Source: Oscillospiraceae bacterium (lineage in GTDB: Bacteria > Bacillota > Clostridia > Monoglobales > Monoglobaceae). From it: a DNA stretch of 64,000 nucleotides. Under the pieces are notes generated by a model. The model made no database searches. It was given only the letters and a program-made list of their open reading frames with translations, and was not told the DNA's origin. The stretch covers positions 1-64,000 of the forward strand of contig SVKF01000007.1 of assembly GCA_015068605.1 (NCBI GenBank), read 5' to 3'. Position numbers and translations under genes: made by a program. This document shows positions 1 through 64,000 of the stretch, piece after piece. How positions within the stretch are numbered: the first letter of the stretch is position 1; each line of letters opens with the position of its first letter.

Positions 1-207
1 TTACATTCGATTCTAAACAGCGTGGGAAATCTGTTGCTTTTGATTGCATTATTGCATTTGCCCGCATCTGTTCAATATCCCGTTGTTACCGGAGGCGTTA
101 TCATTGTGTCTACTTTGATTGTTATTATTCGCAGAGAAAAGATAACCCAAAAAGAACTTTTGGCGGCAGGTATTGCTTTTGTCGCTACCGTGTTAATGGC
201 AATGTGA
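1..207 (+). CDS. EamA/DMT-family transporter, C-terminal fragment
   Basis: The reading frame is open at the left edge, so this is the 3' end of a gene that begins outside the window. The visible ~68 residues form two hydrophobic helices with the pattern typical of the last two helices of EamA-type drug/metabolite transporters: PASVQYPVVTGGVI, a short basic loop (RREKIT), then a final helix. Members of this superfamily are inner-membrane exporters or importers of small metabolites, and the substrate cannot be told from this end. An internal GTG at 22 is not a likely start, because the frame continues upstream of it. Confidence concerns family only. Confidence 0.7.
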   Translation, partial: LHSILNSVGNLLLLIALLHLPASVQYPVVTGGVIIVSTLIVIIRREKITQKELLAAGIAFVATVLMAM

Positions 208-250
208 AACTTATATTATATGGCAAACGAATGAAGTGTAATTATATTGA

Positions 251-397
251 CTGAAACATACAGCACGGGCAAAACGGGTACATCCTCAAATAGACAAATC
301 CGTATATGACTATATGAAAAAACTTTGGGATGAGGAATGTCAAAAAACAGAAGGTACTTACAGAACCATGGCATTTAATCAGGGGAGCAAAAAATAA
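251..397 (+). pseudogene. possible gene remnant without a start codon
   Basis: After a stop at 248-250 the frame stays open for 48 codons and ends in TAA at 395-397. The peptide is charged and protein-like (it contains VHPQIDKSVYDYMKKLWDEE), but it has no start codon or ribosome binding site at its beginning. I do not recognise the family. It may be the decayed C-terminus of a lost gene between the transporter and the SGNH hydrolase. The sequence just after its stop matches the 3' flank of the BofC-like gene at 39.7 kb, which suggests a shared element abuts both gene ends. It could also be a chance open frame. Confidence 0.25.
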
Positions 398-406
398 GGA
401 CAAAAC

Positions 407-490
407 GCAAAATGCACCGACCACAACAACCACAAAAGAGGCTGTAGCAAAAATTTGCTACAGCCTTTTGTGGGGATAGGAGCAAAATAG
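407..490. repeat. hairpin repeat element, copy 1
   Basis: This contains the 19-nt word GCAAAATGCACCGACCACA at 407-425, followed by a long imperfect hairpin at 430-473. The hairpin core is a 13-bp perfect stem, 439-451 with 454-466, built from AGGCTGTAGCAAA. A second copy of both parts lies at 39419-39483 and 39665-39683, the 19-mer there being inverted. The hairpin could terminate transcription in either direction, although the T-run is short. Its presence at two loci marks it as a dispersed repeat rather than only a terminator. Confidence 0.6.
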
Positions 491-495
491 CCCCT

Positions 496-1221
496 CTATT
501 TTTCAAACATTGTTTTTACCAACTCATAGGCAAACATCCAATGCATTTCCTTTGTCGGATGATTTATCTTATTTGAAAGCATATTCGTTACATCAACTCC
601 GTTTTTATGGAGTGTTTTCCACAATCCGTAGCAGTCGCAAACGGGGATATTCTCCTCTTTGCAGACTTTTTTGGCTTCCTCCATATACTTGTCAAGCCAG
701 CCCTCATTAACGGTTGTGGCAACCCTTAATGCCGCCGCCTGAATTTCCTCCTCTTTAATTGAGAAATCAACTCTGTCTGTTGCCATATTGGGAGTCATAA
801 ATATAACTTCGCTTCCGGCATTTTTAAGTTTTTTAAAGATTTCACGAAGGGAATTTCCGTATTTTTCAATTCCGTCCTGCTTCTGATTTGAGTCATTTAT
901 GCCAAAACACACCACCGTCAAATCGGGATTAACGCTTAAAACATCACTTTCAAGTCGCATAAGTCCAAACTCCGCCCGATTTCCGCTTATTCCCGTGTTC
1001 ACTATGGAAACATTTGCCGACGGGAAAAACATTGCAAAAATCTTTTTAATCTTTTCCGTATAGCTTTCCGAAGGGATGAAAACAGTTTCCACCACTCCGC
1101 CTTCCTTTACATAAAGCTCAAAACACCCCTGAGTCACGCTGTCACCCGTAAAAGCGATAAGTGGCGGTCTGTGCTCGCATACGGCCGAGGCTCTGTTTTT
1201 TATTTTTTCGATTATTTTCAT
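496..1221 (-). CDS. SGNH/GDSL-family esterase/hydrolase
   Basis: A 241-residue cytoplasmic protein with the four conserved blocks of SGNH hydrolases. They are GDSVTQG with nucleophile Ser28, a glycine block NTGISGN, the GIND block supplying the oxyanion Asn, and a late NHPT block carrying the catalytic His. Such enzymes deacylate or de-esterify many substrates, often acetylated sugars in carbohydrate loci. There is no signal peptide. The gene lies downstream of the large polysaccharide locus on the same strand, but a MITE-like element separates them, so co-transcription is uncertain. A role as a carbohydrate esterase is inferred from context only. The start ATG has an upstream GGAG. Confidence 0.8.
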   Translation of the reverse strand: MKIIEKIKNRASAVCEHRPPLIAFTGDSVTQGCFELYVKEGGVVETVFIPSESYTEKIKKIFAMFFPSANVSIVNTGISGNRAEFGLMRLESDVLSVNPDLTVVCFGINDSNQKQDGIEKYGNSLREIFKKLKNAGSEVIFMTPNMATDRVDFSIKEEEIQAAALRVATTVNEGWLDKYMEEAKKVCKEENIPVCDCYGLWKTLHKNGVDVTNMLSNKINHPTKEMHWMFAYELVKTMFEK

Positions 1222-1256
1222 AAAATCTTCTCCTGTTCTTAACTCAATAATGTCCG

Positions 1257-1466
1257 AAACACTACCCTAAAAGTAAATAATGATTAAGCAACAATTTCAA
1301 AAACAATCCTCCCGTCACGCAAATGCGTGCCACCCTCCTTTACACAAGGAGGGCTTTATGCTGCGGTTTTCAAGACACCTCATCCACCGCAATCTGCCCT
1401 GTCACGAAGTGACTGAGGGATTGTAAAATCTGAATTAATCATCATTTACCAAAAGGGACAGTGTTT
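1257..1466. mobile_element. MITE-like element with ~31-bp terminal inverted repeats
   Basis: The left end (1257-1287) and the reverse complement of the right end (1435-1466) both start with AAACACT, share CCCT, and end in TAAATnATGATTAA. Weaker inverted similarity continues inward to about 60 bp on each side. The element is about 210 bp, non-coding, and fills the gap between the SGNH gene and the SLH gene. Its interior carries GTCACGAAGTGACTGAGGG and CACCTCATCCACCGC, words that recur near 16.8-17.0 kb, with a related sequence at 33.84 kb. It carries no transposase, so mobility would have to be supplied by another element. Target-site duplications were not clear. Confidence 0.55.
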
Positions 1467-1477
1467 TGCGTTATTTC

Positions 1478-4249
1478 CTAATTAAAGATAAATACCGCTC
1501 TTCCCGAAAGATAAATCGAACTTACTACAACCTTAGAGCATTTATCTCCCACTGTTTCATAATCAAGTATATCATCAAAAGAGCCTGTTCCGACTTCTGT
1601 GCCGTATCTGTCATTTTCAGATTTGGTGATGAATACAAGCCCTGAAACGTTCTCTACCTGATCAGCAACACGGTCTCCGTCCCAGTCTAAACTGAGGTAA
1701 TTCCCCTGTTTCTTCAAAACTTCGCCTTTTGCAAGCTGACGGCTCTCGGAATAATAAGCTTCCGTAACAACACCAAGCTCATTATCATATTTAACATATC
1801 CCTGCCACCACGGAGTTACATAAGTTATTGAAGGCGTTGAGGTCGGCAATTGGTTTTGGCTCTCAAACTTATGGGTCACTGCATTATATACTCTTTGTAT
1901 CTTGCAAATTTCATTAGTCTTATATTTATGACTAAGTCTTACCAAGTCACCAATATTTAAGCCCTCAAGCTGAGACTCATATTCCACTTCATAATTAACA
2001 GCTCCGTGTCTTGAATAACCGCTCAGATATTTTCCAACAGTGCCGTCTTCTTTTGCGCCTTCATATATTTCAGAAATCATTATAACTTCACTATTTTCTT
2101 TATAGATATTGTAATAAACTATAACAGCTTCTGTTACAAGGTCTTCATCGTTAATCTTAAAGCCTTCTGCACTGTAGAACTGTCCGATATTCAGGTAATT
2201 AAAGTCATTTGCAACGAACATATAATCGTCTTCCTTAACCTTATTTCCGTCATCGTCAAGCAAATATTCATTCGGTGTTGGAGACCAATACCAGCCAGGA
2301 CCGCTCCAATCCTGGAACACATATCCTTCGCTGTCAACTCTTGGCACTAAAAACAGCTTTGTTGTTTTTGTATCAACTGTCATATTAGGACCAAATCCAC
2401 TATAATTATACTCAAACCTTGTCTGATTAAGTCCATAGTTTTTATGGTGCAGACTTGAATCCGTTTCAGAATTTCCTTTTCTTACGGTATCAATTTTGGA
2501 AATTTCACCGTCTGAGTTAACCATAAATCTGATAAGCTGTCTTACAGACACAGGGCTTTCAGAAAGCGTATCCGCAGTTTCGCAAAGGGCATTATAAACG
2601 CCTCTTCCTTTATATCTGTTTCCGTCAATACTTACCGAAGATGCAGCTTTATAGATTTTCACTTCGTTAGTATCAGTAAGAATTTTAAAATTAATTTCAT
2701 CAGAAAGTCCGTCTTCAATATGAGAATTGATTACATAACCGAACATATACTGGTCAGCCTTAAATTCAGCGTATACAACCTCGCCGAATTTGTCTATATA
2801 AACGGTGTAGTTTCCTGCCATCTGTGCCGGCAAAATTCCGTTTTTCTTAGCATATTCGTCAATCTCATATTCGGTGTCATCAACCTTTAAAGTGTCATCA
2901 CCCATAATTTTAACTGTGCCTATTTTAGTATCACAGCCTATGATTTCAATACAAACTCCGTCCATAGATTCTGCGATTGATACAACTCCGCCAATACCGG
3001 TTTTTATATCAACTTCGGTGCCGTTTGTACGCTTAACTATAACCTGACCGAATTTTGCCAATTCCTTTGTTTCGGCAGTATTAAGCTTATTATAAATAAT
3101 TGTATTATCCCCTACCGTATTTGTTCCGATTAAATAGATTTTATATACGGTTAAAATTACATATGTCTGATTATTTAGAATTTTAATCTGCATTTCACCC
3201 TTATATTCACCGGATGCTATCTTTTCAAAAATCGTATCAAGCTTACCTGTGTATAATCTTCCGTTGAAGATAAAACGCATTTGTCTTGAAAGAGATTTTT
3301 CTTTAGCTGTATTTTTGTTGTAATACTTTAAAGTATAGTTAAGCGAATCAAAGCCTATAATATCATCTGTGCTGATAGTAAGTTTTTCTTCTTTACCATA
3401 AACCGATGCATAAATAAGTTCCTTGGTTTCCTTATACTTATAGTACAAAAACTCAACATTTGAAGCAACTAATTCCTTTAAATCAACATTGCTTTTGTTA
3501 ATATACTTCTCTCCGTTAATTACAACCTGATCCTTTTCTTCAACATATGAATCGTTTACTGACATTCCGTAAATATTTTCAAGCTGTCCTTCGTCGATAT
3601 AGATATCCCAATGAAGCGAAAATAAAGTGTCTTCATCTCCGGCATATGTCATTTCATTTTGAGACATCACAACGGGTGAATAAACGCCAATCTCCATCAT
3701 ACGATACATTATAACAAGTGCCTCGCCGACTGTTAATGATGCCGTATCTTTTATATCAGATAACAGCTTTAACTTCTGCGCTGTCTGCAAATATCCTGTC
3801 GGATAACCGCCTGACATATCAGCAACAATATCATATCCGTTGGCTTTAAACATCATTTTGACCGCCTGCTCCGCTCTTACAGGGTCATTGGGGTCAAACA
3901 TATTATCCTCGGCAAGAGAGATAATCCCCTGCTCAACCAGAAAGCCGATTTCATTAACAGCAACATGACGGCTGTCCACATCCGTAAAATATATATCCTT
4001 AAAGCTTCCGTCAAACTTAAGAGCTTTTGCAAGATATACCGCAAATTCCGCTCTTGTTATGTTATCTGTCGTTGCTTTTTCAATATCAAAGTCGTTTTCA
4101 AGTATATCAATATACTTGAAGGTTTCAACCGCTTTTTTAAGTTCTGCAGGTATATATATTTCCTGCTCCGCCGACTGTTCCGCAGCAAAAGAAGTAAGCT
4201 GAATCAAGCATAAGCTTAATATCAGTATTATCGCAGTAATTCTTTTCAT
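1478..4249 (-). CDS. secreted SLH-domain protein, unknown large C-terminal region
   Basis: A 923-residue protein with a clear signal peptide (residues 1-22, cleavage after SFA). About residues 45-190 contain degenerate S-layer-homology motifs, recognisable by ITRAEFAVYLAKAL, YFTDVDS and DPVRAEQAVKMM. SLH motifs bind pyruvylated secondary wall polymer and keep the protein on the cell surface. The remaining ~700 residues are rich in beta-strand-like Thr/Val/Lys segments with no catalytic signature that I recognise. It is the last gene of a tight five-gene run (15 bp after the LRR-SLH gene), so it is probably co-expressed with the glycosidases. A structural or adhesive role at the surface is inference. 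Confidence 0.75.
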   Translation of the reverse strand: MKRITAIILILSLCLIQLTSFAAEQSAEQEIYIPAELKKAVETFKYIDILENDFDIEKATTDNITRAEFAVYLAKALKFDGSFKDIYFTDVDSRHVAVNEIGFLVEQGIISLAEDNMFDPNDPVRAEQAVKMMFKANGYDIVADMSGGYPTGYLQTAQKLKLLSDIKDTASLTVGEALVIMYRMMEIGVYSPVVMSQNEMTYAGDEDTLFSLHWDIYIDEGQLENIYGMSVNDSYVEEKDQVVINGEKYINKSNVDLKELVASNVEFLYYKYKETKELIYASVYGKEEKLTISTDDIIGFDSLNYTLKYYNKNTAKEKSLSRQMRFIFNGRLYTGKLDTIFEKIASGEYKGEMQIKILNNQTYVILTVYKIYLIGTNTVGDNTIIYNKLNTAETKELAKFGQVIVKRTNGTEVDIKTGIGGVVSIAESMDGVCIEIIGCDTKIGTVKIMGDDTLKVDDTEYEIDEYAKKNGILPAQMAGNYTVYIDKFGEVVYAEFKADQYMFGYVINSHIEDGLSDEINFKILTDTNEVKIYKAASSVSIDGNRYKGRGVYNALCETADTLSESPVSVRQLIRFMVNSDGEISKIDTVRKGNSETDSSLHHKNYGLNQTRFEYNYSGFGPNMTVDTKTTKLFLVPRVDSEGYVFQDWSGPGWYWSPTPNEYLLDDDGNKVKEDDYMFVANDFNYLNIGQFYSAEGFKINDEDLVTEAVIVYYNIYKENSEVIMISEIYEGAKEDGTVGKYLSGYSRHGAVNYEVEYESQLEGLNIGDLVRLSHKYKTNEICKIQRVYNAVTHKFESQNQLPTSTPSITYVTPWWQGYVKYDNELGVVTEAYYSESRQLAKGEVLKKQGNYLSLDWDGDRVADQVENVSGLVFITKSENDRYGTEVGTGSFDDILDYETVGDKCSKVVVSSIYLSGRAVFIFN

Positions 4250-4264
4250 CTTTGTTCTCCCTTC

Positions 4265-7200
4265 TTATTTTGTAGCCGTCGCCTTTTCATACATTCTGAA
4301 AATCATCACAGCCGCCTCTGCTCTTGTTATGGAATGTTTAGGATTGAAGTTATTGCTTTCATCCCCGGCTATAAGACCGTTGCTTTTCAGCTTATTAACG
4401 CTTTCAAGAGCATAATCGCTTATCATAAGGCAATCGCTAAAATCCGCAACCTTCTCATAATCTTCCTCAATCAAGCTGCACTTATCCATTACTCTGTCTA
4501 TCATAACGACTGCATCCTGGCGAGTGATTTTCGTTCCGGTTCCAAACATTGTATCATTAATACCGTTTATAACACCTGCGCTGTAAAGAATTTTCACATA
4601 GCTGTAGAACCAGTCATCTTCGGACACATCCGAGAACGGAACATCATTGCCTTTCACATTGAGATTAACCGCTAAAGTCACAAGCTTTGCAAATTCTTCT
4701 CTTGTTATATTATCCTGAGGACAGAAGGTTTTTTGCCCTTTGCCGGATATAACGCCTTTTTTATAAAGATTTACAATTGCGTCCTCCGCCCATTCAAATC
4801 CGCTAAGGTCATCAAAAGGCTTCACCTGAATTTCTGCCTGATTTTCCGTCTTGGTTTCTGTTATCTCAAACTTATGGTTATCAAATTTGCCGGTTTCAGT
4901 TTCTTTATCCTTCTTAGACGAGCCGCCGCCTGACGATGAGCCGCCGCCACCGCCGCCTCCGCCGCCGCCTGATGACGAGGCTTTATAAGTATTAACATAT
5001 TCAGCGATTTCATCAAGGCTTGAGAAATCCTCTCCTGCCATACTAAGGCAAACGGATTTGGTTATTTTAGATTTCTTTATGCCCATCATATCCGCATATT
5101 TAGTTAAACCGTTCTTGATTTCATCCGTACCGTTATTATACTTGATTAAGGTTCTTAAAATTGCCTCAGTACAGTTCTTGTCAAAGTTTTCTATACTGTC
5201 ATTTTCAAGACTCTTCAAAATTTCTGTGATTTCATTGCTTTTTTCAAACTTGATGTAATCTAATGCTTCTTTATCGTTTATGAAAATTTCTTTCGCATAA
5301 TCTGTTACATCATCAATTTTATCGCTGTTAATGAGCGCAATTACAAGAGATTTGTATATTGCAGCCTGTGCCTCAACGCCGTCACTGACAGTTGAATTTT
5401 CAAGATAGTTAAATAAAACTTCAGATGCCATTGCCATAACTTCTTCGTCTTCTATTGTTGAATCATAAAGCTTACTGAATAACTGCAACGCTATCTTATC
5501 ATTCAGCATTTCTCTGACTTCTTCAGCGCTTGTCACAGCATTAAGGTCTGAAACCGCCTGATCATTGTTTTCCTTATTTGTATAAACAACTGTAACTTCT
5601 TTCGGTCTCGCAAGCGATGCATTACCGATATATGCTTTGTATTCGCCTTCTTCCGTAAATGAAACATAAAATTTATATTCGCCGTTTCCGTAAATTTGCT
5701 GTTTGTCTGCGTGGACAGGAGTTGCGTTTTTCCAAGCTTCCTCGTCTGACATATCGCAATCTGACGGAACAACAAACAATGTTACTTCACCGCTTGCATC
5801 GCTTCCAAGCGATCCTGAAATTTTAATTTTTCCGTCGTTTATATATGCATATTCTTCACTTGGCAATTCATTTGAGCCCTGCTCTGCATCTGTCTTAAAA
5901 TCTGTCATATATGGATATTTCCATAAGAAGGTTTCAGCAACATTTGTTTCATCACAACCTACCGTGTTTGCAACAAAATTAACAACGCCCTTTTTGTCAG
6001 CATCAATAACAGCAGGAACAAACTTTATCCCCTTTGTTTTGCGATAAATTCCGTCGTCTCCCATTTCTTCTTCGTACACAGCAACGCCTACCATCAAGGT
6101 ATACTCATCACTGTTGGTTTTGAGCACTCTTATTCCATAAGTTGTACCCAGCGGGTCTATACCGGAAATTTCTCTGATAATTTTGAAAAATTCCATATCC
6201 CCGAATGCCGTTTCTGAAACTTTGCTTATGGTTGTCGGGAAAGATATATCATCAACTGTAAGACCTGCAAAAGCATAGTTACCGATTGAGGTTATTCCTT
6301 CGCCGATTGTAACCGCTGTGATTTCATCAGCCAGACCGTCCCACGGAGCATTTCCTTCTTCAAAGTTAGGGATAGCACCTCTTCCTTCAATTCTTAAAAC
6401 GCCTTTGCCATCGATAAGCCACTTAATATTTTTTCCGATTGTATCAATCGGCTTGAAATCTAAACCGTTTGCAGTTGCATAAGCCTCTGTTGTAGAGCCA
6501 ACCTCACCAATCAAGGTTACAACATTGTCAATATTTGAAAACACATCTTTTCCATACTGCATATTAGGATTTAAAACAACAACTTCCTTCAACTTCTTAC
6601 ACTTATCAAAAACCGAGTTACCAATACTGTTTAAGCTTTCCGGAAAAGTAATCTCCTCAAGGGATTCACACTCCTGAAATACGCCGTTTCCAAGCGAGGT
6701 AATTTTGTTATGTATATTGACTCTTTTAAGCTTATACATTTGTGCAAACATATATGATGAAATGGATGTCATATCTTCAGGAAGCACCATCTCTTCTGTT
6801 TCAGACCAATAAAAACACCAACCGGGATAATTTGCCTTACTGTTAAGGATATATCTGTATACACTTGTATATCCGAAGCCGTATGAGTCTATTGTCTTTA
6901 AGTTGGCAGGCATTTTAAATTCCACCATACTGAGAGATCTGAAAAACGCCTGTTGTCCGATATGCTCAATACTGTCCGGCAAGTACACCTCCGTTATTCC
7001 GCCAAATCGTCCAAATGCCATTTTTCCGATAGATGTTATTCCGTCGCTGACATAAACCTTTTTTATTTTGTCTTTAAACAGAATCCATGGCTGTTTTCCG
7101 TCTTCAAAGTCATTCATAACTCCCGACCCCTCGATATAGAGAGTATCGTCTTCAAACCTCCATGTCATATCAGGTCCGCAGACTCCGCTTGTTTCATCTT

Positions 7201-7276
7201 CAGCCTGCACAGCTACCATACTGAATAAAACCGCACAAACCAAAATGATACTTATAATTTTTTTCATATTCGTCAT
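4265..7276 (-). CDS. BspA-type leucine-rich-repeat surface protein with C-terminal SLH motifs
   Basis: A 1003-residue secreted protein with a signal peptide ending near VQAE (residue 26). The N-terminal ~400 residues contain BspA-type (LRR_5) repeats with the rhythm ITSIGxxAF, LPDSIEHIGQQAF and FPESLNSIGNSVF. A middle region follows. A poly-Gly/Ser linker lies near residues 770-790, and three SLH motifs occupy roughly 835-1003, with signatures ITREEFAKLV, ITRQDAVVMI and ITRAEAAVMI. BspA repeats often mediate adhesion or substrate contact, and the SLH end anchors the protein to wall polymer. The first methionine could be residue 1 or 4. It lies 13 bp after the upstream glycosidase and 15 bp before the next SLH gene, which indicates one operon. 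Confidence 0.85.
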   Translation of the reverse strand: MTNMKKIISIILVCAVLFSMVAVQAEDETSGVCGPDMTWRFEDDTLYIEGSGVMNDFEDGKQPWILFKDKIKKVYVSDGITSIGKMAFGRFGGITEVYLPDSIEHIGQQAFFRSLSMVEFKMPANLKTIDSYGFGYTSVYRYILNSKANYPGWCFYWSETEEMVLPEDMTSISSYMFAQMYKLKRVNIHNKITSLGNGVFQECESLEEITFPESLNSIGNSVFDKCKKLKEVVVLNPNMQYGKDVFSNIDNVVTLIGEVGSTTEAYATANGLDFKPIDTIGKNIKWLIDGKGVLRIEGRGAIPNFEEGNAPWDGLADEITAVTIGEGITSIGNYAFAGLTVDDISFPTTISKVSETAFGDMEFFKIIREISGIDPLGTTYGIRVLKTNSDEYTLMVGVAVYEEEMGDDGIYRKTKGIKFVPAVIDADKKGVVNFVANTVGCDETNVAETFLWKYPYMTDFKTDAEQGSNELPSEEYAYINDGKIKISGSLGSDASGEVTLFVVPSDCDMSDEEAWKNATPVHADKQQIYGNGEYKFYVSFTEEGEYKAYIGNASLARPKEVTVVYTNKENNDQAVSDLNAVTSAEEVREMLNDKIALQLFSKLYDSTIEDEEVMAMASEVLFNYLENSTVSDGVEAQAAIYKSLVIALINSDKIDDVTDYAKEIFINDKEALDYIKFEKSNEITEILKSLENDSIENFDKNCTEAILRTLIKYNNGTDEIKNGLTKYADMMGIKKSKITKSVCLSMAGEDFSSLDEIAEYVNTYKASSSGGGGGGGGGGSSSGGGSSKKDKETETGKFDNHKFEITETKTENQAEIQVKPFDDLSGFEWAEDAIVNLYKKGVISGKGQKTFCPQDNITREEFAKLVTLAVNLNVKGNDVPFSDVSEDDWFYSYVKILYSAGVINGINDTMFGTGTKITRQDAVVMIDRVMDKCSLIEEDYEKVADFSDCLMISDYALESVNKLKSNGLIAGDESNNFNPKHSITRAEAAVMIFRMYEKATATK

Positions 7277-7289
7277 ACTCCTTCCGCAA

Positions 7290-10200
7290 TTAATAATCCG
7301 ATAATTTTATGTATGCAAACTGGTTTGCATCTTTTGATTTACCAATACCGCTTGCAAACTCTACCCAACCTTTTCGTCCGTCTCCGTCATTTTCGTTGAA
7401 CAGAATTGAAAATCCTATTTCGTCCCCAACCTTTGGAACATAATCTTCGCCGAGAAGTTCTTTCCAGCTAATCTTAAATTCATATACAGTTTTTGTTCCG
7501 TCCTGCTTAGCCACAAGCTCTGCATTTTGGTTTATAAGTCCAGTTTGCGTTTTTCCTTCTCGTGACATATATCTGTATACTTCAGGCTTATCCCCTACCA
7601 ATGCAAGACCAAGCTCTTCAAAGGTCGTTCCGGCTGTTCCGAATGGAACATGTCGTCCGTCATCTATATATATACCAATCTGAATATTATCACCTTTATA
7701 GGCAGACGCCGAAGGCTCCGGCTGATAAAATTTATCATCTGTTACTTCTGCCGCCACATAGAAATATTCTTCATCCCATTTTATATATGTTGACGCTGAC
7801 TTATCTTCAGGTCCTGTCCAATCCCATGCTTTAAGATTGTAAACAGCATTCTTATCATCGCATATCAACGCTGTGTCTTTCTCCCATTCCGTCTCATCAA
7901 TAACACCGTCAACTTTTACACTGCCCTTTTCTTTAAGAGCCGTAAACATATTGAGAGTTGAGGTAAAGTCATATTTTACTCCGTCCGATGATGCGATACT
8001 GTATTCAAGAGCATATTTACCAAATCGGTCAATCTCAGGCAATTCAAGGCTCACAACTCCCGTTGAGCTTTTTGGAATACAGCCTAAATTGTACTTCTGA
8101 TTTACAAGCTTACCGCCAAGGCTCTTAATCGTCAATATCCCGTTTAAGGCTTTTGATGTTGAGTAGTTTTCTACATTAACATCGCAATACCATTTCTTGA
8201 GTGAGTCCTCGTATGCATCCAGTCCCGATATATCGGATTGATACGAAACGCTGTAAAACTCAACAGGAAACTCAACGTGGCTGACATTATTTCCCGCCGA
8301 ATCCTTTACTGTAAGATTCATGAACATTCTTTCATCATAGGTTTTTCCAGCCAAAACTTTAACTCTTTCGGCAGTAGCTCCCATTTTCTTGCTTTCTGTA
8401 ACCGAAAATCCCTCAGGAAGCATAAGTTCTGCTTTGCAACCCGGTATTCCGTTATCAACGGTTAATGCAAATGTGTCGCCATATACCATTTTACCGCTTA
8501 AATGCGAATAAGTTGTCTTGTCTGCTTCCTCGATTGTAATATTGGATGCAAAATCACCCATAATATAGAACGGCTTTTCTGTCAGCAGGAATGTATATTT
8601 TCCATCCTCGCTGTGGAGAGGAGTTAAGTTTCCGTTTATATCATAATATTCAATGTCTTTTGCACCAAGATTTAATGTAACCAACTCGTTATCGCGGATT
8701 GTCCACATCGGAAGAATATCTTTTCCAAACTTGTTGCTCTTTATTTTGTAGATATACTTATTATCATCTTCAACAAGTCTGCCCTTGCCCTCTGAATCCG
8801 CAAGTAAGTAATTAAGAGCTGTTGACGCAACATAAGTTTCATAAGGAACATAATAGTTACCATACTTATCATAAGAATACTTCGTACCCATTGATACCGC
8901 TCCGAAGGTGGCTGATGTATATGTACCGTCTATACCCGTTCTCTCAAAGCTGTATTTGGTGAAGATATCATGCATTTCATCGCCCTTCATCATAATGGCG
9001 GCTCTTGTGTCCCAGTCAGCCTGTTGCTTTCGGGTTGTGGCATAGTCTTTGTGTACCGGATAACCTGCCTCTGTGGATATTACGGGAACTTCCATTCCCT
9101 TTTCTTCCTCAAATCTGTCTATATACCACTTCATCAAGCCGTTAATATCCTGAATTTCAGGGGCTGTTGTTGTGTATGGATGAAGTGTCAGGGCATCACC
9201 GTATTGTGCAATTCCGTAGCTTAAAACCTCATCCGTAAACTTATAACTGCTCGGGTCCATAAGAGCACAGGTTCCGATTACTGCAACCGGAACATCGCTT
9301 CTCTCTTTCAGCATTTCATAAGTTCTGTTATTGAACTCTACATATTGCTTATAAGTCTGACCATTCCATGCAACAGTAAGCTGCGGTTCATTCCATATTT
9401 CATAATATGAAGTTATATCGTCTACTTTATCAACAACAATATCAAGATATTTTTCCCATTCTTCCCATTCGGCATCTGTTAGTGCAATACAGTCATTTCT
9501 TGTACCATTAAGCAATGATACCTGTTTCAAGCCATATTTTCTTAAATAGTTGTTTATCTCGTCATATCTTTCAGGCCAGCCAACAGGGCCTGTTCTGCTG
9601 TATGTGGGAGAAGTACCCATTATCATATCGGTTACAAGCACACCGGCTCTTATACCGCCGTTATTTCCTTTGGCAAGCACCTGAACCGCTTTTTCAGGGT
9701 CTTCGCAAGGGTTACTCCACCAATCTCCTCCATAGAAATGAGTTGCAAAATAGTATTCTTCATTTTTAATTCCGTTAGGGTCTGTTTTGAGAATTGCAAA
9801 ATCATAACCCTGAAAATGGGAATTTATATTATTTTTCTCGGATTTTATGTCAACGAAGTAGTTATACATATCGCAATAATCCGTTTCAATATTTACATTA
9901 ACATCCTTCTTTTCGTGTGGCTCAAGGGACAGAGTTTCCTGCTTTTCCCAAACCTTAAAACCGCTTGTTGTTACGGCTGTATATGTAACTGTTGCTTCAA
10001 CCGCTTCATCTGTTGTATTTTCAAAATGATTGGTTATAAGCTTTTCTTTCTGATACCACGGAAAAGCACTTCCCGATTCCTCAATGGATGAATAAAATGT
10101 AACAGGATTTGCTTTCTCGTGCTTAATAACCTTGATTTCGCTTATGAGTACATCACTCGGAGAAGCGTCCTGGTCATTTCTTGCTCTTATAATAAGATTG

Positions 10201-10724
10201 AAATCCCACTTGGGATTCTCCCGAACATGGGTAGTGCCATAATATTGCTCTATAAGTCTGTTGCCGAAATACGCATCATCAAGCATAAATGTTTTAGTCT
10301 TCCACTTCAGTTCATCACCTATAAAAGTAATGTCAGGATGATGTCTTTTCGGGTTTCTCTGTGCATCATAGAAGAGCTGGAAATATCCATTTCCCTGGCT
10401 GTAATATGTTACTTGGATTTCATACACACTGCCGTCTGAAACATTGTGGGCAAATTTATCCTCCAAGTCCACATATATAGCTGCACTGTTTATCCCTTTG
10501 CTGGGGTACATTCCCCACGCCTCAACACCGTCTCTTTCGGCGATATTAGGAATATTTGTCCAACCCATTGCTACATCGGAAATGTTAGTTTTAATAACCT
10601 CCTTTCCAAACTTCACATGAGCAATATTGTCTGCATTTTCTTCAGCGGACACATAAATCATGCTAAATAGCATAGCGAAAGCCAAAATTAAGCTTATCAA
10701 TCTGTGCATTTTCATTGCTTTCAC
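7290..10724 (-). CDS. large secreted glycoside hydrolase (GH39/GH5-like barrel) with C-terminal CBM9-like domain
   Basis: An 1144-residue exported protein (signal peptide 1-27). After an N-terminal beta-rich region, a TIM-barrel glycosidase region runs from roughly 320 to 720. EIWNEPQ contains the expected acid/base Glu near residue 446, and VISTEAGYP the probable nucleophile Glu near 552, an arrangement typical of clan GH-A enzymes such as GH39. The last ~175 residues look like a family-9-type carbohydrate-binding domain (VDGVIDETEW, then YIKWDEEYFYVAAEV, then GDNIQIGI). The substrate is not evident. The neighbouring rhamnosidases suggest a rhamnose-containing plant polysaccharide. It has no SLH motif of its own. 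The gene starts 24 bp after the previous glycosidase. Confidence 0.8.
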   Translation of the reverse strand: MKAMKMHRLISLILAFAMLFSMIYVSAEENADNIAHVKFGKEVIKTNISDVAMGWTNIPNIAERDGVEAWGMYPSKGINSAAIYVDLEDKFAHNVSDGSVYEIQVTYYSQGNGYFQLFYDAQRNPKRHHPDITFIGDELKWKTKTFMLDDAYFGNRLIEQYYGTTHVRENPKWDFNLIIRARNDQDASPSDVLISEIKVIKHEKANPVTFYSSIEESGSAFPWYQKEKLITNHFENTTDEAVEATVTYTAVTTSGFKVWEKQETLSLEPHEKKDVNVNIETDYCDMYNYFVDIKSEKNNINSHFQGYDFAILKTDPNGIKNEEYYFATHFYGGDWWSNPCEDPEKAVQVLAKGNNGGIRAGVLVTDMIMGTSPTYSRTGPVGWPERYDEINNYLRKYGLKQVSLLNGTRNDCIALTDAEWEEWEKYLDIVVDKVDDITSYYEIWNEPQLTVAWNGQTYKQYVEFNNRTYEMLKERSDVPVAVIGTCALMDPSSYKFTDEVLSYGIAQYGDALTLHPYTTTAPEIQDINGLMKWYIDRFEEEKGMEVPVISTEAGYPVHKDYATTRKQQADWDTRAAIMMKGDEMHDIFTKYSFERTGIDGTYTSATFGAVSMGTKYSYDKYGNYYVPYETYVASTALNYLLADSEGKGRLVEDDNKYIYKIKSNKFGKDILPMWTIRDNELVTLNLGAKDIEYYDINGNLTPLHSEDGKYTFLLTEKPFYIMGDFASNITIEEADKTTYSHLSGKMVYGDTFALTVDNGIPGCKAELMLPEGFSVTESKKMGATAERVKVLAGKTYDERMFMNLTVKDSAGNNVSHVEFPVEFYSVSYQSDISGLDAYEDSLKKWYCDVNVENYSTSKALNGILTIKSLGGKLVNQKYNLGCIPKSSTGVVSLELPEIDRFGKYALEYSIASSDGVKYDFTSTLNMFTALKEKGSVKVDGVIDETEWEKDTALICDDKNAVYNLKAWDWTGPEDKSASTYIKWDEEYFYVAAEVTDDKFYQPEPSASAYKGDNIQIGIYIDDGRHVPFGTAGTTFEELGLALVGDKPEVYRYMSREGKTQTGLINQNAELVAKQDGTKTVYEFKISWKELLGEDYVPKVGDEIGFSILFNENDGDGRKGWVEFASGIGKSKDANQFAYIKLSDY

Positions 10725-10748
10725 GCTGTTATCCTCCTTTATGAATAA

Positions 10749-13700
10749 TTATTTTAAACAAGCCGCATCTTTAACCGGCATCATTCCAAGAATATCATTC
10801 CATACAAAAAACTTTACTGAATCCGCATCAATATCTGTTTTAGTAAGATTGTATTTGTATCTGGCATTCTCATATCCGCCGTCAATCCGTATATTTTTGA
10901 TATTTTCAAGCTTAACCAGTTCACCGTTTTTATAATAACCGATAACCAAAATCGCATTCATTCCACCTTCTGTTACATTTTCAAATGCAACATTAACCGA
11001 TGGATTATTCGCTCCGTTAAGCTCTGAAAGTGTGCTGATTTCCTCATTTCCGCTTTTTATAATAACCTTGCTGTTATCGCTCAATTCCCCTTCTCCAACT
11101 TCGTAGGAAGCTATGCCGTCAGCCTGAATTAACAGGTTACTGTTCAAGCTTTGCAAACATTCATCCGCTGTGGAGAAACTAACTTTGTAGTAATCAAACA
11201 CCTTTGAATTATAGTCATACTCTGCATTATTAAGAATATATGTCACTTTAGAGTCTGTTGCCGTTTCAAGATGTTCAACAATAGTCAAATAAATTTTCTT
11301 TGTGTTAAGATTTATTTTTGCTGATATATCATAGTATGCAATCGGTGCAGTTGCGTTCTGACCTTTAGATCTGAATAATCCGGCAGTACCGCCCGCATTC
11401 CATCCATCTTTATTCATTACAATTGTTTGACCGCCGATATTAAACTTGCCATCTTTAAGCCAGTGTGCTCCGCCCCAAGATGTCCACTCTGCATTAAAAC
11501 GGAATCCGTTACCAAATACAAAGTTCTGAGTTGCCTGTCTTGATACACTGTCATACGACACCATGTTCGGCCAGAATCTGTATGATACATCAACTATTCC
11601 ATCCGAAACCGGAGTCTCGCTCAAATCAATATTATGATTTGATTCATCTTCCAGAGCAAAATAATCTCCACTCTCTGCTTTGAAGATATAATCGTTGGAA
11701 TACACATATTCAAGTGAATTAACTACCGCATCGCCGCCGGCTTCTCCGTCTGTCTGAATTAGAAGATTGCTGTTTAAGCTCTGCAAATATGCGTCATTTA
11801 TTTCTGCACCAGTTAAACCAGAGTATACTTTAAGACTTGCCTTGTAATAATCAAATACATCTGCATTATAGTCAAACGGTTCATCCTGAAGAATATATCT
11901 TGTTCTCTTTTCTGATGTTGTTTCAAGATTTTCAAGTATTGTCAAATAAATCTTCTTTGTATCAAGATTTATCTTTGCGGATATATCAAAGTATGCATGA
12001 GGAGCCGTTCCATTTGAATCCTTTACTCTGAACCAGCCGGCGTCACCACCCCATTTATCCGAATTCACAAATTTCGTCATTCCGCCTATTTTGAACTGTC
12101 CACCAATCATCCACGAAGCATTTCCGTAGGATTTCCATCTTCCCTCAAAACTGAACCCTTTACCAAATTCAAATATCTGAACAGCCTCATTGAGTTCCGG
12201 TGATACAGGAGACATATTCGGCCAAAATCTGTAGGAAACATCAACAACGCCTTCCTTAATAGGAGTTTCGCTTAAGTCAACTTTATATTCAGTTGCCTTG
12301 CCGTTTTGCAATGTTATATATTCTTCGCTGTCCTCACGGAATACATATCCGTCAGAATAACCGTAAACATTTAATATTTCTCCGCCTTGCCCCTGAGTTA
12401 CACTCTGGGTAACCGGCACGATATATACAGGCTCATCATTTGCAACTGACACGGTATACTTACCATTTGCATCGCTTTCGATAAATTCACTGTTGCCGTA
12501 CATATCTATAAGCTCTGCTCTGCCTGCCTTTCCTGTTTCAAGCTTTAATGTTCCGCCGTTTACACTCATTGTAACAAGCATATAAACATCTTTGCCGCGA
12601 TTCTTGAAATGATATGTATACTGCTCGTTGTTTATATAAGAGCCATCTGCGTATCTGTCATCAACTTCAGGACTTCTGCTGACAAGTTCTGCACCTGCAA
12701 GCAAGCTGTTATAGTTTGCAAGAGCAATATATGCAGGCTTTGCCTCATATGGAATTTCAACACCGGTCCATGGCTTAATTATACCCAAACTGTTTTCTCC
12801 TTCGCGGTTATCAATTTTTTCCTGACCTACATACCATGTAATCAAATCAATTTCGCCTTCATAATAAGCAGACGAACGAACCATCCATTTCGCCTGGTCT
12901 ATTTCATCTACATTTCCGTTATCCCTTGTAAAATATCCAAGCTCTGTTGCAACGATTTCAATGTGGTTTAAATTCCGCTCATCCAGCATTTCACGAATAG
13001 TCCTTACAGCTACAAGAGTGCTGTAGTAATTATTGTTTTCAGGATTTTCGTGTGCCCAATAAGGGTGACAGCTTATTCCGTCACAGTAATTCCCTATTCC
13101 AAGGTCTAAGCATTCTTCTATAAAAGCATCTGTTCCATTTCCCGAATTGTATCCAAGTCCACCTGCTAAAACTTTCGCATTTGTGCCTTTTTCTTTATTT
13201 ATCTTATCAATAATTTCGTATGTAACTTTAACTAATTCTACATAGTCTTCCGCCGGATGATAAGTATAGTGCTCCTTACCGTTATTGTTATATGACAGAT
13301 TCCACTCGTTCCAAACCTCATAGTATCCGACTCTATCTATGGTATCTCTCACCATGTTTTCAACATAGAGCTTATATTTCTCCATATATTCCCCGTCAAC
13401 AGGAGGAGGGCATACTTCTCCCTCAGGATATAAATCTTTATATATGTCATTCCAATATCCCAAAATTGCAACAGGTTTTACATTCTTTTCAGCTGCCATA
13501 TTAAGCCATGTGTCCAATTTATCGGCTAATACATACTCACCCTTCGGCACTTCATAGTTTGTCCATACAAGACCATCTCTGTCTGCTCCGAAACCTGCAT
13601 TGTAGAAAAGTGTCAAGGCATCTACCATACCTTTTTCATATCTTCTTGTGGAATGGTGATGATTAAGACCCATTTTATTATTGACAATGTCAGACTTTTT

Positions 13701-14672
13701 CGATACAGAAAATCTTGTTTCTTTTTCATATACCTCACCGGTACTTACATCCGTTAAGCTTACCTTTATGTTAAAGAATCCATATTGAACTTCCGTATCA
13801 AAAAGATTCATTGTAACATTTCTGGCTGATGATCTTCCGGCTTTTATATCAACAGCTTCCGATGATTTCCACAAAGTTTTTCCTGCATTAGAAATCTCAT
13901 AGTTTATATTATAGCTTTTTGCTTCTTTTGTCTTATTCTTTATTCCAACATCAAAAGAAATATTCTCCGGTGTGAAGTAAATATTACCCACTTTACTTGT
14001 TATAATCTCAATATCAACACCGTCTTTCAGGTATTGAGGAATATGGACATTTTCAATTTCTTCTGTAATGTAGTTACTGCTGAAATAACCATGTTTTAAA
14101 TTTCTGTATTTAAAATATGTTTTTGCAGTATCCGGCGTATTCTCACAAAAGAATGAGAACCCGTAAAGAGAAGTAAGGTTTTCGTTCATTTTGCATGTAT
14201 CAAAATATTCTCCGTTAAGATATACTGTGGATATCCGCTTTCTGAAATCAAGCCAAATATCAACCTCGTACCATTCTTTTTCGTTGTATGCCACTTTAGA
14301 ATGGGCAGGCAATGACATATTCCAGTCGCAGTACATATCCGAATAAACTGTAAATACAGGCTCTAACCCGTTGGCTGAATACATTCTCCATGTTCTGAAC
14401 GCAGCCGCATCGAAAAGGTTTTCGTAGTTTGCTAATGAAAACTGCCCGTCATTACCTATTAAACGGCAATAAACATTAGCGGAAGCATCTTCAGCATACA
14501 TATCAAAAGAAATATAATACACTCCGCTTTTTACAGGCTCTGCTAAAATAACCTTCTGCTCGTTCATTCCGGCAAGACCGTTTTTCACACTGACTTCCTC
14601 GGCAAATGCCACATTAAATGACAGTACCAGTAAAAAAATCGTTAAAACAAATGATAATTTTAAATATTTCAT
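10749..14672 (-). CDS. large secreted glycoside hydrolase (clan GH-A) with two novel ~200-aa modules
   Basis: A 1307-residue exported protein (signal peptide 1-24). Residues ~25-200 look like a concanavalin-like module. A barrel follows at ~330-660, with YEVWNEWN (acid/base Glu near 456) and IVATELGYF (nucleophile Glu near 577), a GH39-like layout. Two copies of a ~200-residue module then occupy about 770-1190, recognised by DLSETPI, VDVSYRFWPN and AKINLDTKKIYLTI. A ~100-residue C-terminal domain ends in KFFVWNDILGMMPVKDA. Both module types recur in the protein encoded at 17.2-20.4 kb. The gene is 16 bp from the GH78 gene upstream, so it is probably in the same operon. The exact GH family is uncertain. 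Confidence 0.75.
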   Translation of the reverse strand: MKYLKLSFVLTIFLLVLSFNVAFAEEVSVKNGLAGMNEQKVILAEPVKSGVYYISFDMYAEDASANVYCRLIGNDGQFSLANYENLFDAAAFRTWRMYSANGLEPVFTVYSDMYCDWNMSLPAHSKVAYNEKEWYEVDIWLDFRKRISTVYLNGEYFDTCKMNENLTSLYGFSFFCENTPDTAKTYFKYRNLKHGYFSSNYITEEIENVHIPQYLKDGVDIEIITSKVGNIYFTPENISFDVGIKNKTKEAKSYNINYEISNAGKTLWKSSEAVDIKAGRSSARNVTMNLFDTEVQYGFFNIKVSLTDVSTGEVYEKETRFSVSKKSDIVNNKMGLNHHHSTRRYEKGMVDALTLFYNAGFGADRDGLVWTNYEVPKGEYVLADKLDTWLNMAAEKNVKPVAILGYWNDIYKDLYPEGEVCPPPVDGEYMEKYKLYVENMVRDTIDRVGYYEVWNEWNLSYNNNGKEHYTYHPAEDYVELVKVTYEIIDKINKEKGTNAKVLAGGLGYNSGNGTDAFIEECLDLGIGNYCDGISCHPYWAHENPENNNYYSTLVAVRTIREMLDERNLNHIEIVATELGYFTRDNGNVDEIDQAKWMVRSSAYYEGEIDLITWYVGQEKIDNREGENSLGIIKPWTGVEIPYEAKPAYIALANYNSLLAGAELVSRSPEVDDRYADGSYINNEQYTYHFKNRGKDVYMLVTMSVNGGTLKLETGKAGRAELIDMYGNSEFIESDANGKYTVSVANDEPVYIVPVTQSVTQGQGGEILNVYGYSDGYVFREDSEEYITLQNGKATEYKVDLSETPIKEGVVDVSYRFWPNMSPVSPELNEAVQIFEFGKGFSFEGRWKSYGNASWMIGGQFKIGGMTKFVNSDKWGGDAGWFRVKDSNGTAPHAYFDISAKINLDTKKIYLTILENLETTSEKRTRYILQDEPFDYNADVFDYYKASLKVYSGLTGAEINDAYLQSLNSNLLIQTDGEAGGDAVVNSLEYVYSNDYIFKAESGDYFALEDESNHNIDLSETPVSDGIVDVSYRFWPNMVSYDSVSRQATQNFVFGNGFRFNAEWTSWGGAHWLKDGKFNIGGQTIVMNKDGWNAGGTAGLFRSKGQNATAPIAYYDISAKINLNTKKIYLTIVEHLETATDSKVTYILNNAEYDYNSKVFDYYKVSFSTADECLQSLNSNLLIQADGIASYEVGEGELSDNSKVIIKSGNEEISTLSELNGANNPSVNVAFENVTEGGMNAILVIGYYKNGELVKLENIKNIRIDGGYENARYKYNLTKTDIDADSVKFFVWNDILGMMPVKDAACLK

Positions 14673-14688
14673 TTTTCAAATCCCCTTT

Positions 14689-16773
14689 CTATTCACCATC
14701 AACTATAATCTCAATTTGATATATATTTCCATTTAATTCTACATCTTTTGTGTAATTTCCACCCGTCATAAATTCTTCATGAGTGATTTTTAAAATATCC
14801 TCAATCAGAATTATTATAGGCGTACTTGCCCAAGGATGGCAAAGACTGGTATTCCATTTCTGGTTCTTGCCCCACGCCTCAAAACAGGTGGTTGCGCCTT
14901 CTCTTACCATATTAATCCACGAATGCTCGCCGTCATTCATCATAAGCTCAAATTCTTTGTCATAAGCCCCGGCTTTTCCTAAAGCTTTCAAAACATAATA
15001 GGCAAAATGAACTCCACAGACCAAACCTTTTTCCATTATAAATTCAACCATATTTTCTTTTGCCTCGCTTGGTGCAAAATCCAATAATAATGGAAATGTA
15101 TTTGAATGAAGCGCACTGTGTGTATGTTCTTCATCATCACAGAAAAGTTTGGTTTCCTTATTATAAAATGTGTTAACAAACGCCTCTTTCAGTTTAGATG
15201 ATTTATTTTCCGCGGTCAATCCTAAAATATTTTCCATTTCTTCCATACATTGCACCGCATAGATATAAAAAGCATTTACAACATTATGAAGCTTAACCGG
15301 CTGTCCGTTATCCACTCCGCCAACACAATAACCGTCTCTTAAATTCATAGGCCAGTCTATTATGTTCCATTTTTCACCAATATTTTCAATCAAACCATCA
15401 TATCTTTCATACTGTTTGAAATATTCTATAAGCCCTTTAACTGTCGGATAGAGCTGTTTGAGGGCATCAATATCCTTTGTCAGTTTATAATAGGTCAGCA
15501 CCTGCAAAGGATATTCTAAAGAGAACTCCGCAATCTCCTGCATAACGCTACCCGGTGCCACCGCCATAAGTCCTTTGCAAACCCTTGCGCTGTCTGCAAA
15601 ATCAAACAAAGTTTTTTTATACATCTCTTTATCTTTCGTAAGATACAGATGCGAAAAGCCTATGGTTGTAAAATCCCCCGAATATTGCCCTTTTTCTCTT
15701 GTCGGGCAGTCAAGATAGCCCTCCTGAACGGAATATTTAAGGGAGTTTCTGCAAATATTCCAAATATCCTCAAGATAAGGAACATCCGATTTAATTCTGC
15801 ATTTTTCCTCAAATTTATGATGTCTGACGATTACGCAAACCTCGTTTGGGTCAAAAGGCAAATTTCCGTTTGCCTCAATCTGCACATACCGAAATCCCTT
15901 ATAGTCAAAAAATTCAAATTCATCCTCTGCTCCTGACAGAGTGCATATATCATAATAATTACAGTTACAGCGCATCTTATAGCGAATACTTCCGTCATCA
16001 TTTAATTCTTCTCCGCATTTTACGATAACAGTTTGCCCTCTAAAGCCTTTCGCCTTAAAATACACCTGACCTGTAATTTCATTTCCAAAGTCATAAAAAT
16101 ATATATTATCGTCCTTTTTTACAGTCTCTTTAGGTAAAGCCTTGTAAACATCGACTGTCGGGACGGGATTTTCTTTAAATTTCCAGTCTGCAAATCTAAA
16201 AATTCTTGCATTTTCATAATTTCCGCTGTCTGTATCCATTTTCCAGCTTGCATTTTTCTTGCGGAAATCAATATCTTCACGGAATTGAGTTAAATACGGT
16301 GTTGTATCACCGCTATATTCCGTTGTTCTTTCACATTTCCAACTTTCGTCTGTTCCGAAAACAAACTTTCCGTCACAAAATATATCGGCTATAAGCCCCA
16401 TACGGTTATCACCGCTGTTTGTTGCTCTGTTAATAAGTCCCTGATAAAAAACATGAACTGCAACAGTGTTTTTTCCTTTGTTTAAAAATTTTGAAATATC
16501 TGTTTCATTATAGTTATACGAATCAAAATATGCAGGTGCAACGCCCTGACACACAAACTCACCATTTATGTAAAGCTTATAAAAATCATCAGCGGATATT
16601 TTTATTTCATAATTTCCCGTTTCGTCAACATAAAACTCTTTGATAAAATGGGCGTGGTAATTATAAAACGCAGTTTCTTCCAATTTTTTGTTATTCACCT
16701 GTTTATGAAATATATCAATGGGTTTCAGGTTTTCAAAATCTTTTGTTGTTATCCACGTTGAATTAAATTCCAT
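14689..16773 (-). CDS. GH78-type alpha-L-rhamnosidase
   Basis: A 694-residue protein without a signal peptide, therefore probably cytoplasmic. The N-terminal ~300 residues are the beta-sandwich region of bacterial rhamnosidases (YKLYINGEFVCQG, FDYKGFRYVQIEANG). The catalytic (alpha/alpha)6 region carries DCPTRE at 355-360 followed by a Gly-Asp at about 366-367, the block that holds the general acid in GH78. GEKWNIIDWP and the late HSWINMVREGATTCFEAWG segment also fit the family. It would remove terminal alpha-L-rhamnose from imported oligosaccharides. It is the first gene of the tight five-gene run and follows a repeat-filled gap. No clear promoter was located directly upstream. Confidence 0.85.
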   Translation of the reverse strand: MEFNSTWITTKDFENLKPIDIFHKQVNNKKLEETAFYNYHAHFIKEFYVDETGNYEIKISADDFYKLYINGEFVCQGVAPAYFDSYNYNETDISKFLNKGKNTVAVHVFYQGLINRATNSGDNRMGLIADIFCDGKFVFGTDESWKCERTTEYSGDTTPYLTQFREDIDFRKKNASWKMDTDSGNYENARIFRFADWKFKENPVPTVDVYKALPKETVKKDDNIYFYDFGNEITGQVYFKAKGFRGQTVIVKCGEELNDDGSIRYKMRCNCNYYDICTLSGAEDEFEFFDYKGFRYVQIEANGNLPFDPNEVCVIVRHHKFEEKCRIKSDVPYLEDIWNICRNSLKYSVQEGYLDCPTREKGQYSGDFTTIGFSHLYLTKDKEMYKKTLFDFADSARVCKGLMAVAPGSVMQEIAEFSLEYPLQVLTYYKLTKDIDALKQLYPTVKGLIEYFKQYERYDGLIENIGEKWNIIDWPMNLRDGYCVGGVDNGQPVKLHNVVNAFYIYAVQCMEEMENILGLTAENKSSKLKEAFVNTFYNKETKLFCDDEEHTHSALHSNTFPLLLDFAPSEAKENMVEFIMEKGLVCGVHFAYYVLKALGKAGAYDKEFELMMNDGEHSWINMVREGATTCFEAWGKNQKWNTSLCHPWASTPIIILIEDILKITHEEFMTGGNYTKDVELNGNIYQIEIIVDGE

Positions 16774-16819
16774 CTATTCTCTCTCCTGCATATTAAGATT
16801 TTCCAAAATACAGATAATA

Positions 16820-17172
16820 GTCTACACCTCATCCACCGCAAGCGGTCCCCCTTCCCCTTACGGCTTTTCCTCTAAGGCTTCTCCTTGAGGAGAGGCTGTC
16901 ACGAAGTGACTGGTGAGGTGTAATTTGCAAGGACAATTCTTATCCTTTTCCACCTCATCCACCGCAAGCGGTCCCCCTTCCCCTGTGAGGGGAAGGCTTT
17001 GAGGAAATACCCACCGGCCCCTCAAAGGGGAAGACTTTGGGGAAATACCCACCGGCCCCTCAAAGGGGAAGGCTTTGAGGAAATACCCACCGGCCCCTGT
17101 GAGGGGAAGGCTTTGAGGAAATACCCACCGGCCCCTCAGAGGGGAAGGCTTTGAGGAAATACCCACCGGCTT
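16820..17172. repeat. dispersed repeat plus 38-bp tandem array
   Basis: The 443-bp gap between the GH78 gene and the four-module protein gene has no credible coding sequence. Two copies of CACCTCATCCACCGCAAGCG lie near 16827 and 16952, and GTCACGAAGTGACT near 16900 matches the interior of the MITE at 1.3 kb. From about 16966 to 17172 a 38-bp unit recurs. The segment starting GGAAATACCCACCGGC begins at 17003, 17041, 17079, 17117 and 17155, exactly 38 bp apart, with a few substitutions. Each unit has a small CCCCTnnnAGGGG hairpin. There are no unique spacers, so this is not a CRISPR array. Confidence 0.85.
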
Positions 17173-17217
17173 ATTCGCTTGTGGGGGGAAGCCCCCACAA
17201 GCATATTTAAATAAGCT

Positions 17218-20200
17218 TTACTGCATTATAGCCGCATTCTTAAGTGGCATAATTCCTGTTATGTCACTCCATACGAAGGCTTTAATCGAATCAGCTTCAA
17301 CATCTGCTACCTTTAAGTTATAGTTATATTCAACACCGTCAAATTTAGCAGGAGCTGAAATATTTTTGATTGCGTCAATCATAACCAATTCGTCGCCATT
17401 ATAGTATGCAATAACTAAAACTGCACTAAACACTTCTCCGACTTCTTTCGCAAATGTCAGATTCACATACGGGTTTTGTGCCGCTTTAAGACCTGCAAGG
17501 GTTGTTACAGCATTTGCACCGTCTTTAACTTCAACAGTATCGCTTATAACAACTTCTTCGCCTTCCACTTCCTTGAATGTAACCTTGCCGTCTGCCTGAA
17601 TCAAGAGATTGCTGTTTAAGCTCTGCAAGTATGTGTCATCTGTCTTAGTTGCTCCGCCAACTTCATATGTATCGAAGCTTGCTTTATAATAAGCAAATTC
17701 ATCTGCTAGATAATCAAACTCTACATTATCCCAAAGCAAAGCCGTTCTTTCTTCAGTTGCTGTTTCAAGATGTTCAATAACTGTCAGATAAATCTTCTTT
17801 GTATCAAGATTTATTTTTGCTTTGATATCATAGTATGCATGCGGAGAAGTTGCATTTGCACCCATCGTTCTGAAGCATCCTGCACCAAGGTTAGAAGCCT
17901 CTGCACCCCAGGCTTCCTGATTCATCCATTTCCAAGTATATGGATATGGTGTATTCGTTTCAAGCCAGGATTTATAAATCCACGAAGCATTACCGCCGTA
18001 TGATCTCCATATAGCATCAAGGGCAAAGCCACCGCCAAAGTCCATTTTTTGTCTTGCTTCTTTATAGTCAGGACTTGCTATTGTATTAGGCCAGAATCTG
18101 TAGGATACATCAACGATACCGCCAATAACAGTATTTTTGCTTAAATCAACATTAAATTCTTTATCCTGTCCGCCCTGTAATATAACATTTCCAGCCTTTT
18201 GGCTATAGATAATCATATCTTCATCAGGATCTTTTACTTCATAAGCAGTCACGCCGTCAGCCTGAATCTTAAGACTTCTGTTTCGGCTGTGATGATATGC
18301 GTCAATGCCTAATTTTTCGTCACCTGCTATACTTGTCGTGAAACTATCGAAGGAATCTGCATTATAATTATATTCCTGATTATTAAGGATAACCTTTGGT
18401 TCTTTAGACTCTCCTGTCAGGTGAAGATTTTCAATAATTGTAAGATAAATCTTCTTTGTATCAAGATTGATTTTCGCCTTTATATCATATACACCGTAAG
18501 GGCTGGAAGCTGTCCAGTCTCCGCCGTGAATATTATAAAGTCTTAAATAACCTGCAGGGAAATCACCTATATTCCACTTGTCAGAGTTCATCATTATGGT
18601 CTGACCGGCAACATTAAAATGACAGTTCAGCATCCATGCAGCACCACCACCGTAATTTGTCCATCGAGCATCAAACTCAAATCCGTCGCCAAACTTAAAT
18701 GTCTGAACAGCTGTTTTAGAATCGTTTGGACCCCAATACATATTCGGATGGAATGTGTAAGAAACATCAACAATACCTTTGTTTATAGGTGTCTTAGACA
18801 AATCTGCTGTTTTTTCGCTGAAATAGTTATAATATCCAACTGTTTCATCTTCCAAGAAAATCCATTCGTCGCCTTCGTCTACAAAAACAGTATTTTCAGA
18901 ATAAGTAATATCCTTTACATCATCTTCTGAATTATAAGAACATTCACCTTCAGCTACAATCAGGAGACTGCTCTGCTGACTGCGAAGCCTTGTCTCTTTT
19001 GCAGAAAGCTGATTTTTGTAATAATCAAACACATTTGACTTATAATCAAATTCTGCATTGTTAAGAAGAGTTGTGTCTTTAGTCTGATCCTGGTATACAA
19101 GATGTTCATTTATTGTAAGATAAACCTTCTTTGCATCAAGATTTATCTTCGCATTTATATCATAACTTCCAACAGGACCTGACTGTTCCATTCCAATAAG
19201 TCTTAAACGACCTGCTTCATTCATAATCCAGCCTTCAGGATTCATCATAACTTCCGTTGAGCCTATTCTGAATTTACTGTTCTTCAACTGTTGAGCTGAC
19301 ATATCAGCTGTTGACCACTCTGCATTAAAATTAAAGCCGTTGCCAAATTCAAAGGTTTGAACTGCCCTTTCAGGTCTATCTGTCCCACCCAAAGCATTCG
19401 GGCTGAACTTAAGGGAAACATTAACAATACCCGATGTTACAGCTTTGCTCTCCAAATCAACAAAATGTGTATAGTTTCCGCCACATTCTAATGTGATGTT
19501 TGCGTCGCTGTCCTTCACGAATGTATATCCATCAGGATATGTGCGTGTTACAACTTCTTCAACATTTTCAAAATTCTTATATGAAGCTGTTCCCTCTGTG
19601 CTGATATTTAAATAATAATTACAGCTGTAGAACGGGTCATATTCATCCTCGCCATAGGTTGATTCAAAGCTTTCTGTGAAATAACCGAATGAATCAGCAT
19701 TGTAATCATGGTCTCCGTTATAAATAACTACAGGTTCTGATGCACCGCCTGATAAAGTTTCTGTTTCTGTAATTGTAAGGCTAACCTTACTTGTTGTAAG
19801 ATTAATCTTTGCGTCTACTGCATAATAAAGCGATGGAGCTGTTGCTGATTCACTGCCAACCGCTCTGAACATTCCGGCGTCAACTCCGCCTGTTCCGTCT
19901 GCATTAAACTTAACAAGTTCTGTTCCGTCTACCGAGAACATACCTCCCTTAAGCCATGTGCTGTATGAGCCATATTCAACCCACTGTGCATCAAGAACAA
20001 AGCCTCCGCCAAAATCAAAGCTCTGTGTTGCAACTGTATCAACACTTTCACAAGTATCAATACTTGGAGAGAACGCAAATGATACATTAACGATACCATC
20101 GCTTACGCTCTTGCCATATCCTGCCAAATCCGCAGTGAGGCTTGAATCTGCACGGAACTCAAGCATATCATCGTCATAAAACTCATAATAACCGTCCGCC

Positions 20201-20364
20201 TGAATCAGATTGCTGTTGATTTCTCCATCTGTAAAATCCTCTTCGCAAATCACATAGTCATCAGCAAACTCATTAACAATATAAGTTTCTCCAAACGCTG
20301 ATATGCTCATTGTGATAAGCATTACCGCTGACAATAAAATTGCCAAAACCTTTTTCATTTTCAT
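17218..20364 (-). CDS. secreted protein with four ~200-aa repeats of an unrecognised module
   Basis: A 1048-residue exported protein (signal peptide 1-25, ending SAFGE). It has four consecutive modules at about residues 60-265, 280-480, 490-710 and 718-930. Each contains GIVxVSxxFxPN, then F-x-FGxGFxFxAxW, then AKINLDTKKIYLTI and a terminal LxIQADG strand. A ~100-residue domain (940-1048) ends FVWSDITGIMPLKNAA. The last two features are shared with the glycosidase at 10.7-14.7 kb. No catalytic residues or SLH motifs are evident, so binding of carbohydrate is the simplest guess. It has its own promoter with an adjacent motif shared with the DUF4838 operon. The family is not one I can name. Confidence 0.75.
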   Translation of the reverse strand: MKMKKVLAILLSAVMLITMSISAFGETYIVNEFADDYVICEEDFTDGEINSNLIQADGYYEFYDDDMLEFRADSSLTADLAGYGKSVSDGIVNVSFAFSPSIDTCESVDTVATQSFDFGGGFVLDAQWVEYGSYSTWLKGGMFSVDGTELVKFNADGTGGVDAGMFRAVGSESATAPSLYYAVDAKINLTTSKVSLTITETETLSGGASEPVVIYNGDHDYNADSFGYFTESFESTYGEDEYDPFYSCNYYLNISTEGTASYKNFENVEEVVTRTYPDGYTFVKDSDANITLECGGNYTHFVDLESKAVTSGIVNVSLKFSPNALGGTDRPERAVQTFEFGNGFNFNAEWSTADMSAQQLKNSKFRIGSTEVMMNPEGWIMNEAGRLRLIGMEQSGPVGSYDINAKINLDAKKVYLTINEHLVYQDQTKDTTLLNNAEFDYKSNVFDYYKNQLSAKETRLRSQQSSLLIVAEGECSYNSEDDVKDITYSENTVFVDEGDEWIFLEDETVGYYNYFSEKTADLSKTPINKGIVDVSYTFHPNMYWGPNDSKTAVQTFKFGDGFEFDARWTNYGGGAAWMLNCHFNVAGQTIMMNSDKWNIGDFPAGYLRLYNIHGGDWTASSPYGVYDIKAKINLDTKKIYLTIIENLHLTGESKEPKVILNNQEYNYNADSFDSFTTSIAGDEKLGIDAYHHSRNRSLKIQADGVTAYEVKDPDEDMIIYSQKAGNVILQGGQDKEFNVDLSKNTVIGGIVDVSYRFWPNTIASPDYKEARQKMDFGGGFALDAIWRSYGGNASWIYKSWLETNTPYPYTWKWMNQEAWGAEASNLGAGCFRTMGANATSPHAYYDIKAKINLDTKKIYLTVIEHLETATEERTALLWDNVEFDYLADEFAYYKASFDTYEVGGATKTDDTYLQSLNSNLLIQADGKVTFKEVEGEEVVISDTVEVKDGANAVTTLAGLKAAQNPYVNLTFAKEVGEVFSAVLVIAYYNGDELVMIDAIKNISAPAKFDGVEYNYNLKVADVEADSIKAFVWSDITGIMPLKNAAIMQ

Positions 20365-20429
20365 AATAATTTTCCTTTCATATTATTATTTATATTTTTA
20401 ATTTTTTTTTACAAAAACCCATTATAATT

Positions 20430-20458
20430 ATTTTACACTAAAATAATCATTTCAACAA
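20430..20458 (-). promoter_or_regulatory. promoter of the four-module protein gene
   Basis: On the minus strand TTGTTG (20453-20458) is followed after 17 bp by TAAAAT (20430-20435), about 65 bp upstream of the ATG. The shared 33-bp motif overlaps the -35 box and extends upstream of it, the usual place for a class II AraC activator. Assignment is by consensus only. Confidence 0.55.
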
Positions 20459-20486
20459 TTCCGCTTTTCCTATCATTTTATGGGGG
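20454..20486 (-). promoter_or_regulatory. putative AraC-regulator operator, site 1
   Basis: In plus-strand order the site reads AACAATT, n, CGCTTTTC, then TAT, then ATTTTATGGGGG. The same 33-bp word occurs at 24667-24699 with one substitution and two compensating single-base indels. Both lie at the same position relative to the -35 box of a leftward promoter, in a locus headed by an AraC gene. That conservation is not explained by coding sequence. Confidence 0.6.
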
Positions 20487-20501
20487 AAACTATATATTTT
20501 G

Positions 20502-23500
20502 CTACTTTCTTACCTCTATCATTGGTGCATGGAGAATACCGAATTCCTTTAAGTTATGCTCATAGCTCCACATTCCGTCAGGAGTATGCCACTGAATTGC
20601 ACCGTTCCAGTAATCATCAAAGTTCGTATGATGAAGTGAGCCGAAGCTGTTGTGTCTGTTTCCGTAAAGAATAAGCTTTAATTTATGCTTTCCGGCTTTG
20701 AGGCTGTTCACCTTGACCGTGTATGGCTGGATTGCGATAACCCCTGCATCTTCATTATCAACAAAGGCACGGATAACAGGGCCACGGAAGCCCTCGCATT
20801 TTATGTATGCCGCTCCGTCATTTTTCGTCTCAAACTCACTCTCATAAATGAGACTTCCGCCATAAAAAGGCATTCCCTGACCCGTTACAGAGCCAAAGCC
20901 CTTTTCATTATCGATTGGAACTATCTTTTTATATTTCCCGATAAGCTTAACATCAAACTCACCTAAAATATACATCCATTCAGGGTTTTTCCGCTCCGCA
21001 AAAGGTATTTTAACAATCAACACATTTTCGCCCTTTTTGATTATCGGAAGCTTGATTGTTTTTATTGATTTATCCGTGAAATATCCCTCAACCTGAGGAT
21101 TGATTTTTTCATCATTAAACCATATTTCAGCCTCTTCGGGGTGTTCTATCGCAAGATATGCTCCCTCATAATCAATAGCAGACTCAAGCTTAAACCGCAT
21201 TGTCAGGCTGTGCTTAACCTCTTCCTCTTTCATAACCCACGGCTGAACTGTCGTCTCTGTTCGTTTCGGGATTGAAAGTCTGTCACGGCAGATATTGTCA
21301 ATCCTCATAATTTCTTCTTCAGGCTCAAATTCGCCATCGTCCAATTTAAATTCACACTCATCAAGAAGAACAACATTCATTTCTTCACGAGTTACAACAG
21401 TTTTCGGAACATACATTTTTTCAAGCAATTCGCCCAAAGCCTCAGTTTTTCCATTTTCTGACATATTTTCAGTTTCTTCAAGGCGGACAAGCAAGCTGTT
21501 ATTCAGATAGAAAACATTTTCAAAGACTGTGCAGCCGTTTACGATTTTATAATCAATTTCATAGGTTTCACCGCTTATCGTATCAAAAACAATCGGCTTG
21601 AAATTGCCCTTAACCCTTATTTTAACAAGCTGAGGGTTTGAAACATCCTGACAGGTTTTGCAGGTATTATGAGTACAAATTCTGTGTTCGTCGCCCTTTT
21701 CGGCATGGGCGATAAACAGCCACTTATAATCCCCGTCCTGACGCATATTATATATGAACTTTCTGGAGGTTTCACCGTCTTCATCGTTAAGCCACACCAT
21801 TTTTTCGTCTTTAAGAGCTTCAACCAAGGCGATTTTCGAGAACGGAATATTAACACTCTTTTCGCTGACTTTCTTAACTTCATCGCTCGGAATTGCATCA
21901 ACATATTTGGGGACATCCCCGACAAATACAACTTTTCCACCCTTTTCCGCAAACTTTTTCAGGATTTCAACCGTTGATTTGCGAAGTGTCTGACAGCCCG
22001 AAACAACTATTGAATCATATTCCATCTGACCCACTTGAAGGCTTTTCCCGATTTCACCGCACAAATCAGGAAGCATTGCTTCGCTGATAAAGTCAAAGTC
22101 CACTGTTCCGAAAAGCAGATACTCGCAAAGCTTTGCAAAGTTGTCGTCCATATCCTCTCTCGCAAAACCTGTTGTGTCGTTTGGTCCGAAGTTCGCCCAA
22201 TAGCTTTCAATCGGGTGGATAACTCCAACCTTAACGATTGGCTTACCTCTTGTCAAAACCGTGTTTAGTCTTGCATAGTGGTCTTCAAGATATTTATGCT
22301 CCTTATACCAAGGGGACTGATAGTTAAAGCTTGCAGGATAGTCTCTTTTGGCTCTGCCCTCCATTGACACCCATGAAAGGTGGGGAACTCTTACGGTCAC
22401 GCCAAGAGCTGTCTGCCAGTCGCCGTGGAACTTATAGTCTCTGAAATCGTATTCCCAGCCCATAACGCCATTAAGCTCTGATAACATTCCTTCTTTGCCG
22501 TATTGATGAACAACGGACTGACACTGCTTTGCCGTTGACAATTCAATTCTGTCGCAAAGCACATCGATGCCGGGAAGCCCGAAGCCTCTGTAAAGAGTCA
22601 TTGTTTCACCGATACAGGTTGTCATTCTGAACATATTTTCTTCGTCCAAAACGTGACCTGTCAGATAAATATTATTCTCCTCGCACCATTTTCCGACTTT
22701 ATCCGTAAACGCCTCGGAAAATCTTTTATTAACATGGCAATGATAACAATATCTTGCCCGGGACATAACATTATTTTCAAGATTCCAGAAAAGCTCGGGG
22801 ATTTTATCAACAATATCAAAGCCGTATTCCGCCTTATAGGTTTCGTCAAAATCAAGTGTCCAGAGCATAACGCCTCTTTCGTCGCCGTGGGCGAACTGCT
22901 TTGCCCACATTCTTCCGCAGTTTGGCTCGTCCGTGAAAATCGCAGGGATTGTTTCACCGAAATCGTCACCGAACTTCTCTTTATATCTTTCGTGAGTCAC
23001 TTTTATAAACTCGTCAACGGCATCACCGTTCATTGCGTCAACATAGCAATAATCGTTAAACCACGGGTCGGGTCGGTCGGCACGAAGATAGGCATACCAT
23101 TTGTTATCAGCCTCATCATCAAAGCCTATTTTTTTGTAAGAAGTAAGTTCTCCCTCTGCATTAAGGCTTACGGCATAAGCTCCGACAAAATAATATGAAT
23201 CATTTTCAACGGAGGCTTCCTTGTCAAAATCCACATTCTCCTGCTTTTCTTTGGTAAAAATAAGAGGACGCACTCTGTATTTTTTATGCTTGGTTACATG
23301 ACCGCCTGCAAAGCCCGACGGGTATCTGTCCTCATCATAGAGCCATGCATACATACCCTCTTCCTTCGCCTTTTCAACGCAGGCAGAAACCAAATCCATA
23401 AACTCATCGCCCAAATATTCATGGTCCATTCCCGTTCTTGAATGCATATGGAAACCGCCAAAGCCCATTTCCTTTAAAATTTCAATCTGCTCCGTCAGCA

Positions 23501-23615
23501 TCTCTTTAGTCATTTTGCAGTTCCATGACCAAAACGGCGCTCCTCTGTATTCACTTGTGGGGTTTTTGAAAAGTTCCCCCGATAAAACTTTTTCCGTGTT
23601 CTTTTTGTATAACAT
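20502..23615 (-). CDS. GH106-like glycoside hydrolase (alpha-L-rhamnosidase-related)
   Basis: A 1037-residue protein without a signal peptide. The N-terminal barrel has the signatures of the GH106-related family: APFWSWN at residues 26-32, GGFHMHSR at 53-60 and WLYDEDRYPSGFAGG at 91-105. Acidic candidates such as FTDEPNCG and TGHVLDEEN follow. Beta-sandwich domains occupy the C-terminal third (LKLILYGNRHNSFG). GH106 enzymes hydrolyse alpha-L-rhamnosides, but many relatives are uncharacterised, so the substrate is inferred from the family and the GH78 neighbour. The gene follows the DUF4838 gene by 11 bp, so the two form an operon. The cytoplasmic location implies that oligosaccharides are imported by a transporter not encoded here. 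Confidence 0.75.
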   Translation of the reverse strand: MLYKKNTEKVLSGELFKNPTSEYRGAPFWSWNCKMTKEMLTEQIEILKEMGFGGFHMHSRTGMDHEYLGDEFMDLVSACVEKAKEEGMYAWLYDEDRYPSGFAGGHVTKHKKYRVRPLIFTKEKQENVDFDKEASVENDSYYFVGAYAVSLNAEGELTSYKKIGFDDEADNKWYAYLRADRPDPWFNDYCYVDAMNGDAVDEFIKVTHERYKEKFGDDFGETIPAIFTDEPNCGRMWAKQFAHGDERGVMLWTLDFDETYKAEYGFDIVDKIPELFWNLENNVMSRARYCYHCHVNKRFSEAFTDKVGKWCEENNIYLTGHVLDEENMFRMTTCIGETMTLYRGFGLPGIDVLCDRIELSTAKQCQSVVHQYGKEGMLSELNGVMGWEYDFRDYKFHGDWQTALGVTVRVPHLSWVSMEGRAKRDYPASFNYQSPWYKEHKYLEDHYARLNTVLTRGKPIVKVGVIHPIESYWANFGPNDTTGFAREDMDDNFAKLCEYLLFGTVDFDFISEAMLPDLCGEIGKSLQVGQMEYDSIVVSGCQTLRKSTVEILKKFAEKGGKVVFVGDVPKYVDAIPSDEVKKVSEKSVNIPFSKIALVEALKDEKMVWLNDEDGETSRKFIYNMRQDGDYKWLFIAHAEKGDEHRICTHNTCKTCQDVSNPQLVKIRVKGNFKPIVFDTISGETYEIDYKIVNGCTVFENVFYLNNSLLVRLEETENMSENGKTEALGELLEKMYVPKTVVTREEMNVVLLDECEFKLDDGEFEPEEEIMRIDNICRDRLSIPKRTETTVQPWVMKEEEVKHSLTMRFKLESAIDYEGAYLAIEHPEEAEIWFNDEKINPQVEGYFTDKSIKTIKLPIIKKGENVLIVKIPFAERKNPEWMYILGEFDVKLIGKYKKIVPIDNEKGFGSVTGQGMPFYGGSLIYESEFETKNDGAAYIKCEGFRGPVIRAFVDNEDAGVIAIQPYTVKVNSLKAGKHKLKLILYGNRHNSFGSLHHTNFDDYWNGAIQWHTPDGMWSYEHNLKEFGILHAPMIEVRK

Positions 23616-23626
23616 AATCTGTCTCC

Positions 23627-24604
23627 CTAAATCTCTATGTATTTCGCTAAAATATCACCATATGCGCCAATCGGCGGATTGCCGTGGAGATTAAAATATT
23701 CTTCGTCAATATATGAGCCGAAGCTCTTTATCTTACCTATTCCGTAAGAGGTATACATTTTCATATCCTCGTCCATAACATATTCGTTAAACGGAATTTT
23801 AACAGGCGGTTTCTTAAAATCAGAGTAAAGAGCATTGTCAAACCAATATTCAAGAACATGACTTGTCTCCGCAGGAAAAATTTTTAAAAGCCCTTCCAAA
23901 AGATTTATATATTCAACCCCTCTGTCATCATCCTGTGCATTCATCGGCTTGTTATGGTCTCTGTCCATGGGTGCAAACTCAAGGAAAACATTTTCGCTTG
24001 GTTTAATCGACGGAAGGCATTTTGCATCAGCATAAGCAATATATGCCGCCTTTGCCTTTGAGTCATAAGCCCTTACTCCTTCCGCAACCGCATTGGCAAA
24101 CAAAATTCCCGTATCTGCTCCCGAATAACCGTTCGCCTTGCATTTTTCGCAGTTACACTCTCCGTTTGTCATATCGTCAGGCCACAGAAAATAATTATGG
24201 GAAGTTTGCTGAAGCTTTTTCGCAAACTCATAGGCTCTTTCCGAAATAATCTCATAAGCAAGCTTATTTGACGGGCAAAAGCTCATATCATTCGTTCTTA
24301 CGCCCTCTTTATTAAGTCTGAAAAGCTCCTTATTTTTGTCAATCAAATCTCTTGGCAAGAGCCATGACAGGGAATGAAGCTCATATTCAACGGTTATCCC
24401 TGCCTTTTCAAGCTCGCTTATAATTTTTCTGCCATCAGGCTTTTCCAGTGCCTCCAAAAGGCTCCCGATACTGCTTACCGTTCCGTCACCCGAAACTGCA
24501 ATTTTATGTACTCCAAGGTTTGTAATCTGTGCCTCTTTTGCCCATCTTATCCAATGGTCGCACAAATCTTCATATAATATAACAAGTCCTCTTGATTTGC
24601 TCAT
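23627..24604 (-). CDS. DUF4838-like protein, putative glycoside-hydrolase relative
   Basis: A 325-residue cytoplasmic protein. The segment FLWPDDMTNGECNCEKCK, with a CxCxxC cluster, and the following FANAVAEGVRAY helix resemble DUF4838 proteins, which are found in polysaccharide-utilisation loci and resemble glycosidase barrels. The start has GGGAGGAG seven bases before ATG. It is the first gene of a two-gene operon with the GH106-like enzyme and is divergent from the AraC gene. Its promoter carries the same operator-like motif as the gene at 20.36 kb. The biochemical activity of the family is not known to me, so no reaction is proposed. Confidence 0.65.
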   Translation of the reverse strand: MSKSRGLVILYEDLCDHWIRWAKEAQITNLGVHKIAVSGDGTVSSIGSLLEALEKPDGRKIISELEKAGITVEYELHSLSWLLPRDLIDKNKELFRLNKEGVRTNDMSFCPSNKLAYEIISERAYEFAKKLQQTSHNYFLWPDDMTNGECNCEKCKANGYSGADTGILFANAVAEGVRAYDSKAKAAYIAYADAKCLPSIKPSENVFLEFAPMDRDHNKPMNAQDDDRGVEYINLLEGLLKIFPAETSHVLEYWFDNALYSDFKKPPVKIPFNEYVMDEDMKMYTSYGIGKIKSFGSYIDEEYFNLHGNPPIGAYGDILAKYIEI

Positions 24605-24642
24605 AATATACTCCTCCCATTCTAATTTAATATTATAGATTA

Positions 24643-24671
24643 ATTGTATAACATCTTGCGCTTTTAAACAA
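24643..24671 (-). promoter_or_regulatory. promoter of the DUF4838-GH106 operon
   Basis: On the minus strand TTGTTT (24666-24671) is followed after 17 bp by TACAAT (24643-24648), about 39 bp from the ATG. The operator-like motif overlaps the -35 element and extends upstream, exactly as at 20.45 kb. The -10 assignment is not unique, because TATACA two bases nearer is an alternative. Confidence 0.5.
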
Positions 24672-24699
24672 TTACGCTTTTCTATGCATTTTATGGGGG
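24667..24699 (-). promoter_or_regulatory. putative AraC-regulator operator, site 2
   Basis: This is the second copy of the 33-bp motif described at 20454-20486. It lies between the divergent promoters of the DUF4838 operon and the AraC gene, 27 bp from the AraC -35 box, so it could serve both activation and autoregulation. Confidence 0.6.
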
Positions 24700-24725
24700 T
24701 TATGTTAGATTGTCATTATTATCCA

Positions 24726-24754
24726 TTGACAAAATTTGGGGGGAATTGTATAAT
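24726..24754 (+). promoter_or_regulatory. consensus sigma-A promoter of the AraC gene
   Basis: TTGACA (24726-24731), 17 bp, then TATAAT (24749-24754) matches the vegetative consensus perfectly. The predicted transcript starts near 24761, only about 12 nt before the ATG at 24773. A longer reading frame beginning at ATG 24710 would start upstream of this promoter, which argues for the later start. Confidence 0.8.
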
Positions 24755-24772
24755 TTGTATTGGGTGATATTT

Positions 24773-25627
24773 ATGATTAACTATACGACCAATCTTATAG
24801 CAGGGCGTGACTTTGGGGTTGCCTTTGAGCCAAACCTGGGCAACTGTCCTATTCACAGCCATTCGTATATTGAAATTGCTTACACCGTTTCGGGTGAGGC
24901 AATTCATTCATTAAATGGGGTTAAATCGCCGCTTAACGCCGGGGATTATGTTATTATCAACCCCGGCGATATTCACGGATATCAAGTCACAAGTAAAGAG
25001 CCTTATGTGGTTATTAACTGTATTCTTAACGCAAGATTCCTATACAGCTCCGCAAAGGAAAATAATTTTAAAAATTGCCTTATGAATCCTATGCTCAATT
25101 TCAATACATCAAGTCTTTCGGATTTAAACGAAAGTCTTGTTTTCACTAACCCCGAGCCCTATATGCGCACTCTCTTTGAGACGCTTATGTATGAATATAA
25201 TAAAAAGAGCTATAAATACAGGACAATCTGTCGAAATCTTCTCAATATCATCCTTTTAAACTCTGCCCGAAAACTCACCCAGGTTTCACAGTCCACCTTC
25301 CAACTTACCGAATATATGAAGGACTATATTTCAATACATTATGCCGAAGATAATCTGTTGCAGAAAATGGGCAAGGAAGTAAACTATTCCCCCTCATATA
25401 TGAGCACCAAATTCAAAGCGGAAACGGGGATGACCTTTAAAAAATTTCTGCAGTCCATCCGAATTGATGCATCTATTTCCCTTCTTCACGAAACGAAAAT
25501 GTCTATTGCGGAAATTGCTTCCGCTGTGGGGTATAAAGACATAAAACACTTTTACAGCACCTTTAAGAAAATTACACACACCACCCCGTCGCAGCACAGA
25601 CCGAGATATTCTTCCGAGTCAAAATAA
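24773..25627 (+). CDS. AraC-family transcriptional regulator
   Basis: A 284-residue regulator. An N-terminal cupin fold carries the HSHSYIEIAYTVSGE and GDYVIINPGDIHGY motifs expected of a sugar-sensing AraC arm. The C-terminal ~100 residues are a double helix-turn-helix (MGKEVNYSPSYMSTKFK, then MSIAEIASAVGYKDIKHFYS). It is divergent from the DUF4838/GH106 operon and sits at the head of the polysaccharide locus, so it is the obvious local activator, with the paired 33-bp motifs as its likely targets. The in-frame ATG at 24710 is rejected because a perfect promoter lies between the two candidates. The inducer cannot be read from sequence. Confidence 0.85.
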   Translation: MINYTTNLIAGRDFGVAFEPNLGNCPIHSHSYIEIAYTVSGEAIHSLNGVKSPLNAGDYVIINPGDIHGYQVTSKEPYVVINCILNARFLYSSAKENNFKNCLMNPMLNFNTSSLSDLNESLVFTNPEPYMRTLFETLMYEYNKKSYKYRTICRNLLNIILLNSARKLTQVSQSTFQLTEYMKDYISIHYAEDNLLQKMGKEVNYSPSYMSTKFKAETGMTFKKFLQSIRIDASISLLHETKMSIAEIASAVGYKDIKHFYSTFKKITHTTPSQHRPRYSSESK

Positions 25628-25670
25628 ATTCTTGTTTTTATTTGATACGAACGGATTTTTAATATATTTC

Positions 25671-25699
25671 TTGACTTATCCGAATGCTTGTGATAAAAT
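25671..25699 (+). promoter_or_regulatory. promoter of the hydrogenase-maturation operon
   Basis: TTGACT (25671-25676) is followed after 17 bp by TAAAAT (25694-25699). Transcription would start near 25706, giving a ~136-nt leader before the first gene. This is the only good promoter in the gap after the AraC gene. Confidence 0.7.
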
Positions 25700-25705
25700 T
25701 AACAT

Positions 25706-25824
25706 AGTGAGGTGCGAGGTTCGTCCTTTCGCCAAACATTTTAAATTTATCTGATGTCCGAGGTTTCTTTGGCAAAAGGCTTAAGTTAATATTGCATTGC
25801 TTACGCCTTTTTGGCGTATTTTTT
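25706..25824 (+). promoter_or_regulatory. riboswitch-like attenuator leader of the TM1266-hydG-hydF operon
   Basis: The leader can form mutually exclusive hairpins. State 1 is an 11-bp aptamer-like stem, CCTTTcGCCAAA (25725-25736) with TTTGGCaAAAGG (25768-25779), which frees the terminator TACGCC/GGCGTA plus T-run (25802-25824). State 2 is an antiterminator in which AAAAGGCTTAAG (25774-25785) pairs with CTTACGCCTTTT (25800-25811), 12 positions with one mismatch. It takes both the 3' side of the first stem and the 5' side of the terminator. The ribosome binding site (25831-25836) follows directly. This is the architecture of a transcriptional riboswitch or protein-dependent attenuator. I do not recognise the aptamer. 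Confidence 0.65.
25802..25824 (+). terminator. intrinsic terminator inside the hyd leader
   Basis: TACGCC, loop TTTTT, GGCGTA, then TTTTTTC. It lies 17 nt upstream of the first start codon and not after a gene, so it acts as a conditional attenuator. Confidence 0.8.
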
Positions 25825-25841
25825 CATATATGGAGGTTTTA

Positions 25842-26087
25842 ATGGAAACGAGAGTTGCACTAATTGGAATTATTATTGAAAACCGTGACTCTGTCGGGAA
25901 AATGAACGATATTTTGCACGAATACGGGGAATTTATCATTGGCAGAATGGGGATTCCTTATGACAAGAAACAGGTTTCTGTTATAAGCGTTGCAATAGAT
26001 GCGCCCCTTGACACAATCAACAAGCTTTCGGGGAAAATCGGAATGCTTGACGGAATAACAACCAAGACTATCTATTCTAAAATTTAA
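25842..26087 (+). CDS. TM1266-type iron-only hydrogenase system regulator
   Basis: An 81-residue protein (METRVALIGIII at the N-terminus) with the ferredoxin-like alpha/beta fold pattern of the TM1266 family, related to NikR/ACT-type C-terminal domains. Family members are typically encoded with HydE, HydF or HydG and are annotated as putative regulators of [FeFe]-hydrogenase systems. No DNA-binding domain is visible, so the mechanism is unknown. The chosen ATG follows TGGAGG by 5 bp and lies downstream of the leader terminator. An upstream in-frame start would fall before or within that terminator and is unlikely. hydG begins 14 bp after the stop. Confidence 0.8.
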   Translation: METRVALIGIIIENRDSVGKMNDILHEYGEFIIGRMGIPYDKKQVSVISVAIDAPLDTINKLSGKIGMLDGITTKTIYSKI

Positions 26088-26100
26088 GGAGGAAGAATTT

Positions 26101-27516
26101 ATGTATAATCCAAAATCATTAAAGGCTGAAGAATTTATAAGCCACGAGGAAATACTTGCAACCCTTGATTATGCAGAGAAAAACAAGGGAAACATTGAAC
26201 TTATTGACGAAATAATTGAAAAAGCAAAGACTCTTAAAGGTCTTTCCCACAGAGAAGCATCTGTTCTTCTTGCCTGCGATATTGAAGAAAAAAATCAGGA
26301 AATTTATGCTCTTGCCGAGAAAATCAAGCAGGATATTTACGGCAACAGAATTGTTATGTTTGCGCCTCTTTATCTTTCAAACTACTGCGTAAACGGCTGT
26401 GTTTACTGCCCGTATCACGCGAAGAACAAAACCATTCCCCGAAAAAAGCTCACTCAGGAAGAGGTCAGAAACGAGGTAATCGCTCTTCAGGATATGGGAC
26501 ACAAGCGTCTTGCCATTGAGTCTGGCGAGGATCCTGTCAACAACCCAATCGAATACATTTTAGAGTGTATTAATACAATTTACAGCATAAAACACAAAAA
26601 CGGAGCAATTCGCCGTGTTAATGTTAATATTGCCGCAACAACTGTTGAGAATTACAGAAAATTAAAGGATGCTGGAATCGGGACATACATTCTCTTCCAG
26701 GAAACTTACCACAAGGAGAGCTATGAAGTTCTCCACCCAACAGGTCCAAAACACGATTACGCTTATCACACAGAGGCTATGGACAGAGCTATGGAGGGCG
26801 GAATTGACGATGTTGGACTTGGCGTTCTGTTCGGGCTTGAGCTTTATAAATACGAATTTGCAGGACTTTTGATGCACGCCGAACATCTTGAGGCAGTTCA
26901 CGGTGTTGGGCCTCACACTATAAGCGTGCCGAGAATTAAGCGTGCTGATGACATTGACCCGACAGTTTTCGATAATGGTATTGATGATGATACCTTTGCT
27001 AAAATCGTGGCTTGTATCCGCCTTTCCGTTCCGTATACGGGAATGATTATTTCAACAAGAGAGTCTGAGGCTGTCCGTGGCAGACTTTTAAAGCTTGGCG
27101 TTTCCCAAATCAGCGGTGCTTCCCGTACCTCTGTCGGCGGATATACCGATGAGGAGCGACCTCACGACACGGAACAGTTTGATGTTTCCGACCAGAGAAC
27201 CTTAGATGAAGTTGTCAGATGGCTTATGGAAATGGGCTTTATTCCAAGCTTTTGCACAGCTTGTTACAGAGAGGGCAGAACGGGAGACCGCTTTATGAGT
27301 CTTGCCAAGAATGGTCAGATTCAGAACTGTTGCCACCCCAATGCGCTTATGACTCTTAAAGAGTTCTTAAACGATTACGCCACCGAGGAAACACGAAAAA
27401 TCGGAAATGCTTTAATTGACAGCGAAACGGGGAATGTTCCAAACCCGAAAACAAGACAAATTCTTCTTGAAAATCTTGATAAAATTGAGGGCGGAATGCG
27501 TGATTTCCGCTTTTAG
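26101..27516 (+). CDS. hydG: [FeFe]-hydrogenase maturase HydG, tyrosine lyase
   Basis: A 471-residue radical-SAM enzyme, the usual HydG length. The CX3CX2C motif is Cys96, Cys100, Cys103 (CVNGCVYC). The C-terminal auxiliary-cluster motif CTAC followed after about 22 residues by a further Cys pair (QNCC) separates HydG from the related ThiH. HydG cleaves tyrosine to p-cresol and dehydroglycine and makes the CO and CN ligands of the hydrogenase H-cluster on an Fe synthon. GGAGGAAGAATTT precedes the ATG. It is flanked by the TM1266 gene and hydF, and no HydE or hydrogenase structural gene occurs in the window, so these must lie elsewhere. Confidence 0.95.
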   Translation: MYNPKSLKAEEFISHEEILATLDYAEKNKGNIELIDEIIEKAKTLKGLSHREASVLLACDIEEKNQEIYALAEKIKQDIYGNRIVMFAPLYLSNYCVNGCVYCPYHAKNKTIPRKKLTQEEVRNEVIALQDMGHKRLAIESGEDPVNNPIEYILECINTIYSIKHKNGAIRRVNVNIAATTVENYRKLKDAGIGTYILFQETYHKESYEVLHPTGPKHDYAYHTEAMDRAMEGGIDDVGLGVLFGLELYKYEFAGLLMHAEHLEAVHGVGPHTISVPRIKRADDIDPTVFDNGIDDDTFAKIVACIRLSVPYTGMIISTRESEAVRGRLLKLGVSQISGASRTSVGGYTDEERPHDTEQFDVSDQRTLDEVVRWLMEMGFIPSFCTACYREGRTGDRFMSLAKNGQIQNCCHPNALMTLKEFLNDYATEETRKIGNALIDSETGNVPNPKTRQILLENLDKIEGGMRDFRF

Positions 27517-27527
27517 GAGTGATTTTT

Positions 27528-28703
27528 ATGAGCCTTAATCAAACACCGTCTTCCGGCCGTGTTCATATTGGTCTTTTCGGCAGGAGAAATGCAGGAAAAT
27601 CCAGCCTTATTAACGCCATAACCAATCAAAATATCGCCCTTGTTTCCGATGTTTTGGGAACAACCACCGACCCCGTTTATAAGGCTATGGAGCTTCTTCC
27701 TTTGGGGCCGGTTATGATTATTGACACTCCCGGACTTGACGATGAGGGGGAATTGGGACTTCTACGCATAAAAAAGGCAAACCAGGTTATAAACAAAACA
27801 GACATTGCCCTTGTTGTTATTGACTCCCAAAGGGGAAAAACACCTCTTGAAGAGGATTTAATCATAAAGCTTGACAGTAAGAAAATTCCCTATATTACGG
27901 TTTTTAATAAATCGGATTTGGCGGATTTTAAGACCGGAGAAAACGAAATTGCCGTCAGCTCCGTAACGGGCAAAAATATTGATGCTCTCAAGGAAATGAT
28001 TGCCAAAAAAGCAGTTAAGCCCTTGGCAGAATTTCCGATTTTGTCCGATTTAATCCAAAAAGGCGACTTCGTAATTTTAGTTACGCCCATTGATGAATCT
28101 GCGCCAAAGGGGAGAATTATTTTACCGCAACAGCAGACCATACGGGAAATTCTTGACTCAAACGCAATCTCTGTTGTTTGTCAGGTTAATGAACTCGAGG
28201 GAGTTCTGGGAAACCTCAAAACTTCGTCAAGAATGGTTATAACCGACAGTCAGGCATTTGGCTCCGTTTCAAAAATTGTTCCCGAAAATATCCCTTTAAC
28301 CTCATTTTCCATTCTTATGGCGAGGCACAAGGGAGAGCTTTTTCACCAGCTTGAAGGGGCAAAGGCTCTTGACAGCATAAAAGATAACGACAAAATTTTA
28401 ATCTCCGAAGGGTGCACTCACCACCGTCAATGCGGTGACATCGGGACTGTTAAGCTCCCTGCTTTTATCAGGAATTACACTAAAGCAAACCCCGAATTTG
28501 ACTTCACAAGCGGAACGGAATTCCCCGAGGATTTATCCCCATATAAGCTTGTTATTCATTGCGGAGGTTGTATGCAGAGCGAACGGGAAATGAAATACCG
28601 TATTCAAACCGCAAAAGACCAAAATATTCCCATAACCAATTACGGAATGATAATCGCAAAAACCACGGGGATTTTAGACAGAAGCATGAAAGTTTTTATT
28701 TAA
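27528..28703 (+). CDS. hydF: [FeFe]-hydrogenase maturation GTPase HydF
   Basis: A 391-residue GTPase scaffold. The P-loop GRRNAGKSS is at residues 18-26, DTPG and NKSD motifs follow, and the C-terminal cluster-binding residues appear as GCTHHRQCG and HCGGC, the CxH...HCxxC pattern of HydF. It carries the [2Fe] precursor and delivers it to apo-hydrogenase. The ATG at 27528 is preceded by AGGAG with 8-bp spacing and lies 11 bp after hydG. An ATT-region extension to 27519 has no ribosome binding site. It is transcribed from the attenuated hyd leader. Confidence 0.95.
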   Translation: MSLNQTPSSGRVHIGLFGRRNAGKSSLINAITNQNIALVSDVLGTTTDPVYKAMELLPLGPVMIIDTPGLDDEGELGLLRIKKANQVINKTDIALVVIDSQRGKTPLEEDLIIKLDSKKIPYITVFNKSDLADFKTGENEIAVSSVTGKNIDALKEMIAKKAVKPLAEFPILSDLIQKGDFVILVTPIDESAPKGRIILPQQQTIREILDSNAISVVCQVNELEGVLGNLKTSSRMVITDSQAFGSVSKIVPENIPLTSFSILMARHKGELFHQLEGAKALDSIKDNDKILISEGCTHHRQCGDIGTVKLPAFIRNYTKANPEFDFTSGTEFPEDLSPYKLVIHCGGCMQSEREMKYRIQTAKDQNIPITNYGMIIAKTTGILDRSMKVFI

Positions 28704-28727
28704 GAAACACTTGTTAAGGTGGTTAAA

Positions 28728-29363
28728 ATGCTGAAATATACAATCAAAAACATAGCCGACATATCGGATGAGGAGTATAAAAAGAGCTATTCTTTAATGA
28801 ATCCTCAACGCCGTGAAAAAATCCAAAGGCTTAAAGGGGAAGCATCACAAAAGCGAACCTTGGCAGGGGAGTGGCTGTCTCGTCGGCTTCTTTCCCATGT
28901 CACGGGGCAAAATCCGGGCTTTTTTTCAATTTCTCCCGATGAATACGGAAAACCGCAGCTTGAAAATTTTTCCGATATATTTTTTAATATAAGCCACAGC
29001 AAAAATACGATCGTTGCGGCTGTTTGCGACGAAAAAATCGGTGTTGACATTGAGGAAATCCGCCCTGTCTCCCCAAAGCTTGCAAAAAAAATCTGCACAG
29101 CGGAGGAATTGCTTTATATTTTCGGCAAAGCTCCCACTTGCGCAGATTTTGATGACAACCTAAATCCCTTATTTTTAAAGAGATTTTTTGAAATATGGAC
29201 AATAAAAGAAGCGTATTTTAAATATATTGGCACAGGAATAACTGAATTTCAAACAGTAAGCACCCTTTCCGACAGCTTCAGCAAAATCAAAATCGAAAAT
29301 GATAACTTCATTGTCCACATGGTAACCTCCGCCAAAGCTGTGGCGGAATTTGTTCGGGTTTAA
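28728..29363 (+). CDS. Sfp-type 4'-phosphopantetheinyl transferase
   Basis: A 211-residue enzyme that moves the phosphopantetheine arm from CoA to a carrier-protein serine. Diagnostic motifs are FNISHSKN, GVDIEEI (Mg-binding Asp/Glu) and WTIKEAYFKY. AAGGTGG stands five bases before ATG 28728, so this start is preferred over GTG 28719. The family is the Sfp/HetI type rather than short AcpS, so the partner may be a fatty-acid or secondary-metabolite carrier. No carrier gene is near. It follows hydF by 24 bp and may be co-transcribed, although a functional link is not evident. Its stop codon overlaps the stop of the converging tatD gene. Confidence 0.9.
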   Translation: MLKYTIKNIADISDEEYKKSYSLMNPQRREKIQRLKGEASQKRTLAGEWLSRRLLSHVTGQNPGFFSISPDEYGKPQLENFSDIFFNISHSKNTIVAAVCDEKIGVDIEEIRPVSPKLAKKICTAEELLYIFGKAPTCADFDDNLNPLFLKRFFEIWTIKEAYFKYIGTGITEFQTVSTLSDSFSKIKIENDNFIVHMVTSAKAVAEFVRV

Positions 29364-30118
29364 ATATTGAAAAATTTTTTTGCTGTTTTCGTGGTCTGCA
29401 TTGCAACCTCTTCCACACTTAAGCCCTTGATTTCTGCAATTTTTTCAGCCACTTTAATTACATAGCCGCTGTAGTTTCGTTTACCTCTGTAAGGCTCCGG
29501 CGACATATACGGACAATCGGTTTCAATCATCAGCCTGTCCATTGGTATTACTTTAAGAGCCTCAATGGCTTTTCTTGCATTTTTGAAAGTCAAAACTCCC
29601 GTAAAGGAAATATGAAGCCCCATTTTAAGGATTTCCTTGGCGGTTTCGGCGCTCCCCGAAAAGCAATGTACCACACCGTTTTCTATATTATGCTCCTTTA
29701 AAATCCTTATGCAATCCCCTCGGGATTCTCTGTCATGGATAACCACGGGTAAGCTTAGCTCACGGGACAGCTCCAGCTGGGGTGGAAACCACATTCTTTG
29801 CTCCTCCTCGGATGTATCATCATAATGATAGTCAAGACCTATTTCTCCTATGGCAACAACCTTTTTATGCTTCGCCAAATCTCTCAAAATTTCTATATCA
29901 TTGTCAGTCATTCCCATAACATCGCTTGGGTGAACACCCACCGTTGCATAGACAAAATCAAATTTTTCCGCAAGGGCAATGCTCTTTTTTGAGCTTTCAA
30001 TGCTTGATGCAATATTATTTATAAATGCCACGCCTTCCCTGTGGGCTTTCATAATCATTTCATCACGATCAGCGTCAAACCGACTGTCGTCATAATGGGC
30101 GTGTGAATCATACAGCAT
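29360..30118 (-). CDS. TatD-family metal-dependent hydrolase/DNase
   Basis: A 252-residue amidohydrolase-fold protein. Metal ligands are visible in DSHAHYDD (His6, His8), GEIGLDYHYDD, VVIHDRE, HCFSGS and ETDCPYMSP. TatD proteins are Mg-dependent 3'-5' exonucleases or deoxyribonucleases. The start at 30118 (MLYDSHAH) is the family norm and has GGAG nine bases upstream. A longer version from 30133 is possible. The start overlaps the end of the upstream methyltransferase gene, which suggests translational coupling. Confidence 0.9.
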   Translation of the reverse strand: MLYDSHAHYDDSRFDADRDEMIMKAHREGVAFINNIASSIESSKKSIALAEKFDFVYATVGVHPSDVMGMTDNDIEILRDLAKHKKVVAIGEIGLDYHYDDTSEEEQRMWFPPQLELSRELSLPVVIHDRESRGDCIRILKEHNIENGVVHCFSGSAETAKEILKMGLHISFTGVLTFKNARKAIEALKVIPMDRLMIETDCPYMSPEPYRGKRNYSGYVIKVAEKIAEIKGLSVEEVAMQTTKTAKKFFNI

Positions 30119-31235
30119 TATTTTCATCTCCATACATCAAATTATAAAGCTTTGGCGAAAAACTAAACTCTTTCATCAGTTTTTCCACCTCATCTTTCGC
30201 CTTATCCCGTATTTTTTGCGGAATCAAGGCTTTTTTTGCCCTTATGAGAATATTCTTGGGTGAATGTGCCATATCCACAAACTCCATAACATCAACACTA
30301 TATCCTGCGGACATAAGCAGATTTCCTCTTATTGCATCTGTGGCAAGGGCAGAAAATCGCTCCTTTATTATACCGTAACGGGTCAATGCCTTCAGATTTT
30401 CCGTTTCAATCCGGCTGTTTAACTCATGCTGACAACAAGGAACGGACAAAATAACTCCGCAATTCCATTTTATGGCATTATAAAGGGCATAATCCGTCGC
30501 AATATCGCAGGCATGGAGAGTTATTATCATATCAACCTTGCCCTCATAGTCGAACTTCCCTATGTCCCCCGTTTCAAAGCGGAGCTTTTTGTAACCATAT
30601 TTTTCCGCAAGAGCATTGCAGTTTTTAATTACATCATCTTTTAAATCAAGACCGATTATTTCCGCCTCAATCCCGCGGATTTCCGTTAAATAATAATATA
30701 AAATAAAGGTAAGATATGACTTTCCGCAGCCAAAATCGAGAACCGTCATTTTCTTTTTGTCTCCCACAACATCCCCAACTATTTCCGTAAAACGGTTTAT
30801 CTGTTTGAATTTATCGTACATAGAATTGACAATTTTCCCGTCTTTAGTGAAAATCCCCAAATCAATAAGAGGCGGAATTGCCTCATTTAATATATAATTT
30901 TTCTTTCGGTTATGGCTTTGGGCTGTGGCACCGCCTTTTTTCGTCACAAGGCTCGCTTTTCCCTTTTTGGAAATCAAAAGGGTGTAATGAGCGGTTTCGC
31001 TCCAGAAATCAAGCTGACGATATTCCTTTGTCATTTCGCAAACCGCACCAAAAAGAGCCGACTTCTCCGCATTTTCCGAAAATGCCTGTTTCTGAGTCAG
31101 CTTTTCAATTTTATATATTCCGTCTTTATATTTTGAGATATTAATTCTGCGAAATTTTGCAGAAGATAAGGGGTTGCTCACAACCCCTTTAATTATCTCA
31201 TCTTCAAATATTTTATTTAAGCAAGTTGTTGGCAT
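30108..31235 (-). CDS. class I SAM-dependent methyltransferase
   Basis: A 375-residue protein. The SAM-binding glycine motif is LDFGCGKSYLTF, followed by IIGLDLKDDVI as the acidic loop. TLHACDIATDYAL and SVPCCQHEL are characteristic of the Methyltransf_32/METTL25-like group. The N-terminal ~130 residues are a separate, lysine-rich region that may bind RNA. The target is unknown to me, with a ribosomal or RNA substrate only a guess. The first 23 bp overlap the aminotransferase gene, and the last bases overlap tatD, so lrp-aminotransferase-methyltransferase-tatD appears to be one operon. Confidence 0.8.
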   Translation of the reverse strand: MPTTCLNKIFEDEIIKGVVSNPLSSAKFRRINISKYKDGIYKIEKLTQKQAFSENAEKSALFGAVCEMTKEYRQLDFWSETAHYTLLISKKGKASLVTKKGGATAQSHNRKKNYILNEAIPPLIDLGIFTKDGKIVNSMYDKFKQINRFTEIVGDVVGDKKKMTVLDFGCGKSYLTFILYYYLTEIRGIEAEIIGLDLKDDVIKNCNALAEKYGYKKLRFETGDIGKFDYEGKVDMIITLHACDIATDYALYNAIKWNCGVILSVPCCQHELNSRIETENLKALTRYGIIKERFSALATDAIRGNLLMSAGYSVDVMEFVDMAHSPKNILIRAKKALIPQKIRDKAKDEVEKLMKEFSFSPKLYNLMYGDENNAV

Positions 31236-32394
31236 TTAAAAAATCCTCAATTCTTTCAAGAGCTTTTTTAATATTTTCAACCGAATATGCATAAGAACAT
31301 CTGATAAAACCTTCTCCGCTTTCACCGAATGCGTTGCCGGGCACAACCGCAACCTTCTTGTCAAAAAGAAGCTTTTCGCAAAATTCCTCGGAAGAAAGCC
31401 CCGTTGCTTTTATGCAAGGGAATGCATAAAACGCACCTTCAGGCTCAAAACATTCAAGACCCATTTTATTAAAGCCTCCAACGATGAGCTTTCGCCGTTT
31501 GTCATATTCACTGCACATATACTCAATATCCCCGTCACCGTTTTCAAGGGCTGAAATCGCCGCATACTGTGCCGTTGTCGGGGCAGACATAATTGCATAC
31601 TGGTGCACCTTTGTCATAGCCTTTATTATATCGGGATGACCGCAGGCATAACCAAGTCTCCAGCCCGTCATGGCAAACGCTTTTGAAAAACCGCTGACCA
31701 AAACAGTTCGCTCAGCCATTCCCTCAAAAGAAGCGATTGAAACGTGCTTTTTGCCATAAGTCAGCTCCCCGTATATTTCATCGGATATAACCATAATATT
31801 GGCTTCCTTTATAACAGGGACAAGTGCCTCCAAATCTTCCTTTTCCATAATTCCGCCTGTGGGGTTGCTGGGATAAGGAAGAACAAGAACCTTTGTTTTT
31901 GGAGTTATTGCCTTTTTAAGCTCCTCCGGAGTCAGCTTAAACTTATTCTCCGCCTTTGTTTTGATTGTTACGGGAACACCGCCCGCAAGTCTTGTTATAG
32001 GCTTGTAGCAAACAAAGCTGGGCTCGGGGATAAGCACTTCATCGCCGGGATTTATAACCGTTCTTAAAAACAAATCAATAGCTTCACTTCCGCCAACAGT
32101 TATAACAACTTGAGAAACCCCGTCATAATTAAGACCGAAACGACGATTTAAGTAACTTGCAACAGCCTCACGAAGCTCTTTTAGTCCCGAATTTGATGTA
32201 TAGTGAGTCTTTCCTTTTTCAAGAGAATATATCCCCTCGTTGCGGATATGCCACGGGGTTATAAAGTCAGGCTCACCAACGCCCAATGATATAGCATCCT
32301 TCATCTCTGACGCAACATCAAAGAATTTTCTGATTCCCGACGGCGGAATTGATGAAACAGTATTATTTATAAAACTTAATGGGGTAAAACTCAT
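31213..32394 (-). CDS. PLP-dependent class I/II aminotransferase
   Basis: A 393-residue fold-type I aminotransferase. VGEPDF, the YPSNPTGG substrate-carboxylate motif, SDEIYGEL with the cofactor Asp, and the Schiff-base lysine in SGFSKAF (Lys238), followed by GWRLGY, are all present. It resembles PatA/aspartate-aminotransferase-like enzymes that act on aromatic or aspartate-type amino acids. The substrate cannot be fixed. It overlaps the Lrp gene by 4 bp (ATGA), which implies that the regulator and enzyme are made together and that Lrp may control this enzyme. Confidence 0.9.
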   Translation of the reverse strand: MSFTPLSFINNTVSSIPPSGIRKFFDVASEMKDAISLGVGEPDFITPWHIRNEGIYSLEKGKTHYTSNSGLKELREAVASYLNRRFGLNYDGVSQVVITVGGSEAIDLFLRTVINPGDEVLIPEPSFVCYKPITRLAGGVPVTIKTKAENKFKLTPEELKKAITPKTKVLVLPYPSNPTGGIMEKEDLEALVPVIKEANIMVISDEIYGELTYGKKHVSIASFEGMAERTVLVSGFSKAFAMTGWRLGYACGHPDIIKAMTKVHQYAIMSAPTTAQYAAISALENGDGDIEYMCSEYDKRRKLIVGGFNKMGLECFEPEGAFYAFPCIKATGLSSEEFCEKLLFDKKVAVVPGNAFGESGEGFIRCSYAYSVENIKKALERIEDFLNANNLLK

Positions 32395-32891
32395 AAAGAA
32401 ATTATCCCCCTGTCATCCGCAGGCGGCTGGGCAAGAATTGTCCCGTCTGCTTTATAGCATTTTAAAACGAAATGAGTTGCAGTTGAGATAACCGCTTCCA
32501 TTGGCGCTAAATGCTGGGAAACGAAAAGAGAAATATTTTTAAGATTATCCCCTTCAACCGTTACCCCAAAATCATAGCTTCCGCTCATAAGATTAAGCGC
32601 CTTAACCTCGGGATACTGATAAATCCGCTCCGCAATTCGGTCAAAGCCCTGATTTCTTTGAGGCGTAACCTTAAGCTCTATGTACGCCGTAACACGGTCG
32701 GATGATGCAATCTTATCCCAGTTCACAATTGCGCCATAGCCTAAAATTGTTCCGTCTTTTTCCAATTCATCAATAGCTTCCGCGACGGAGGCGACACTTT
32801 CCCCGTACATGGCGGCTATTTCTTCCAGAGAAAGCCGACAATTCCGGTGCAGTGTTCTGGCGATTTCTTCGTATAATTTCTGTTTTTCCAT
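32391..32891 (-). CDS. Lrp/AsnC-family transcriptional regulator
   Basis: A 166-residue protein. The N-terminal winged helix-turn-helix (LSLEEIAAMYGESVASVAEAI, DELEKDGTILGYGAI) is followed by an AsnC-type ligand-binding alpha/beta domain (VTAYIELKV, VKALNLMSGSYDFGVTVEG). It is a feast/famine amino-acid sensor. It is the first gene of the operon with the aminotransferase. AGGTATG-type spacing precedes the ATG, and the 225-bp upstream gap contains AT-rich DNA and the repeat at 32968. Confidence 0.9.
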   Translation of the reverse strand: MEKQKLYEEIARTLHRNCRLSLEEIAAMYGESVASVAEAIDELEKDGTILGYGAIVNWDKIASSDRVTAYIELKVTPQRNQGFDRIAERIYQYPEVKALNLMSGSYDFGVTVEGDNLKNISLFVSQHLAPMEAVISTATHFVLKCYKADGTILAQPPADDRGIISL

Positions 32892-32967
32892 AAAACATAC
32901 CTCCGTTTTGATTATAATTATTTAGATTATAACACAATTATGCTCAAAGGTCAATAAAGATATTTAA

Positions 32968-33029
32968 ATATTTATCTCCCTATTTAAAACCCTATAACTT
33001 TAATTAAAAACCCTATAACTTTAATTTCT
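32968..33029. repeat. AT-rich dispersed repeat, copy 1
   Basis: Two blocks, ATTTAAATATTTATCTCCCT and TTAATTAAAAACCCTATAAC (the second part doubled), also occur near 43487-43533 in inverted orientation and in the opposite block order. Both copies lie in intergenic DNA. Nothing coding is seen here. Confidence 0.6.
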
Positions 33030-33082
33030 GTGAAATAATTTTTCCGTTGAGATTACAACGAAAAATGCAATTAAAAGAGTAG

Positions 33083-33105
33083 CACCGCCTACAATGTAAG
33101 CGGTG
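33083..33105 (-). terminator. probable terminator of the zinc-ribbon membrane protein gene
   Basis: CACCGC (33083-33088) pairs with GCGGTG (33100-33105), followed on the minus strand by a U-rich tract. It lies just after the stop at 33117. Confidence 0.55.
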
Positions 33106-33116
33106 TTTTATGTATC

Positions 33117-33659
33117 TTATTTATATTTGCCACAGTCTTTGCAATACAACTTCCTTGCATCGTTCTTTGTACCACATTCTTTACATATCCAAGAACCATT
33201 ACTATCGGTTCTCCCATTTGCTAATTTTGATAATGAATAACCAGAAGGCTGTTTAGTTTTTGGCGAAGAGTGTGTTTCGGGTTCTTCATTAAATAACCCT
33301 TCTTCTTTTGCTACATTGTAAATGGCAATATTTGCCGTAATTCTTGTGTTTTGTACTATTGTAGCAAGAGACGCAATAAGTAAAGATAGCACATGATATA
33401 CACAATATTCAATAAAAGCATATAAAATCCATGTTATTATAGATGTGATTACCGTTATAAAAACTAAATCTTCATCTATATCTACGACTTGAATTGCTTG
33501 TCCGATGGTTGATATAATTCCAATTATAATTAATATGACTAAAACCCTACCACCCCAAACTTCCAACCTCTCAGACCAACTCCATAGATTGCTTGAAACA
33601 TTATCTGTTGCATAGCACTCCTTCAATGACTTAGGTACTTTTTTCTCTGAACTTGACAA
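33117..33659 (-). CDS. membrane protein with C-terminal zinc ribbon
   Basis: A 180-residue protein of unknown role. Two hydrophobic segments lie at about residues 37-55 and 66-105, the second long enough for two helices. A soluble tail ends in a zinc ribbon, CKECGTKNDARKLYCKDCG, with two CxxC pairs. This architecture is common in Firmicutes hypothetical membrane proteins. The start follows GGAGGGAAT. It stands alone between repeats, with its own terminator. Confidence 0.6.
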   Translation of the reverse strand: MSSSEKKVPKSLKECYATDNVSSNLWSWSERLEVWGGRVLVILIIIGIISTIGQAIQVVDIDEDLVFITVITSIITWILYAFIEYCVYHVLSLLIASLATIVQNTRITANIAIYNVAKEEGLFNEEPETHSSPKTKQPSGYSLSKLANGRTDSNGSWICKECGTKNDARKLYCKDCGKYK

Positions 33660-33664
33660 TTACA

Positions 33665-33893
33665 TTCCCTCCTTATTTAATAAAAAAGTGTGTCCCAATC
33701 TCGGAACACACCCAAAAAAGTGCAGTCCCTCGATTGTTGCTACACAATGCTCAACCTATCCACAGGTACGGAGTAAGAGAGAAAACACCTTTTTACAAAG
33801 GTCAGACCACTGACAAAGTCAAAGTCAGTGGTCTGTGTCAACGGAGTTGACTGAGGGATTATAGCCTCCCTTTACACAAGGGGGCTTTTAAAT
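33665..33893. repeat. intergenic repeat block with 12-bp palindrome
   Basis: A GTGTGT/ACACAC-type hairpin lies near 33689-33712. A perfect 12-bp inverted repeat, CAGACCACTGAC (33803-33814) with GTCAGTGGTCTG (33824-33835), has a 9-nt loop. The word GACTGAGGGATT, followed by CCTCCCTTTACACAAGG, is related to the interior of the MITE at 1.3 kb. No gene is seen. It is probably a decayed copy of the same repeat family. Confidence 0.5.
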
Positions 33894-35507
33894 TTATATT
33901 TCTCTGATTTTTTTCCGTAAGCGGAGGGTATTGTGGGGGGAAACGGAAAGCTCATTAATTCCCGATTTTATAAAAAATTCCGTAAGAGACAAATCCGATG
34001 CCATTTCTCCGCAGACTCCGACCCAAATTCCTGCTTTTCGTCCGTTAAAAGCGGTCATTGAAATTAGCTTTAAAACTGCACTCTGATTTTCTCCGATAAG
34101 GTCAGAAACAGCACTGTTCTGACGGTCAACGGCTAAGGTATATTGAGTTAAATCGTTTGTTCCTATGCTGAAAAAGTCCACTTCGTCAGCTAAAATGTCG
34201 CTGAGCAGTGCGGCGGCAGGAGTTTCAATCATTATTCCCGTTTCAATGTCATTATTATAAGGAATGCCATCGTTGGAAAGTTCACTCATAGCGGAAAAAA
34301 GTATCTTCTTTGTGGAAATTATTTCACTTTTGCTTATTATCATGGGGAACATTATGGAAATATTTCCGTAAATTGAGGCTCTTAAAATTGCCCGAAGCTG
34401 GGATTTGAAAATATCCTGATTAAAAAGGCAAAAACGAATGGCACGAAGCCCCATGGCAGGGTTTTCCTCAATACTTTGAGGAAGATAAGGGGCATTTTTA
34501 TCGGCTCCTATGTCAAGTGTTCTGATGATAACCTTTTTGCCTTTCATTTTCTCCGCAACGGAGCGATAAATTTCAAATTGCTCATCCTCTGTGGGGAGTG
34601 AGTTGCGACCAAGAAAAATAAATTCACTGCGGAAAAGTCCAATCCCCTCGCTGTCATTATTTATAACGCTTTCAATGTCTGAAAGTCCGCCTATATTTGA
34701 GAAAAGGTTGATTTTTGTTCCGTCTGTGGTGACGGTTGGTTTTCCGATAAGCTTTCTGAAAATTGCAGAGCTTTCCTTTTCGTTTTTAATTTCCTGCTGA
34801 ATTTTTAAAATAAGTTCTTTCGGTGGGTCAATGGTTATCTTTCCCGAAAATCCGTCAACTATGGCGGTTTTTCCGTCAAAGTCGTCAGAAAGGGAATCGC
34901 CTAAAGCGCAAACCGCCGGAATATTCATTCCTCTTGCCAAAATTGCCGTGTGGGAATTTGAAGAGCCTTTTTGGGTTATAAAGGCGGAAACTTTGGATTT
35001 GTCGAGAGTAATCGTCTGACTGGGCGCTAAATCCTCTGCCGCAATTATTCCCGATAAAAGAGAGGGATTGTCTTCCTTCCCCATAAGCTTTCTGATAAGA
35101 CGGTCGGATACATCACGGACATCCTTTGCCCGTTCCTGCATATATGTATCCTCCATTGAAGAAAACATATCCGCAAATTTTTCCTTTGCAACCGAAACCG
35201 CATACTCCGCACACACCAATTCCGTCGTTATGATGCTTTTGATGAAGGTCTGATAATCGTCGTCCTCGAGCATCATTTTGTGAATATTAAAAATCTCCGC
35301 CTCGGTCTGTCCCACTTTTGAAACCGCTTCACGATAGAGTGAATCGAGAGAGTCAAGGGAAGAATTTACCGCCATTTCAAGCCTTACTATTTCACTCTTT
35401 GTATCCCTTATGGTTTTCTTTTTAATTTTGGGAGAAGAAGCCCCCATAAAACATATTTTTCCGATTGCATAACCGTTTGAAACACCTTTTCCGAAAAGCT
35501 CTGTCAT
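33894..35507 (-). CDS. ptsI: phosphoenolpyruvate-protein phosphotransferase, PTS enzyme I
   Basis: A 537-residue enzyme I, somewhat short of the usual ~570. The phosphorylated histidine is His186 in GSSNSHTAILAR. The PEP-binding barrel shows GIGLFRSEF, IIRTLDIGADK, PMII, GIMIETPAA, FSIGTNDLTQY and a late VCGEMAS with the catalytic Cys. It transfers phosphate from PEP to HPr and starts sugar uptake by all PTS systems. HPr and EII genes are not nearby. The stretch just upstream (GGGGGAATT before the ATG) has a good ribosome binding site. It diverges from the YiiX-like gene. Confidence 0.95.
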   Translation of the reverse strand: MTELFGKGVSNGYAIGKICFMGASSPKIKKKTIRDTKSEIVRLEMAVNSSLDSLDSLYREAVSKVGQTEAEIFNIHKMMLEDDDYQTFIKSIITTELVCAEYAVSVAKEKFADMFSSMEDTYMQERAKDVRDVSDRLIRKLMGKEDNPSLLSGIIAAEDLAPSQTITLDKSKVSAFITQKGSSNSHTAILARGMNIPAVCALGDSLSDDFDGKTAIVDGFSGKITIDPPKELILKIQQEIKNEKESSAIFRKLIGKPTVTTDGTKINLFSNIGGLSDIESVINNDSEGIGLFRSEFIFLGRNSLPTEDEQFEIYRSVAEKMKGKKVIIRTLDIGADKNAPYLPQSIEENPAMGLRAIRFCLFNQDIFKSQLRAILRASIYGNISIMFPMIISKSEIISTKKILFSAMSELSNDGIPYNNDIETGIMIETPAAALLSDILADEVDFFSIGTNDLTQYTLAVDRQNSAVSDLIGENQSAVLKLISMTAFNGRKAGIWVGVCGEMASDLSLTEFFIKSGINELSVSPHNTLRLRKKIREI

Positions 35508-35566
35508 TTTAATTCCCCCTTTTTATATTTCTATAATTCCTTTTTTATAAAAAATTTATACAAATA

Positions 35567-35595
35567 TTGCGTAATGAAAAAAAAGGTGTTATAAT
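35567..35595 (+). promoter_or_regulatory. promoter of the YiiX-like gene, leaderless layout
   Basis: TTGCGT (35567-35572), 17 bp, TATAAT (35590-35595). The predicted start site, about seven bases downstream, coincides with the ATG at 35602, and no Shine-Dalgarno sequence precedes it. Confidence 0.6.
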
Positions 35596-35601
35596 GTTAT
35601 T

Positions 35602-36435
35602 ATGGATATTTTTAAAAAACATAAAAAGAAAATTTTAATATTTGGAATAACGGTTATAATTATTTGTTTGTGGTGCGTTTCCTGTTCCGTTAATGATTAT
35701 TATGAGCCCGAGTGGGCAAAGGAGGATATTTCTGCGGTCATTAAAAAGAAAAAGCTGACGGAGGAGGATTATAATTTTCTGTTCAGACAAACGGGATTGT
35801 CAAAAAGTGCTGTGAATGACTTGATTGAAGACGGGAAAAAGGATGATATTTTTGAGTTCGCCGAGCAATATTTTAAAAAGCCGAAACATGAACGGGAATA
35901 TCTGTTTTTCCCTATTGTTGCCTATGATGAAAAGGTGGATGACAGAATTAAAATTGCCCCTCTCAGAAGAGGTGACGTGGTTGTTTCTCTGTCAACCTAT
36001 ACCTTAGGCTACAGACACGGTCACGCCGCTATCGTTATTGATGAAGACACGGGGAGAATCATTGAGCATATGGTTTTAGGAGAAACATCCGATTATTCCT
36101 ATATAAGTGGCTGGGAAAATTATTCAAATATGGTTGTTTTAAGGCATAAAAACAGCAAAATTGCCGAAAAAGCGGCAGATTATGCGGAGGAAAAGCTGGT
36201 TGGAGTTCCTTATAACCCCATGGCGGGAATTTTCAAAAAGGATAAGTCAGATGAAGAAAAAATCTCATCCTCTCAATGCTCCCACCTTGTCTGGCAGGCT
36301 TTTTATGCGGTTGGTGCGGATATAGACGGAGACGGAGGTCAGCTTGCCTTCCCGGGAGATTTTCTGGAATGTGAGGATTTTGAGGTGGTGCAGATTTACG
36401 GCATCGACCCTCGTAAATGCGGAATTGAAATATAA
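35602..36435 (+). CDS. YiiX/YebB-like permuted NlpC/P60 cysteine hydrolase, membrane-anchored
   Basis: A 277-residue protein with a basic N-terminus, a hydrophobic helix (11-24) and a weak lipobox ending at Cys28, so it is probably on the outer face of the membrane. The catalytic region shows RRGDVVVS, then a histidine in HGHAAIVI and, later, a cysteine in SSQCSHLVWQAF. The His-before-Cys order is that of circularly permuted NlpC/P60 enzymes such as YiiX. These cleave amide or thioester bonds in wall peptides or lipids. The substrate is not known. The next in-frame Met is far inside the protein, so the ATG at 35602 is secure. The mRNA appears leaderless. Confidence 0.75.
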   Translation: MDIFKKHKKKILIFGITVIIICLWCVSCSVNDYYEPEWAKEDISAVIKKKKLTEEDYNFLFRQTGLSKSAVNDLIEDGKKDDIFEFAEQYFKKPKHEREYLFFPIVAYDEKVDDRIKIAPLRRGDVVVSLSTYTLGYRHGHAAIVIDEDTGRIIEHMVLGETSDYSYISGWENYSNMVVLRHKNSKIAEKAADYAEEKLVGVPYNPMAGIFKKDKSDEEKISSSQCSHLVWQAFYAVGADIDGDGGQLAFPGDFLECEDFEVVQIYGIDPRKCGIEI

Positions 36436-36437
36436 TT

Positions 36438-36504
36438 AAAAAAGCCGGCATTGCTTGGGGCCGAAGCGTTAAAAAAGCCGGCATTGCTTGGGGTACAATG
36501 CCGG
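36438..36504. repeat. 23-bp direct duplication with hairpin
   Basis: A 23-bp word beginning AAAAAAGCCGGCATTGCTTG occurs at 36438-36460 and again at 36471-36493. CCGGCATTG (36478-36486) pairs with CAATGCCGG (36496-36504). The run of A on the left means that the hairpin would act as a terminator for leftward transcripts. Between here and secG (36505-36660) I see only AT-rich DNA. Confidence 0.6.
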
Positions 36505-36660
36505 AAAAGGGGAGGGAGTTATGTTTCGGTTAAAAAACCTCATCAATAGTTCCTCAATCCTATTGCTCTTTAAATGTAACATTTGTTTGTGTTTATTTGG
36601 TTAATGTTTTGTGAATATTCTGTGAAAAAACAAAAAATAAAAAAATTTTTTAAAAAGCCC

Positions 36661-36689
36661 TTGAAAAATTTTCAAATATGTGGTAGTAT
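36661..36689 (+). promoter_or_regulatory. secG promoter
   Basis: TTGAAA (36661-36666), 17 bp, TAGTAT (36684-36689), with the start codon 55 bp downstream and GGAGG before it. Confidence 0.5.
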
Positions 36690-36744
36690 ATAGAATATGT
36701 GATTTTTTGTTAATTATGATTTTAAAATATTTGGAGGTTTAATT

Positions 36745-37152
36745 ATGAATTTATTAATGATTGCACATGTAGTATTTTCAGTTCTTTTGATTATCGTCGT
36801 TCTTCTTCAGGAGAGCAAGCAGGCAGGTCTTTCCGGTGCTGTTGGCGGTTCAAATGAAACTTTCTTTGGTAAGAATAAGAAAAGAACAGTTGATTCAATG
36901 CTCAAAAAGCTTACAGGTGTTTTTGCTGTTTTGTTCATTGTGACATCTCTTTCTTTGGCTTATGTTTCAACAAGACCTGAAGAGCCTGTTGCTCCTGCAA
37001 CTAACAGCAACAGCGTGAAGGTAGATGTGCCTGAAAAAGGTGAAGAAAGCAATGCTAATCCGGAAGAAAACGGTGAAGAAGCAAACAATGCTGATGCAAA
37101 CGGTGAAGAAACAACCGAAGGTACTGAAGAAGGCGCAACTAACGAGAATTAA
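36745..37152 (+). CDS. secG: preprotein translocase subunit SecG
   Basis: A 135-residue protein. The first ~77 residues are a normal SecG: helix 1 (LLMIAHVVFSVLLIIVVLLQ), the conserved ESKQAGLSGAVGG loop with ETFFGKN, and helix 2 (LTGVFAVLFIVTSLSLAYV). It stabilises the SecYE channel during protein export. An unusual ~55-residue acidic tail rich in Glu, Asn and Gly follows, for which I know no function. The gene has its own promoter and terminator and so is monocistronic. Confidence 0.93.
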   Translation: MNLLMIAHVVFSVLLIIVVLLQESKQAGLSGAVGGSNETFFGKNKKRTVDSMLKKLTGVFAVLFIVTSLSLAYVSTRPEEPVAPATNSNSVKVDVPEKGEESNANPEENGEEANNADANGEETTEGTEEGATNEN

Positions 37153-37167
37153 TTTTTAGCGAGGATG

Positions 37168-37201
37168 AACGCTGTTTCCGAAAAAGGAACAGCGTTTTTT
37201 T
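37168..37201 (+). terminator. secG terminator
   Basis: AACGCTGTTTCC pairs with GGAACAGCGTT (one bulged T), followed by seven T. Confidence 0.9.
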
Positions 37202-37219
37202 GTAGAAAAGGTGGATTAT

Positions 37220-37951
37220 ATGGACAAAACCTTTATTATAACAGGCTCATCACGAGGAATCGGAAAAGGAGCGGCGCTGTCTCTTGCGGAAAGCGGAAAT
37301 ATTGTTTTAAATTATATAAAAAATAAGGAAATGGCGGAAGAAACTGCAGAAAAGATACGGGAAAAGGGCGGAAAATGTGAAACTTTCAAAGCAGATGTTT
37401 CAATCTATGAGGAAGCCAAGGCGCTTGTGGATTTTGCGATTTCGACCTTCGGAAATGTTTCGGCTCTTGTCAATAATGCAGGTATTGCTCCTGCTCCCGT
37501 ACCCTTTGATATGACGGATTATGCCCAGTGGAAAAGGGTCTTTGATGTAAATGTTTTCGGGGCTTTTAATTGCACGAAGGCAGTCCTTCCCTATATGATT
37601 TCCCAAAAGAAGGGCAGTATTGTCAATGTCTCCTCCGTTTGGGGAATGACGGGCGGCTCTTGTGAGGCGGTTTATTCTTCGTCAAAGGCGGCTCTTATTG
37701 GCTTTACAAAGGCAATGGCAAAGGAGCTTGCTCCGTCGGGAATAAGAGTTAATGCTGTTGCGCCGGGCATAATCGAAACAGAAATGAATAATCATTTAAG
37801 TGAAGACGAAATTGAGGCAATAAAAGCTGAAATTCCTTTGGGGAAAATGGGTACAATAGAAGATATCGGAAAAATAATTGCCTTTTTGTGTGAGGACAGA
37901 AGCAGTTATATAACGGGCGAAATAATAAAAGCAGATGGCGGCTGGATTTAA
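37220..37951 (+). CDS. short-chain dehydrogenase/reductase, FabG-like
   Basis: A 243-residue Rossmann enzyme. The NADP-binding TGSSRGIGKG is at residues 9-18, NNAG is present, and the catalytic set includes Ser in NVSSVWG and YSSSK (Tyr-x3-Lys). PG-II-ETEM and the C-terminal ADGGW are typical of 3-oxoacyl-ACP reductases, although many family members have other substrates. The ATG at 37220 with AGGTGG five bases upstream is preferred to GTG 37211. It stands outside any fab cluster and is followed 14 bp later by pepD. Confidence 0.88.
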   Translation: MDKTFIITGSSRGIGKGAALSLAESGNIVLNYIKNKEMAEETAEKIREKGGKCETFKADVSIYEEAKALVDFAISTFGNVSALVNNAGIAPAPVPFDMTDYAQWKRVFDVNVFGAFNCTKAVLPYMISQKKGSIVNVSSVWGMTGGSCEAVYSSSKAALIGFTKAMAKELAPSGIRVNAVAPGIIETEMNNHLSEDEIEAIKAEIPLGKMGTIEDIGKIIAFLCEDRSSYITGEIIKADGGWI

Positions 37952-37965
37952 ATTTGGAGGGAAAT

Positions 37966-39402
37966 ATGTCGGTTTTAAATGGTCTTAAACCTGAAAAAGT
38001 TTTTAAATATTTTGAGGAGATTTGCAGTATTCCCCATGGCTCGGGAAATACAAAAATGATAAGCGATTATCTGGTGAAATTTGCAAATGAGCGATGTCTT
38101 TGGGTTTATCAGGATGAAATTAATAATGTTATAATTAAAAAGACTGCGTCGGAAGGTTATGAAAAAGCGGAGCCGGTTATTTTGCAGGGGCATATTGATA
38201 TGGTCTGCGAAAAAGCCCCTGATTCACAAATCAATATGGAAAAGGAAGGGCTTTGCCTTAAAACCGACGGGGAAACTATTTGGGCGGACGGAACAACTTT
38301 GGGCGCTGACAACGGAATTGCGGTTGCAATGATGATGTCAATTTTAGATGATAAAGATATTAAAAGTCCTGCTGTTGAAGCGGTTTTTACCGTTGATGAG
38401 GAAATAGGTCTTGTCGGAGCGAATTTTTTGGATACATCATATCTTTCGAGCAGAAGAATGATAAATATTGACTCGGAGGATGAAGGAATTTTCACGGTAA
38501 GCTGTGCCGGAGGGGAAGTTGCGAAATGTATCTTGCCCATAAGTCGTGAAAAATACGATAAAACTCCGGTCTCGGTTTTTGTCGGTGGGCTTTTGGGCGG
38601 TCATTCGGGTGTCGAAATTGACAAGGGCAGAGCAAATTCCAATATACTTTTGGGGCGTGTCCTCGATAAAATCAAAGGCGAAACCGAAATGCGGATAATT
38701 TCCGTTTCGGGCGGACTTAAGGATAATGCAATTCCGAGGGAGAGCGCGGCGGAAATCCTTGTTTCGGATGCAGATAAGGCGAAAAAGGTTTGCGACGAAA
38801 TGGATAGAACTTTTAAAAATGAGTATAATCTGACGGATTCGGAGGTTTTTGTAAGTCTTGGCAAAGGTCAGGGCGGAGAGAGCATTGACAAGGTCGGGAC
38901 AGATAAAATTATTGCAATGCTCTGTTGCCTTCCCAACGGAATTATTGAAATGAGCGCAGGCATAAAAGGGCTTGTCCAGACCTCTCTTAATATGGGAATA
39001 CTCAAAACAAACGAAAATGAAATTATTGCGGAGTTCGGTGTGAGAAGCAGCATTGATTCTCAAAAAGAAATGCTTATGAGACGGATAAAATGTTTTATGG
39101 AAAGCGTTGGTGGTGTCTTTGAAGCCTCAGGGAGATATTCGGGCTGGGAATATAAAAAGGAGTCCCCTCTTCGTGAATTGATGTCTGAGGTGTATGAAGA
39201 TATGTATGGGGAAAAACCTGTTATTCAGGCAATCCACGCAGGTCTTGAGTGCGGAACTTTTGCAGGAAAAATAGACAGCTTTGACGGAATTTCAATCGGC
39301 CCCGACATGAGGGATATTCACACATTCTCCGAAAAGCTTTATGTTAAGTCCACAGAGCGGGTTTATAATATGATAGTTGAAACATTGAAAAGAATGAAAT
39401 AG
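37966..39402 (+). CDS. pepD: cytosolic Xaa-His dipeptidase / aminoacyl-histidine dipeptidase
   Basis: A 478-residue M20-family metallopeptidase. Zinc-site motifs are GHIDMV, ADNGIAVA and the catalytic DEEIGLVGA pair, with HSGVEI in the dimerisation/lid domain and the late GLECG and GPDMRDIHTFSE blocks. It hydrolyses dipeptides such as beta-Ala-His or Xaa-His in the cytoplasm. GGAGGG stands before ATG 37966, and an upstream TTG (37954) overlaps the ribosome binding site and is rejected. It is probably in an operon with the SDR gene. Confidence 0.92.
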   Translation: MSVLNGLKPEKVFKYFEEICSIPHGSGNTKMISDYLVKFANERCLWVYQDEINNVIIKKTASEGYEKAEPVILQGHIDMVCEKAPDSQINMEKEGLCLKTDGETIWADGTTLGADNGIAVAMMMSILDDKDIKSPAVEAVFTVDEEIGLVGANFLDTSYLSSRRMINIDSEDEGIFTVSCAGGEVAKCILPISREKYDKTPVSVFVGGLLGGHSGVEIDKGRANSNILLGRVLDKIKGETEMRIISVSGGLKDNAIPRESAAEILVSDADKAKKVCDEMDRTFKNEYNLTDSEVFVSLGKGQGGESIDKVGTDKIIAMLCCLPNGIIEMSAGIKGLVQTSLNMGILKTNENEIIAEFGVRSSIDSQKEMLMRRIKCFMESVGGVFEASGRYSGWEYKKESPLRELMSEVYEDMYGEKPVIQAIHAGLECGTFAGKIDSFDGISIGPDMRDIHTFSEKLYVKSTERVYNMIVETLKRMK

Positions 39403-39412
39403 GGGATGTTAA

Positions 39413-39690
39413 AACCAAGAGGCTGCAGCAAAGCGAAATCATTTTGCTGCAGCCTCGTTGTGGGATGGACGCAAAATAGCGCAGATTGGAGAAACCGAAT
39501 CCCGAAGGCGTACACAGGTACTCCGAGAGGTGAGGTTTATTCAAAACACAAAACACTTTTAAATTCAGAAATTCGTCAAACTGCGAATTTCTTTCCTAAT
39601 TTATGAAGCATATTTTGCCATTTACGCTTTTTAAAATGATTTTTTATTCGCTTTTTGTGTTTTGTGTGGTCGGTGCATTTTGCACTGGCC
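39413..39690. repeat. hairpin repeat element, copy 2 (rearranged)
   Basis: GAGGCTGCAGCAAA (39419-39432) pairs with TTTGCTGCAGCCTC (39443-39456) and, with the trailing GTGGGATGG and GCAAAATAGC, matches 430-490. The 19-mer of that element appears inverted at 39665-39683, next to the end of the BofC-like gene. About 180 bp of unrecognised DNA lies between. No gene of credible length is present. Confidence 0.6.
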
Positions 39691-39698
39691 TCTTATTT

Positions 39699-40088
39699 TT
39701 AGCTTACGAAGTTTTCCATAAATTGTGTAAGCTGACCGGTTGTATATAAAACAGTTCCCTGCTCCAGAAATTCTATATCGGTTTTAGTGAGATTTGAGGT
39801 GACTATTTCCTCGCTGCATAAAAATTCTTCGGAATTGTCTGCGCAGGCATAAACATTAAGCAAATTACCCTCCAGCCGGACAATATAATATTCAAAGGAA
39901 ATTTTGTTTGCTTTTTTCGGAGTGTTTTCGGCGTGTTCTTCCGCAAAGACCGCATAAGAGGAATTATCCTCTGTATATGCGGATTTATTGGCTTTTGTTG
40001 TGACATAATATGATGTAATCCAGCTTATACCGGCAACCGCTAAAAGAAATACAAAAACTCCAACCCATTTTAATAGTTTTTTAACCAT
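39699..40088 (-). CDS. BofC-like membrane-anchored protein
   Basis: A 129-residue protein with one N-terminal membrane helix (LLKWVGVFVFLLAVAGISWI) and an extracytoplasmic part. The C-terminal ~65 residues (YYIVRLEGNLLNVYA, TSNLTKTDIEFLEQG) resemble the small alpha/beta repeat found at the C-terminus of BofC, a forespore protein that checks the SpoIVB signal in sporulation. The resemblance is weak, so the sporulation role is tentative. The start at 40088 follows AGGAGG. An upstream Met at 40154 lacks such a site and overlaps the promoter gap. Confidence 0.5.
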   Translation of the reverse strand: MVKKLLKWVGVFVFLLAVAGISWITSYYVTTKANKSAYTEDNSSYAVFAEEHAENTPKKANKISFEYYIVRLEGNLLNVYACADNSEEFLCSEEIVTSNLTKTDIEFLEQGTVLYTTGQLTQFMENFVS

Positions 40089-40220
40089 AGATAATCCTCC
40101 TTTTCGATTTGTAAAAAAATTATTTCCATATTTTTTTAATTTTATACTATGCAAAATTTGTTTTTTGTGTTATAATATGATAGAGTGTCATTATTTTTGT
40201 TAAAATAAGGAGGCGTTTTT

Positions 40221-42599
40221 ATGGGTTTCAGACCGGTAGATGATTCAGATCTTGATCCAAAAAGTAAGAGAAGAGAAAGCTCATCTCATTCATCCGAGTT
40301 TCGTTCACCCGGAGATTTGGATTCTAACCATAAAAGCATGAAAAAAGAAGGCTCTTCTGCCAAATCCGGAATGGGTGCGGCTAAATTTGGCGATGAGGAA
40401 ACACCAAAGCGGAAGAGCGGTTCAAAGAGCAAAAAGAAGGGCAAGAAAAGCAAGAAAAGAGCCGGGGTCGGAAGTTATATCTGGACCTTTGTTAAGGTGT
40501 TCGGAACAACGGTCGGTGTATTTGTTTTGCTTGTGGGTATTTTAATCGGTTGCGCTATGTTTGGCGTTTTTGGTGACGGAGCTGAGGTTGATATTGCCAG
40601 CACTGTGCTTGGTGAAAACTCCGTGGTGTATTATATTGATGCCGAAACAGGCGAAGAGGTGAAGCTGTGTAAGTTGTCAAGCGGCGACAGAAACCAACAG
40701 TATGTTGCCATAGATAAGATTCCCAAGAATATGAAAAATGCTTTTGTTGCAATCGAGGATGAGCGGTTTTATGACCATTCGGGAGTTGACCTTTTAAGAA
40801 CATCCAAGGCGACAATTATGTATGTTTGGGGGAAGATTACAGGTAGCGGCTCCGACTTTGGCGGAAGCACCATAACCCAGCAGTATATTAAAAATGCAAC
40901 AGGCAACTGGGAAAATTCCCCGGCACGAAAGATTAAGGAAATATCCCAGGCGGTTACCCTTGAAAAAAAGATGTCCAAGGATGAGATTTTGGAGGGTTAT
41001 CTTAATATTATTAACCTTTCTAATAATTGTTACGGTGTCGGTGCGGCATCTATGGAAATTTTCGGCAAGCCTGTTCAGGAGCTTAATTTGGCGGAGTGTG
41101 CCTGCATTGCGGGGATAACTCAAAATCCAACCAAATATGACCCTATAAGAAATCCGAAGGATAATAAGGCAAAGCAGGAAATCGTCCTTAAAAAGATGCT
41201 TGAGCTTGAATATATTAATCAGAAGCAATATGATGAGGCGGTTAAATATAAGCTTAAATTCAACAAAAGCTCGGAAGACAGCGGCAAGGTTGAAATCAAT
41301 CCCTATTATGTTGAACAGATAACATCGGAATTGACCCGAGAATTTATGGATATGGGTTACAGCCGTGAGCTTGCGTATTACAAAGCGACCATGGGTGGTC
41401 TTAAAATAATAACCACAATCGACAAAAATGTTCAGGATGCCATTGATGCGGTATACGGAAATCCGGAAGAGTGTGCAAGACTGTTCGGCTATGAAGAAGG
41501 GGCGTCTAAAAATCCTCAGTCGGCGATTGTTGTTTTATCGCCCGATGGCGGAATATGCGGAATTTATGGCGGATTGGGCGAAAAGAAAGCCAACCTTATC
41601 TTAAATCGAACAACCATACCTCGTCAGCCGGGGTCATCCATTAAGCCTATTTCGGTTTATGCGCCGGCGATTGACGAGGAGATAATTCATGCGTCAACAT
41701 TATATAAAGACGGCGTGATGACCTTTGATGGTAAATGGACTCCAAGCAACTCATATTCCGATACGGGAGACAAAACGGTGCAGGTGGCAATTCAGCGGTC
41801 ATCCAACCGAATTGCGGCACAGGTGCTTCAGGATTTGGGAGTCAGTGAGTCATACAGTCATTTGAGAGATAAACTGGGCGTAACCTCTTTGGTGGAAGAC
41901 GATAAAAACCTGCCTGCATTATCTCTTGGAGGAATGACCAAGGGAATATCTCCTCTTGAAATGGCAGGAGCATATACTCCGTTTATAAATAAAGGTGTTT
42001 ATACAAGGCCACATATCTATACAAAAGTATATGATAACAAGGGTAATATTATTCTTGAAAACAACCCTGAAAAGCATCAGGCAATCAGCTCAAAAACGGC
42101 ATATATAATGACTCAGCTTTTAAGAAGAGTTGTAACAAGCGGAACAGGAACTTTGGCGAACCTAAATAACGGAGTTTTTGCGGCAGGCAAAACAGGAACA
42201 ACCGATGCCAATAAGGATAAGTGGTTTGTTGGATTTACTCCGAATTATGTGTGCGCAGTATGGCATGGCTATGACGAAAATGAGGTTGTATCATCAACCT
42301 ATGCATCAGGGGCACAGCTGGCATTTAAAGCGGTTATGGATAAGGTTCATGAGAAAATAGAGGTTAAATCAATTTCCGCACCGAGCGGAATAGTTAATAT
42401 TTCTGTGTGCAGTCAGTCGGGGCATCTTGCGTCGGATGATTGTACTGCTATATCCCTTCCGTTTACGTCCGATAACAAACCAAAGAAGAAGTGTTGGCAT
42501 AAGGTAAATGAGCTTTTGGACGATGACGGAAACGAGATTTTGGATTTGGATATAGCGGATGAGGAAGTCGAAGACGACGAGCCCTCGGATGAAGAATAG
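40221..42599 (+). CDS. class A penicillin-binding protein (PBP1A-like)
   Basis: A 792-residue bifunctional peptidoglycan synthase. A long basic, low-complexity cytoplasmic tail (1-80) precedes the membrane anchor (~90-113). The GT51 glycosyltransferase shows EDERFYDHSG, GGSTITQQ and KEISQAVTLEKK. The transpeptidase has the acyl-serine Ser472 in GSSIK, an SxN motif in QRSSNR and KTGT at 657-660. The C-terminus is acidic. It polymerises and cross-links peptidoglycan at the outer face of the membrane. AAGGAGG precedes the ATG. The WG-repeat lipoprotein follows at 47 bp and may be co-transcribed. Confidence 0.93.
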   Translation: MGFRPVDDSDLDPKSKRRESSSHSSEFRSPGDLDSNHKSMKKEGSSAKSGMGAAKFGDEETPKRKSGSKSKKKGKKSKKRAGVGSYIWTFVKVFGTTVGVFVLLVGILIGCAMFGVFGDGAEVDIASTVLGENSVVYYIDAETGEEVKLCKLSSGDRNQQYVAIDKIPKNMKNAFVAIEDERFYDHSGVDLLRTSKATIMYVWGKITGSGSDFGGSTITQQYIKNATGNWENSPARKIKEISQAVTLEKKMSKDEILEGYLNIINLSNNCYGVGAASMEIFGKPVQELNLAECACIAGITQNPTKYDPIRNPKDNKAKQEIVLKKMLELEYINQKQYDEAVKYKLKFNKSSEDSGKVEINPYYVEQITSELTREFMDMGYSRELAYYKATMGGLKIITTIDKNVQDAIDAVYGNPEECARLFGYEEGASKNPQSAIVVLSPDGGICGIYGGLGEKKANLILNRTTIPRQPGSSIKPISVYAPAIDEEIIHASTLYKDGVMTFDGKWTPSNSYSDTGDKTVQVAIQRSSNRIAAQVLQDLGVSESYSHLRDKLGVTSLVEDDKNLPALSLGGMTKGISPLEMAGAYTPFINKGVYTRPHIYTKVYDNKGNIILENNPEKHQAISSKTAYIMTQLLRRVVTSGTGTLANLNNGVFAAGKTGTTDANKDKWFVGFTPNYVCAVWHGYDENEVVSSTYASGAQLAFKAVMDKVHEKIEVKSISAPSGIVNISVCSQSGHLASDDCTAISLPFTSDNKPKKKCWHKVNELLDDDGNEILDLDIADEEVEDDEPSDEE

Positions 42600-42646
42600 A
42601 AATTATTTTGGATAATAAGCAATATAAATAAGAGAGGAAATTTAAA

Positions 42647-43426
42647 ATGAAAAGGATTACAGCACTTTTAATGGCAGTAATAATGATGTTTGTTTTCGTC
42701 TCATGCGGAGACGAAAACAAACCCGAAACAAAGGAAAAAGAAAAAACAGCGGTAGCAGAAAATAACGAGGAAAAGGCTTCGGCTGAAGAGAAGAAGGTTG
42801 AAGCTGAGAAAGAACAGCCCAAGGTTGAGCTTTACAGATTTGAGGCTGAAGACGGCAAATATGGATACAAGAACAGACAGGACGAAATTGTTATTCCTGC
42901 ACAGTTTGACTATGGAATGGACTTTTCTCCAAACGGTCTTGCACAGGTGAAGGTCGGCGAATATTGGGGATTTATCGACACAACGGGAGCGATTGTAATT
43001 GAACCGAAGTTTTATACAACATTGCCCTTTGGCGACGGAAAGCTCGCAGGCTTTCAGGATGAAGCAAGCGGAGATTGGGGCTTTATAAATGAAAAGGGTG
43101 AAGTTGTTATTGAGCCGCAATATGATGTTGTTCGTGAATTTGCGAAAAACGGACTTGCGCTTGTTATAAATGTGAAGTCTCACGGATTTATCAACGAGAA
43201 AGGCGAGGTTGCTGTTCCGATTGAATTGGAATATGCGGACAGCTTCACAGACCATGGTCTTGCTTTGGTCAGAGTGAATGAAAAATACGGCTGGATTGAT
43301 GAAACAGGTGCTCTTGTAATTGATGCTGTATATGATTGGGCAAGTGATTTTAATAAAAGTGGAATTGCGAAGGTGAAAATCGGCGACGAAAGCTTTAGCA
43401 TTAATTTGCAGGGCAAAGAAGTATAA
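42647..43426 (+). CDS. WG-repeat lipoprotein
   Basis: A 259-residue exported protein whose signal ends in FVSCG, giving a probable lipid-anchored Cys20. A charged Lys/Glu-rich linker (21-55) leads into five to six WG-type beta repeats, seen as YGYKNRQDEIVIPAQFD, WGFIDTTGAIVIEPKF, WGFINEKGEVVIEPQY and YGWIDETGALVIDAVY. WG repeats form beta-propeller-like or stacked hairpin folds that usually bind partners. No enzymatic role is expected. It follows the PBP gene and has a strong terminator. Confidence 0.8.
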   Translation: MKRITALLMAVIMMFVFVSCGDENKPETKEKEKTAVAENNEEKASAEEKKVEAEKEQPKVELYRFEAEDGKYGYKNRQDEIVIPAQFDYGMDFSPNGLAQVKVGEYWGFIDTTGAIVIEPKFYTTLPFGDGKLAGFQDEASGDWGFINEKGEVVIEPQYDVVREFAKNGLALVINVKSHGFINEKGEVAVPIELEYADSFTDHGLALVRVNEKYGWIDETGALVIDAVYDWASDFNKSGIAKVKIGDESFSINLQGKEV

Positions 43427-43440
43427 GAATAACAGCATAT

Positions 43441-43467
43441 AAAGCGGTGGGGTTTTTCCACCGCTTT
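43441..43467 (+). terminator. terminator after the WG-repeat gene
   Basis: A 10-bp stem, AAAGCGGTGG with CCACCGCTTT. Confidence 0.85.
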
Positions 43468-43484
43468 ATATGTTGTTGGGGAGA

Positions 43485-43533
43485 TAAATAGGGAGATAAA
43501 TATTTAAATAAAGTTATAGGGTTTTTAATTAAA
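43485..43533. repeat. AT-rich dispersed repeat, copy 2
   Basis: In reverse complement this shares two ~24-bp blocks with 32968-33029, in swapped order. It ends directly at the -35 region of the tRNA-Leu promoter. Confidence 0.6.
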
Positions 43534-43535
43534 TC

Positions 43536-43564
43536 TTGACTTGCGTATTTTTTTATGATATAAT
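43536..43564 (+). promoter_or_regulatory. promoter of the repeat-tRNA-Leu transcript
   Basis: TTGACT (43536-43541), 17 bp, TATAAT (43559-43564). The expected start is near 43571, two bases before the first structured repeat. Confidence 0.8.
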
Positions 43565-43572
43565 GTTTTGGT

Positions 43573-43731
43573 GAGGATTAAGCGATATGCTCCTCCTCGG
43601 GATAAGTTCCCGTGTAAAAATCTATGGGGATTAAGCTGTGTGCTCCCCCTCGGGATAGACTCCCGTGTAAAAATCTATGGGGATTAAGCTATGTGCTCCC
43701 CCCGGCGATCGCCTCTCGCGTGAAAAAATTA
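43573..43731 (+). repeat. three 53-bp tandem repeats with conserved RNA secondary structure
   Basis: The units start at 43573, 43626 and 43679, exactly 53 bp apart. Each predicts hairpin A (GAGGA/TCCTC in unit 1, GGGGA/TCCCC in units 2 and 3, loop TTAAGCnnTnTGC) and then hairpin B (CGGGA/TCCCG in units 1 and 2, GCGA/TCGC in unit 3), followed by an A-rich spacer. The paired changes keep the stems intact. The array lies between a strong promoter and tRNA-Leu, so it is transcribed as the 5' part of the tRNA precursor. I do not recognise it. Confidence 0.75.
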
Positions 43732-43747
43732 TGGGGCGAAAATTTAT

Positions 43748-43834
43748 GCGGATATGGCGGAATTGGCAGACGCGCATGGTTCAGGTCCATGTGAAAGCAA
43801 TTTCATGCAGGTTCAAGTCCTGTTATCCGCACCA
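43748..43834 (+). tRNA. tRNA-Leu (CAG anticodon)
   Basis: The acceptor stem pairs GCGGATA with TATCCGC, and the CCA end is encoded (43832-43834). The anticodon stem CATGG/CCATG encloses the loop TTCAGGT with anticodon CAG at 43782-43784, which reads the Leu codon CUG. A long variable arm, as in class II tRNAs, and a GTTCAAGTC T-loop are present. A terminator follows. It is the only tRNA seen in the window. Confidence 0.97.
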
Positions 43835-43836
43835 CA

Positions 43837-43870
43837 TCGAAGCAAAGTTCACTTTGCTTCGACTTTTTTA
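43837..43870 (+). terminator. tRNA-Leu terminator
   Basis: An 11-bp stem, TCGAAGCAAAG with CTTTGCTTCGA, followed by CTTTTTTTA. Confidence 0.9.
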
Positions 43871-43881
43871 TTTTAATATAC

Positions 43882-43925
43882 AAAAAAGCTGCAGAAAACC
43901 GAAACACTTTCTGCAGCCTTTTTAT
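43882..43925. terminator. bidirectional terminator
   Basis: GCTGCAGAAA (43888-43897) pairs with TTTCTGCAGC (43908-43917), with an A-run on the left and a T-run on the right. It serves the leftward secreted-protein gene and backs up the tRNA terminator. Confidence 0.8.
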
Positions 43926-43936
43926 AGCCTTTTAAC

Positions 43937-44764
43937 TTATTTTTCTATCGTAACAGTTTGAGTTATTGTTTCCCCTTCGGGAACATTCTCAACACCTGCA
44001 CGAACTCTGATTTCACCTTCGAGGCAGGAAACATCAAATGTGCTTGTTGCACTTTTGCCGTTACTTCCCGTCAAAACGATAATATAGCTTGTATCATCAG
44101 CGCCAATCATTGCTTTATTGATGTAACCCACATTATATGTTGAATCATCATTATTACTTCTGATTTCAACAGTTTTTTCCGAAACCGCATCAATCTCGCC
44201 GACTTCATTGAAGAATATATCTCCGGTTAAGGTTACGGTCGCAGCAGTATCATTCATATATTCAACTTTACCTGTTCCGGTTGTTGAAATTGTTGCATTG
44301 AGGAGCTTATTTCCCTGTTGGATAGTTATCTTCATGTCGTCTCCGACAACAGCCGTATCCCCACCTGCATCATATTCAGCATCCGTAATTTTCTGAGGAA
44401 TACCGTTTTCGATGTGGAGAAGGATTTTGGTTGAATTTCCATATTCTCCGCCAAGAACTATAACAACATCGCCTGTAAAATCAGGCTTAACTTTAATACC
44501 GAACGACCCGTTGCCGACAGCCTGGTCAAGCCCGATAATAGGAGTATTTTCGACCCCGTCCCACGGAGTCTCCTCATTTGCATCTACAATATCCGTCACA
44601 TCATAAACAAATATTGTCATATACTCATCGGTGTGCCCGGAATAATTAATACTTATCTCGTCTGCAACACGGTTAAAATCCTGCTGAGTTATGGAATAAT
44701 CAGCAGCAAATACCGCAGTGGAAAGCGACAAAACCGTCAGCACAGCAGCTATAATTTTTTTCAT
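43937..44764 (-). CDS. secreted protein of unknown function
   Basis: A 275-residue exported protein with a signal peptide (1-20, ending VFAAD). The mature part is beta-rich and acidic with few cysteines (STFDVSCLEGE), and ends in a beta-strand-like VPEGETITQTVTIEK. It resembles cohesin-like or Ig-like extracellular modules in general composition, but I cannot assign a family. The segment around WDGVENTPIIGLDQAVGN recalls the short, well-ordered domains found in Clostridial surface proteins. It is monocistronic, with a bidirectional terminator. Confidence 0.6.
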   Translation of the reverse strand: MKKIIAAVLTVLSLSTAVFAADYSITQQDFNRVADEISINYSGHTDEYMTIFVYDVTDIVDANEETPWDGVENTPIIGLDQAVGNGSFGIKVKPDFTGDVVIVLGGEYGNSTKILLHIENGIPQKITDAEYDAGGDTAVVGDDMKITIQQGNKLLNATISTTGTGKVEYMNDTAATVTLTGDIFFNEVGEIDAVSEKTVEIRSNNDDSTYNVGYINKAMIGADDTSYIIVLTGSNGKSATSTFDVSCLEGEIRVRAGVENVPEGETITQTVTIEK

Positions 44765-44862
44765 ATCTAAGCGCCCCTTTTCATTTTCTTACAATTCTAC
44801 CTAATTATTATATCATCAAAACCAAATATTGTCAAGCACTCTATGTTGTATAAATAAAAATT

Positions 44863-47037
44863 TTACCCCAACATATTGTAGTTTGTTTGAATTCTGCCCT
44901 GCCGGCTGTGGCAAGTGAAGAAAATAATTTGTCTGCCATTTCTTGCATAGTTTTCCAGAAATTCTGAGGCAAGCGCCGCCCTTTCATCATCATAATCAGC
45001 AAAAACATCGTCAAGCAACAGCGGAACCGGCTCGTTTTCCGAAAGCATCTCGCAAAGAGCTATCCGAAGAGCAAGATAACTTTGGGCAAGTGTTCCCCGA
45101 CTAAGATAATGACGGCTCCGATACCCACCTGTGTCCTCGGATTTTACCCCAATTTCATAAACCTTATCTGTGCTGAGGCTTTGATATTTGCCGCCGGTCA
45201 ATATGGAAAGTATTTCAGATGCTCTCTCCTTAAGGGCAGGCGCAAAGGAACGCCGCATTTCATCCTCCGCTTCAACAAGGACATCTCTTGCCATGGTTAA
45301 ATCCTGATAATATGCCTCCATTTCATTTGCTTTTTCCAATAATTCGTCCCTTTCTCTCATTAAAGGTGCTATATCCTCAGGTTCTTTCCCGAGCATTCCT
45401 TTAATTTCGAGAAGTTCATTATTTTTCATTTTTATTTCATGCTCTGCTTTTTCCACATCTGCAGAATTCACCGTTTCCGTCGGCAACCCTTTTTCTATAT
45501 CTTGCGCAAGATTTAAAAGCTTTTGCGGATTTAATTCCTCAAGCTTAAATGCAGAGGCATAAGAATCCCTGCTTTGCCGTGCCTTTTCCATATCACTTTG
45601 TAATTTAGAAAGTGTTTTCACAAATTCCTTCCCTTCCTCCGACGATGAGACACTGCGATATTGACCGACATATTCAACAAAGACAGACTCTGCCAATTTC
45701 AAGCTTCTTTGAGCCTCCTCATAAATTTTCGCCTTTTCAATCATCGTGATACTCTCTCTGTATGCTTTTTCAAACTCAGCTGCCGAGTGACATCCACGGC
45801 TTTCAAAAAGCTCTGCAAGTTTTTTCTCAGTTGATCTCAAATCGCTGTCATTTGGCTGATTTTTTAATTTTATCAGACTTAAAACCGAAATAATAAGCCC
45901 CACCGCTGATGCCGAAAATATGAGTGGATTGAATATTCCGCCAAGAACACCCACAAGGAAAATTATACTGCCGATTATTAATGATAAACGATACTTTCCC
46001 TTTCGGGCTTTCGCTGTTGCTTCAGCCACAACCTCTTTTTGTTTTTCTTCGGATAAAAGAAAATATTTTCTCATATCCTCATCCGTGACAGCTTTTTGGG
46101 GAGACACTTTTTCCGTTTTTGAAAGCACATCCCTTGCAACCGCCACAGCATTTTCGTATTCTGAACATTTTTGTAAAATCTCTGCAGGCTCACCCGTTCC
46201 AACCAATACCTTAACCTTATTTTCTGCCTGCTCCGCCATATCCGAAAGCCCTGCAAGAGTCCTGCACGCATCCGCTTTTCTGCGGTTTTCTTCGCCGGCA
46301 AGAGCCAACCGCATTTTCCTAACCTTTTCGTTCAAATCCGACAATTCTTTTTCTGTTTTAGTATATTCCTCGCTTAATTTCCGCCTTTGCTCGGCTTGGG
46401 AATCAACCTTATCTATCTGTGAATTCAGTTCCTCGATTCTATCTTGCGCAAGATTGATTTTCCCCTTGCTTCTTTTTTTCATAAGCTCGTCCATTGCTTT
46501 TTCGATACGAGCCAAAACATTCTTTGTCGAAACAGCCTCGTCTCCGCTTTCTGCCAAATTTGAAAGTCTTGCGGCAATATCTCCGCTCTCGGTTCCTGCA
46601 AAACAATCGGCAGTCGCCCCGAAAACACTCTTTTCAAAGGCGTTATAATCAATTCCGAGAAAAAATTTCCCAATTTCCGTGTCGGGCGGAAGATTCACGG
46701 CATTTCCCGTTTCCGTATCCGTCACAGTTACCTTATCCGTTTTTGATGTTGCTCGAAACTCCTTATGAATGAGATAGCTTCTGCCTCTGCACTCAATCTC
46801 CATATCCCCCGACATCTTATCTCCGCTCCACGGAGCATACTTTTTTCTGAAATTTTCGGATATATCCGTCCTTGAAGAAGACCCTGCCGTGCCGTATAAC
46901 ATAAGGCTGATAAATGCCATAAGAGTGGATTTGCCGTCTTCGTTTTTCCCAAACATCAGATTAAATCCATCCGAAAAATCAAGAGCATAGTTTTTAAATT
47001 TCCCAAAGGATATGATTTCAACTCTTTTAATCCTCAT
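44863..47037 (-). CDS. YhaN-like SMC/Rad50-type ATPase
   Basis: A 724-residue ATPase. The N-terminal P-loop is GKNEDGKST after an IISFGKFKNY start. Two coiled-coil stretches (about 190-260 and 420-600) flank a hydrophobic hairpin (LSLIIGSIIFLVGVLGGIF). The C-terminal signature LSRGTLAQSYLALRIAL and Walker B LLLDDVFADYDDER complete the ATPase head. Together with the adjacent YhaO-type nuclease it forms a Rad50/Mre11-like pair, probably for DNA-end or recombination processing. The membrane-like hairpin is a feature of YhaN rather than SbcC. The start at 47037 overlaps the nuclease stop by 11 bp and has GGAGG. It contains two copies of the ATCTTGCGCAAGAT palindrome. Confidence 0.85.
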   Translation of the reverse strand: MRIKRVEIISFGKFKNYALDFSDGFNLMFGKNEDGKSTLMAFISLMLYGTAGSSSRTDISENFRKKYAPWSGDKMSGDMEIECRGRSYLIHKEFRATSKTDKVTVTDTETGNAVNLPPDTEIGKFFLGIDYNAFEKSVFGATADCFAGTESGDIAARLSNLAESGDEAVSTKNVLARIEKAMDELMKKRSKGKINLAQDRIEELNSQIDKVDSQAEQRRKLSEEYTKTEKELSDLNEKVRKMRLALAGEENRRKADACRTLAGLSDMAEQAENKVKVLVGTGEPAEILQKCSEYENAVAVARDVLSKTEKVSPQKAVTDEDMRKYFLLSEEKQKEVVAEATAKARKGKYRLSLIIGSIIFLVGVLGGIFNPLIFSASAVGLIISVLSLIKLKNQPNDSDLRSTEKKLAELFESRGCHSAAEFEKAYRESITMIEKAKIYEEAQRSLKLAESVFVEYVGQYRSVSSSEEGKEFVKTLSKLQSDMEKARQSRDSYASAFKLEELNPQKLLNLAQDIEKGLPTETVNSADVEKAEHEIKMKNNELLEIKGMLGKEPEDIAPLMRERDELLEKANEMEAYYQDLTMARDVLVEAEDEMRRSFAPALKERASEILSILTGGKYQSLSTDKVYEIGVKSEDTGGYRSRHYLSRGTLAQSYLALRIALCEMLSENEPVPLLLDDVFADYDDERAALASEFLENYARNGRQIIFFTCHSRQGRIQTNYNMLG

Positions 47038-48124
47038 CAAAATCCACCTCCTCCGAAAATGCCGCAAGTCCTATTCTAACCGCATTTTCAATATTTTCAC
47101 CACGCTCTGCCCTCTCCAGCATTTTGCGAACAAAAATCCCCCTAACAGAATTTTCCTCGGCAATAAGAGTCAAGTCCTTTAAAGGGGTTTTAACCTTATT
47201 TTTAATCTTAACAAAATACAGCTCACTCTCCAGCTCTGCTCCAAGCTCCGTCGCAGAAAAAGATACTGCACTCTCCCCCGTCAAGACTATCTTATACAGC
47301 CAATCTTTGCCCTCATCTCCATATTTTTCGTCAATCTTGTGCAAGATAATATTTTTAATGTCACTTTTCTTAAGAGCAGTTGAAACATCAACCTCCTCTT
47401 CCACAAAACGACGCCTGCATATGGGGATAAAGCTCATCTCAACCTTGCCTTTTTCAACCGTTCCGAAATAAAATCCCTTTTCGTAAAGCTCGTCAAAGCC
47501 TTGTCCCTCGGGACATCCCGAATAGGCATAGCTTGTTTTTCCTTCCTTTATAATATCACTTCTCTTATGAATATGCCCGAGAGCAATATAGTCCATATTG
47601 CTGTTTTGAATTTCCTCCACGGTCACGGGACCATAAGGGGTATCGGAGGAAATATCTCCATGGATTACGGCGATGTTTATCATACTTTCATCCGCTCGCA
47701 TTTGTTTCAGAATATGGTCATTTCTATACACATCGCTAAACCCACCGCCGTGGATTTTCACCCCAAGCTCAGACAGCTCCAAACCTTCCGCCTCATTTTT
47801 AAAAACCATCACATTTTCAGGCAATTCCCAGCTCTCCCAAAAAGTATTCTCCCCGTAATAATCGTGATTTCCGGGAGTTATAAACACTTTACCGCTAAAT
47901 TCGGAAAAAGCAGAAGAAATTTGTTCCAGGATATCTTTTGACGGCTTATGGCTGTCAAACAAATCCCCTGCAATCAATAATAAATCAGCCTGATTTTCCT
48001 CCGCATAGGAAACAATTCGCAAAAATGTCTGCAACACCTCTGCCTTTCTCCGTGTTGAAATTCTTTTAATACCCGCAGACGCGCCAATATGCACATCTGC
48101 ACAATGCAAAATCCTAACTCCCAT
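47027..48124 (-). CDS. YhaO-like Mre11/SbcD-type metallophosphoesterase
   Basis: A 365-residue nuclease. The five metal-binding motifs are in order: DVHIGA, GDLFDSH, GNHDYY, HGDISSD and GHIHKR. The C-terminal ~120 residues are the DNA-binding/capping part. It is translationally coupled to the YhaN-like ATPase, which argues that the two form one complex. It contains a one-mismatch copy of the palindrome near 47334. It is separated from ribokinase by 11 bp, so all three genes are likely to be co-transcribed. Confidence 0.87.
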   Translation of the reverse strand: MGVRILHCADVHIGASAGIKRISTRRKAEVLQTFLRIVSYAEENQADLLLIAGDLFDSHKPSKDILEQISSAFSEFSGKVFITPGNHDYYGENTFWESWELPENVMVFKNEAEGLELSELGVKIHGGGFSDVYRNDHILKQMRADESMINIAVIHGDISSDTPYGPVTVEEIQNSNMDYIALGHIHKRSDIIKEGKTSYAYSGCPEGQGFDELYEKGFYFGTVEKGKVEMSFIPICRRRFVEEEVDVSTALKKSDIKNIILHKIDEKYGDEGKDWLYKIVLTGESAVSFSATELGAELESELYFVKIKNKVKTPLKDLTLIAEENSVRGIFVRKMLERAERGENIENAVRIGLAAFSEEVDFDED

Positions 48125-48135
48125 AAAATCACCTC

Positions 48136-49041
48136 TTAATTTCTCTCGTCCAGCAATGCCTCAACCTCATCCCCGGTGGGAATAGAACAACTTGCCCCTG
48201 CCCGACTCACAGTTATTGCCGAAGCCGCCGTGGCAAATTCAACCGCCTCTCGTATATCCCTGCCGAAATTCATACACAATGCACCAATAAATGTATCTCC
48301 TGCCGCAGTTGTATCCACTACCTCAGCCTTAAATGCGCTTTGATGCTTTATATCTTGCGCAAGATTGTAGACAGAGCCGTCTGCCCCGAGGGTGATAATA
48401 ACCTGTTGAATACCAAGCTTCATCAGAAAATCCATACATTTTTTGCGATTTTCTTTTGTGTCGGGATATATTTTCGTTAAAAACTCCGTTTCGGTTTCAT
48501 TGAGAATTATTACATCTGTGTTTTCAAGCAGTTCCTTCGGCATTTCGGCTACGGGTGCAGGATTGAGCACCACCTTAACCCCTGCCTCATGCGCCGCTTT
48601 TGCCGCATAAGTAACCGTTTCCATGGGAATTTCAAGTTGCATGATAACCGCATCCGCTGACCTGATAACATCCATATTTTTATCAATCATTTCCTTTGAA
48701 ACTACACCGTTTGCACCGCTGTCTAAAATTATACAGTTATCCCCTCTGCAAACATTTATAATCGCAACGCCGGTGTTTGTCTCAACTCTTTCAATTCTGT
48801 CCGTTTTAATATTGTTTGCCTTAAAGTTTTCGATGGCAATATCACCGTTAGAATCATTCCCCACGGCTCCGATAAAGGTTACATCTCCGCCAAGCTTCGA
48901 TACGGCAATGGCTTGATTTGCTCCCTTTCCGCCACAATTTACACAAAATCCGCTTCCTAAAATTGTTTCGCCGATTTTAGGCATCCTGTCTGTATTTATA
49001 ACCAAATCGGTATTTATACTCCCAATTACAACAAACTTCAT
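48136..49041 (-). CDS. rbsK: ribokinase (PfkB family)
   Basis: A 301-residue carbohydrate kinase. VIGSINTDLV at the N-terminus, the ribose-binding GGKGANQAIA motif, and the C-terminal DTTAAGDTFIGAL with the catalytic Asp are diagnostic of ribokinase. It phosphorylates ribose at O5 for the pentose-phosphate pathway. No ribose transporter is adjacent, so the ribose may come from nucleosides. It is the first gene of the rbsK-yhaO-yhaN run. One perfect palindrome copy lies at 48352-48365, encoding Asn-Leu-Ala-Gln-Asp. Confidence 0.9.
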   Translation of the reverse strand: MKFVVIGSINTDLVINTDRMPKIGETILGSGFCVNCGGKGANQAIAVSKLGGDVTFIGAVGNDSNGDIAIENFKANNIKTDRIERVETNTGVAIINVCRGDNCIILDSGANGVVSKEMIDKNMDVIRSADAVIMQLEIPMETVTYAAKAAHEAGVKVVLNPAPVAEMPKELLENTDVIILNETETEFLTKIYPDTKENRKKCMDFLMKLGIQQVIITLGADGSVYNLAQDIKHQSAFKAEVVDTTAAGDTFIGALCMNFGRDIREAVEFATAASAITVSRAGASCSIPTGDEVEALLDERN

Positions 49042-49140
49042 ATTTATTTCTCCCTTACTGTTAAATACTAATATTATAGCATATAATTTTCAAAAACTCA
49101 ATTAAAGTTTGAAATTTAGGTGAAAAATATAATATATTAG

Positions 49141-49169
49141 TGGACTTTTTTGAATAAATATGATAAAAT
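49141..49169 (+). promoter_or_regulatory. promoter of the GT4-CsaB operon
   Basis: TGGACT (49141-49146), 17 bp, TAAAAT (49164-49169), 34 bp before the ATG. The -35 box is weak. Confidence 0.45.
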
Positions 49170-49202
49170 TAAATATTATAAGGAAATCGCGGAGGGAAAA
49201 AT

Positions 49203-51494
49203 ATGCGTGTTTTAATGACAACCATGCAACTTGATATCGGGGGAGCGGAGACCCATATTGTTGAGCTTTCCAAAGCATTGGCAAGAAGAGGGGTCGAGGT
49301 TTATGTTGCATCCTGCGGCGGAGCTTACGAAAAAGAGCTTTCCGAGGCGGGAATCAAGCATTTTTGTGTTCCTCTGAACTGTAAAAATCCTCGTGCGGTC
49401 AGAAAGTCCTACCGTATGCTTAAACAAATTATTACGGAATATAAATTCGACGTTGTCCACGGTCATGCCCGTATTCCTTCATTCATCTGCGGAAGACTTC
49501 ATAAAAAACTGCACTTCCCCTTTGTCACCACGGCGCACTGGGTTTTTCGTGCTGGCTTTCCCTTTAATAAGCTGTCTGACTGGGGACAGAGAAGTCTTGC
49601 GGTCAGCGATGATATTAAGGATTATCTGATTGAAAGCTACGGTATTGACGCAGATAATATTCGTGTTACAATCAACGGAATTGACACGGAAAAATTCTCG
49701 GAAAACACAGATTTTTCCCATATCAAATCCGAGTTTTCTCTCGGTGATAATAAAAAACGGATTGTTTATGTCAGCCGAATGGATACTGACCGTTCTCTGG
49801 TCGCCCACCAGCTTATAAAAATTTCGCCTGACCTTTATAAGGCGTTTCCCGACCTTGAAATTGTTATTGTTGGCGACGGAAATGATTATGATGCCATAAA
49901 AAAAGAGGCGGAAGAAGTCAATAATGCACTCAAAACCCGTCTTATCATAACCACGGGCGCAAGAACAGATATAAATAAATTTGTTGCAAGCGGTGATATT
50001 TTCGTGGGTGTCAGCCGTGCCGCTCTTGAGGCAATGGCTTGTAAAAAACCGTCTATAATTGCCGGAAACGAAGGCTATATCGGCATTTTTGACGAGGATA
50101 AGTTAAAGGTATCTGTTGACACAAACTTCTGTTGTCGAGGTTGTGAGCCATCCACACCCGAATATCTTGTGCAAGATATAAAAAAATTGTTTGACGAGAG
50201 CGACCTTAATGCATTGGGGGAATATTCAAGAGAGATTATCAAGAGTCGGTATTCTGTTGAAACAATGGCAGAGGATGCCCTTAAAATGTATGCCTCGGTG
50301 TTGACCGGGGAGAAAATAAACGAAACAAAGAAAACAAACCCTCATGAACTTGAAAAATACTCTGTTCCTTTCGGAAAAAACATTAAAAATGATGTTATAA
50401 TTTCGGGCTATTACGGATTTAAAAACAGCGGTGATGACACCAGTCTTAAGGCGATTATCAAAGGGCTTAAGGAGCTGTCGCCCAATATCCGAATAACTGT
50501 TCTATCGAAAAATCCGGAAGAAACAAAGGTAATTTACGGTGTTAATTCCATCAACAGACTTAACCTATTTTCAATCATAAGAAAAATGCGCCGCTCATCC
50601 CTCTTAATAAGCGGCGGAGGAAGTCTTATTCAGGATGTTACATCGGAAAAATCCTTGCTGTACTATCTTTTAGTGATACGCCTTGCAATGAGATTTGGGC
50701 TTAAAACCATGCTTTTCGGCAACGGAATCGGCCCTGTCATAAATAAAAAGTCTTATAAAAAGATTGCAAGGATTTTGAGTCGGGTTGATGCCATAACCTT
50801 AAGAGAGCCGAAATCCGCAGAACTTTTGGAGGAAATGGGAGTCAATACAAAAAATGTTTTGATTACCGCAGATTCTGTTTTTGCCCTTTCCTATTCCGAT
50901 TTTACGGATGCAGAGGAGTCCTTGTCCAAAATAGGTATTCCTTCCGGTCAAAAGTATTTCTGTGTTTCGGTGCGAAAATGGAATAATCTTGCGCAAGATT
51001 TTGAGACATCCGTTGCAAACACCTGCAGACATATATCGGATAAGTACGGATTTGTTCCGCTTTTTGTTCCTATGCAGTATAACCAGGACATTGGCATCTG
51101 CAAAAAAATTATGGACAAGCTTGAAGGGAAGGGATATATTCTTAATCAATCCGTTTCCTTTGACAAAATGCTTGGAATTATCTCAAAGAGTGAGTTTGTT
51201 ATGGGTATGCGGCTTCACATTCTTATTTATGCGGCGTGTACGGGGGTTCCCGTTGTTGGGCTTGACTATGACCCTAAAATAAACAATATGATGGAATATA
51301 TGGGGCAGACCCATTTTCTGCCTGTTGACACTCTCAAGCAGGACAAGCTTATTTCATTGTGTGATGAAATTATTTTAAAGCGTGACAGCTTTAAGGCAGG
51401 ACTTGAGGATATACGCAAAACCTCAAAGGCTTTGGCTGACAAAAACGCACAAATTGCAATAAATTTACTTAACGGAGGAGATATAAATGATTAA
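49203..51494 (+). CDS. fusion of a GT4 glycosyltransferase and a CsaB-type polysaccharide pyruvyl transferase
   Basis: A 763-residue two-domain protein. Residues 1-~375 are a GT-B glycosyltransferase of family GT4 (GGAETHIVELSKAL, VHGHARIPSF, ITINGIDTEKF-like acceptor region, then SRAALEAMACKKP). Residues ~390-763 are a CsaB-type pyruvyl transferase (GYYGFKNSGDD, LLISGGGSLIQD, FGNGIGPV, MGMRLHILIYAA). CsaB adds pyruvate to secondary wall polymer, the group SLH domains recognise. The fusion suggests that sugar addition and pyruvylation of the same polymer are linked. GGAGGG precedes the ATG. The stop overlaps the next gene by 8 bp. It contains one perfect and one variant palindrome. Confidence 0.88.
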   Translation: MRVLMTTMQLDIGGAETHIVELSKALARRGVEVYVASCGGAYEKELSEAGIKHFCVPLNCKNPRAVRKSYRMLKQIITEYKFDVVHGHARIPSFICGRLHKKLHFPFVTTAHWVFRAGFPFNKLSDWGQRSLAVSDDIKDYLIESYGIDADNIRVTINGIDTEKFSENTDFSHIKSEFSLGDNKKRIVYVSRMDTDRSLVAHQLIKISPDLYKAFPDLEIVIVGDGNDYDAIKKEAEEVNNALKTRLIITTGARTDINKFVASGDIFVGVSRAALEAMACKKPSIIAGNEGYIGIFDEDKLKVSVDTNFCCRGCEPSTPEYLVQDIKKLFDESDLNALGEYSREIIKSRYSVETMAEDALKMYASVLTGEKINETKKTNPHELEKYSVPFGKNIKNDVIISGYYGFKNSGDDTSLKAIIKGLKELSPNIRITVLSKNPEETKVIYGVNSINRLNLFSIIRKMRRSSLLISGGGSLIQDVTSEKSLLYYLLVIRLAMRFGLKTMLFGNGIGPVINKKSYKKIARILSRVDAITLREPKSAELLEEMGVNTKNVLITADSVFALSYSDFTDAEESLSKIGIPSGQKYFCVSVRKWNNLAQDFETSVANTCRHISDKYGFVPLFVPMQYNQDIGICKKIMDKLEGKGYILNQSVSFDKMLGIISKSEFVMGMRLHILIYAACTGVPVVGLDYDPKINNMMEYMGQTHFLPVDTLKQDKLISLCDEIILKRDSFKAGLEDIRKTSKALADKNAQIAINLLNGGDIND

Positions 51495-52605
51495 AGTTAA
51501 CATTATTTCAGGCTTTTTGGGTGCAGGAAAAACTACTCTTATAAAAAAGCTTATTGGCGAGGTTTATAAGAACGAGAAAATCGCTCTTATCGAAAATGAG
51601 TTTGGGGAAATCGGTATTGACGGCGGATTTCTTAAAAATTCGGGAATCGAAATCAAGGAAATGAACTCCGGCTGTATCTGTTGTTCCCTTGTGGGTGATT
51701 TTGGCGAAAGTCTTAAAGAAATGGCAAATACTTATCAGCCCGAAAGAATTATTATCGAGCCAACAGGGGTGGGTAAGCTTTCCGATGTTATCGGTGCCAT
51801 AGAGAAGGTTGACGGCGTTGACCTTGAGCTTGATTGTGCCATAACCGTTGTTGACGGAACAAAATGCAAACTCTATATGAAGAATTTTGGTGAATTTTAT
51901 AATAATCAGGTGGAAAATGCCACCTGTATCCTTATGACAAGAATGGATAAAATTACCGAAGACAAGCTTTCTGAGGCTGTTTCAATGCTCAAAACCCATA
52001 ACAATTCTGCTCCAATTATAACAACGCCTCTTGACCAGCTTACGGCAGACAAAATTCTTGATGCAATAAACGGTTCACATTCGCTTCTGAATGAGCTTCT
52101 TGAAGCCCACCACGAACATCATCACCACGGAGAGGAATGTTGTCACGACCACGAACATCATCACCACGGGGAAGAATGTTGTCACGACCACGACCATCAC
52201 CACCATGGGGAAGAATGTTGCCACGACCATGAACATCACCACCACGGCGAAGAGTGTTGCCACGACCATGAACATCACCACCATGGGGAGGAATGCTCTT
52301 GTGGATGCGGCGGACACCATCATCACCACGATGCCGACGAGGCATTTGTTTCCTGGGGAACAGAAACGGCAAAGGCATTTTCAAAAGCCGAGCTTAAAGA
52401 AATTCTTTCTGCGCTTGACACGGGTGAATATGGTATTGTTCTGCGAGGAAAAGGCATTGTCAGAGGAGAAAACGACTGGATATGCTTTGACTATGTTCCC
52501 GGCGAATTTGAAATTCGTGATGGTTCCCCCGACTACACAGGCAAGGTTTGTGTCATCGGCTCCAATCTTGCGCAAGATAAACTTGAAAAATTATTTGCTA
52601 TTTAA
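51487..52605 (+). CDS. CobW-family metal-binding GTPase with a tandem His/Cys-rich repeat
   Basis: A 372-residue G3E GTPase. The P-loop is GFLGAGKTT, the conserved metal motif CICC is in NSGCICCSL, and EPTG and TRMDK follow. From residue ~208 to ~285 there is a metal-sponge segment: five near-perfect 13-residue units of the form HEHHHHGEECCHD, ending in CSCGCGGHHHHH. The usual C-terminal CobW domain follows. Such proteins carry or insert Zn, Co or Ni. The repeat is longer and richer in Cys than usual. It overlaps the GT4-CsaB gene by 8 bp and precedes a second CobW-like gene by 20 bp, so the three are probably one operon. Confidence 0.87.
   Translation: MIKVNIISGFLGAGKTTLIKKLIGEVYKNEKIALIENEFGEIGIDGGFLKNSGIEIKEMNSGCICCSLVGDFGESLKEMANTYQPERIIIEPTGVGKLSDVIGAIEKVDGVDLELDCAITVVDGTKCKLYMKNFGEFYNNQVENATCILMTRMDKITEDKLSEAVSMLKTHNNSAPIITTPLDQLTADKILDAINGSHSLLNELLEAHHEHHHHGEECCHDHEHHHHGEECCHDHDHHHHGEECCHDHEHHHHGEECCHDHEHHHHGEECSCGCGGHHHHHDADEAFVSWGTETAKAFSKAELKEILSALDTGEYGIVLRGKGIVRGENDWICFDYVPGEFEIRDGSPDYTGKVCVIGSNLAQDKLEKLFAI
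52114..52309 (+). repeat. 39-bp in-frame tandem repeats encoding the His/Cys-rich segment
   Basis: The unit starts GAACATCATCACCACGG and continues through GAATGTTGTCACGACCAC. Four full units and a partial fifth lie within the CobW gene with only silent or Glu/Asp changes, which indicates recent expansion by slippage or unequal exchange. Confidence 0.85.
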
Positions 52606-52625
52606 TCTGAAGGGGTGAATACAGT

Positions 52626-53546
52626 ATGAAATTTGCAGTTCCCGTATTTTTAATCAACGGATTTTTAGAGAGCGGAAAGACTTCTTTTATAAATAATGCG
52701 ATTTTATCCGACCCTGAAGTTCAGAAATCGAGAACACTTATCATTCTCTGCGAGGAGGGTGAAATTGAGCTTCCCGAACAGAAAAATCTTTTTATCTTTA
52801 AGGTTGACAGCGCAGACTTTTTGACGGAGTCTCTTCTCTCAAATTTAAGAAAGACATACAATCCTGACCGTGTTATCATTGAATTTAACTGTATGTGGGG
52901 AATGGATGCTTTATATGACTTGAAATTGCCGGGGAAATGGCGTTATGCGGAGCAGCTTACTCTTATTGATGCTCAAACCTTTGACGGGTATTACAACAAT
53001 ATGCGAAATATCTTCTTTGAGCTTTTTCAAAGCTCCGCCACTATTGTTTTCAATCGCTGTGACAGAGAAAACACGAATTTTGCAACTCTTCGGACGAGAG
53101 TTAAAACCGTCAATCCCGATGCGGAGATTATGTATTCCGACGAAAGAGGACTTATTGATTTGACCTTTGAGGATGAGCTTCCTTATAACTTAAATGATGA
53201 AATAATTGATTTAGACGACGATTCATACACAATCTGGTACATCGATGTTATGGACAATCCCGACCGATACAAAGGGAAAACTATCCGTTTCGAGGGACTT
53301 GTTGCAAAACCGAAGAACTTTCGCGAGTTTTGGTTTGTTCCCGGAAAACACGTTATGACCTGTTGCGAAGACGATATGGCTTTTTTAGGTTATGCCTGCC
53401 GTTGGGAAGAAGGAGGCGAAAGTCTTAAGGATTATGACAAAATTCGTTTGACTGCGGTTGTTGACTATCGCTTTTGTCCGGAATATAACGAAAAAGGTCC
53501 GGTCCTTTATACAAAAGATGTGGAGCTTCTGGAGAGAAAGAAATAA
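52626..53546 (+). CDS. CobW-like GTPase fused to a TIGR03943/DUF1980-like domain
   Basis: A 306-residue protein. The N-terminal half is a reduced G3E GTPase domain. The P-loop-like GFLESGKTS is kept, but the CxCC metal motif is absent (LCEEGEIELP occupies the region). The C-terminal ~110 residues (NPDRYKGKTIRFEGLV, FVPGKHVMTCCEDDMAFLGYAC, a DYDKIRLTAVV strand) resemble the TIGR03943/YcgQ family, whose members are usually partnered with a DUF318-type permease. The permease is not in this window. The vicinal cysteines TCCEDD suggest metal or redox chemistry. It belongs to the CobW operon. The exact role is inference. Confidence 0.7.
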   Translation: MKFAVPVFLINGFLESGKTSFINNAILSDPEVQKSRTLIILCEEGEIELPEQKNLFIFKVDSADFLTESLLSNLRKTYNPDRVIIEFNCMWGMDALYDLKLPGKWRYAEQLTLIDAQTFDGYYNNMRNIFFELFQSSATIVFNRCDRENTNFATLRTRVKTVNPDAEIMYSDERGLIDLTFEDELPYNLNDEIIDLDDDSYTIWYIDVMDNPDRYKGKTIRFEGLVAKPKNFREFWFVPGKHVMTCCEDDMAFLGYACRWEEGGESLKDYDKIRLTAVVDYRFCPEYNEKGPVLYTKDVELLERKK

Positions 53547-53663
53547 AATACTTTTACAGATTATTTTTGACATAGAAATACTTAGTATGACAGATGAAGA
53601 ATACGAAAGAAGAAAAGGCACTTTTGACAGCGGCATACCTGCCTAACTGATTTAACGAAAAAC

Positions 53664-53708
53664 AAGCAAGACAAGAATCACCTCGTATAGATGTGTCTTG
53701 TCTTGCTT
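53664..53708. terminator. bidirectional terminator-like hairpin
   Basis: A perfect 12-bp stem, AAGCAAGACAAG (53664-53675) with CTTGTCTTGCTT (53697-53708), lies between the converging CobW and amidase genes. Confidence 0.75.
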
Positions 53709-53768
53709 TATAATATTTAAAAAACTATACTTCTTAAGGAATAAAATCAATCGCCCTTTAACTATAAC

Positions 53769-54329
53769 TTATATTGACGGACCTATTTCGGAAATTATAC
53801 CGACGGCAATAGCCTCAGCGACCGCTCTTTGCCAGGCAGGGCTGTTCAGATTAAGAGCCTCCGTTGGATTTGTTAAATATCCAAGCTCAACCAACACGGC
53901 AGGCATTCTTGTTCGTCTTAAAACAGCAAAATTCGCCGCCATAACTCCTCGGTTTATTGAGCCGAGTCTGTCAGATATGGACTCTAAAATAGATTCCCCC
54001 AATCGCTCCGCTTCACCGCCAAGCCTATATACATAAGCTTCCGCTCCTTGGGCAGAGGGGTTTGTTGAGCTGTTAGTATGGATACTTATAAAATAATCAG
54101 CCCCCCAGGAATTTGCCATACTTGCCCGATTTCTTAAATCTGCATTTTTGTCGCTTAACACATTTTCTGTGGGCGTTGTTCTGTATTCCATAACATCATA
54201 TCCTGCGTTCCTTAAATCTTGCGCAAGATACCTTGCGACATTCAGATTAACATATTCCTCCGTAACTCCGTTGCCGACCGCACCGGGGTCGGGACCGCCG
54301 TGGCCTGCATCAACAAATATTTTTGTCAT
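53769..54329 (-). CDS. N-acetylmuramoyl-L-alanine amidase, CwlD-like
   Basis: A 186-residue Amidase_3 enzyme that cuts the bond between MurNAc and L-Ala. The zinc ligands and catalytic residues are visible as DAGHGGPDPG, EEYVNL, SIHTNSS and VELGYLTN. There is no signal peptide at the chosen start, so secretion may be Sec-independent, or the enzyme may act in the mother cell or on spore cortex as CwlD-type amidases do. The start at 54329 has AAAGG nine bases upstream. An earlier Met at 54347 does not. One perfect palindrome copy lies at 54216-54229. Confidence 0.88.
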   Translation of the reverse strand: MTKIFVDAGHGGPDPGAVGNGVTEEYVNLNVARYLAQDLRNAGYDVMEYRTTPTENVLSDKNADLRNRASMANSWGADYFISIHTNSSTNPSAQGAEAYVYRLGGEAERLGESILESISDRLGSINRGVMAANFAVLRRTRMPAVLVELGYLTNPTEALNLNSPAWQRAVAEAIAVGIISEIGPSI

Positions 54330-54389
54330 AAATATCAACCTTTCCATAATATTCTCTTATTATACTATGCAAAAGTTATTTTTCTGACA

Positions 54390-54689
54390 CTACATTGCCA
54401 ATGCTCTTACCAAAAAGACCAAGCCGAGAAGCACCGCACTTATCATAATGGTCAAAAGTCCGGCTCCTGCACGATGACGCTTTCCTTTTTTCGTATTAAA
54501 CTGGGGAGGAGGAAGAGCTTGTCCGCCCATTCTTCTTATATAATCATCTATTATATCCTGAGCTTCTTTTATAATTTTCCTGTCAGGATTTTGATTTATT
54601 CCCCCGCGAAGAATAAAAATTGCCTGTTCTATTTTATCGGATTTTATATTATTTATTATAACTACTCGTCTTGAGCTTTTCGCCGTCAT
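54390..54689 (-). CDS. small tail-anchored protein, unknown function
   Basis: A 99-residue protein. An N-terminal alpha/beta segment (RRVVIINNIKSDKIEQAIFIL) resembles a short regulatory fold. A Pro-rich linker and a single C-terminal membrane helix (LLTIMISAVLLGLVFLVRAL) follow. AAAGGAG precedes the ATG. It is upstream of the amidase on the same strand and may be in its operon. I do not recognise a family. Confidence 0.55.
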   Translation of the reverse strand: MTAKSSRRVVIINNIKSDKIEQAIFILRGGINQNPDRKIIKEAQDIIDDYIRRMGGQALPPPQFNTKKGKRHRAGAGLLTIMISAVLLGLVFLVRALAM

Positions 54690-54820
54690 TTAACACACTC
54701 CTTTATAGAGATTTTATCCATATTTTATAAACTTATACAAAAGAAAAAAGCCGCAACTGCGACTTTCTTCCTTTGTTAAAAAATAAAAAATATAAAAGGA
54801 GTTAAAAAAAACTAATTATT

Positions 54821-55306
54821 TTACAACATTAACGATGCAACAATTATAAAAATAATTGAGCCTATCCCTTGAGTCCACATAATAACTTCCTTGATGGTGT
54901 CTGCAACAGTCCATTCATCACTCTCATCGGGCTTAGAGAAAATCTTATGAAAATCAAAAGCCCAAACTGCGAGTAAAATTCCGACAAAGCCTTTTATAAT
55001 TGTGCTTTCAAACAGGAAAAATGATATAAACAGCATTATCATAATGAGAGCATAAGCTCCGCAAACCAATATGGCATCAGTCAGAACCGCAAAAACACTT
55101 GTATGCTCTATCTGTCTGCACTGATATTTTTCAAAATAACTATCCGACGCAAAGTTTACAATTATCAAATCCTTAAGACTTCTCATAGAAAAGAACATCA
55201 TAATAACTGCAGTCGAAATCCAGAACGCTTTAAGGCTTATGCATACCATAAAAATCGGAAACATAACCGCAAGTGCAAATATTGTCAGTCTGCTTTTTGC
55301 CGCCAT
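54821..55306 (-). CDS. integral membrane protein, unknown function
   Basis: A 161-residue protein with about four predicted membrane helices: two N-terminal (LTIFALAVMFPIFMVCISL; ISTAVIMMFFSM), one or two central and one C-terminal (IIFIIVASLML). A charged loop (DEWTVADTIKE) precedes the last helix. The ATG at 55306 is chosen because GGGGAG stands eight bases before it, and the GTG at 55315 is not needed. There is no recognisable family. Confidence 0.5.
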   Translation of the reverse strand: MAAKSRLTIFALAVMFPIFMVCISLKAFWISTAVIMMFFSMRSLKDLIIVNFASDSYFEKYQCRQIEHTSVFAVLTDAILVCGAYALIMIMLFISFFLFESTIIKGFVGILLAVWAFDFHKIFSKPDESDEWTVADTIKEVIMWTQGIGSIIFIIVASLML

Positions 55307-55547
55307 TTCTTTCACTCCCCGTTTCTATACTTATCTTATCAGTTTTAATATGTTTTCGCAACAATGTAACTTTTTTAAAAACAAGGATTAATAATTCTTT
55401 AAAATATTCGTAATAATTCAGTAACATTTTGCCTTATTTGTTGCAAAAGCGTAACAAAACTATTTACTTTTTTAAAAAATTAGGTTATACTGTTATATGA
55501 AGGAAATTTGAAGGCGGTGATGCTTTATCAGCAATAAATATCTGACA

Positions 55548-56153
55548 GTGAAAAAATACGGCGAAGCGGAAATTGTTATAAAGCGGTCCCGTTTTATAGC
55601 ATCGGTCAAACCTGTCAAAAAAGAGGAAGAGGCTCTCGATTTTTTAAACGACTTGAAACAGAAATACTGGGATGCCCGACACAATGTTTATGCTTATATC
55701 CTTCGTGAAAATAACACAATGCGATATAGTGACGACGGAGAGCCTGCAGGAACAGGCGGTGTTCCCGTCCTTGATATGCTGAAAAAAGAGGGGCTCACTG
55801 ACATTATTGTGGTCGTCACCCGTTATTTTGGAGGTGTCCTTTTAGGAACGGGTGGGCTTGTTCACGCTTATTCCTCATCTGCAAGGGCAGGGGTTGAGGA
55901 GGCCGTCCGTCTTGAAATGGTAAAATGCAAAAGCCTCACCATAAACTGTGACTATACCCTTTGGGGCAAGGTTCAGAACGAGCTTATGTCTTTTTCAATC
56001 AAAATGCTTCCACCGGAATACACAGATTCCGTTTCGGTTATGGTTTATGTTCCGGTTGAAGATGCAGACCGTCTTGAAAAAACCCTGATAGAAGCAACCA
56101 ATGCTAAAATATATCTATCCTTTGGATGTGAAGACTTTTTTGCATTTGACTAA
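55548..56153 (+). CDS. YigZ/IMPACT-family protein
   Basis: A protein of 201 residues if it starts at GTG. The N-terminal IMPACT domain shows KRSRFIASV, DARHNVYAYI, DDGEPAGTGG and VVTRYFGGVLLGTGGLVHAY. A C-terminal DUF1949-type alpha/beta domain follows. IMPACT proteins interact with the translation apparatus, and bacterial YigZ is of uncertain role. The GTG has no ribosome binding site, whereas AAGGCGGTGA precedes an in-frame ATC at 55527 by a normal distance. Family homologues usually begin with the seven extra residues (NKYLTV) that this would encode, so the real start may be non-canonical. Confidence 0.85.
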   Translation: MKKYGEAEIVIKRSRFIASVKPVKKEEEALDFLNDLKQKYWDARHNVYAYILRENNTMRYSDDGEPAGTGGVPVLDMLKKEGLTDIIVVVTRYFGGVLLGTGGLVHAYSSSARAGVEEAVRLEMVKCKSLTINCDYTLWGKVQNELMSFSIKMLPPEYTDSVSVMVYVPVEDADRLEKTLIEATNAKIYLSFGCEDFFAFD

Positions 56154-56208
56154 ATATTGTGGTTTTTAATTTTATATAACACAAAATATAGTAGGAAGGT
56201 ATTTAACT

Positions 56209-58359
56209 ATGACAATTAATGAAAAACTTGCGTCAGAGCTTTCAATCAATCAATGGCAGGTTGATAATGCCGTTGCTCTTATTGACGAAGGAAACACAAT
56301 CCCATTTATCTCCCGTTACAGAAAAGAGGCAACGGGTCAGCTTAACGACGAGGTTCTTCGTAACCTTGAAGAAAGGCTTAATTATCTCCGCAATATGGAG
56401 CAGAAAAGAGCCGATATTAAAAGAATTATTGAGGAGCAGGGAAAGCTCACCCCTGAACTTATCGAAGAAATTGACAAGGCTGAAAAGCTGACTGAACTTG
56501 AGGACATTTATCGTCCTTTCAGACCGAAACGACGCACTCGTGCAACTGTTGCCAAAGAAAAAGGTCTTGAGCCTTTGGCAATAACAATTCTTGCCCAAGT
56601 GAAAACAGATAAAACTCTTGAAGAAATTGCCTCTGAATATATAAATGAAGAAAAAGAGGTTTTGACAGCGCAAGATGCCATAAATGGCGCTCTTGACATA
56701 ATTGCAGAAGAAATTTCCGACAATGCGGATTATAGAAAATTCATCCGTGACATAACTTTCCGAACAGGAATTTTATCATCAAAGGCATCAACGGAGGAGG
56801 ACTCTGTTTACAGCATTTACTATGATTTTTCCGAGCCGGTTACAAAGATTGCATCTCACCGTATTCTTGCAATAAATCGTGGCGAAGCAGAGAAATTTTT
56901 ATCTGTGAGTATATCCTGCGACGAAGAGAAAATTCTCAATAAGATAAAGAGAAAAGAGCTTTCAAAAGAGGAAACAATCTTTACGGAATCAATTATTCTT
57001 GCCATTGAAGATAGCTATAAGCGACTTATTGCACCGTCTATTGAGCGTGATATAAGAAACGAGCTCACGGACATTGCCCAGGAGCAGGCAATTAGTATTT
57101 TCAAAGTTAATCTTAAAAACCTTCTTATGCAGCCGCCTATTAAAAATAAAACAGTTATCGGTCTTGACCCGGGCTACAGAACAGGCTGTAAGGTTGGTGT
57201 TGTTGACGGAACGGGTAAGGTTTTGGACACTGCCGTAATTTATGTTACTCATTCCACCAATCAATACGAAAGTGCGAAGGAGCTTATAAAGACTCTTATA
57301 AAAAAATATAATGTCAATCTTATTTCAATCGGTAACGGAACTGCTTCAAGAGAAACAGAAAAATTTGTTGCTGACACATTGAAAGATGTGAAAGAGGATG
57401 TTAAATATATTATAACCAACGAAGCAGGTGCATCGGTATATTCCGCATCAAAGCTTGGTGCTGAGGAATTCCCCGATTTTGATGTTACTCAAAGAAGTGC
57501 GGTTTCTATTGCCCGTCGTGCACAAGACCCACTTTCGGAATTGGTTAAAATTGACCCTAAATCAATCGGTGTTGGACAGTATCAGCATGATATGAATCCC
57601 AAGCGCCTTGACGAAGCTTTAGGAGGCGTTGTCGAAGACTGTGTTAACAGCGTTGGCGTTGACCTTAACACAGCATCAGCTCCCCTTCTTCAGTATATTT
57701 CAGGAATCAGCTCTGCGATTGCAAAAAATATAGTTGTATACAGAGAAGAAGAGGGTAAGTTTAAAAACAGAAACCAGCTTAAAAAGGTTTCAAAGCTTGG
57801 ACCTAAAGCCTTTGAACAGTGCGCAGGCTTTTTAAGAATTACAGACGGCGACAATATTTTGGATAACACTTCGGTTCATCCCGAATCCTATGACTTTACA
57901 AAAATACTTTTAGAGAGAACAGGCTATACGGCTGACGACATCAGTACAGGCAAAATAAAGGATATAAAGGACAAGCTGTCAAAAGCAGATATTAAAAAGC
58001 TAAGTGAAGAAACAGGGGTTGGTATTCCTACAATAGAAGATATTCTTGACGAAATTTTAAAGCCCGGACGAGACCCCCGTGACAATATTGAAGCTCCGAT
58101 GCTCCGAACTGATGTTATGGACATTAAAGATATTAAAGTTGGAATGACCATGAGCGGAACTGTCAGAAATGTTGTTGACTTTGGTGCTTTTGTGGATATT
58201 GGTGTTCATCAGGACGGACTCATTCACATTTCAAAGCTCTCTGATAAATTTGTTAAACACCCAACAGATGTTGTTTCAATCGGTGATGTTATAGAAGTTG
58301 AAGTTATTGATGTTGATATTAACAAAAACAGAATTTCTCTTTCAAGAGTTATTAAGTAA
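56209..58359 (+). CDS. tex: Tex-family RNA-binding transcription accessory protein
   Basis: A 716-residue protein with the full Tex layout: an N-terminal helical region, a YqgF-like RNase H fold (IGLDPGYRTGCKV), a helix-hairpin-helix stretch (QLKKVSKLGPKAFEQCAG) and a C-terminal S1 domain (VGMTMSGTVRNVVDFGAFVDIGVHQDGLIHIS). It binds nucleic acid and affects transcription and translation in ways not fully resolved. AGGAAGG precedes the ATG. The gene ends immediately at a parS site. Confidence 0.93.
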   Translation: MTINEKLASELSINQWQVDNAVALIDEGNTIPFISRYRKEATGQLNDEVLRNLEERLNYLRNMEQKRADIKRIIEEQGKLTPELIEEIDKAEKLTELEDIYRPFRPKRRTRATVAKEKGLEPLAITILAQVKTDKTLEEIASEYINEEKEVLTAQDAINGALDIIAEEISDNADYRKFIRDITFRTGILSSKASTEEDSVYSIYYDFSEPVTKIASHRILAINRGEAEKFLSVSISCDEEKILNKIKRKELSKEETIFTESIILAIEDSYKRLIAPSIERDIRNELTDIAQEQAISIFKVNLKNLLMQPPIKNKTVIGLDPGYRTGCKVGVVDGTGKVLDTAVIYVTHSTNQYESAKELIKTLIKKYNVNLISIGNGTASRETEKFVADTLKDVKEDVKYIITNEAGASVYSASKLGAEEFPDFDVTQRSAVSIARRAQDPLSELVKIDPKSIGVGQYQHDMNPKRLDEALGGVVEDCVNSVGVDLNTASAPLLQYISGISSAIAKNIVVYREEEGKFKNRNQLKKVSKLGPKAFEQCAGFLRITDGDNILDNTSVHPESYDFTKILLERTGYTADDISTGKIKDIKDKLSKADIKKLSEETGVGIPTIEDILDEILKPGRDPRDNIEAPMLRTDVMDIKDIKVGMTMSGTVRNVVDFGAFVDIGVHQDGLIHISKLSDKFVKHPTDVVSIGDVIEVEVIDVDINKNRISLSRVIK

Positions 58360-58360
58360 A

Positions 58361-58376
58361 TGTTTCACGTGAAACA
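58361..58376. promoter_or_regulatory. parS centromere site 1
   Basis: TGTTTCACGTGAAACA, a perfect 16-bp palindrome identical to the Firmicute parS consensus. It is bound by ParB/Spo0J. Confidence 0.97.
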
Positions 58377-58382
58377 TAATTT

Positions 58383-58409
58383 AAAAAGGCGGATTTATTC
58401 CGTCTTTTT
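58383..58409 (+). terminator. tex terminator between the two parS sites
   Basis: AAAAGGCGGA pairs with TCCGTCTTTT (one G-U), followed by a T-run. Confidence 0.8.
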
Positions 58410-58425
58410 TGTTTCACGTGAAACA
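58410..58425. promoter_or_regulatory. parS centromere site 2
   Basis: A second TGTTTCACGTGAAACA, 49 bp from the first and 17 bp upstream of the parA -35 box, so ParB bound here could also autoregulate the operon. Confidence 0.97.
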
Positions 58426-58441
58426 AATTTTATAAAACCCC

Positions 58442-58469
58442 TTGTAATATTTTAAAAATGTGCTATAAT
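58442..58469 (+). promoter_or_regulatory. parAB promoter
   Basis: TTGTAA (58442-58447), 16 bp, TATAAT (58464-58469), followed by TGGAGG before the parA ATG. Confidence 0.65.
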
Positions 58470-58500
58470 ATAAGAGAAATTTATTTATATTGGAGGAAAT

Positions 58501-59265
58501 ATGGGTAAAACAATTGCTATTGCAAACCAAAAGGGTGGCGTTGGAAAAACCACAACTGCGGTTAATTTAAGTGCTTGTCTTGGTTATAAAAATAAAAAAA
58601 CCCTTATTATTGATATAGACCCCCAGGGGAATACAACAAGCGGTCTTGGTCTTGACCCGAGAACGGTTGAAACATCTGTTTATGATTGTCTTATAAATGA
58701 TGTTCCTATGGAAAAAGCCATTGTAAAAACAGAATTTTCAAACCTATGGATATGCCCTTCAAATATTGATTTGGCAGGGGCAGAGCTTGAAATGGTATCT
58801 CTTGCGGAGCGTGAATTTCTCCTTAAAAATTCCATTGCAAAAATCAAAGACCAATTTGATTTTATTTTAATAGACTGTCCACCATCATTAGGACTTATAA
58901 CATTAAATTCTTTTGCGGCGGCAGACACGGTTTTAGTTCCAATTCAATGTGAATATTATGCTTTGGAAGGATTAAGTCAGCTCACAAACACTATAAAAAT
59001 TATTAAAAAGGGAATAAATCCACCTCTTGGAATTGAAGGAATTCTTCTTACAATGTTTGATGCAAGAACAAATCTTTCCATTCAGGTGGTTGAAGAAGTA
59101 AAGAAATTTTTCGGAAGCAAGGTTTATGCTTCGATTATTCCGCGTAATGTGCGTTTATCTGAAGCTCCCAGTTTTGGTCAGCCTATAATATTTTATGATA
59201 AAAACTCAAAAGGCGCAGAAAGTTATCTTGACCTTGCGGACGAAGTTATTGAAAATAACAGATAA
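58501..59265 (+). CDS. parA: chromosome-partitioning ATPase ParA/Soj
   Basis: A 254-residue deviant-Walker ATPase. KGGVGKTT is at residues 11-18 with both signature lysines. DIDPQGNTT and LIDCPPSLGL complete the ATP site. It dimerises with ATP on DNA and drives segregation of ParB-parS complexes, and in Bacillus Soj also controls DnaA. The adjacent parS sites and parB confirm the assignment. TTGGAGG precedes the ATG. Confidence 0.97.
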   Translation: MGKTIAIANQKGGVGKTTTAVNLSACLGYKNKKTLIIDIDPQGNTTSGLGLDPRTVETSVYDCLINDVPMEKAIVKTEFSNLWICPSNIDLAGAELEMVSLAEREFLLKNSIAKIKDQFDFILIDCPPSLGLITLNSFAAADTVLVPIQCEYYALEGLSQLTNTIKIIKKGINPPLGIEGILLTMFDARTNLSIQVVEEVKKFFGSKVYASIIPRNVRLSEAPSFGQPIIFYDKNSKGAESYLDLADEVIENNR

Positions 59266-59277
59266 GGAGGAGATAGA

Positions 59278-60180
59278 GTGGAAAAAAACAAAACAAAAAA
59301 AGGGCTTTCAAAAGGGCTCGGAAGAGGGCTTACTGCTCTTTTTGAGGATGTTCCGGAAGATAAAACATCTGTTAAAAAGCTTATTGAAAATGAAGAAGCT
59401 TCCGGCGAAAGTGTGGTTTCTCTCAAAATAATAGATGTTGAACCAAACCCAAATCAGCCAAGACGAAATTTTGATAAGGATGCTCTTGAAGCCCTTTCGG
59501 AATCTATTAAAACTCACGGAGTTGTATCACCTATCCTTGTTCAAAAAGGAAAAAAAGGGATGTATACAATTATCGCCGGCGAGAGAAGGTGGAGAGCATC
59601 AAAGCTTGCGGATCTTAAAGAAATCCCTTGTATAGTTAAGGATTATTCAAAGGAACAGGTTATGGAAATAGCCTTAATTGAAAATCTTCAAAGAGAAGAC
59701 CTTAACCCAATCGAAGAGGCGGAAGGCTATAAAAGCCTTATGGAAACCTTCTCTTTTACCCAAGAACAAATATCGGAAAAGGTTGGGAAAAGCAGAAGTG
59801 CTATTGCAAATGCTCTGCGTCTTAATAATCTCTGTGATGAAATAAAAGCTTTGGTTATTGATAAAAAATTATCCCAGGGACACGCAAGAACTATTCTTCC
59901 CGTAACCGATATGAAACTTCAAATTCAAATTGCAGAAAAAATTATAAAAGAGGATTTGAGTGTTCGCCAAACCGAAAAGCTTGTTTCTGATTTATTGAAC
60001 GAAAAGCCCAAAAAAGAGGAAACCAAAAAATCACCTTCATATAAAAATGTAGAAAAACAACTTTCTGATATTTTTAAAACAAAGGTAAAAATTTCATCCG
60101 GTAAAAATAAAGGCAAAATTGAATTTGAATTTTATAATAATGACGATTTTGAAAGATTATTATTTGAATTTAAAAAATAA
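59278..60180 (+). CDS. parB: chromosome-partitioning protein ParB/Spo0J
   Basis: A 300-residue CTPase and centromere binder. The N-terminal CTP-binding ParB motifs include NPNQPRRNFD and GERRWRAS. The HTH is SFTQEQISEKVGKSRSAIANALRL. The C-terminal part is the dimerisation region. It binds parS and spreads along DNA. It starts at GTG with GGAGGAGATAGA upstream, 12 bp after parA. The two parS sites just upstream are its targets. Confidence 0.97.
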   Translation: MEKNKTKKGLSKGLGRGLTALFEDVPEDKTSVKKLIENEEASGESVVSLKIIDVEPNPNQPRRNFDKDALEALSESIKTHGVVSPILVQKGKKGMYTIIAGERRWRASKLADLKEIPCIVKDYSKEQVMEIALIENLQREDLNPIEEAEGYKSLMETFSFTQEQISEKVGKSRSAIANALRLNNLCDEIKALVIDKKLSQGHARTILPVTDMKLQIQIAEKIIKEDLSVRQTEKLVSDLLNEKPKKEETKKSPSYKNVEKQLSDIFKTKVKISSGKNKGKIEFEFYNNDDFERLLFEFKK

Positions 60181-60338
60181 TTATTATGTAAACCAAAGTC
60201 CAAAAAACAGACCTTAAAAATTATACTTAAAATTAAAATTTTTAATATTATTAATATAATTTCATTATTTTTAATAAAAACTCTTTAAAATTTAATTTTT
60301 TAGATATTTCAAGGTGTGTTTTGAAAGGAGATTTAAAT

Positions 60339-60779
60339 TTGTTCAAAAAAGATAAAACTTTGTTTATTACAATTATTTTAATGCTTATTATTTTTATTTC
60401 GGTGATTTTTGTTGTTTTTTTGTATGAAAGAAAAAATGATGAATTTGAAAATCAGTTAAACTCTAAAGAAAAATATTTAAACAGTTTAAAAGATTCTAAT
60501 GAAGAACTTAAATACACTAATGAAAAATTAGAAGATACTGTTGAAGATTTGAAAGAGGAAATAAATGATAATGAAAATAATTCTTCTTTATCATTTGAAG
60601 GAGATATGGCAACCTACTATCAATCAATGATAGACCTTTCTGATATAAGTCTTATGATTAAGGAAGGAAAAACAAAAGAAGCAAAAGAAGAGCTTCAAAA
60701 AATTGACACAAACGGATTTGATCAAACGGCACTCTCTTTTTATGAAATTCTTTGCCGTGAACTCAATATAGAATATTAA
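60339..60779 (+). CDS. membrane-anchored coiled-coil protein
   Basis: A 146-residue protein: a short basic N-terminus, one membrane helix (LFITIILMLIIFISVIFVVF), then a coiled coil of about 50 residues rich in Glu, Lys and Leu, and a small C-terminal helical part. It starts at TTG 60339, with AAAGGAG eight bases upstream. The TTG at 60321 overlaps that site and is rejected. It lies between parB and serS and reads in the same direction. The role is unknown. A link to cell division or wall is only suggested by shape. The 158 bp between parB and this gene is AT-rich with nothing recognised. Confidence 0.65.
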   Translation: MFKKDKTLFITIILMLIIFISVIFVVFLYERKNDEFENQLNSKEKYLNSLKDSNEELKYTNEKLEDTVEDLKEEINDNENNSSLSFEGDMATYYQSMIDLSDISLMIKEGKTKEAKEELQKIDTNGFDQTALSFYEILCRELNIEY

Positions 60780-60794
60780 AAAGGAGATTTTATA

Positions 60795-62075
60795 ATGATT
60801 GACATTAAAATTTTAAGAAACGAACCTGAAAAGCTTATTAAAGCACTCGAAAGAAGAAAAGAGACAAGAGTTGATATTGATGGTCTTTTAGCTCTTGATA
60901 AGGAAAGACGCGAAATTCTTTATAATGTTGAACAGATGAAGAATAAGCAAAATTCCGTTTCAAAGCAGATTCCTGTTTTCAAAAAAGAGGGAAAAGATAC
61001 TGCTGAAATTTTTGCTGAAATGAAGGAGCTTTCAGAAGAAATCAAGAAGAGTGATGAAAAGGTAAGAGAGCTTGACGAAAAAATCCAGACTATACTCTAC
61101 ACAATCCCAAATATTGCAAATGAGACTGTTCCTGAAGGGGATACAGACGAGGATAATGTTGAAATAAGAAAATTCTCCGAGCCGACAAAATTTGATTTTG
61201 AACCTAAAGCACACTGGGATTTAGGTGAAGATTTAGGAATTTTAGACGCTCCAACCGCTGCAAAAATAACAGGTACAAGATTTACGGTTTATAAAGATTT
61301 GGGTGCAGCCCTTGAGAGAGCGGTTATAAACTTCTATCTTGACACTCACACAAGAGAAAACGGCTACACAGAGATTTTCCCGCCGTTTATGGTACACAGA
61401 AACAGTATGATTGGAACAGGTCAGCTTCCTAAATTTGAAGAGGACGCATTTAAGGTTGCAGGAACAGATTATTTCCTCGTTCCAACCGCAGAAGTTCCTG
61501 TTACAAATATGCACAGAGACGAAATTTTAGAAGGGGATAAGCTTCCTCTTAAATACTGTGCATACACAGCTTGTTTCAGAGCAGAAGCAGGTTCTGCCGG
61601 CCGTGACACAAGAGGTCTTATTCGTCAGCACCAGTTCAATAAGGTTGAGCTTGTTAAGTTCACAAAGCCTGAAGAATCCTATGCTGAGCTTGAAAAGCTT
61701 GTTAATGATGCTGAATCCGTATTAAAGCTTTTAAATATCCCATATCGTGTTGTTAAAATTTGTATCGGTGATTTAGGATTTACAGCCGCAATGAAATACG
61801 ATATTGAAGTTTGGATGCCAAGCTACGGCAGATATGTTGAAATTTCTTCATGCTCAAACTTTGAAGATTTTCAGGCTCGTCGTGCTAATATCAAATATAA
61901 AAATTCACCAAAGGATAAAGCACAGCTGGTTCATACATTAAACGGCTCCGGTGTTGCAATCGGAAGAACAGTTGCCGCAATCCTTGAAAACTATCAGAAT
62001 GAGGATGGTTCTGTTACAGTTCCTGAAATTTTAAGACCTTATATGGGCGGCAGAGAAAAAATTGAAAAGAAATAA
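60795..62075 (+). CDS. serS: seryl-tRNA synthetase
   Basis: A 426-residue class II aminoacyl-tRNA synthetase. The N-terminal two-helix coiled-coil arm (1-~110) holds tRNA-Ser. Motif 2 shows [25 protein letters not shown], with the catalytic arginine, and motif 3 is [18 protein letters not shown]. It charges tRNA-Ser. AAGGAG precedes the ATG. There is no T-box leader upstream, and expression appears to come from the preceding genes. Confidence 0.97.
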
Positions 62076-62098
62076 TTTATATATTGGAGGAATGAAAA

Positions 62099-62671
62099 AT
62101 GAAAACAGTTAAAGAAAAAAAATTAGTTGTTGGTGCTGACTTTGCAGGCTATCCTTTAAAAGAGGCAGTTTGTGAACATCTTCGCAAAAAGGGTTGGGAG
62201 ATTACAGATATGGGTGTTAAAGCCGATTCTGACCCGAATGATACAGATTTGATGTTCCACAGAGTTGGTCTTCGTGTGGGCTCAATGATTTCAGAAGGTG
62301 AATTTGAAAGAGCACTTTTGTTCTGCGGAACAGGTATGGGTATCCATATTGCCGCATCAAAGTGTCCTCATGTTCATGCAGGTGTTGTTGAATCCGTTCC
62401 TGCGGCTCTTCGTGCTATAACAGGAAACGGCGTTAATGTTCTCGCTATGGGTGCATTTTATGTTGCTCCTGCTATGGGCTGTGATATTGCAGATGCTTAT
62501 CTTAATGCAGACCTCGGAACAGGCTATGAATGGTGGAAAAACTTCTATGAATTCCATAAGCTTGCAATTGACGAGCTTGAAGCTTTTGATTATGAAGAAT
62601 ATAAGAAAAACGGATTTAAGGTAAATAAATTGGGTGATTTCCCATTAAAGTTAGAAACAAAACCCGAATAA
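62099..62671 (+). CDS. RpiB/LacA/LacB-family sugar-phosphate isomerase
   Basis: A 190-residue isomerase. GADFAGYPLKEAV, DMGV and FCGTGMGIHIAASK carry the active-site Asp, His and Cys found in RpiB, but the protein is longer than typical RpiB (~150) and has an extra C-terminal ~40 residues (EWWKNFYEFHKLAIDELEAF). It probably interconverts a ketose and aldose phosphate such as ribose-5-P/ribulose-5-P, although other sugars occur in this family. It is 23 bp after serS and ends at a strong bidirectional terminator. Confidence 0.85.
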   Translation: MKTVKEKKLVVGADFAGYPLKEAVCEHLRKKGWEITDMGVKADSDPNDTDLMFHRVGLRVGSMISEGEFERALLFCGTGMGIHIAASKCPHVHAGVVESVPAALRAITGNGVNVLAMGAFYVAPAMGCDIADAYLNADLGTGYEWWKNFYEFHKLAIDELEAFDYEEYKKNGFKVNKLGDFPLKLETKPE

Positions 62672-62680
62672 TTTTAAAAT

Positions 62681-62707
62681 AAAATAGGCGGAAAAACCGC
62701 CTATTTT
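62681..62707. terminator. bidirectional terminator
   Basis: An 11-bp perfect stem, AAAATAGGCGG with CCGCCTATTTT, between the converging isomerase and rsmG genes. Confidence 0.92.
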
Positions 62708-63396
62708 ATTTTTCTTGAAGGATATTTATTATCCGTCTTATTAATCTTTTTAATTATAACTAATTTTCTTAAAACATCAGAATTTGGAATTTCAATAGTT
62801 TTTATCTCCTGAATTTCTCCGCCGAGTGCCTTTATTTTTTCCTTTGCATCATTAACTTCTTCCTCAATATCCATAGCCTTCATAGCTATAAAATATCCTC
62901 CGATTTTAATAAATGGAATAACATATTCAGATAAAACACGAAGATTCGCAACGGCACGGGAAACACCAATATCATATTTTTCCCTATATTCAGGTTTTCT
63001 TGAAAATTCCTCCGCTCTTGCGTGAACACACTCAACATTTGAAATTCCCGTTTTTTCTCTGACTTCCTTTAAAAAATTAATTCTTTTATTTAGGGAGTCC
63101 ATTAAGGTTATTTCTAAATCAGGTCTTAAAATTTTAATGGGAAAACCGGGAAAACCTGCCCCCGTTCCAACATCTATAATTTTAGCATTTTCCTTAAATT
63201 CGTGATAAAACAAAGGGGAAACGCTATCCGCAAAATGTCTGACTGAAATCCCTTCCGGGTCGGTTATTGCAGTCAAATTCATTTTTTCGTTCCATTCAAC
63301 CAATAGTGAAGAATAAATATCAAAATGATTTAATTTTTCCTCTGAAATTTCTCCGCCAAATTTTTTTATACAATCTATAAATAAATTTCTATCCAT
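62701..63396 (-). CDS. rsmG: 16S rRNA (guanine-527-N7) methyltransferase RsmG/GidB
   Basis: A 231-residue SAM-dependent methyltransferase. IIDVGTGAGFPGFPIKI is the SAM-binding loop, and NEKMNLTAIT near the N-terminus and SRAVANLRVLSEY are RsmG hallmarks. It methylates G527 of 16S rRNA. The ATG at 63396 has AAGGAT upstream, and a longer version from 63432 would run into the hairpin region. Its location beside parAB and DnaA boxes is the classic bacterial arrangement near oriC. Confidence 0.95.
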   Translation of the reverse strand: MDRNLFIDCIKKFGGEISEEKLNHFDIYSSLLVEWNEKMNLTAITDPEGISVRHFADSVSPLFYHEFKENAKIIDVGTGAGFPGFPIKILRPDLEITLMDSLNKRINFLKEVREKTGISNVECVHARAEEFSRKPEYREKYDIGVSRAVANLRVLSEYVIPFIKIGGYFIAMKAMDIEEEVNDAKEKIKALGGEIQEIKTIEIPNSDVLRKLVIIKKINKTDNKYPSRKIK

Positions 63397-63420
63397 AATA
63401 ATATCCTTTTTCTTAATAAA

Positions 63421-63475
63421 GCAAGCAACCACGGGAAAACCCCGTGGTTTAATATATTTATGTATAATTGCTTGC
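63421..63475 (-). other. nested inverted repeat between ferredoxin and rsmG genes
   Basis: An inner 9-bp hairpin, AACCACGGG (63427-63435) with CCCGTGGTT (63441-63449), is enclosed by GCAAGCAA (63421-63428) and TTGCTTGC (63468-63475), which cannot both form fully with it. No clear T-run follows. It may attenuate or process the ferredoxin-rsmG transcript. Confidence 0.55.
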
Positions 63476-63480
63476 GAAAA

Positions 63481-63651
63481 TTATTCTTCCTCAGGAGCAC
63501 CAACAGGGCAAACAGATGCACAGTTGCCGCAAGAAATACAAGCGTCAGCATCAATTACATATTTGCCGTCTCCTTCTGTGATACAATCAACAGGACATTC
63601 TCCTGCGCAAACACCACAGCTGATACATTCATCATTGATTTTAAAAGCCAT
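63481..63651 (-). CDS. 2[4Fe-4S] ferredoxin
   Basis: A 56-residue electron carrier, with a typical clostridial ferredoxin size. Two cysteine clusters are present: CISCGVCAGECP and CISCGNCASVCP, each CxxCxxCxxxCP, so two [4Fe-4S] clusters are expected. The protein begins MAFKINDECI and ends EEE. AGAGGTG precedes the ATG. It has its own consensus-like promoter and stands upstream of rsmG. It is a likely electron donor or acceptor for low-potential enzymes such as the [FeFe] hydrogenase that the hyd genes mature. Confidence 0.95.
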   Translation of the reverse strand: MAFKINDECISCGVCAGECPVDCITEGDGKYVIDADACISCGNCASVCPVGAPEEE

Positions 63652-63690
63652 TCTTTTTCACCTCTTTAATATAATATATTCTTTACAAAT

Positions 63691-63719
63691 ATAATATATC
63701 ATTTTTATTAATTTGTCAA
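63691..63719 (-). promoter_or_regulatory. ferredoxin promoter
   Basis: On the minus strand TTGACA (63714-63719), 17 bp, TATTAT (63691-63696). Only three bases separate it from the first DnaA box, so DnaA binding could influence it. Confidence 0.75.
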
Positions 63720-63722
63720 GAG

Positions 63723-64000
63723 TTATTCACATTAAAATAAACATTCAACAGTGGATAGACTGTGGATAAAAATTAAAAAAATTTTATATTTTCTCAAATT
63801 GTTCAAAGTGTTGATAACAAAACAGAGGTTTAAACAGCTTTTAAATAGCCTAAAACTGCTTATATTACAATAAGAAATGACATTTTCAACACTTTAAACA
63901 CCACCTACAACAACCACTACCTAATAAATATATATAATTATATTATATATTATAAAAATAAAAACAAGTTTTACAAGGAATATAGTTATTTAGAAAAGCT
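63723..64000. other. probable oriC edge: DnaA boxes and AT-rich DNA
   Basis: DnaA boxes: TTATTCACA at 63723-63731, the reverse of CTATCCACT at 63750-63758, the reverse of the consensus TTATCCACA at 63761-63769, and the reverse of TTATCAACA at 63809-63817. The middle two are 11 bp apart, one helical turn. A nearly pure A/T stretch at ~63928-63970 could be the unwinding element. No gene is seen in this 280-bp region. The neighbouring rsmG and parAB support an origin. dnaA itself is probably just beyond the right edge. Confidence 0.75.

Follow-up and report, generated by a model that had tools for sequence, protein, structure and literature searches.

How the leader in front of an [FeFe]-hydrogenase maturation operon might control it is the question raised by this locus. 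On the + strand of the window, that is, the whole stretch of 64,000 nucleotides analyzed here, the genes are ordered as AraC-type regulator, leader, TM1266, hydG, hydF, and Sfp-like phosphopantetheinyl transferase (PPTase); the source genome comprises 1.59 Mb in 28 contigs and is 83% complete. An earlier note on this DNA had read the leader as a riboswitch-like attenuator of the operon. Is the leader a switch, does it belong to a broader class of RNAs, and to what could it respond?

Results

The Leader in the Window

The placement of an attenuator before an H-cluster maturation operon is supported by the genes downstream, that is, the TM1266 family, hydG, hydF, and the Sfp-type PPTase (Table 1). 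Both the promoter and the terminator proposed in the earlier note are present, the latter shortly before the first ATG of the operon (25842). The promoter matches the consensus in 10 out of 12 positions, and it is backed only by its position, with promoter-like boxes occurring in the region at chance frequency; the predicted +1 (approximately 25705–25707) coincides with the start of the first of two domains described below. Taken alone, the folding of the leader is unremarkable, being only mildly above that of shuffled sequences (z −1.65).

The PPTase gene follows hydF closely, as though it were a part of the hyd operon. The gene hydE and two genes with the [FeFe]-hydrogenase catalytic domain reside on other contigs of the same genome (G000:C27:12955-13944, G000:C9:124031-130442), where no RNA copy was detectable.

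Table 1. Features of the leader and of the downstream genes in the window.
Feature	Positions	Strand	Basis
Sigma-70-type promoter, TTGACT, 17 nt, TAAAAT, extended TG	25671–25699	+	Consensus matches 10/12
5′ (type A) domain: P0 GU/AC, GA/AA loop, P1 GGUG/CGCC, CGA/UUU loop, P2 GG-UUCGU-CC	25705–25739	+	R2 match; type A covariation
3′ domain: P0 AAUUUA.UCU/AGG.cu.UAAGUU, GA/AA loop, P1 UGUC/GGCA, inner CGAGGUUUCUUU	25744–25787	+	Best R1 match in the leader, weak; P0 in the MFE fold
Antiterminator, 5′ strand AAAAGGCUUAAG, overlaps the 3′ strand of domain 2 P0	25774–25785	+	Ensemble fold; same relation in other leaders
Antiterminator, 3′ strand CUUACGCCUUUU, overlaps the terminator 5′ arm and loop	25800–25811	+	Ensemble fold
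Intrinsic terminator	25802–25824	+	TACGCC-TTTTT-GGCGTA at 25802–25818, then T6
Shine-Dalgarno GGAGG of the first gene	25832–25836	+	Sequence
TM1266-family protein, NikR-sensor-like fold, candidate effector	25842–26087	+	TIGR03959, 112 bits; AlphaFold model and Foldseek
hydG	26101–27516	+	TIGR03955, 932 bits
hydF	27519–28703	+	TIGR03918, 550 bits
Sfp-like phosphopantetheinyl transferase, closing the apparent operon	28719–29363	+	Sub-cut-off NCBIfam matches

Conserved Fold and Covariation

TM1266 was detected in 34 out of 60 relatives and in 240 out of 391 genomes of the taxonomic class, and the leaders at these loci (100–400 nt upstream of TM1266) were compared. A direct search for the leader DNA in the 60 relatives yielded nothing homologous, because sequence is conserved less in the element than structure is. 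The leaders showed the recurring pattern CU-GA-NNNN-RA-hairpin-RA-NNNN-RA-AGG, often present twice, and high-scoring copies found with a pairing descriptor are far more common in real leaders than in shuffled ones. The domain found here is approximately 35–40 nt long: P0 is followed by an RA/RA internal loop, the 4-bp P1, another loop of either the RA/RA or the CGA/UUU kind, and P2. Single or tandem copies are situated before TM1266/hydG(/E/F) operons across Clostridia.

In the 3′ (type B) domains, 52 of which were aligned (alignment A1), the consensus is formed by P0 with the CU/AG core, an RA/RA loop, P1 of 4 bp, another RA/RA loop, and P2 of 3 bp. Standard pairs occupy 91.7% of the cells compared to 66.4% with shuffled partners, and double-sided changes were observed in 150 cells vs. 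40, the covariation being biased by the selection of most rows with the pairing descriptor. The signal is lost when the partners are slid by 1–3 columns, and 92–100% of the A1 sequences keep the second A in each loop strand. Since most A1 rows had been picked by the descriptor, the covariation test was repeated on fresh GTDB loci, using 74 distinct sequences found by the covariance model resulting from the type B domains (R1): 89.4% of cells are paired vs. 65.9% in shuffles, and 164 are double-compensated vs. 35, in an alignment that is fitted to the model and leans toward it. The 5′ (type A) domain differs from type B in its inner loop, CGA/UUU and variants; 22 such domains, the window excluded, show 90.5% pairing vs. 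70.1% in shuffles and 47 double changes vs. 15. Tandem copies are found in at least 42% of 43 fresh leaders, compared to 0.3% of shuffles. We consider it nearly certain that the leader belongs to a conserved structured RNA class.

The window leader is a member of this class through its first domain, GU-GA-GGUG-CGA-GG-UUCGU-CC-UUU-CGCC-AA-AC. The type A model trained without the window (R2) matches it at 25705–25739 with 24.7 bits (E 0.00044), 11.6 bits above the next match in the window, and at E ≤10 this is the sole match in the whole genome (E 0.011, 1.59 Mb). Domain 2 follows the pattern UCU-GA-UGUC-...-GGCA-AA-AGG with outer AAUUUA/UAAGUU; the R1 match to it (25747–25783, 10.8 bits, E 0.013 over 156 nt) is weak and was not found genome-wide. 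As over the window the R1 match to the leader did not exceed the background, the class membership rests on R2.

These domains redraw part of the architecture suggested in the earlier note. Its stem of 25725–25736 with 25768–25779 can be drawn (11 out of 12 pairs, −9.6 kcal/mol), but has an ensemble probability of at most 0.01 and clashes with the conserved 5′ domain. The expected conservation across related operons did emerge, as a shared structure with compensatory changes, but not via this stem. The 31-nt loop considered as a ligand pocket turned out to be the linker plus the second domain. The word CGAGGTT does occur twice, and each copy forms the inner loop and the start of P2 in one of the two domains.

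Position, Strand, and Regulon

The strongest evidence for the class comes from position and strand, neither of which was used by the models. At 80 GTDB TM1266 loci outside the model, some species of which perhaps also contributed source genomes to A1, R1 yielded 77 matches in 66 loci (377 kb, both strands, E ≤3); all 77 are on the sense strand, mostly 60–130 nt before TM1266, and the others include copies before hydG. Copies directly before hydG, near or overlapping its Shine-Dalgarno sequence, were observed in loci L156, L159, L162, L164, L168, L169, L173, L175, L181, L194, and others, and therefore the element appears to have two expression platforms, the terminator and an apparently translational one.

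Among 245 genomes of the taxonomic class, 56 were positive with R1 at E ≤0.05. Sites were found also before hydG alone, hydE-hydG, aspA-hydF, TM1266 with an NMT1/SsuA-like ABC transporter, and an ABC transporter alone; matches in L234, L237, and L242, situated inside unrelated reading frames, were treated as false. AspA provides ammonium for the dithiomethylamine ligand of the H-cluster, and aspA is frequently close to hyd genes (PMC11736057). TM1266 operons with no true hydG found nearby carry the RNA as well, with ABC transporters (L276, L277, L282, L283) or with an unannotated membrane protein (L284, L285). The gene for the substrate-binding protein is preceded by another copy in L282 and L283.

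Several further observations concern the genes of these loci. The substrate of the NMT1/SsuA-like ABC transporters whose genes are under the RNA (L232, L276, L277, L282, L283, L245) may be the regulated metabolite or its precursor. The unannotated hydrophobic protein of 171–178 aa (L284:918-1454, L285:936-1451, − strand), without Pfam or NCBIfam matches, is encoded right behind a TM1266 paralogue that itself has the RNA in front, and in L285 it is followed by an HndA/NuoE-like gene. The RNA with the TM1266-hydG operon is also found in metagenome-assembled genomes labeled Alphaproteobacteria and Victivallales (L128, L173, L194, L198), suggesting inter-phylum transfer or mislabeled bins. In L278–L281, TM1266 (approximately 1492–1743, coding orientation) has HypE (TIGR02124) upstream and a protein weakly resembling nitrogenase component 1 downstream; no RNA element was found at these loci, and HydG matches in those genomes are distant. 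The operon possibly represents another metal-cofactor assembly system.

Competition of the Domain and the Terminator

The antiterminator of the earlier note holds up, with 11 out of 12 pairs and an ensemble probability of approximately 0.65 in the full window leader, compared to approximately 0.35 for the terminator. It employs AAAAGGC, which in domain 2 serves as the 3′ strand of P0. The two structures are near-isoenergetic (−8.9 kcal/mol for the antiterminator, −9.3 kcal/mol for the terminator). In simulated folding of the growing transcript, domains 1 and 2 are favored up to 25800, the antiterminator once 25807–25818 have been made, and the terminator at 25824, a behavior to be expected of a switch whose balance an effector could shift.

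The same relation is seen in other leaders. A terminator is situated within 150 nt of the domain in 43 out of 47 fresh leaders vs. 15% in shuffles, and the duplex of the domain with the 5′ arm of its own terminator has −12.9 kcal/mol compared to the expected −10.3 kcal/mol (KS p 2e-8). Typically, GAAAGGC pairs with GCGCCUUU, and in another group of leaders, GUACUGAC is paired with GUCAGUAU. The conserved fold, the membership of domain 1, the terminator, the domain–terminator complementarity, and the co-occurrence with TM1266 are computed features. Attenuation through competition between the domain and the antiterminator is very probable.

TM1266 as a Candidate Effector

Among hydG-positive genomes, the RNA is present in 49 out of 126 with TM1266 vs. 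one out of 31 without it (Fisher p 6e-5, which is only indicative, as related species are pooled), and it also occurs in four hydG-negative genomes with TM1266. In TM1266-less genomes, one out of 20 hydG leaders (L254) has the RNA. Two genomes (G236, G063) have the RNA with no TM1266 detected, their congeners having TM1266, and in L245 the RNA precedes an ABC transporter while TM1266 is encoded elsewhere in the genome. Shared ancestry, as well as the location of TM1266 inside the regulated operon, confounds this co-occurrence.

The AlphaFold model of the TM1266-family protein (pLDDT 96) has a ferredoxin-like sensor domain as in NikR, which is also its best non-TM1266 match in Foldseek (E 1.3e-5). 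The protein matches PDB:2NZC, and its predicted fold contains no DNA-binding part; the TM1266 structure was released in 2006, and the protein is still annotated as a “putative regulator.” Because a ligand-sensing protein devoid of a DNA-binding part co-occurs with the leader RNA, TM1266 may be an RNA-binding regulator, by analogy with HutP and PyrR; to our knowledge, no RNA-binding activity has been described for NikR-like sensor domains. On balance, we give roughly equal weight to TM1266 being and not being the effector.

Discussion

The main proposal of this study is that the leader acts as an effector-stabilized OFF attenuator of a new cis-regulatory RNA family with TM1266 as the likeliest effector, a reading that, as a whole, stands at an even balance. 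The leader would comprise a pair of small stem-loop domains in succession, both having two symmetric internal loops of the purine-A type, and then the intrinsic terminator. With no effector bound, AAAAGGCUUAAG, which is the 3′ strand of the second domain, would pair with the 5′ arm of the terminator, and transcription would go on. The effector would stabilize the domains; once P0 has closed in the second of them, the antiterminator would be blocked and the terminator would fold, shutting down TM1266-hydG-hydF in a negative feedback. The effector would most likely be TM1266, the first product of the operon and a NikR/ACT-like ligand sensor, acting in the manner of HutP and PyrR. What we infer here is that switching takes place, in which direction, and that TM1266 is the binder; that the effector-bound state is the OFF state seems likely. 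In a broader and more tentative form, falling somewhat short of an even balance, TM1266 might be the founding member of a novel family of attenuator proteins acting on RNA; charged with a small molecule or a metal tied to H-cluster assembly, it would bind the tandem RA-loop hairpins and shut down maturase, ammonia-lyase, and transporter operons, via termination in some species and via the ribosome-binding site in others.

The main rival explanation, which we regard as plausible though not favored, is that the RNA senses a metabolite on its own: both domains would be aptamers whose ligand, a small molecule connected with the synthesis of the H-cluster or with its precursors, brings about termination upon binding, and TM1266 would be no more than a co-regulated gene. 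The regulon uniting biosynthesis (hydE/G/F, aspA) with NMT1/SsuA-like ABC transporters is of a kind common for riboswitches; there are two expression platforms, the terminator and the domain beside the hydG Shine-Dalgarno sequence; an unpaired A is invariant (92–100%) in all four A1 loop strands; and the domains are arranged in tandem, as in riboswitches of the glycine and guanidine-II types. Against this explanation stands the near absence of the RNA from hydG operons of TM1266-less genomes (one out of 31 and one out of 20, as above). In addition, the domain is small; few of its unpaired bases are conserved, and neither a junction nor a pseudoknot was observed. A riboswitch in the strict sense would bind a metabolite directly; since the RNA follows the presence of TM1266, an attenuator sensed by a protein is at least as likely for this leader.

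The sensing protein could also be a different one, e.g., an RNA-binding protein linked to iron, redox state, or the ribosome, with TM1266 incidental. The model of the ribosomal L10 leader does show similarity to two leaders (L008, 30.6 bits; L013, 27.6 bits), but these matches are below the gathering score of 44 (E 0.19–1.8) and absent elsewhere; moreover, such proteins are near-universal, whereas the RNA tracks TM1266, and we deem this explanation improbable. Still far less credible is an ordinary fixed terminator accompanied by chance stems, with no switch: the modest z-score of the window leader and the chance frequency of promoter-like sites would fit it, but strand- and position-specific conservation and compensatory changes in many families, as well as the R2 match being unique in the genome, speak against it, and the covariation data already contradict it.

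How does the element relate to known systems? As the earlier note had stated, the leader matches no known class: scans of the window and 40 related loci against Rfam 15, both at gathering thresholds and with permissive E-values, returned no family at threshold, and no covariance match to T-box, glycine, SAM, or other known classes. The glycine riboswitch was rejected on these grounds, as was the L10 leader (RF00557), which resembles the element in weak sub-threshold covariance matches of two leaders (L008, L013) and differs in the genes involved. In HutP/hut, PyrR/pyr, and TRAP/trp, a small ligand-binding protein, often the product of its own operon, similarly switches the antiterminator and the terminator of a leader; the RNA fold is different, and so is the protein fold, here that of the NikR/ACT-like TM1266, the putative binder. 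Guanidine-II/mini-ykkC and tandem glycine riboswitches also have two similar small domains in a row with a variable linker and a terminator or ribosome-binding-site platform, whereas here RA/RA internal loops replace the ACGR loops or the glycine aptamer core, and there is no Rfam match. Antiterminators controlled by ANTAR proteins share the tandem hairpins, the second overlapping the terminator decision. Their sites are hexaloops with conserved A1 and G4, whereas here it is the internal loops that hold the conserved bases, and no neighboring gene encodes an ANTAR protein; with different conserved loops, this candidate was rejected too. The open-access papers searched, on TM1266, hydG, and hydF as well as bacterial RNA discovery surveys, contained no description of the element. 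We therefore provisionally regard it as an uncatalogued, new class among the cis-regulatory attenuator RNAs, subject to a broader survey of the literature.

The control of H-cluster assembly, a costly process releasing CO and cyanide, has so far been largely obscure in bacteria, and the RNA described here probably lets the cells switch the production of the hydrogenase cofactor on and off. The element offers a widespread switch design with a defined regulon (hydE/F/G, aspA, ABC transporters, TM1266) and cultured hosts, e.g., Acetanaerobacterium elongatum (L130), and gives TM1266, a solved structure without a function, a concrete candidate role; it would also supply a natural sensor part for hydrogen biotechnology.
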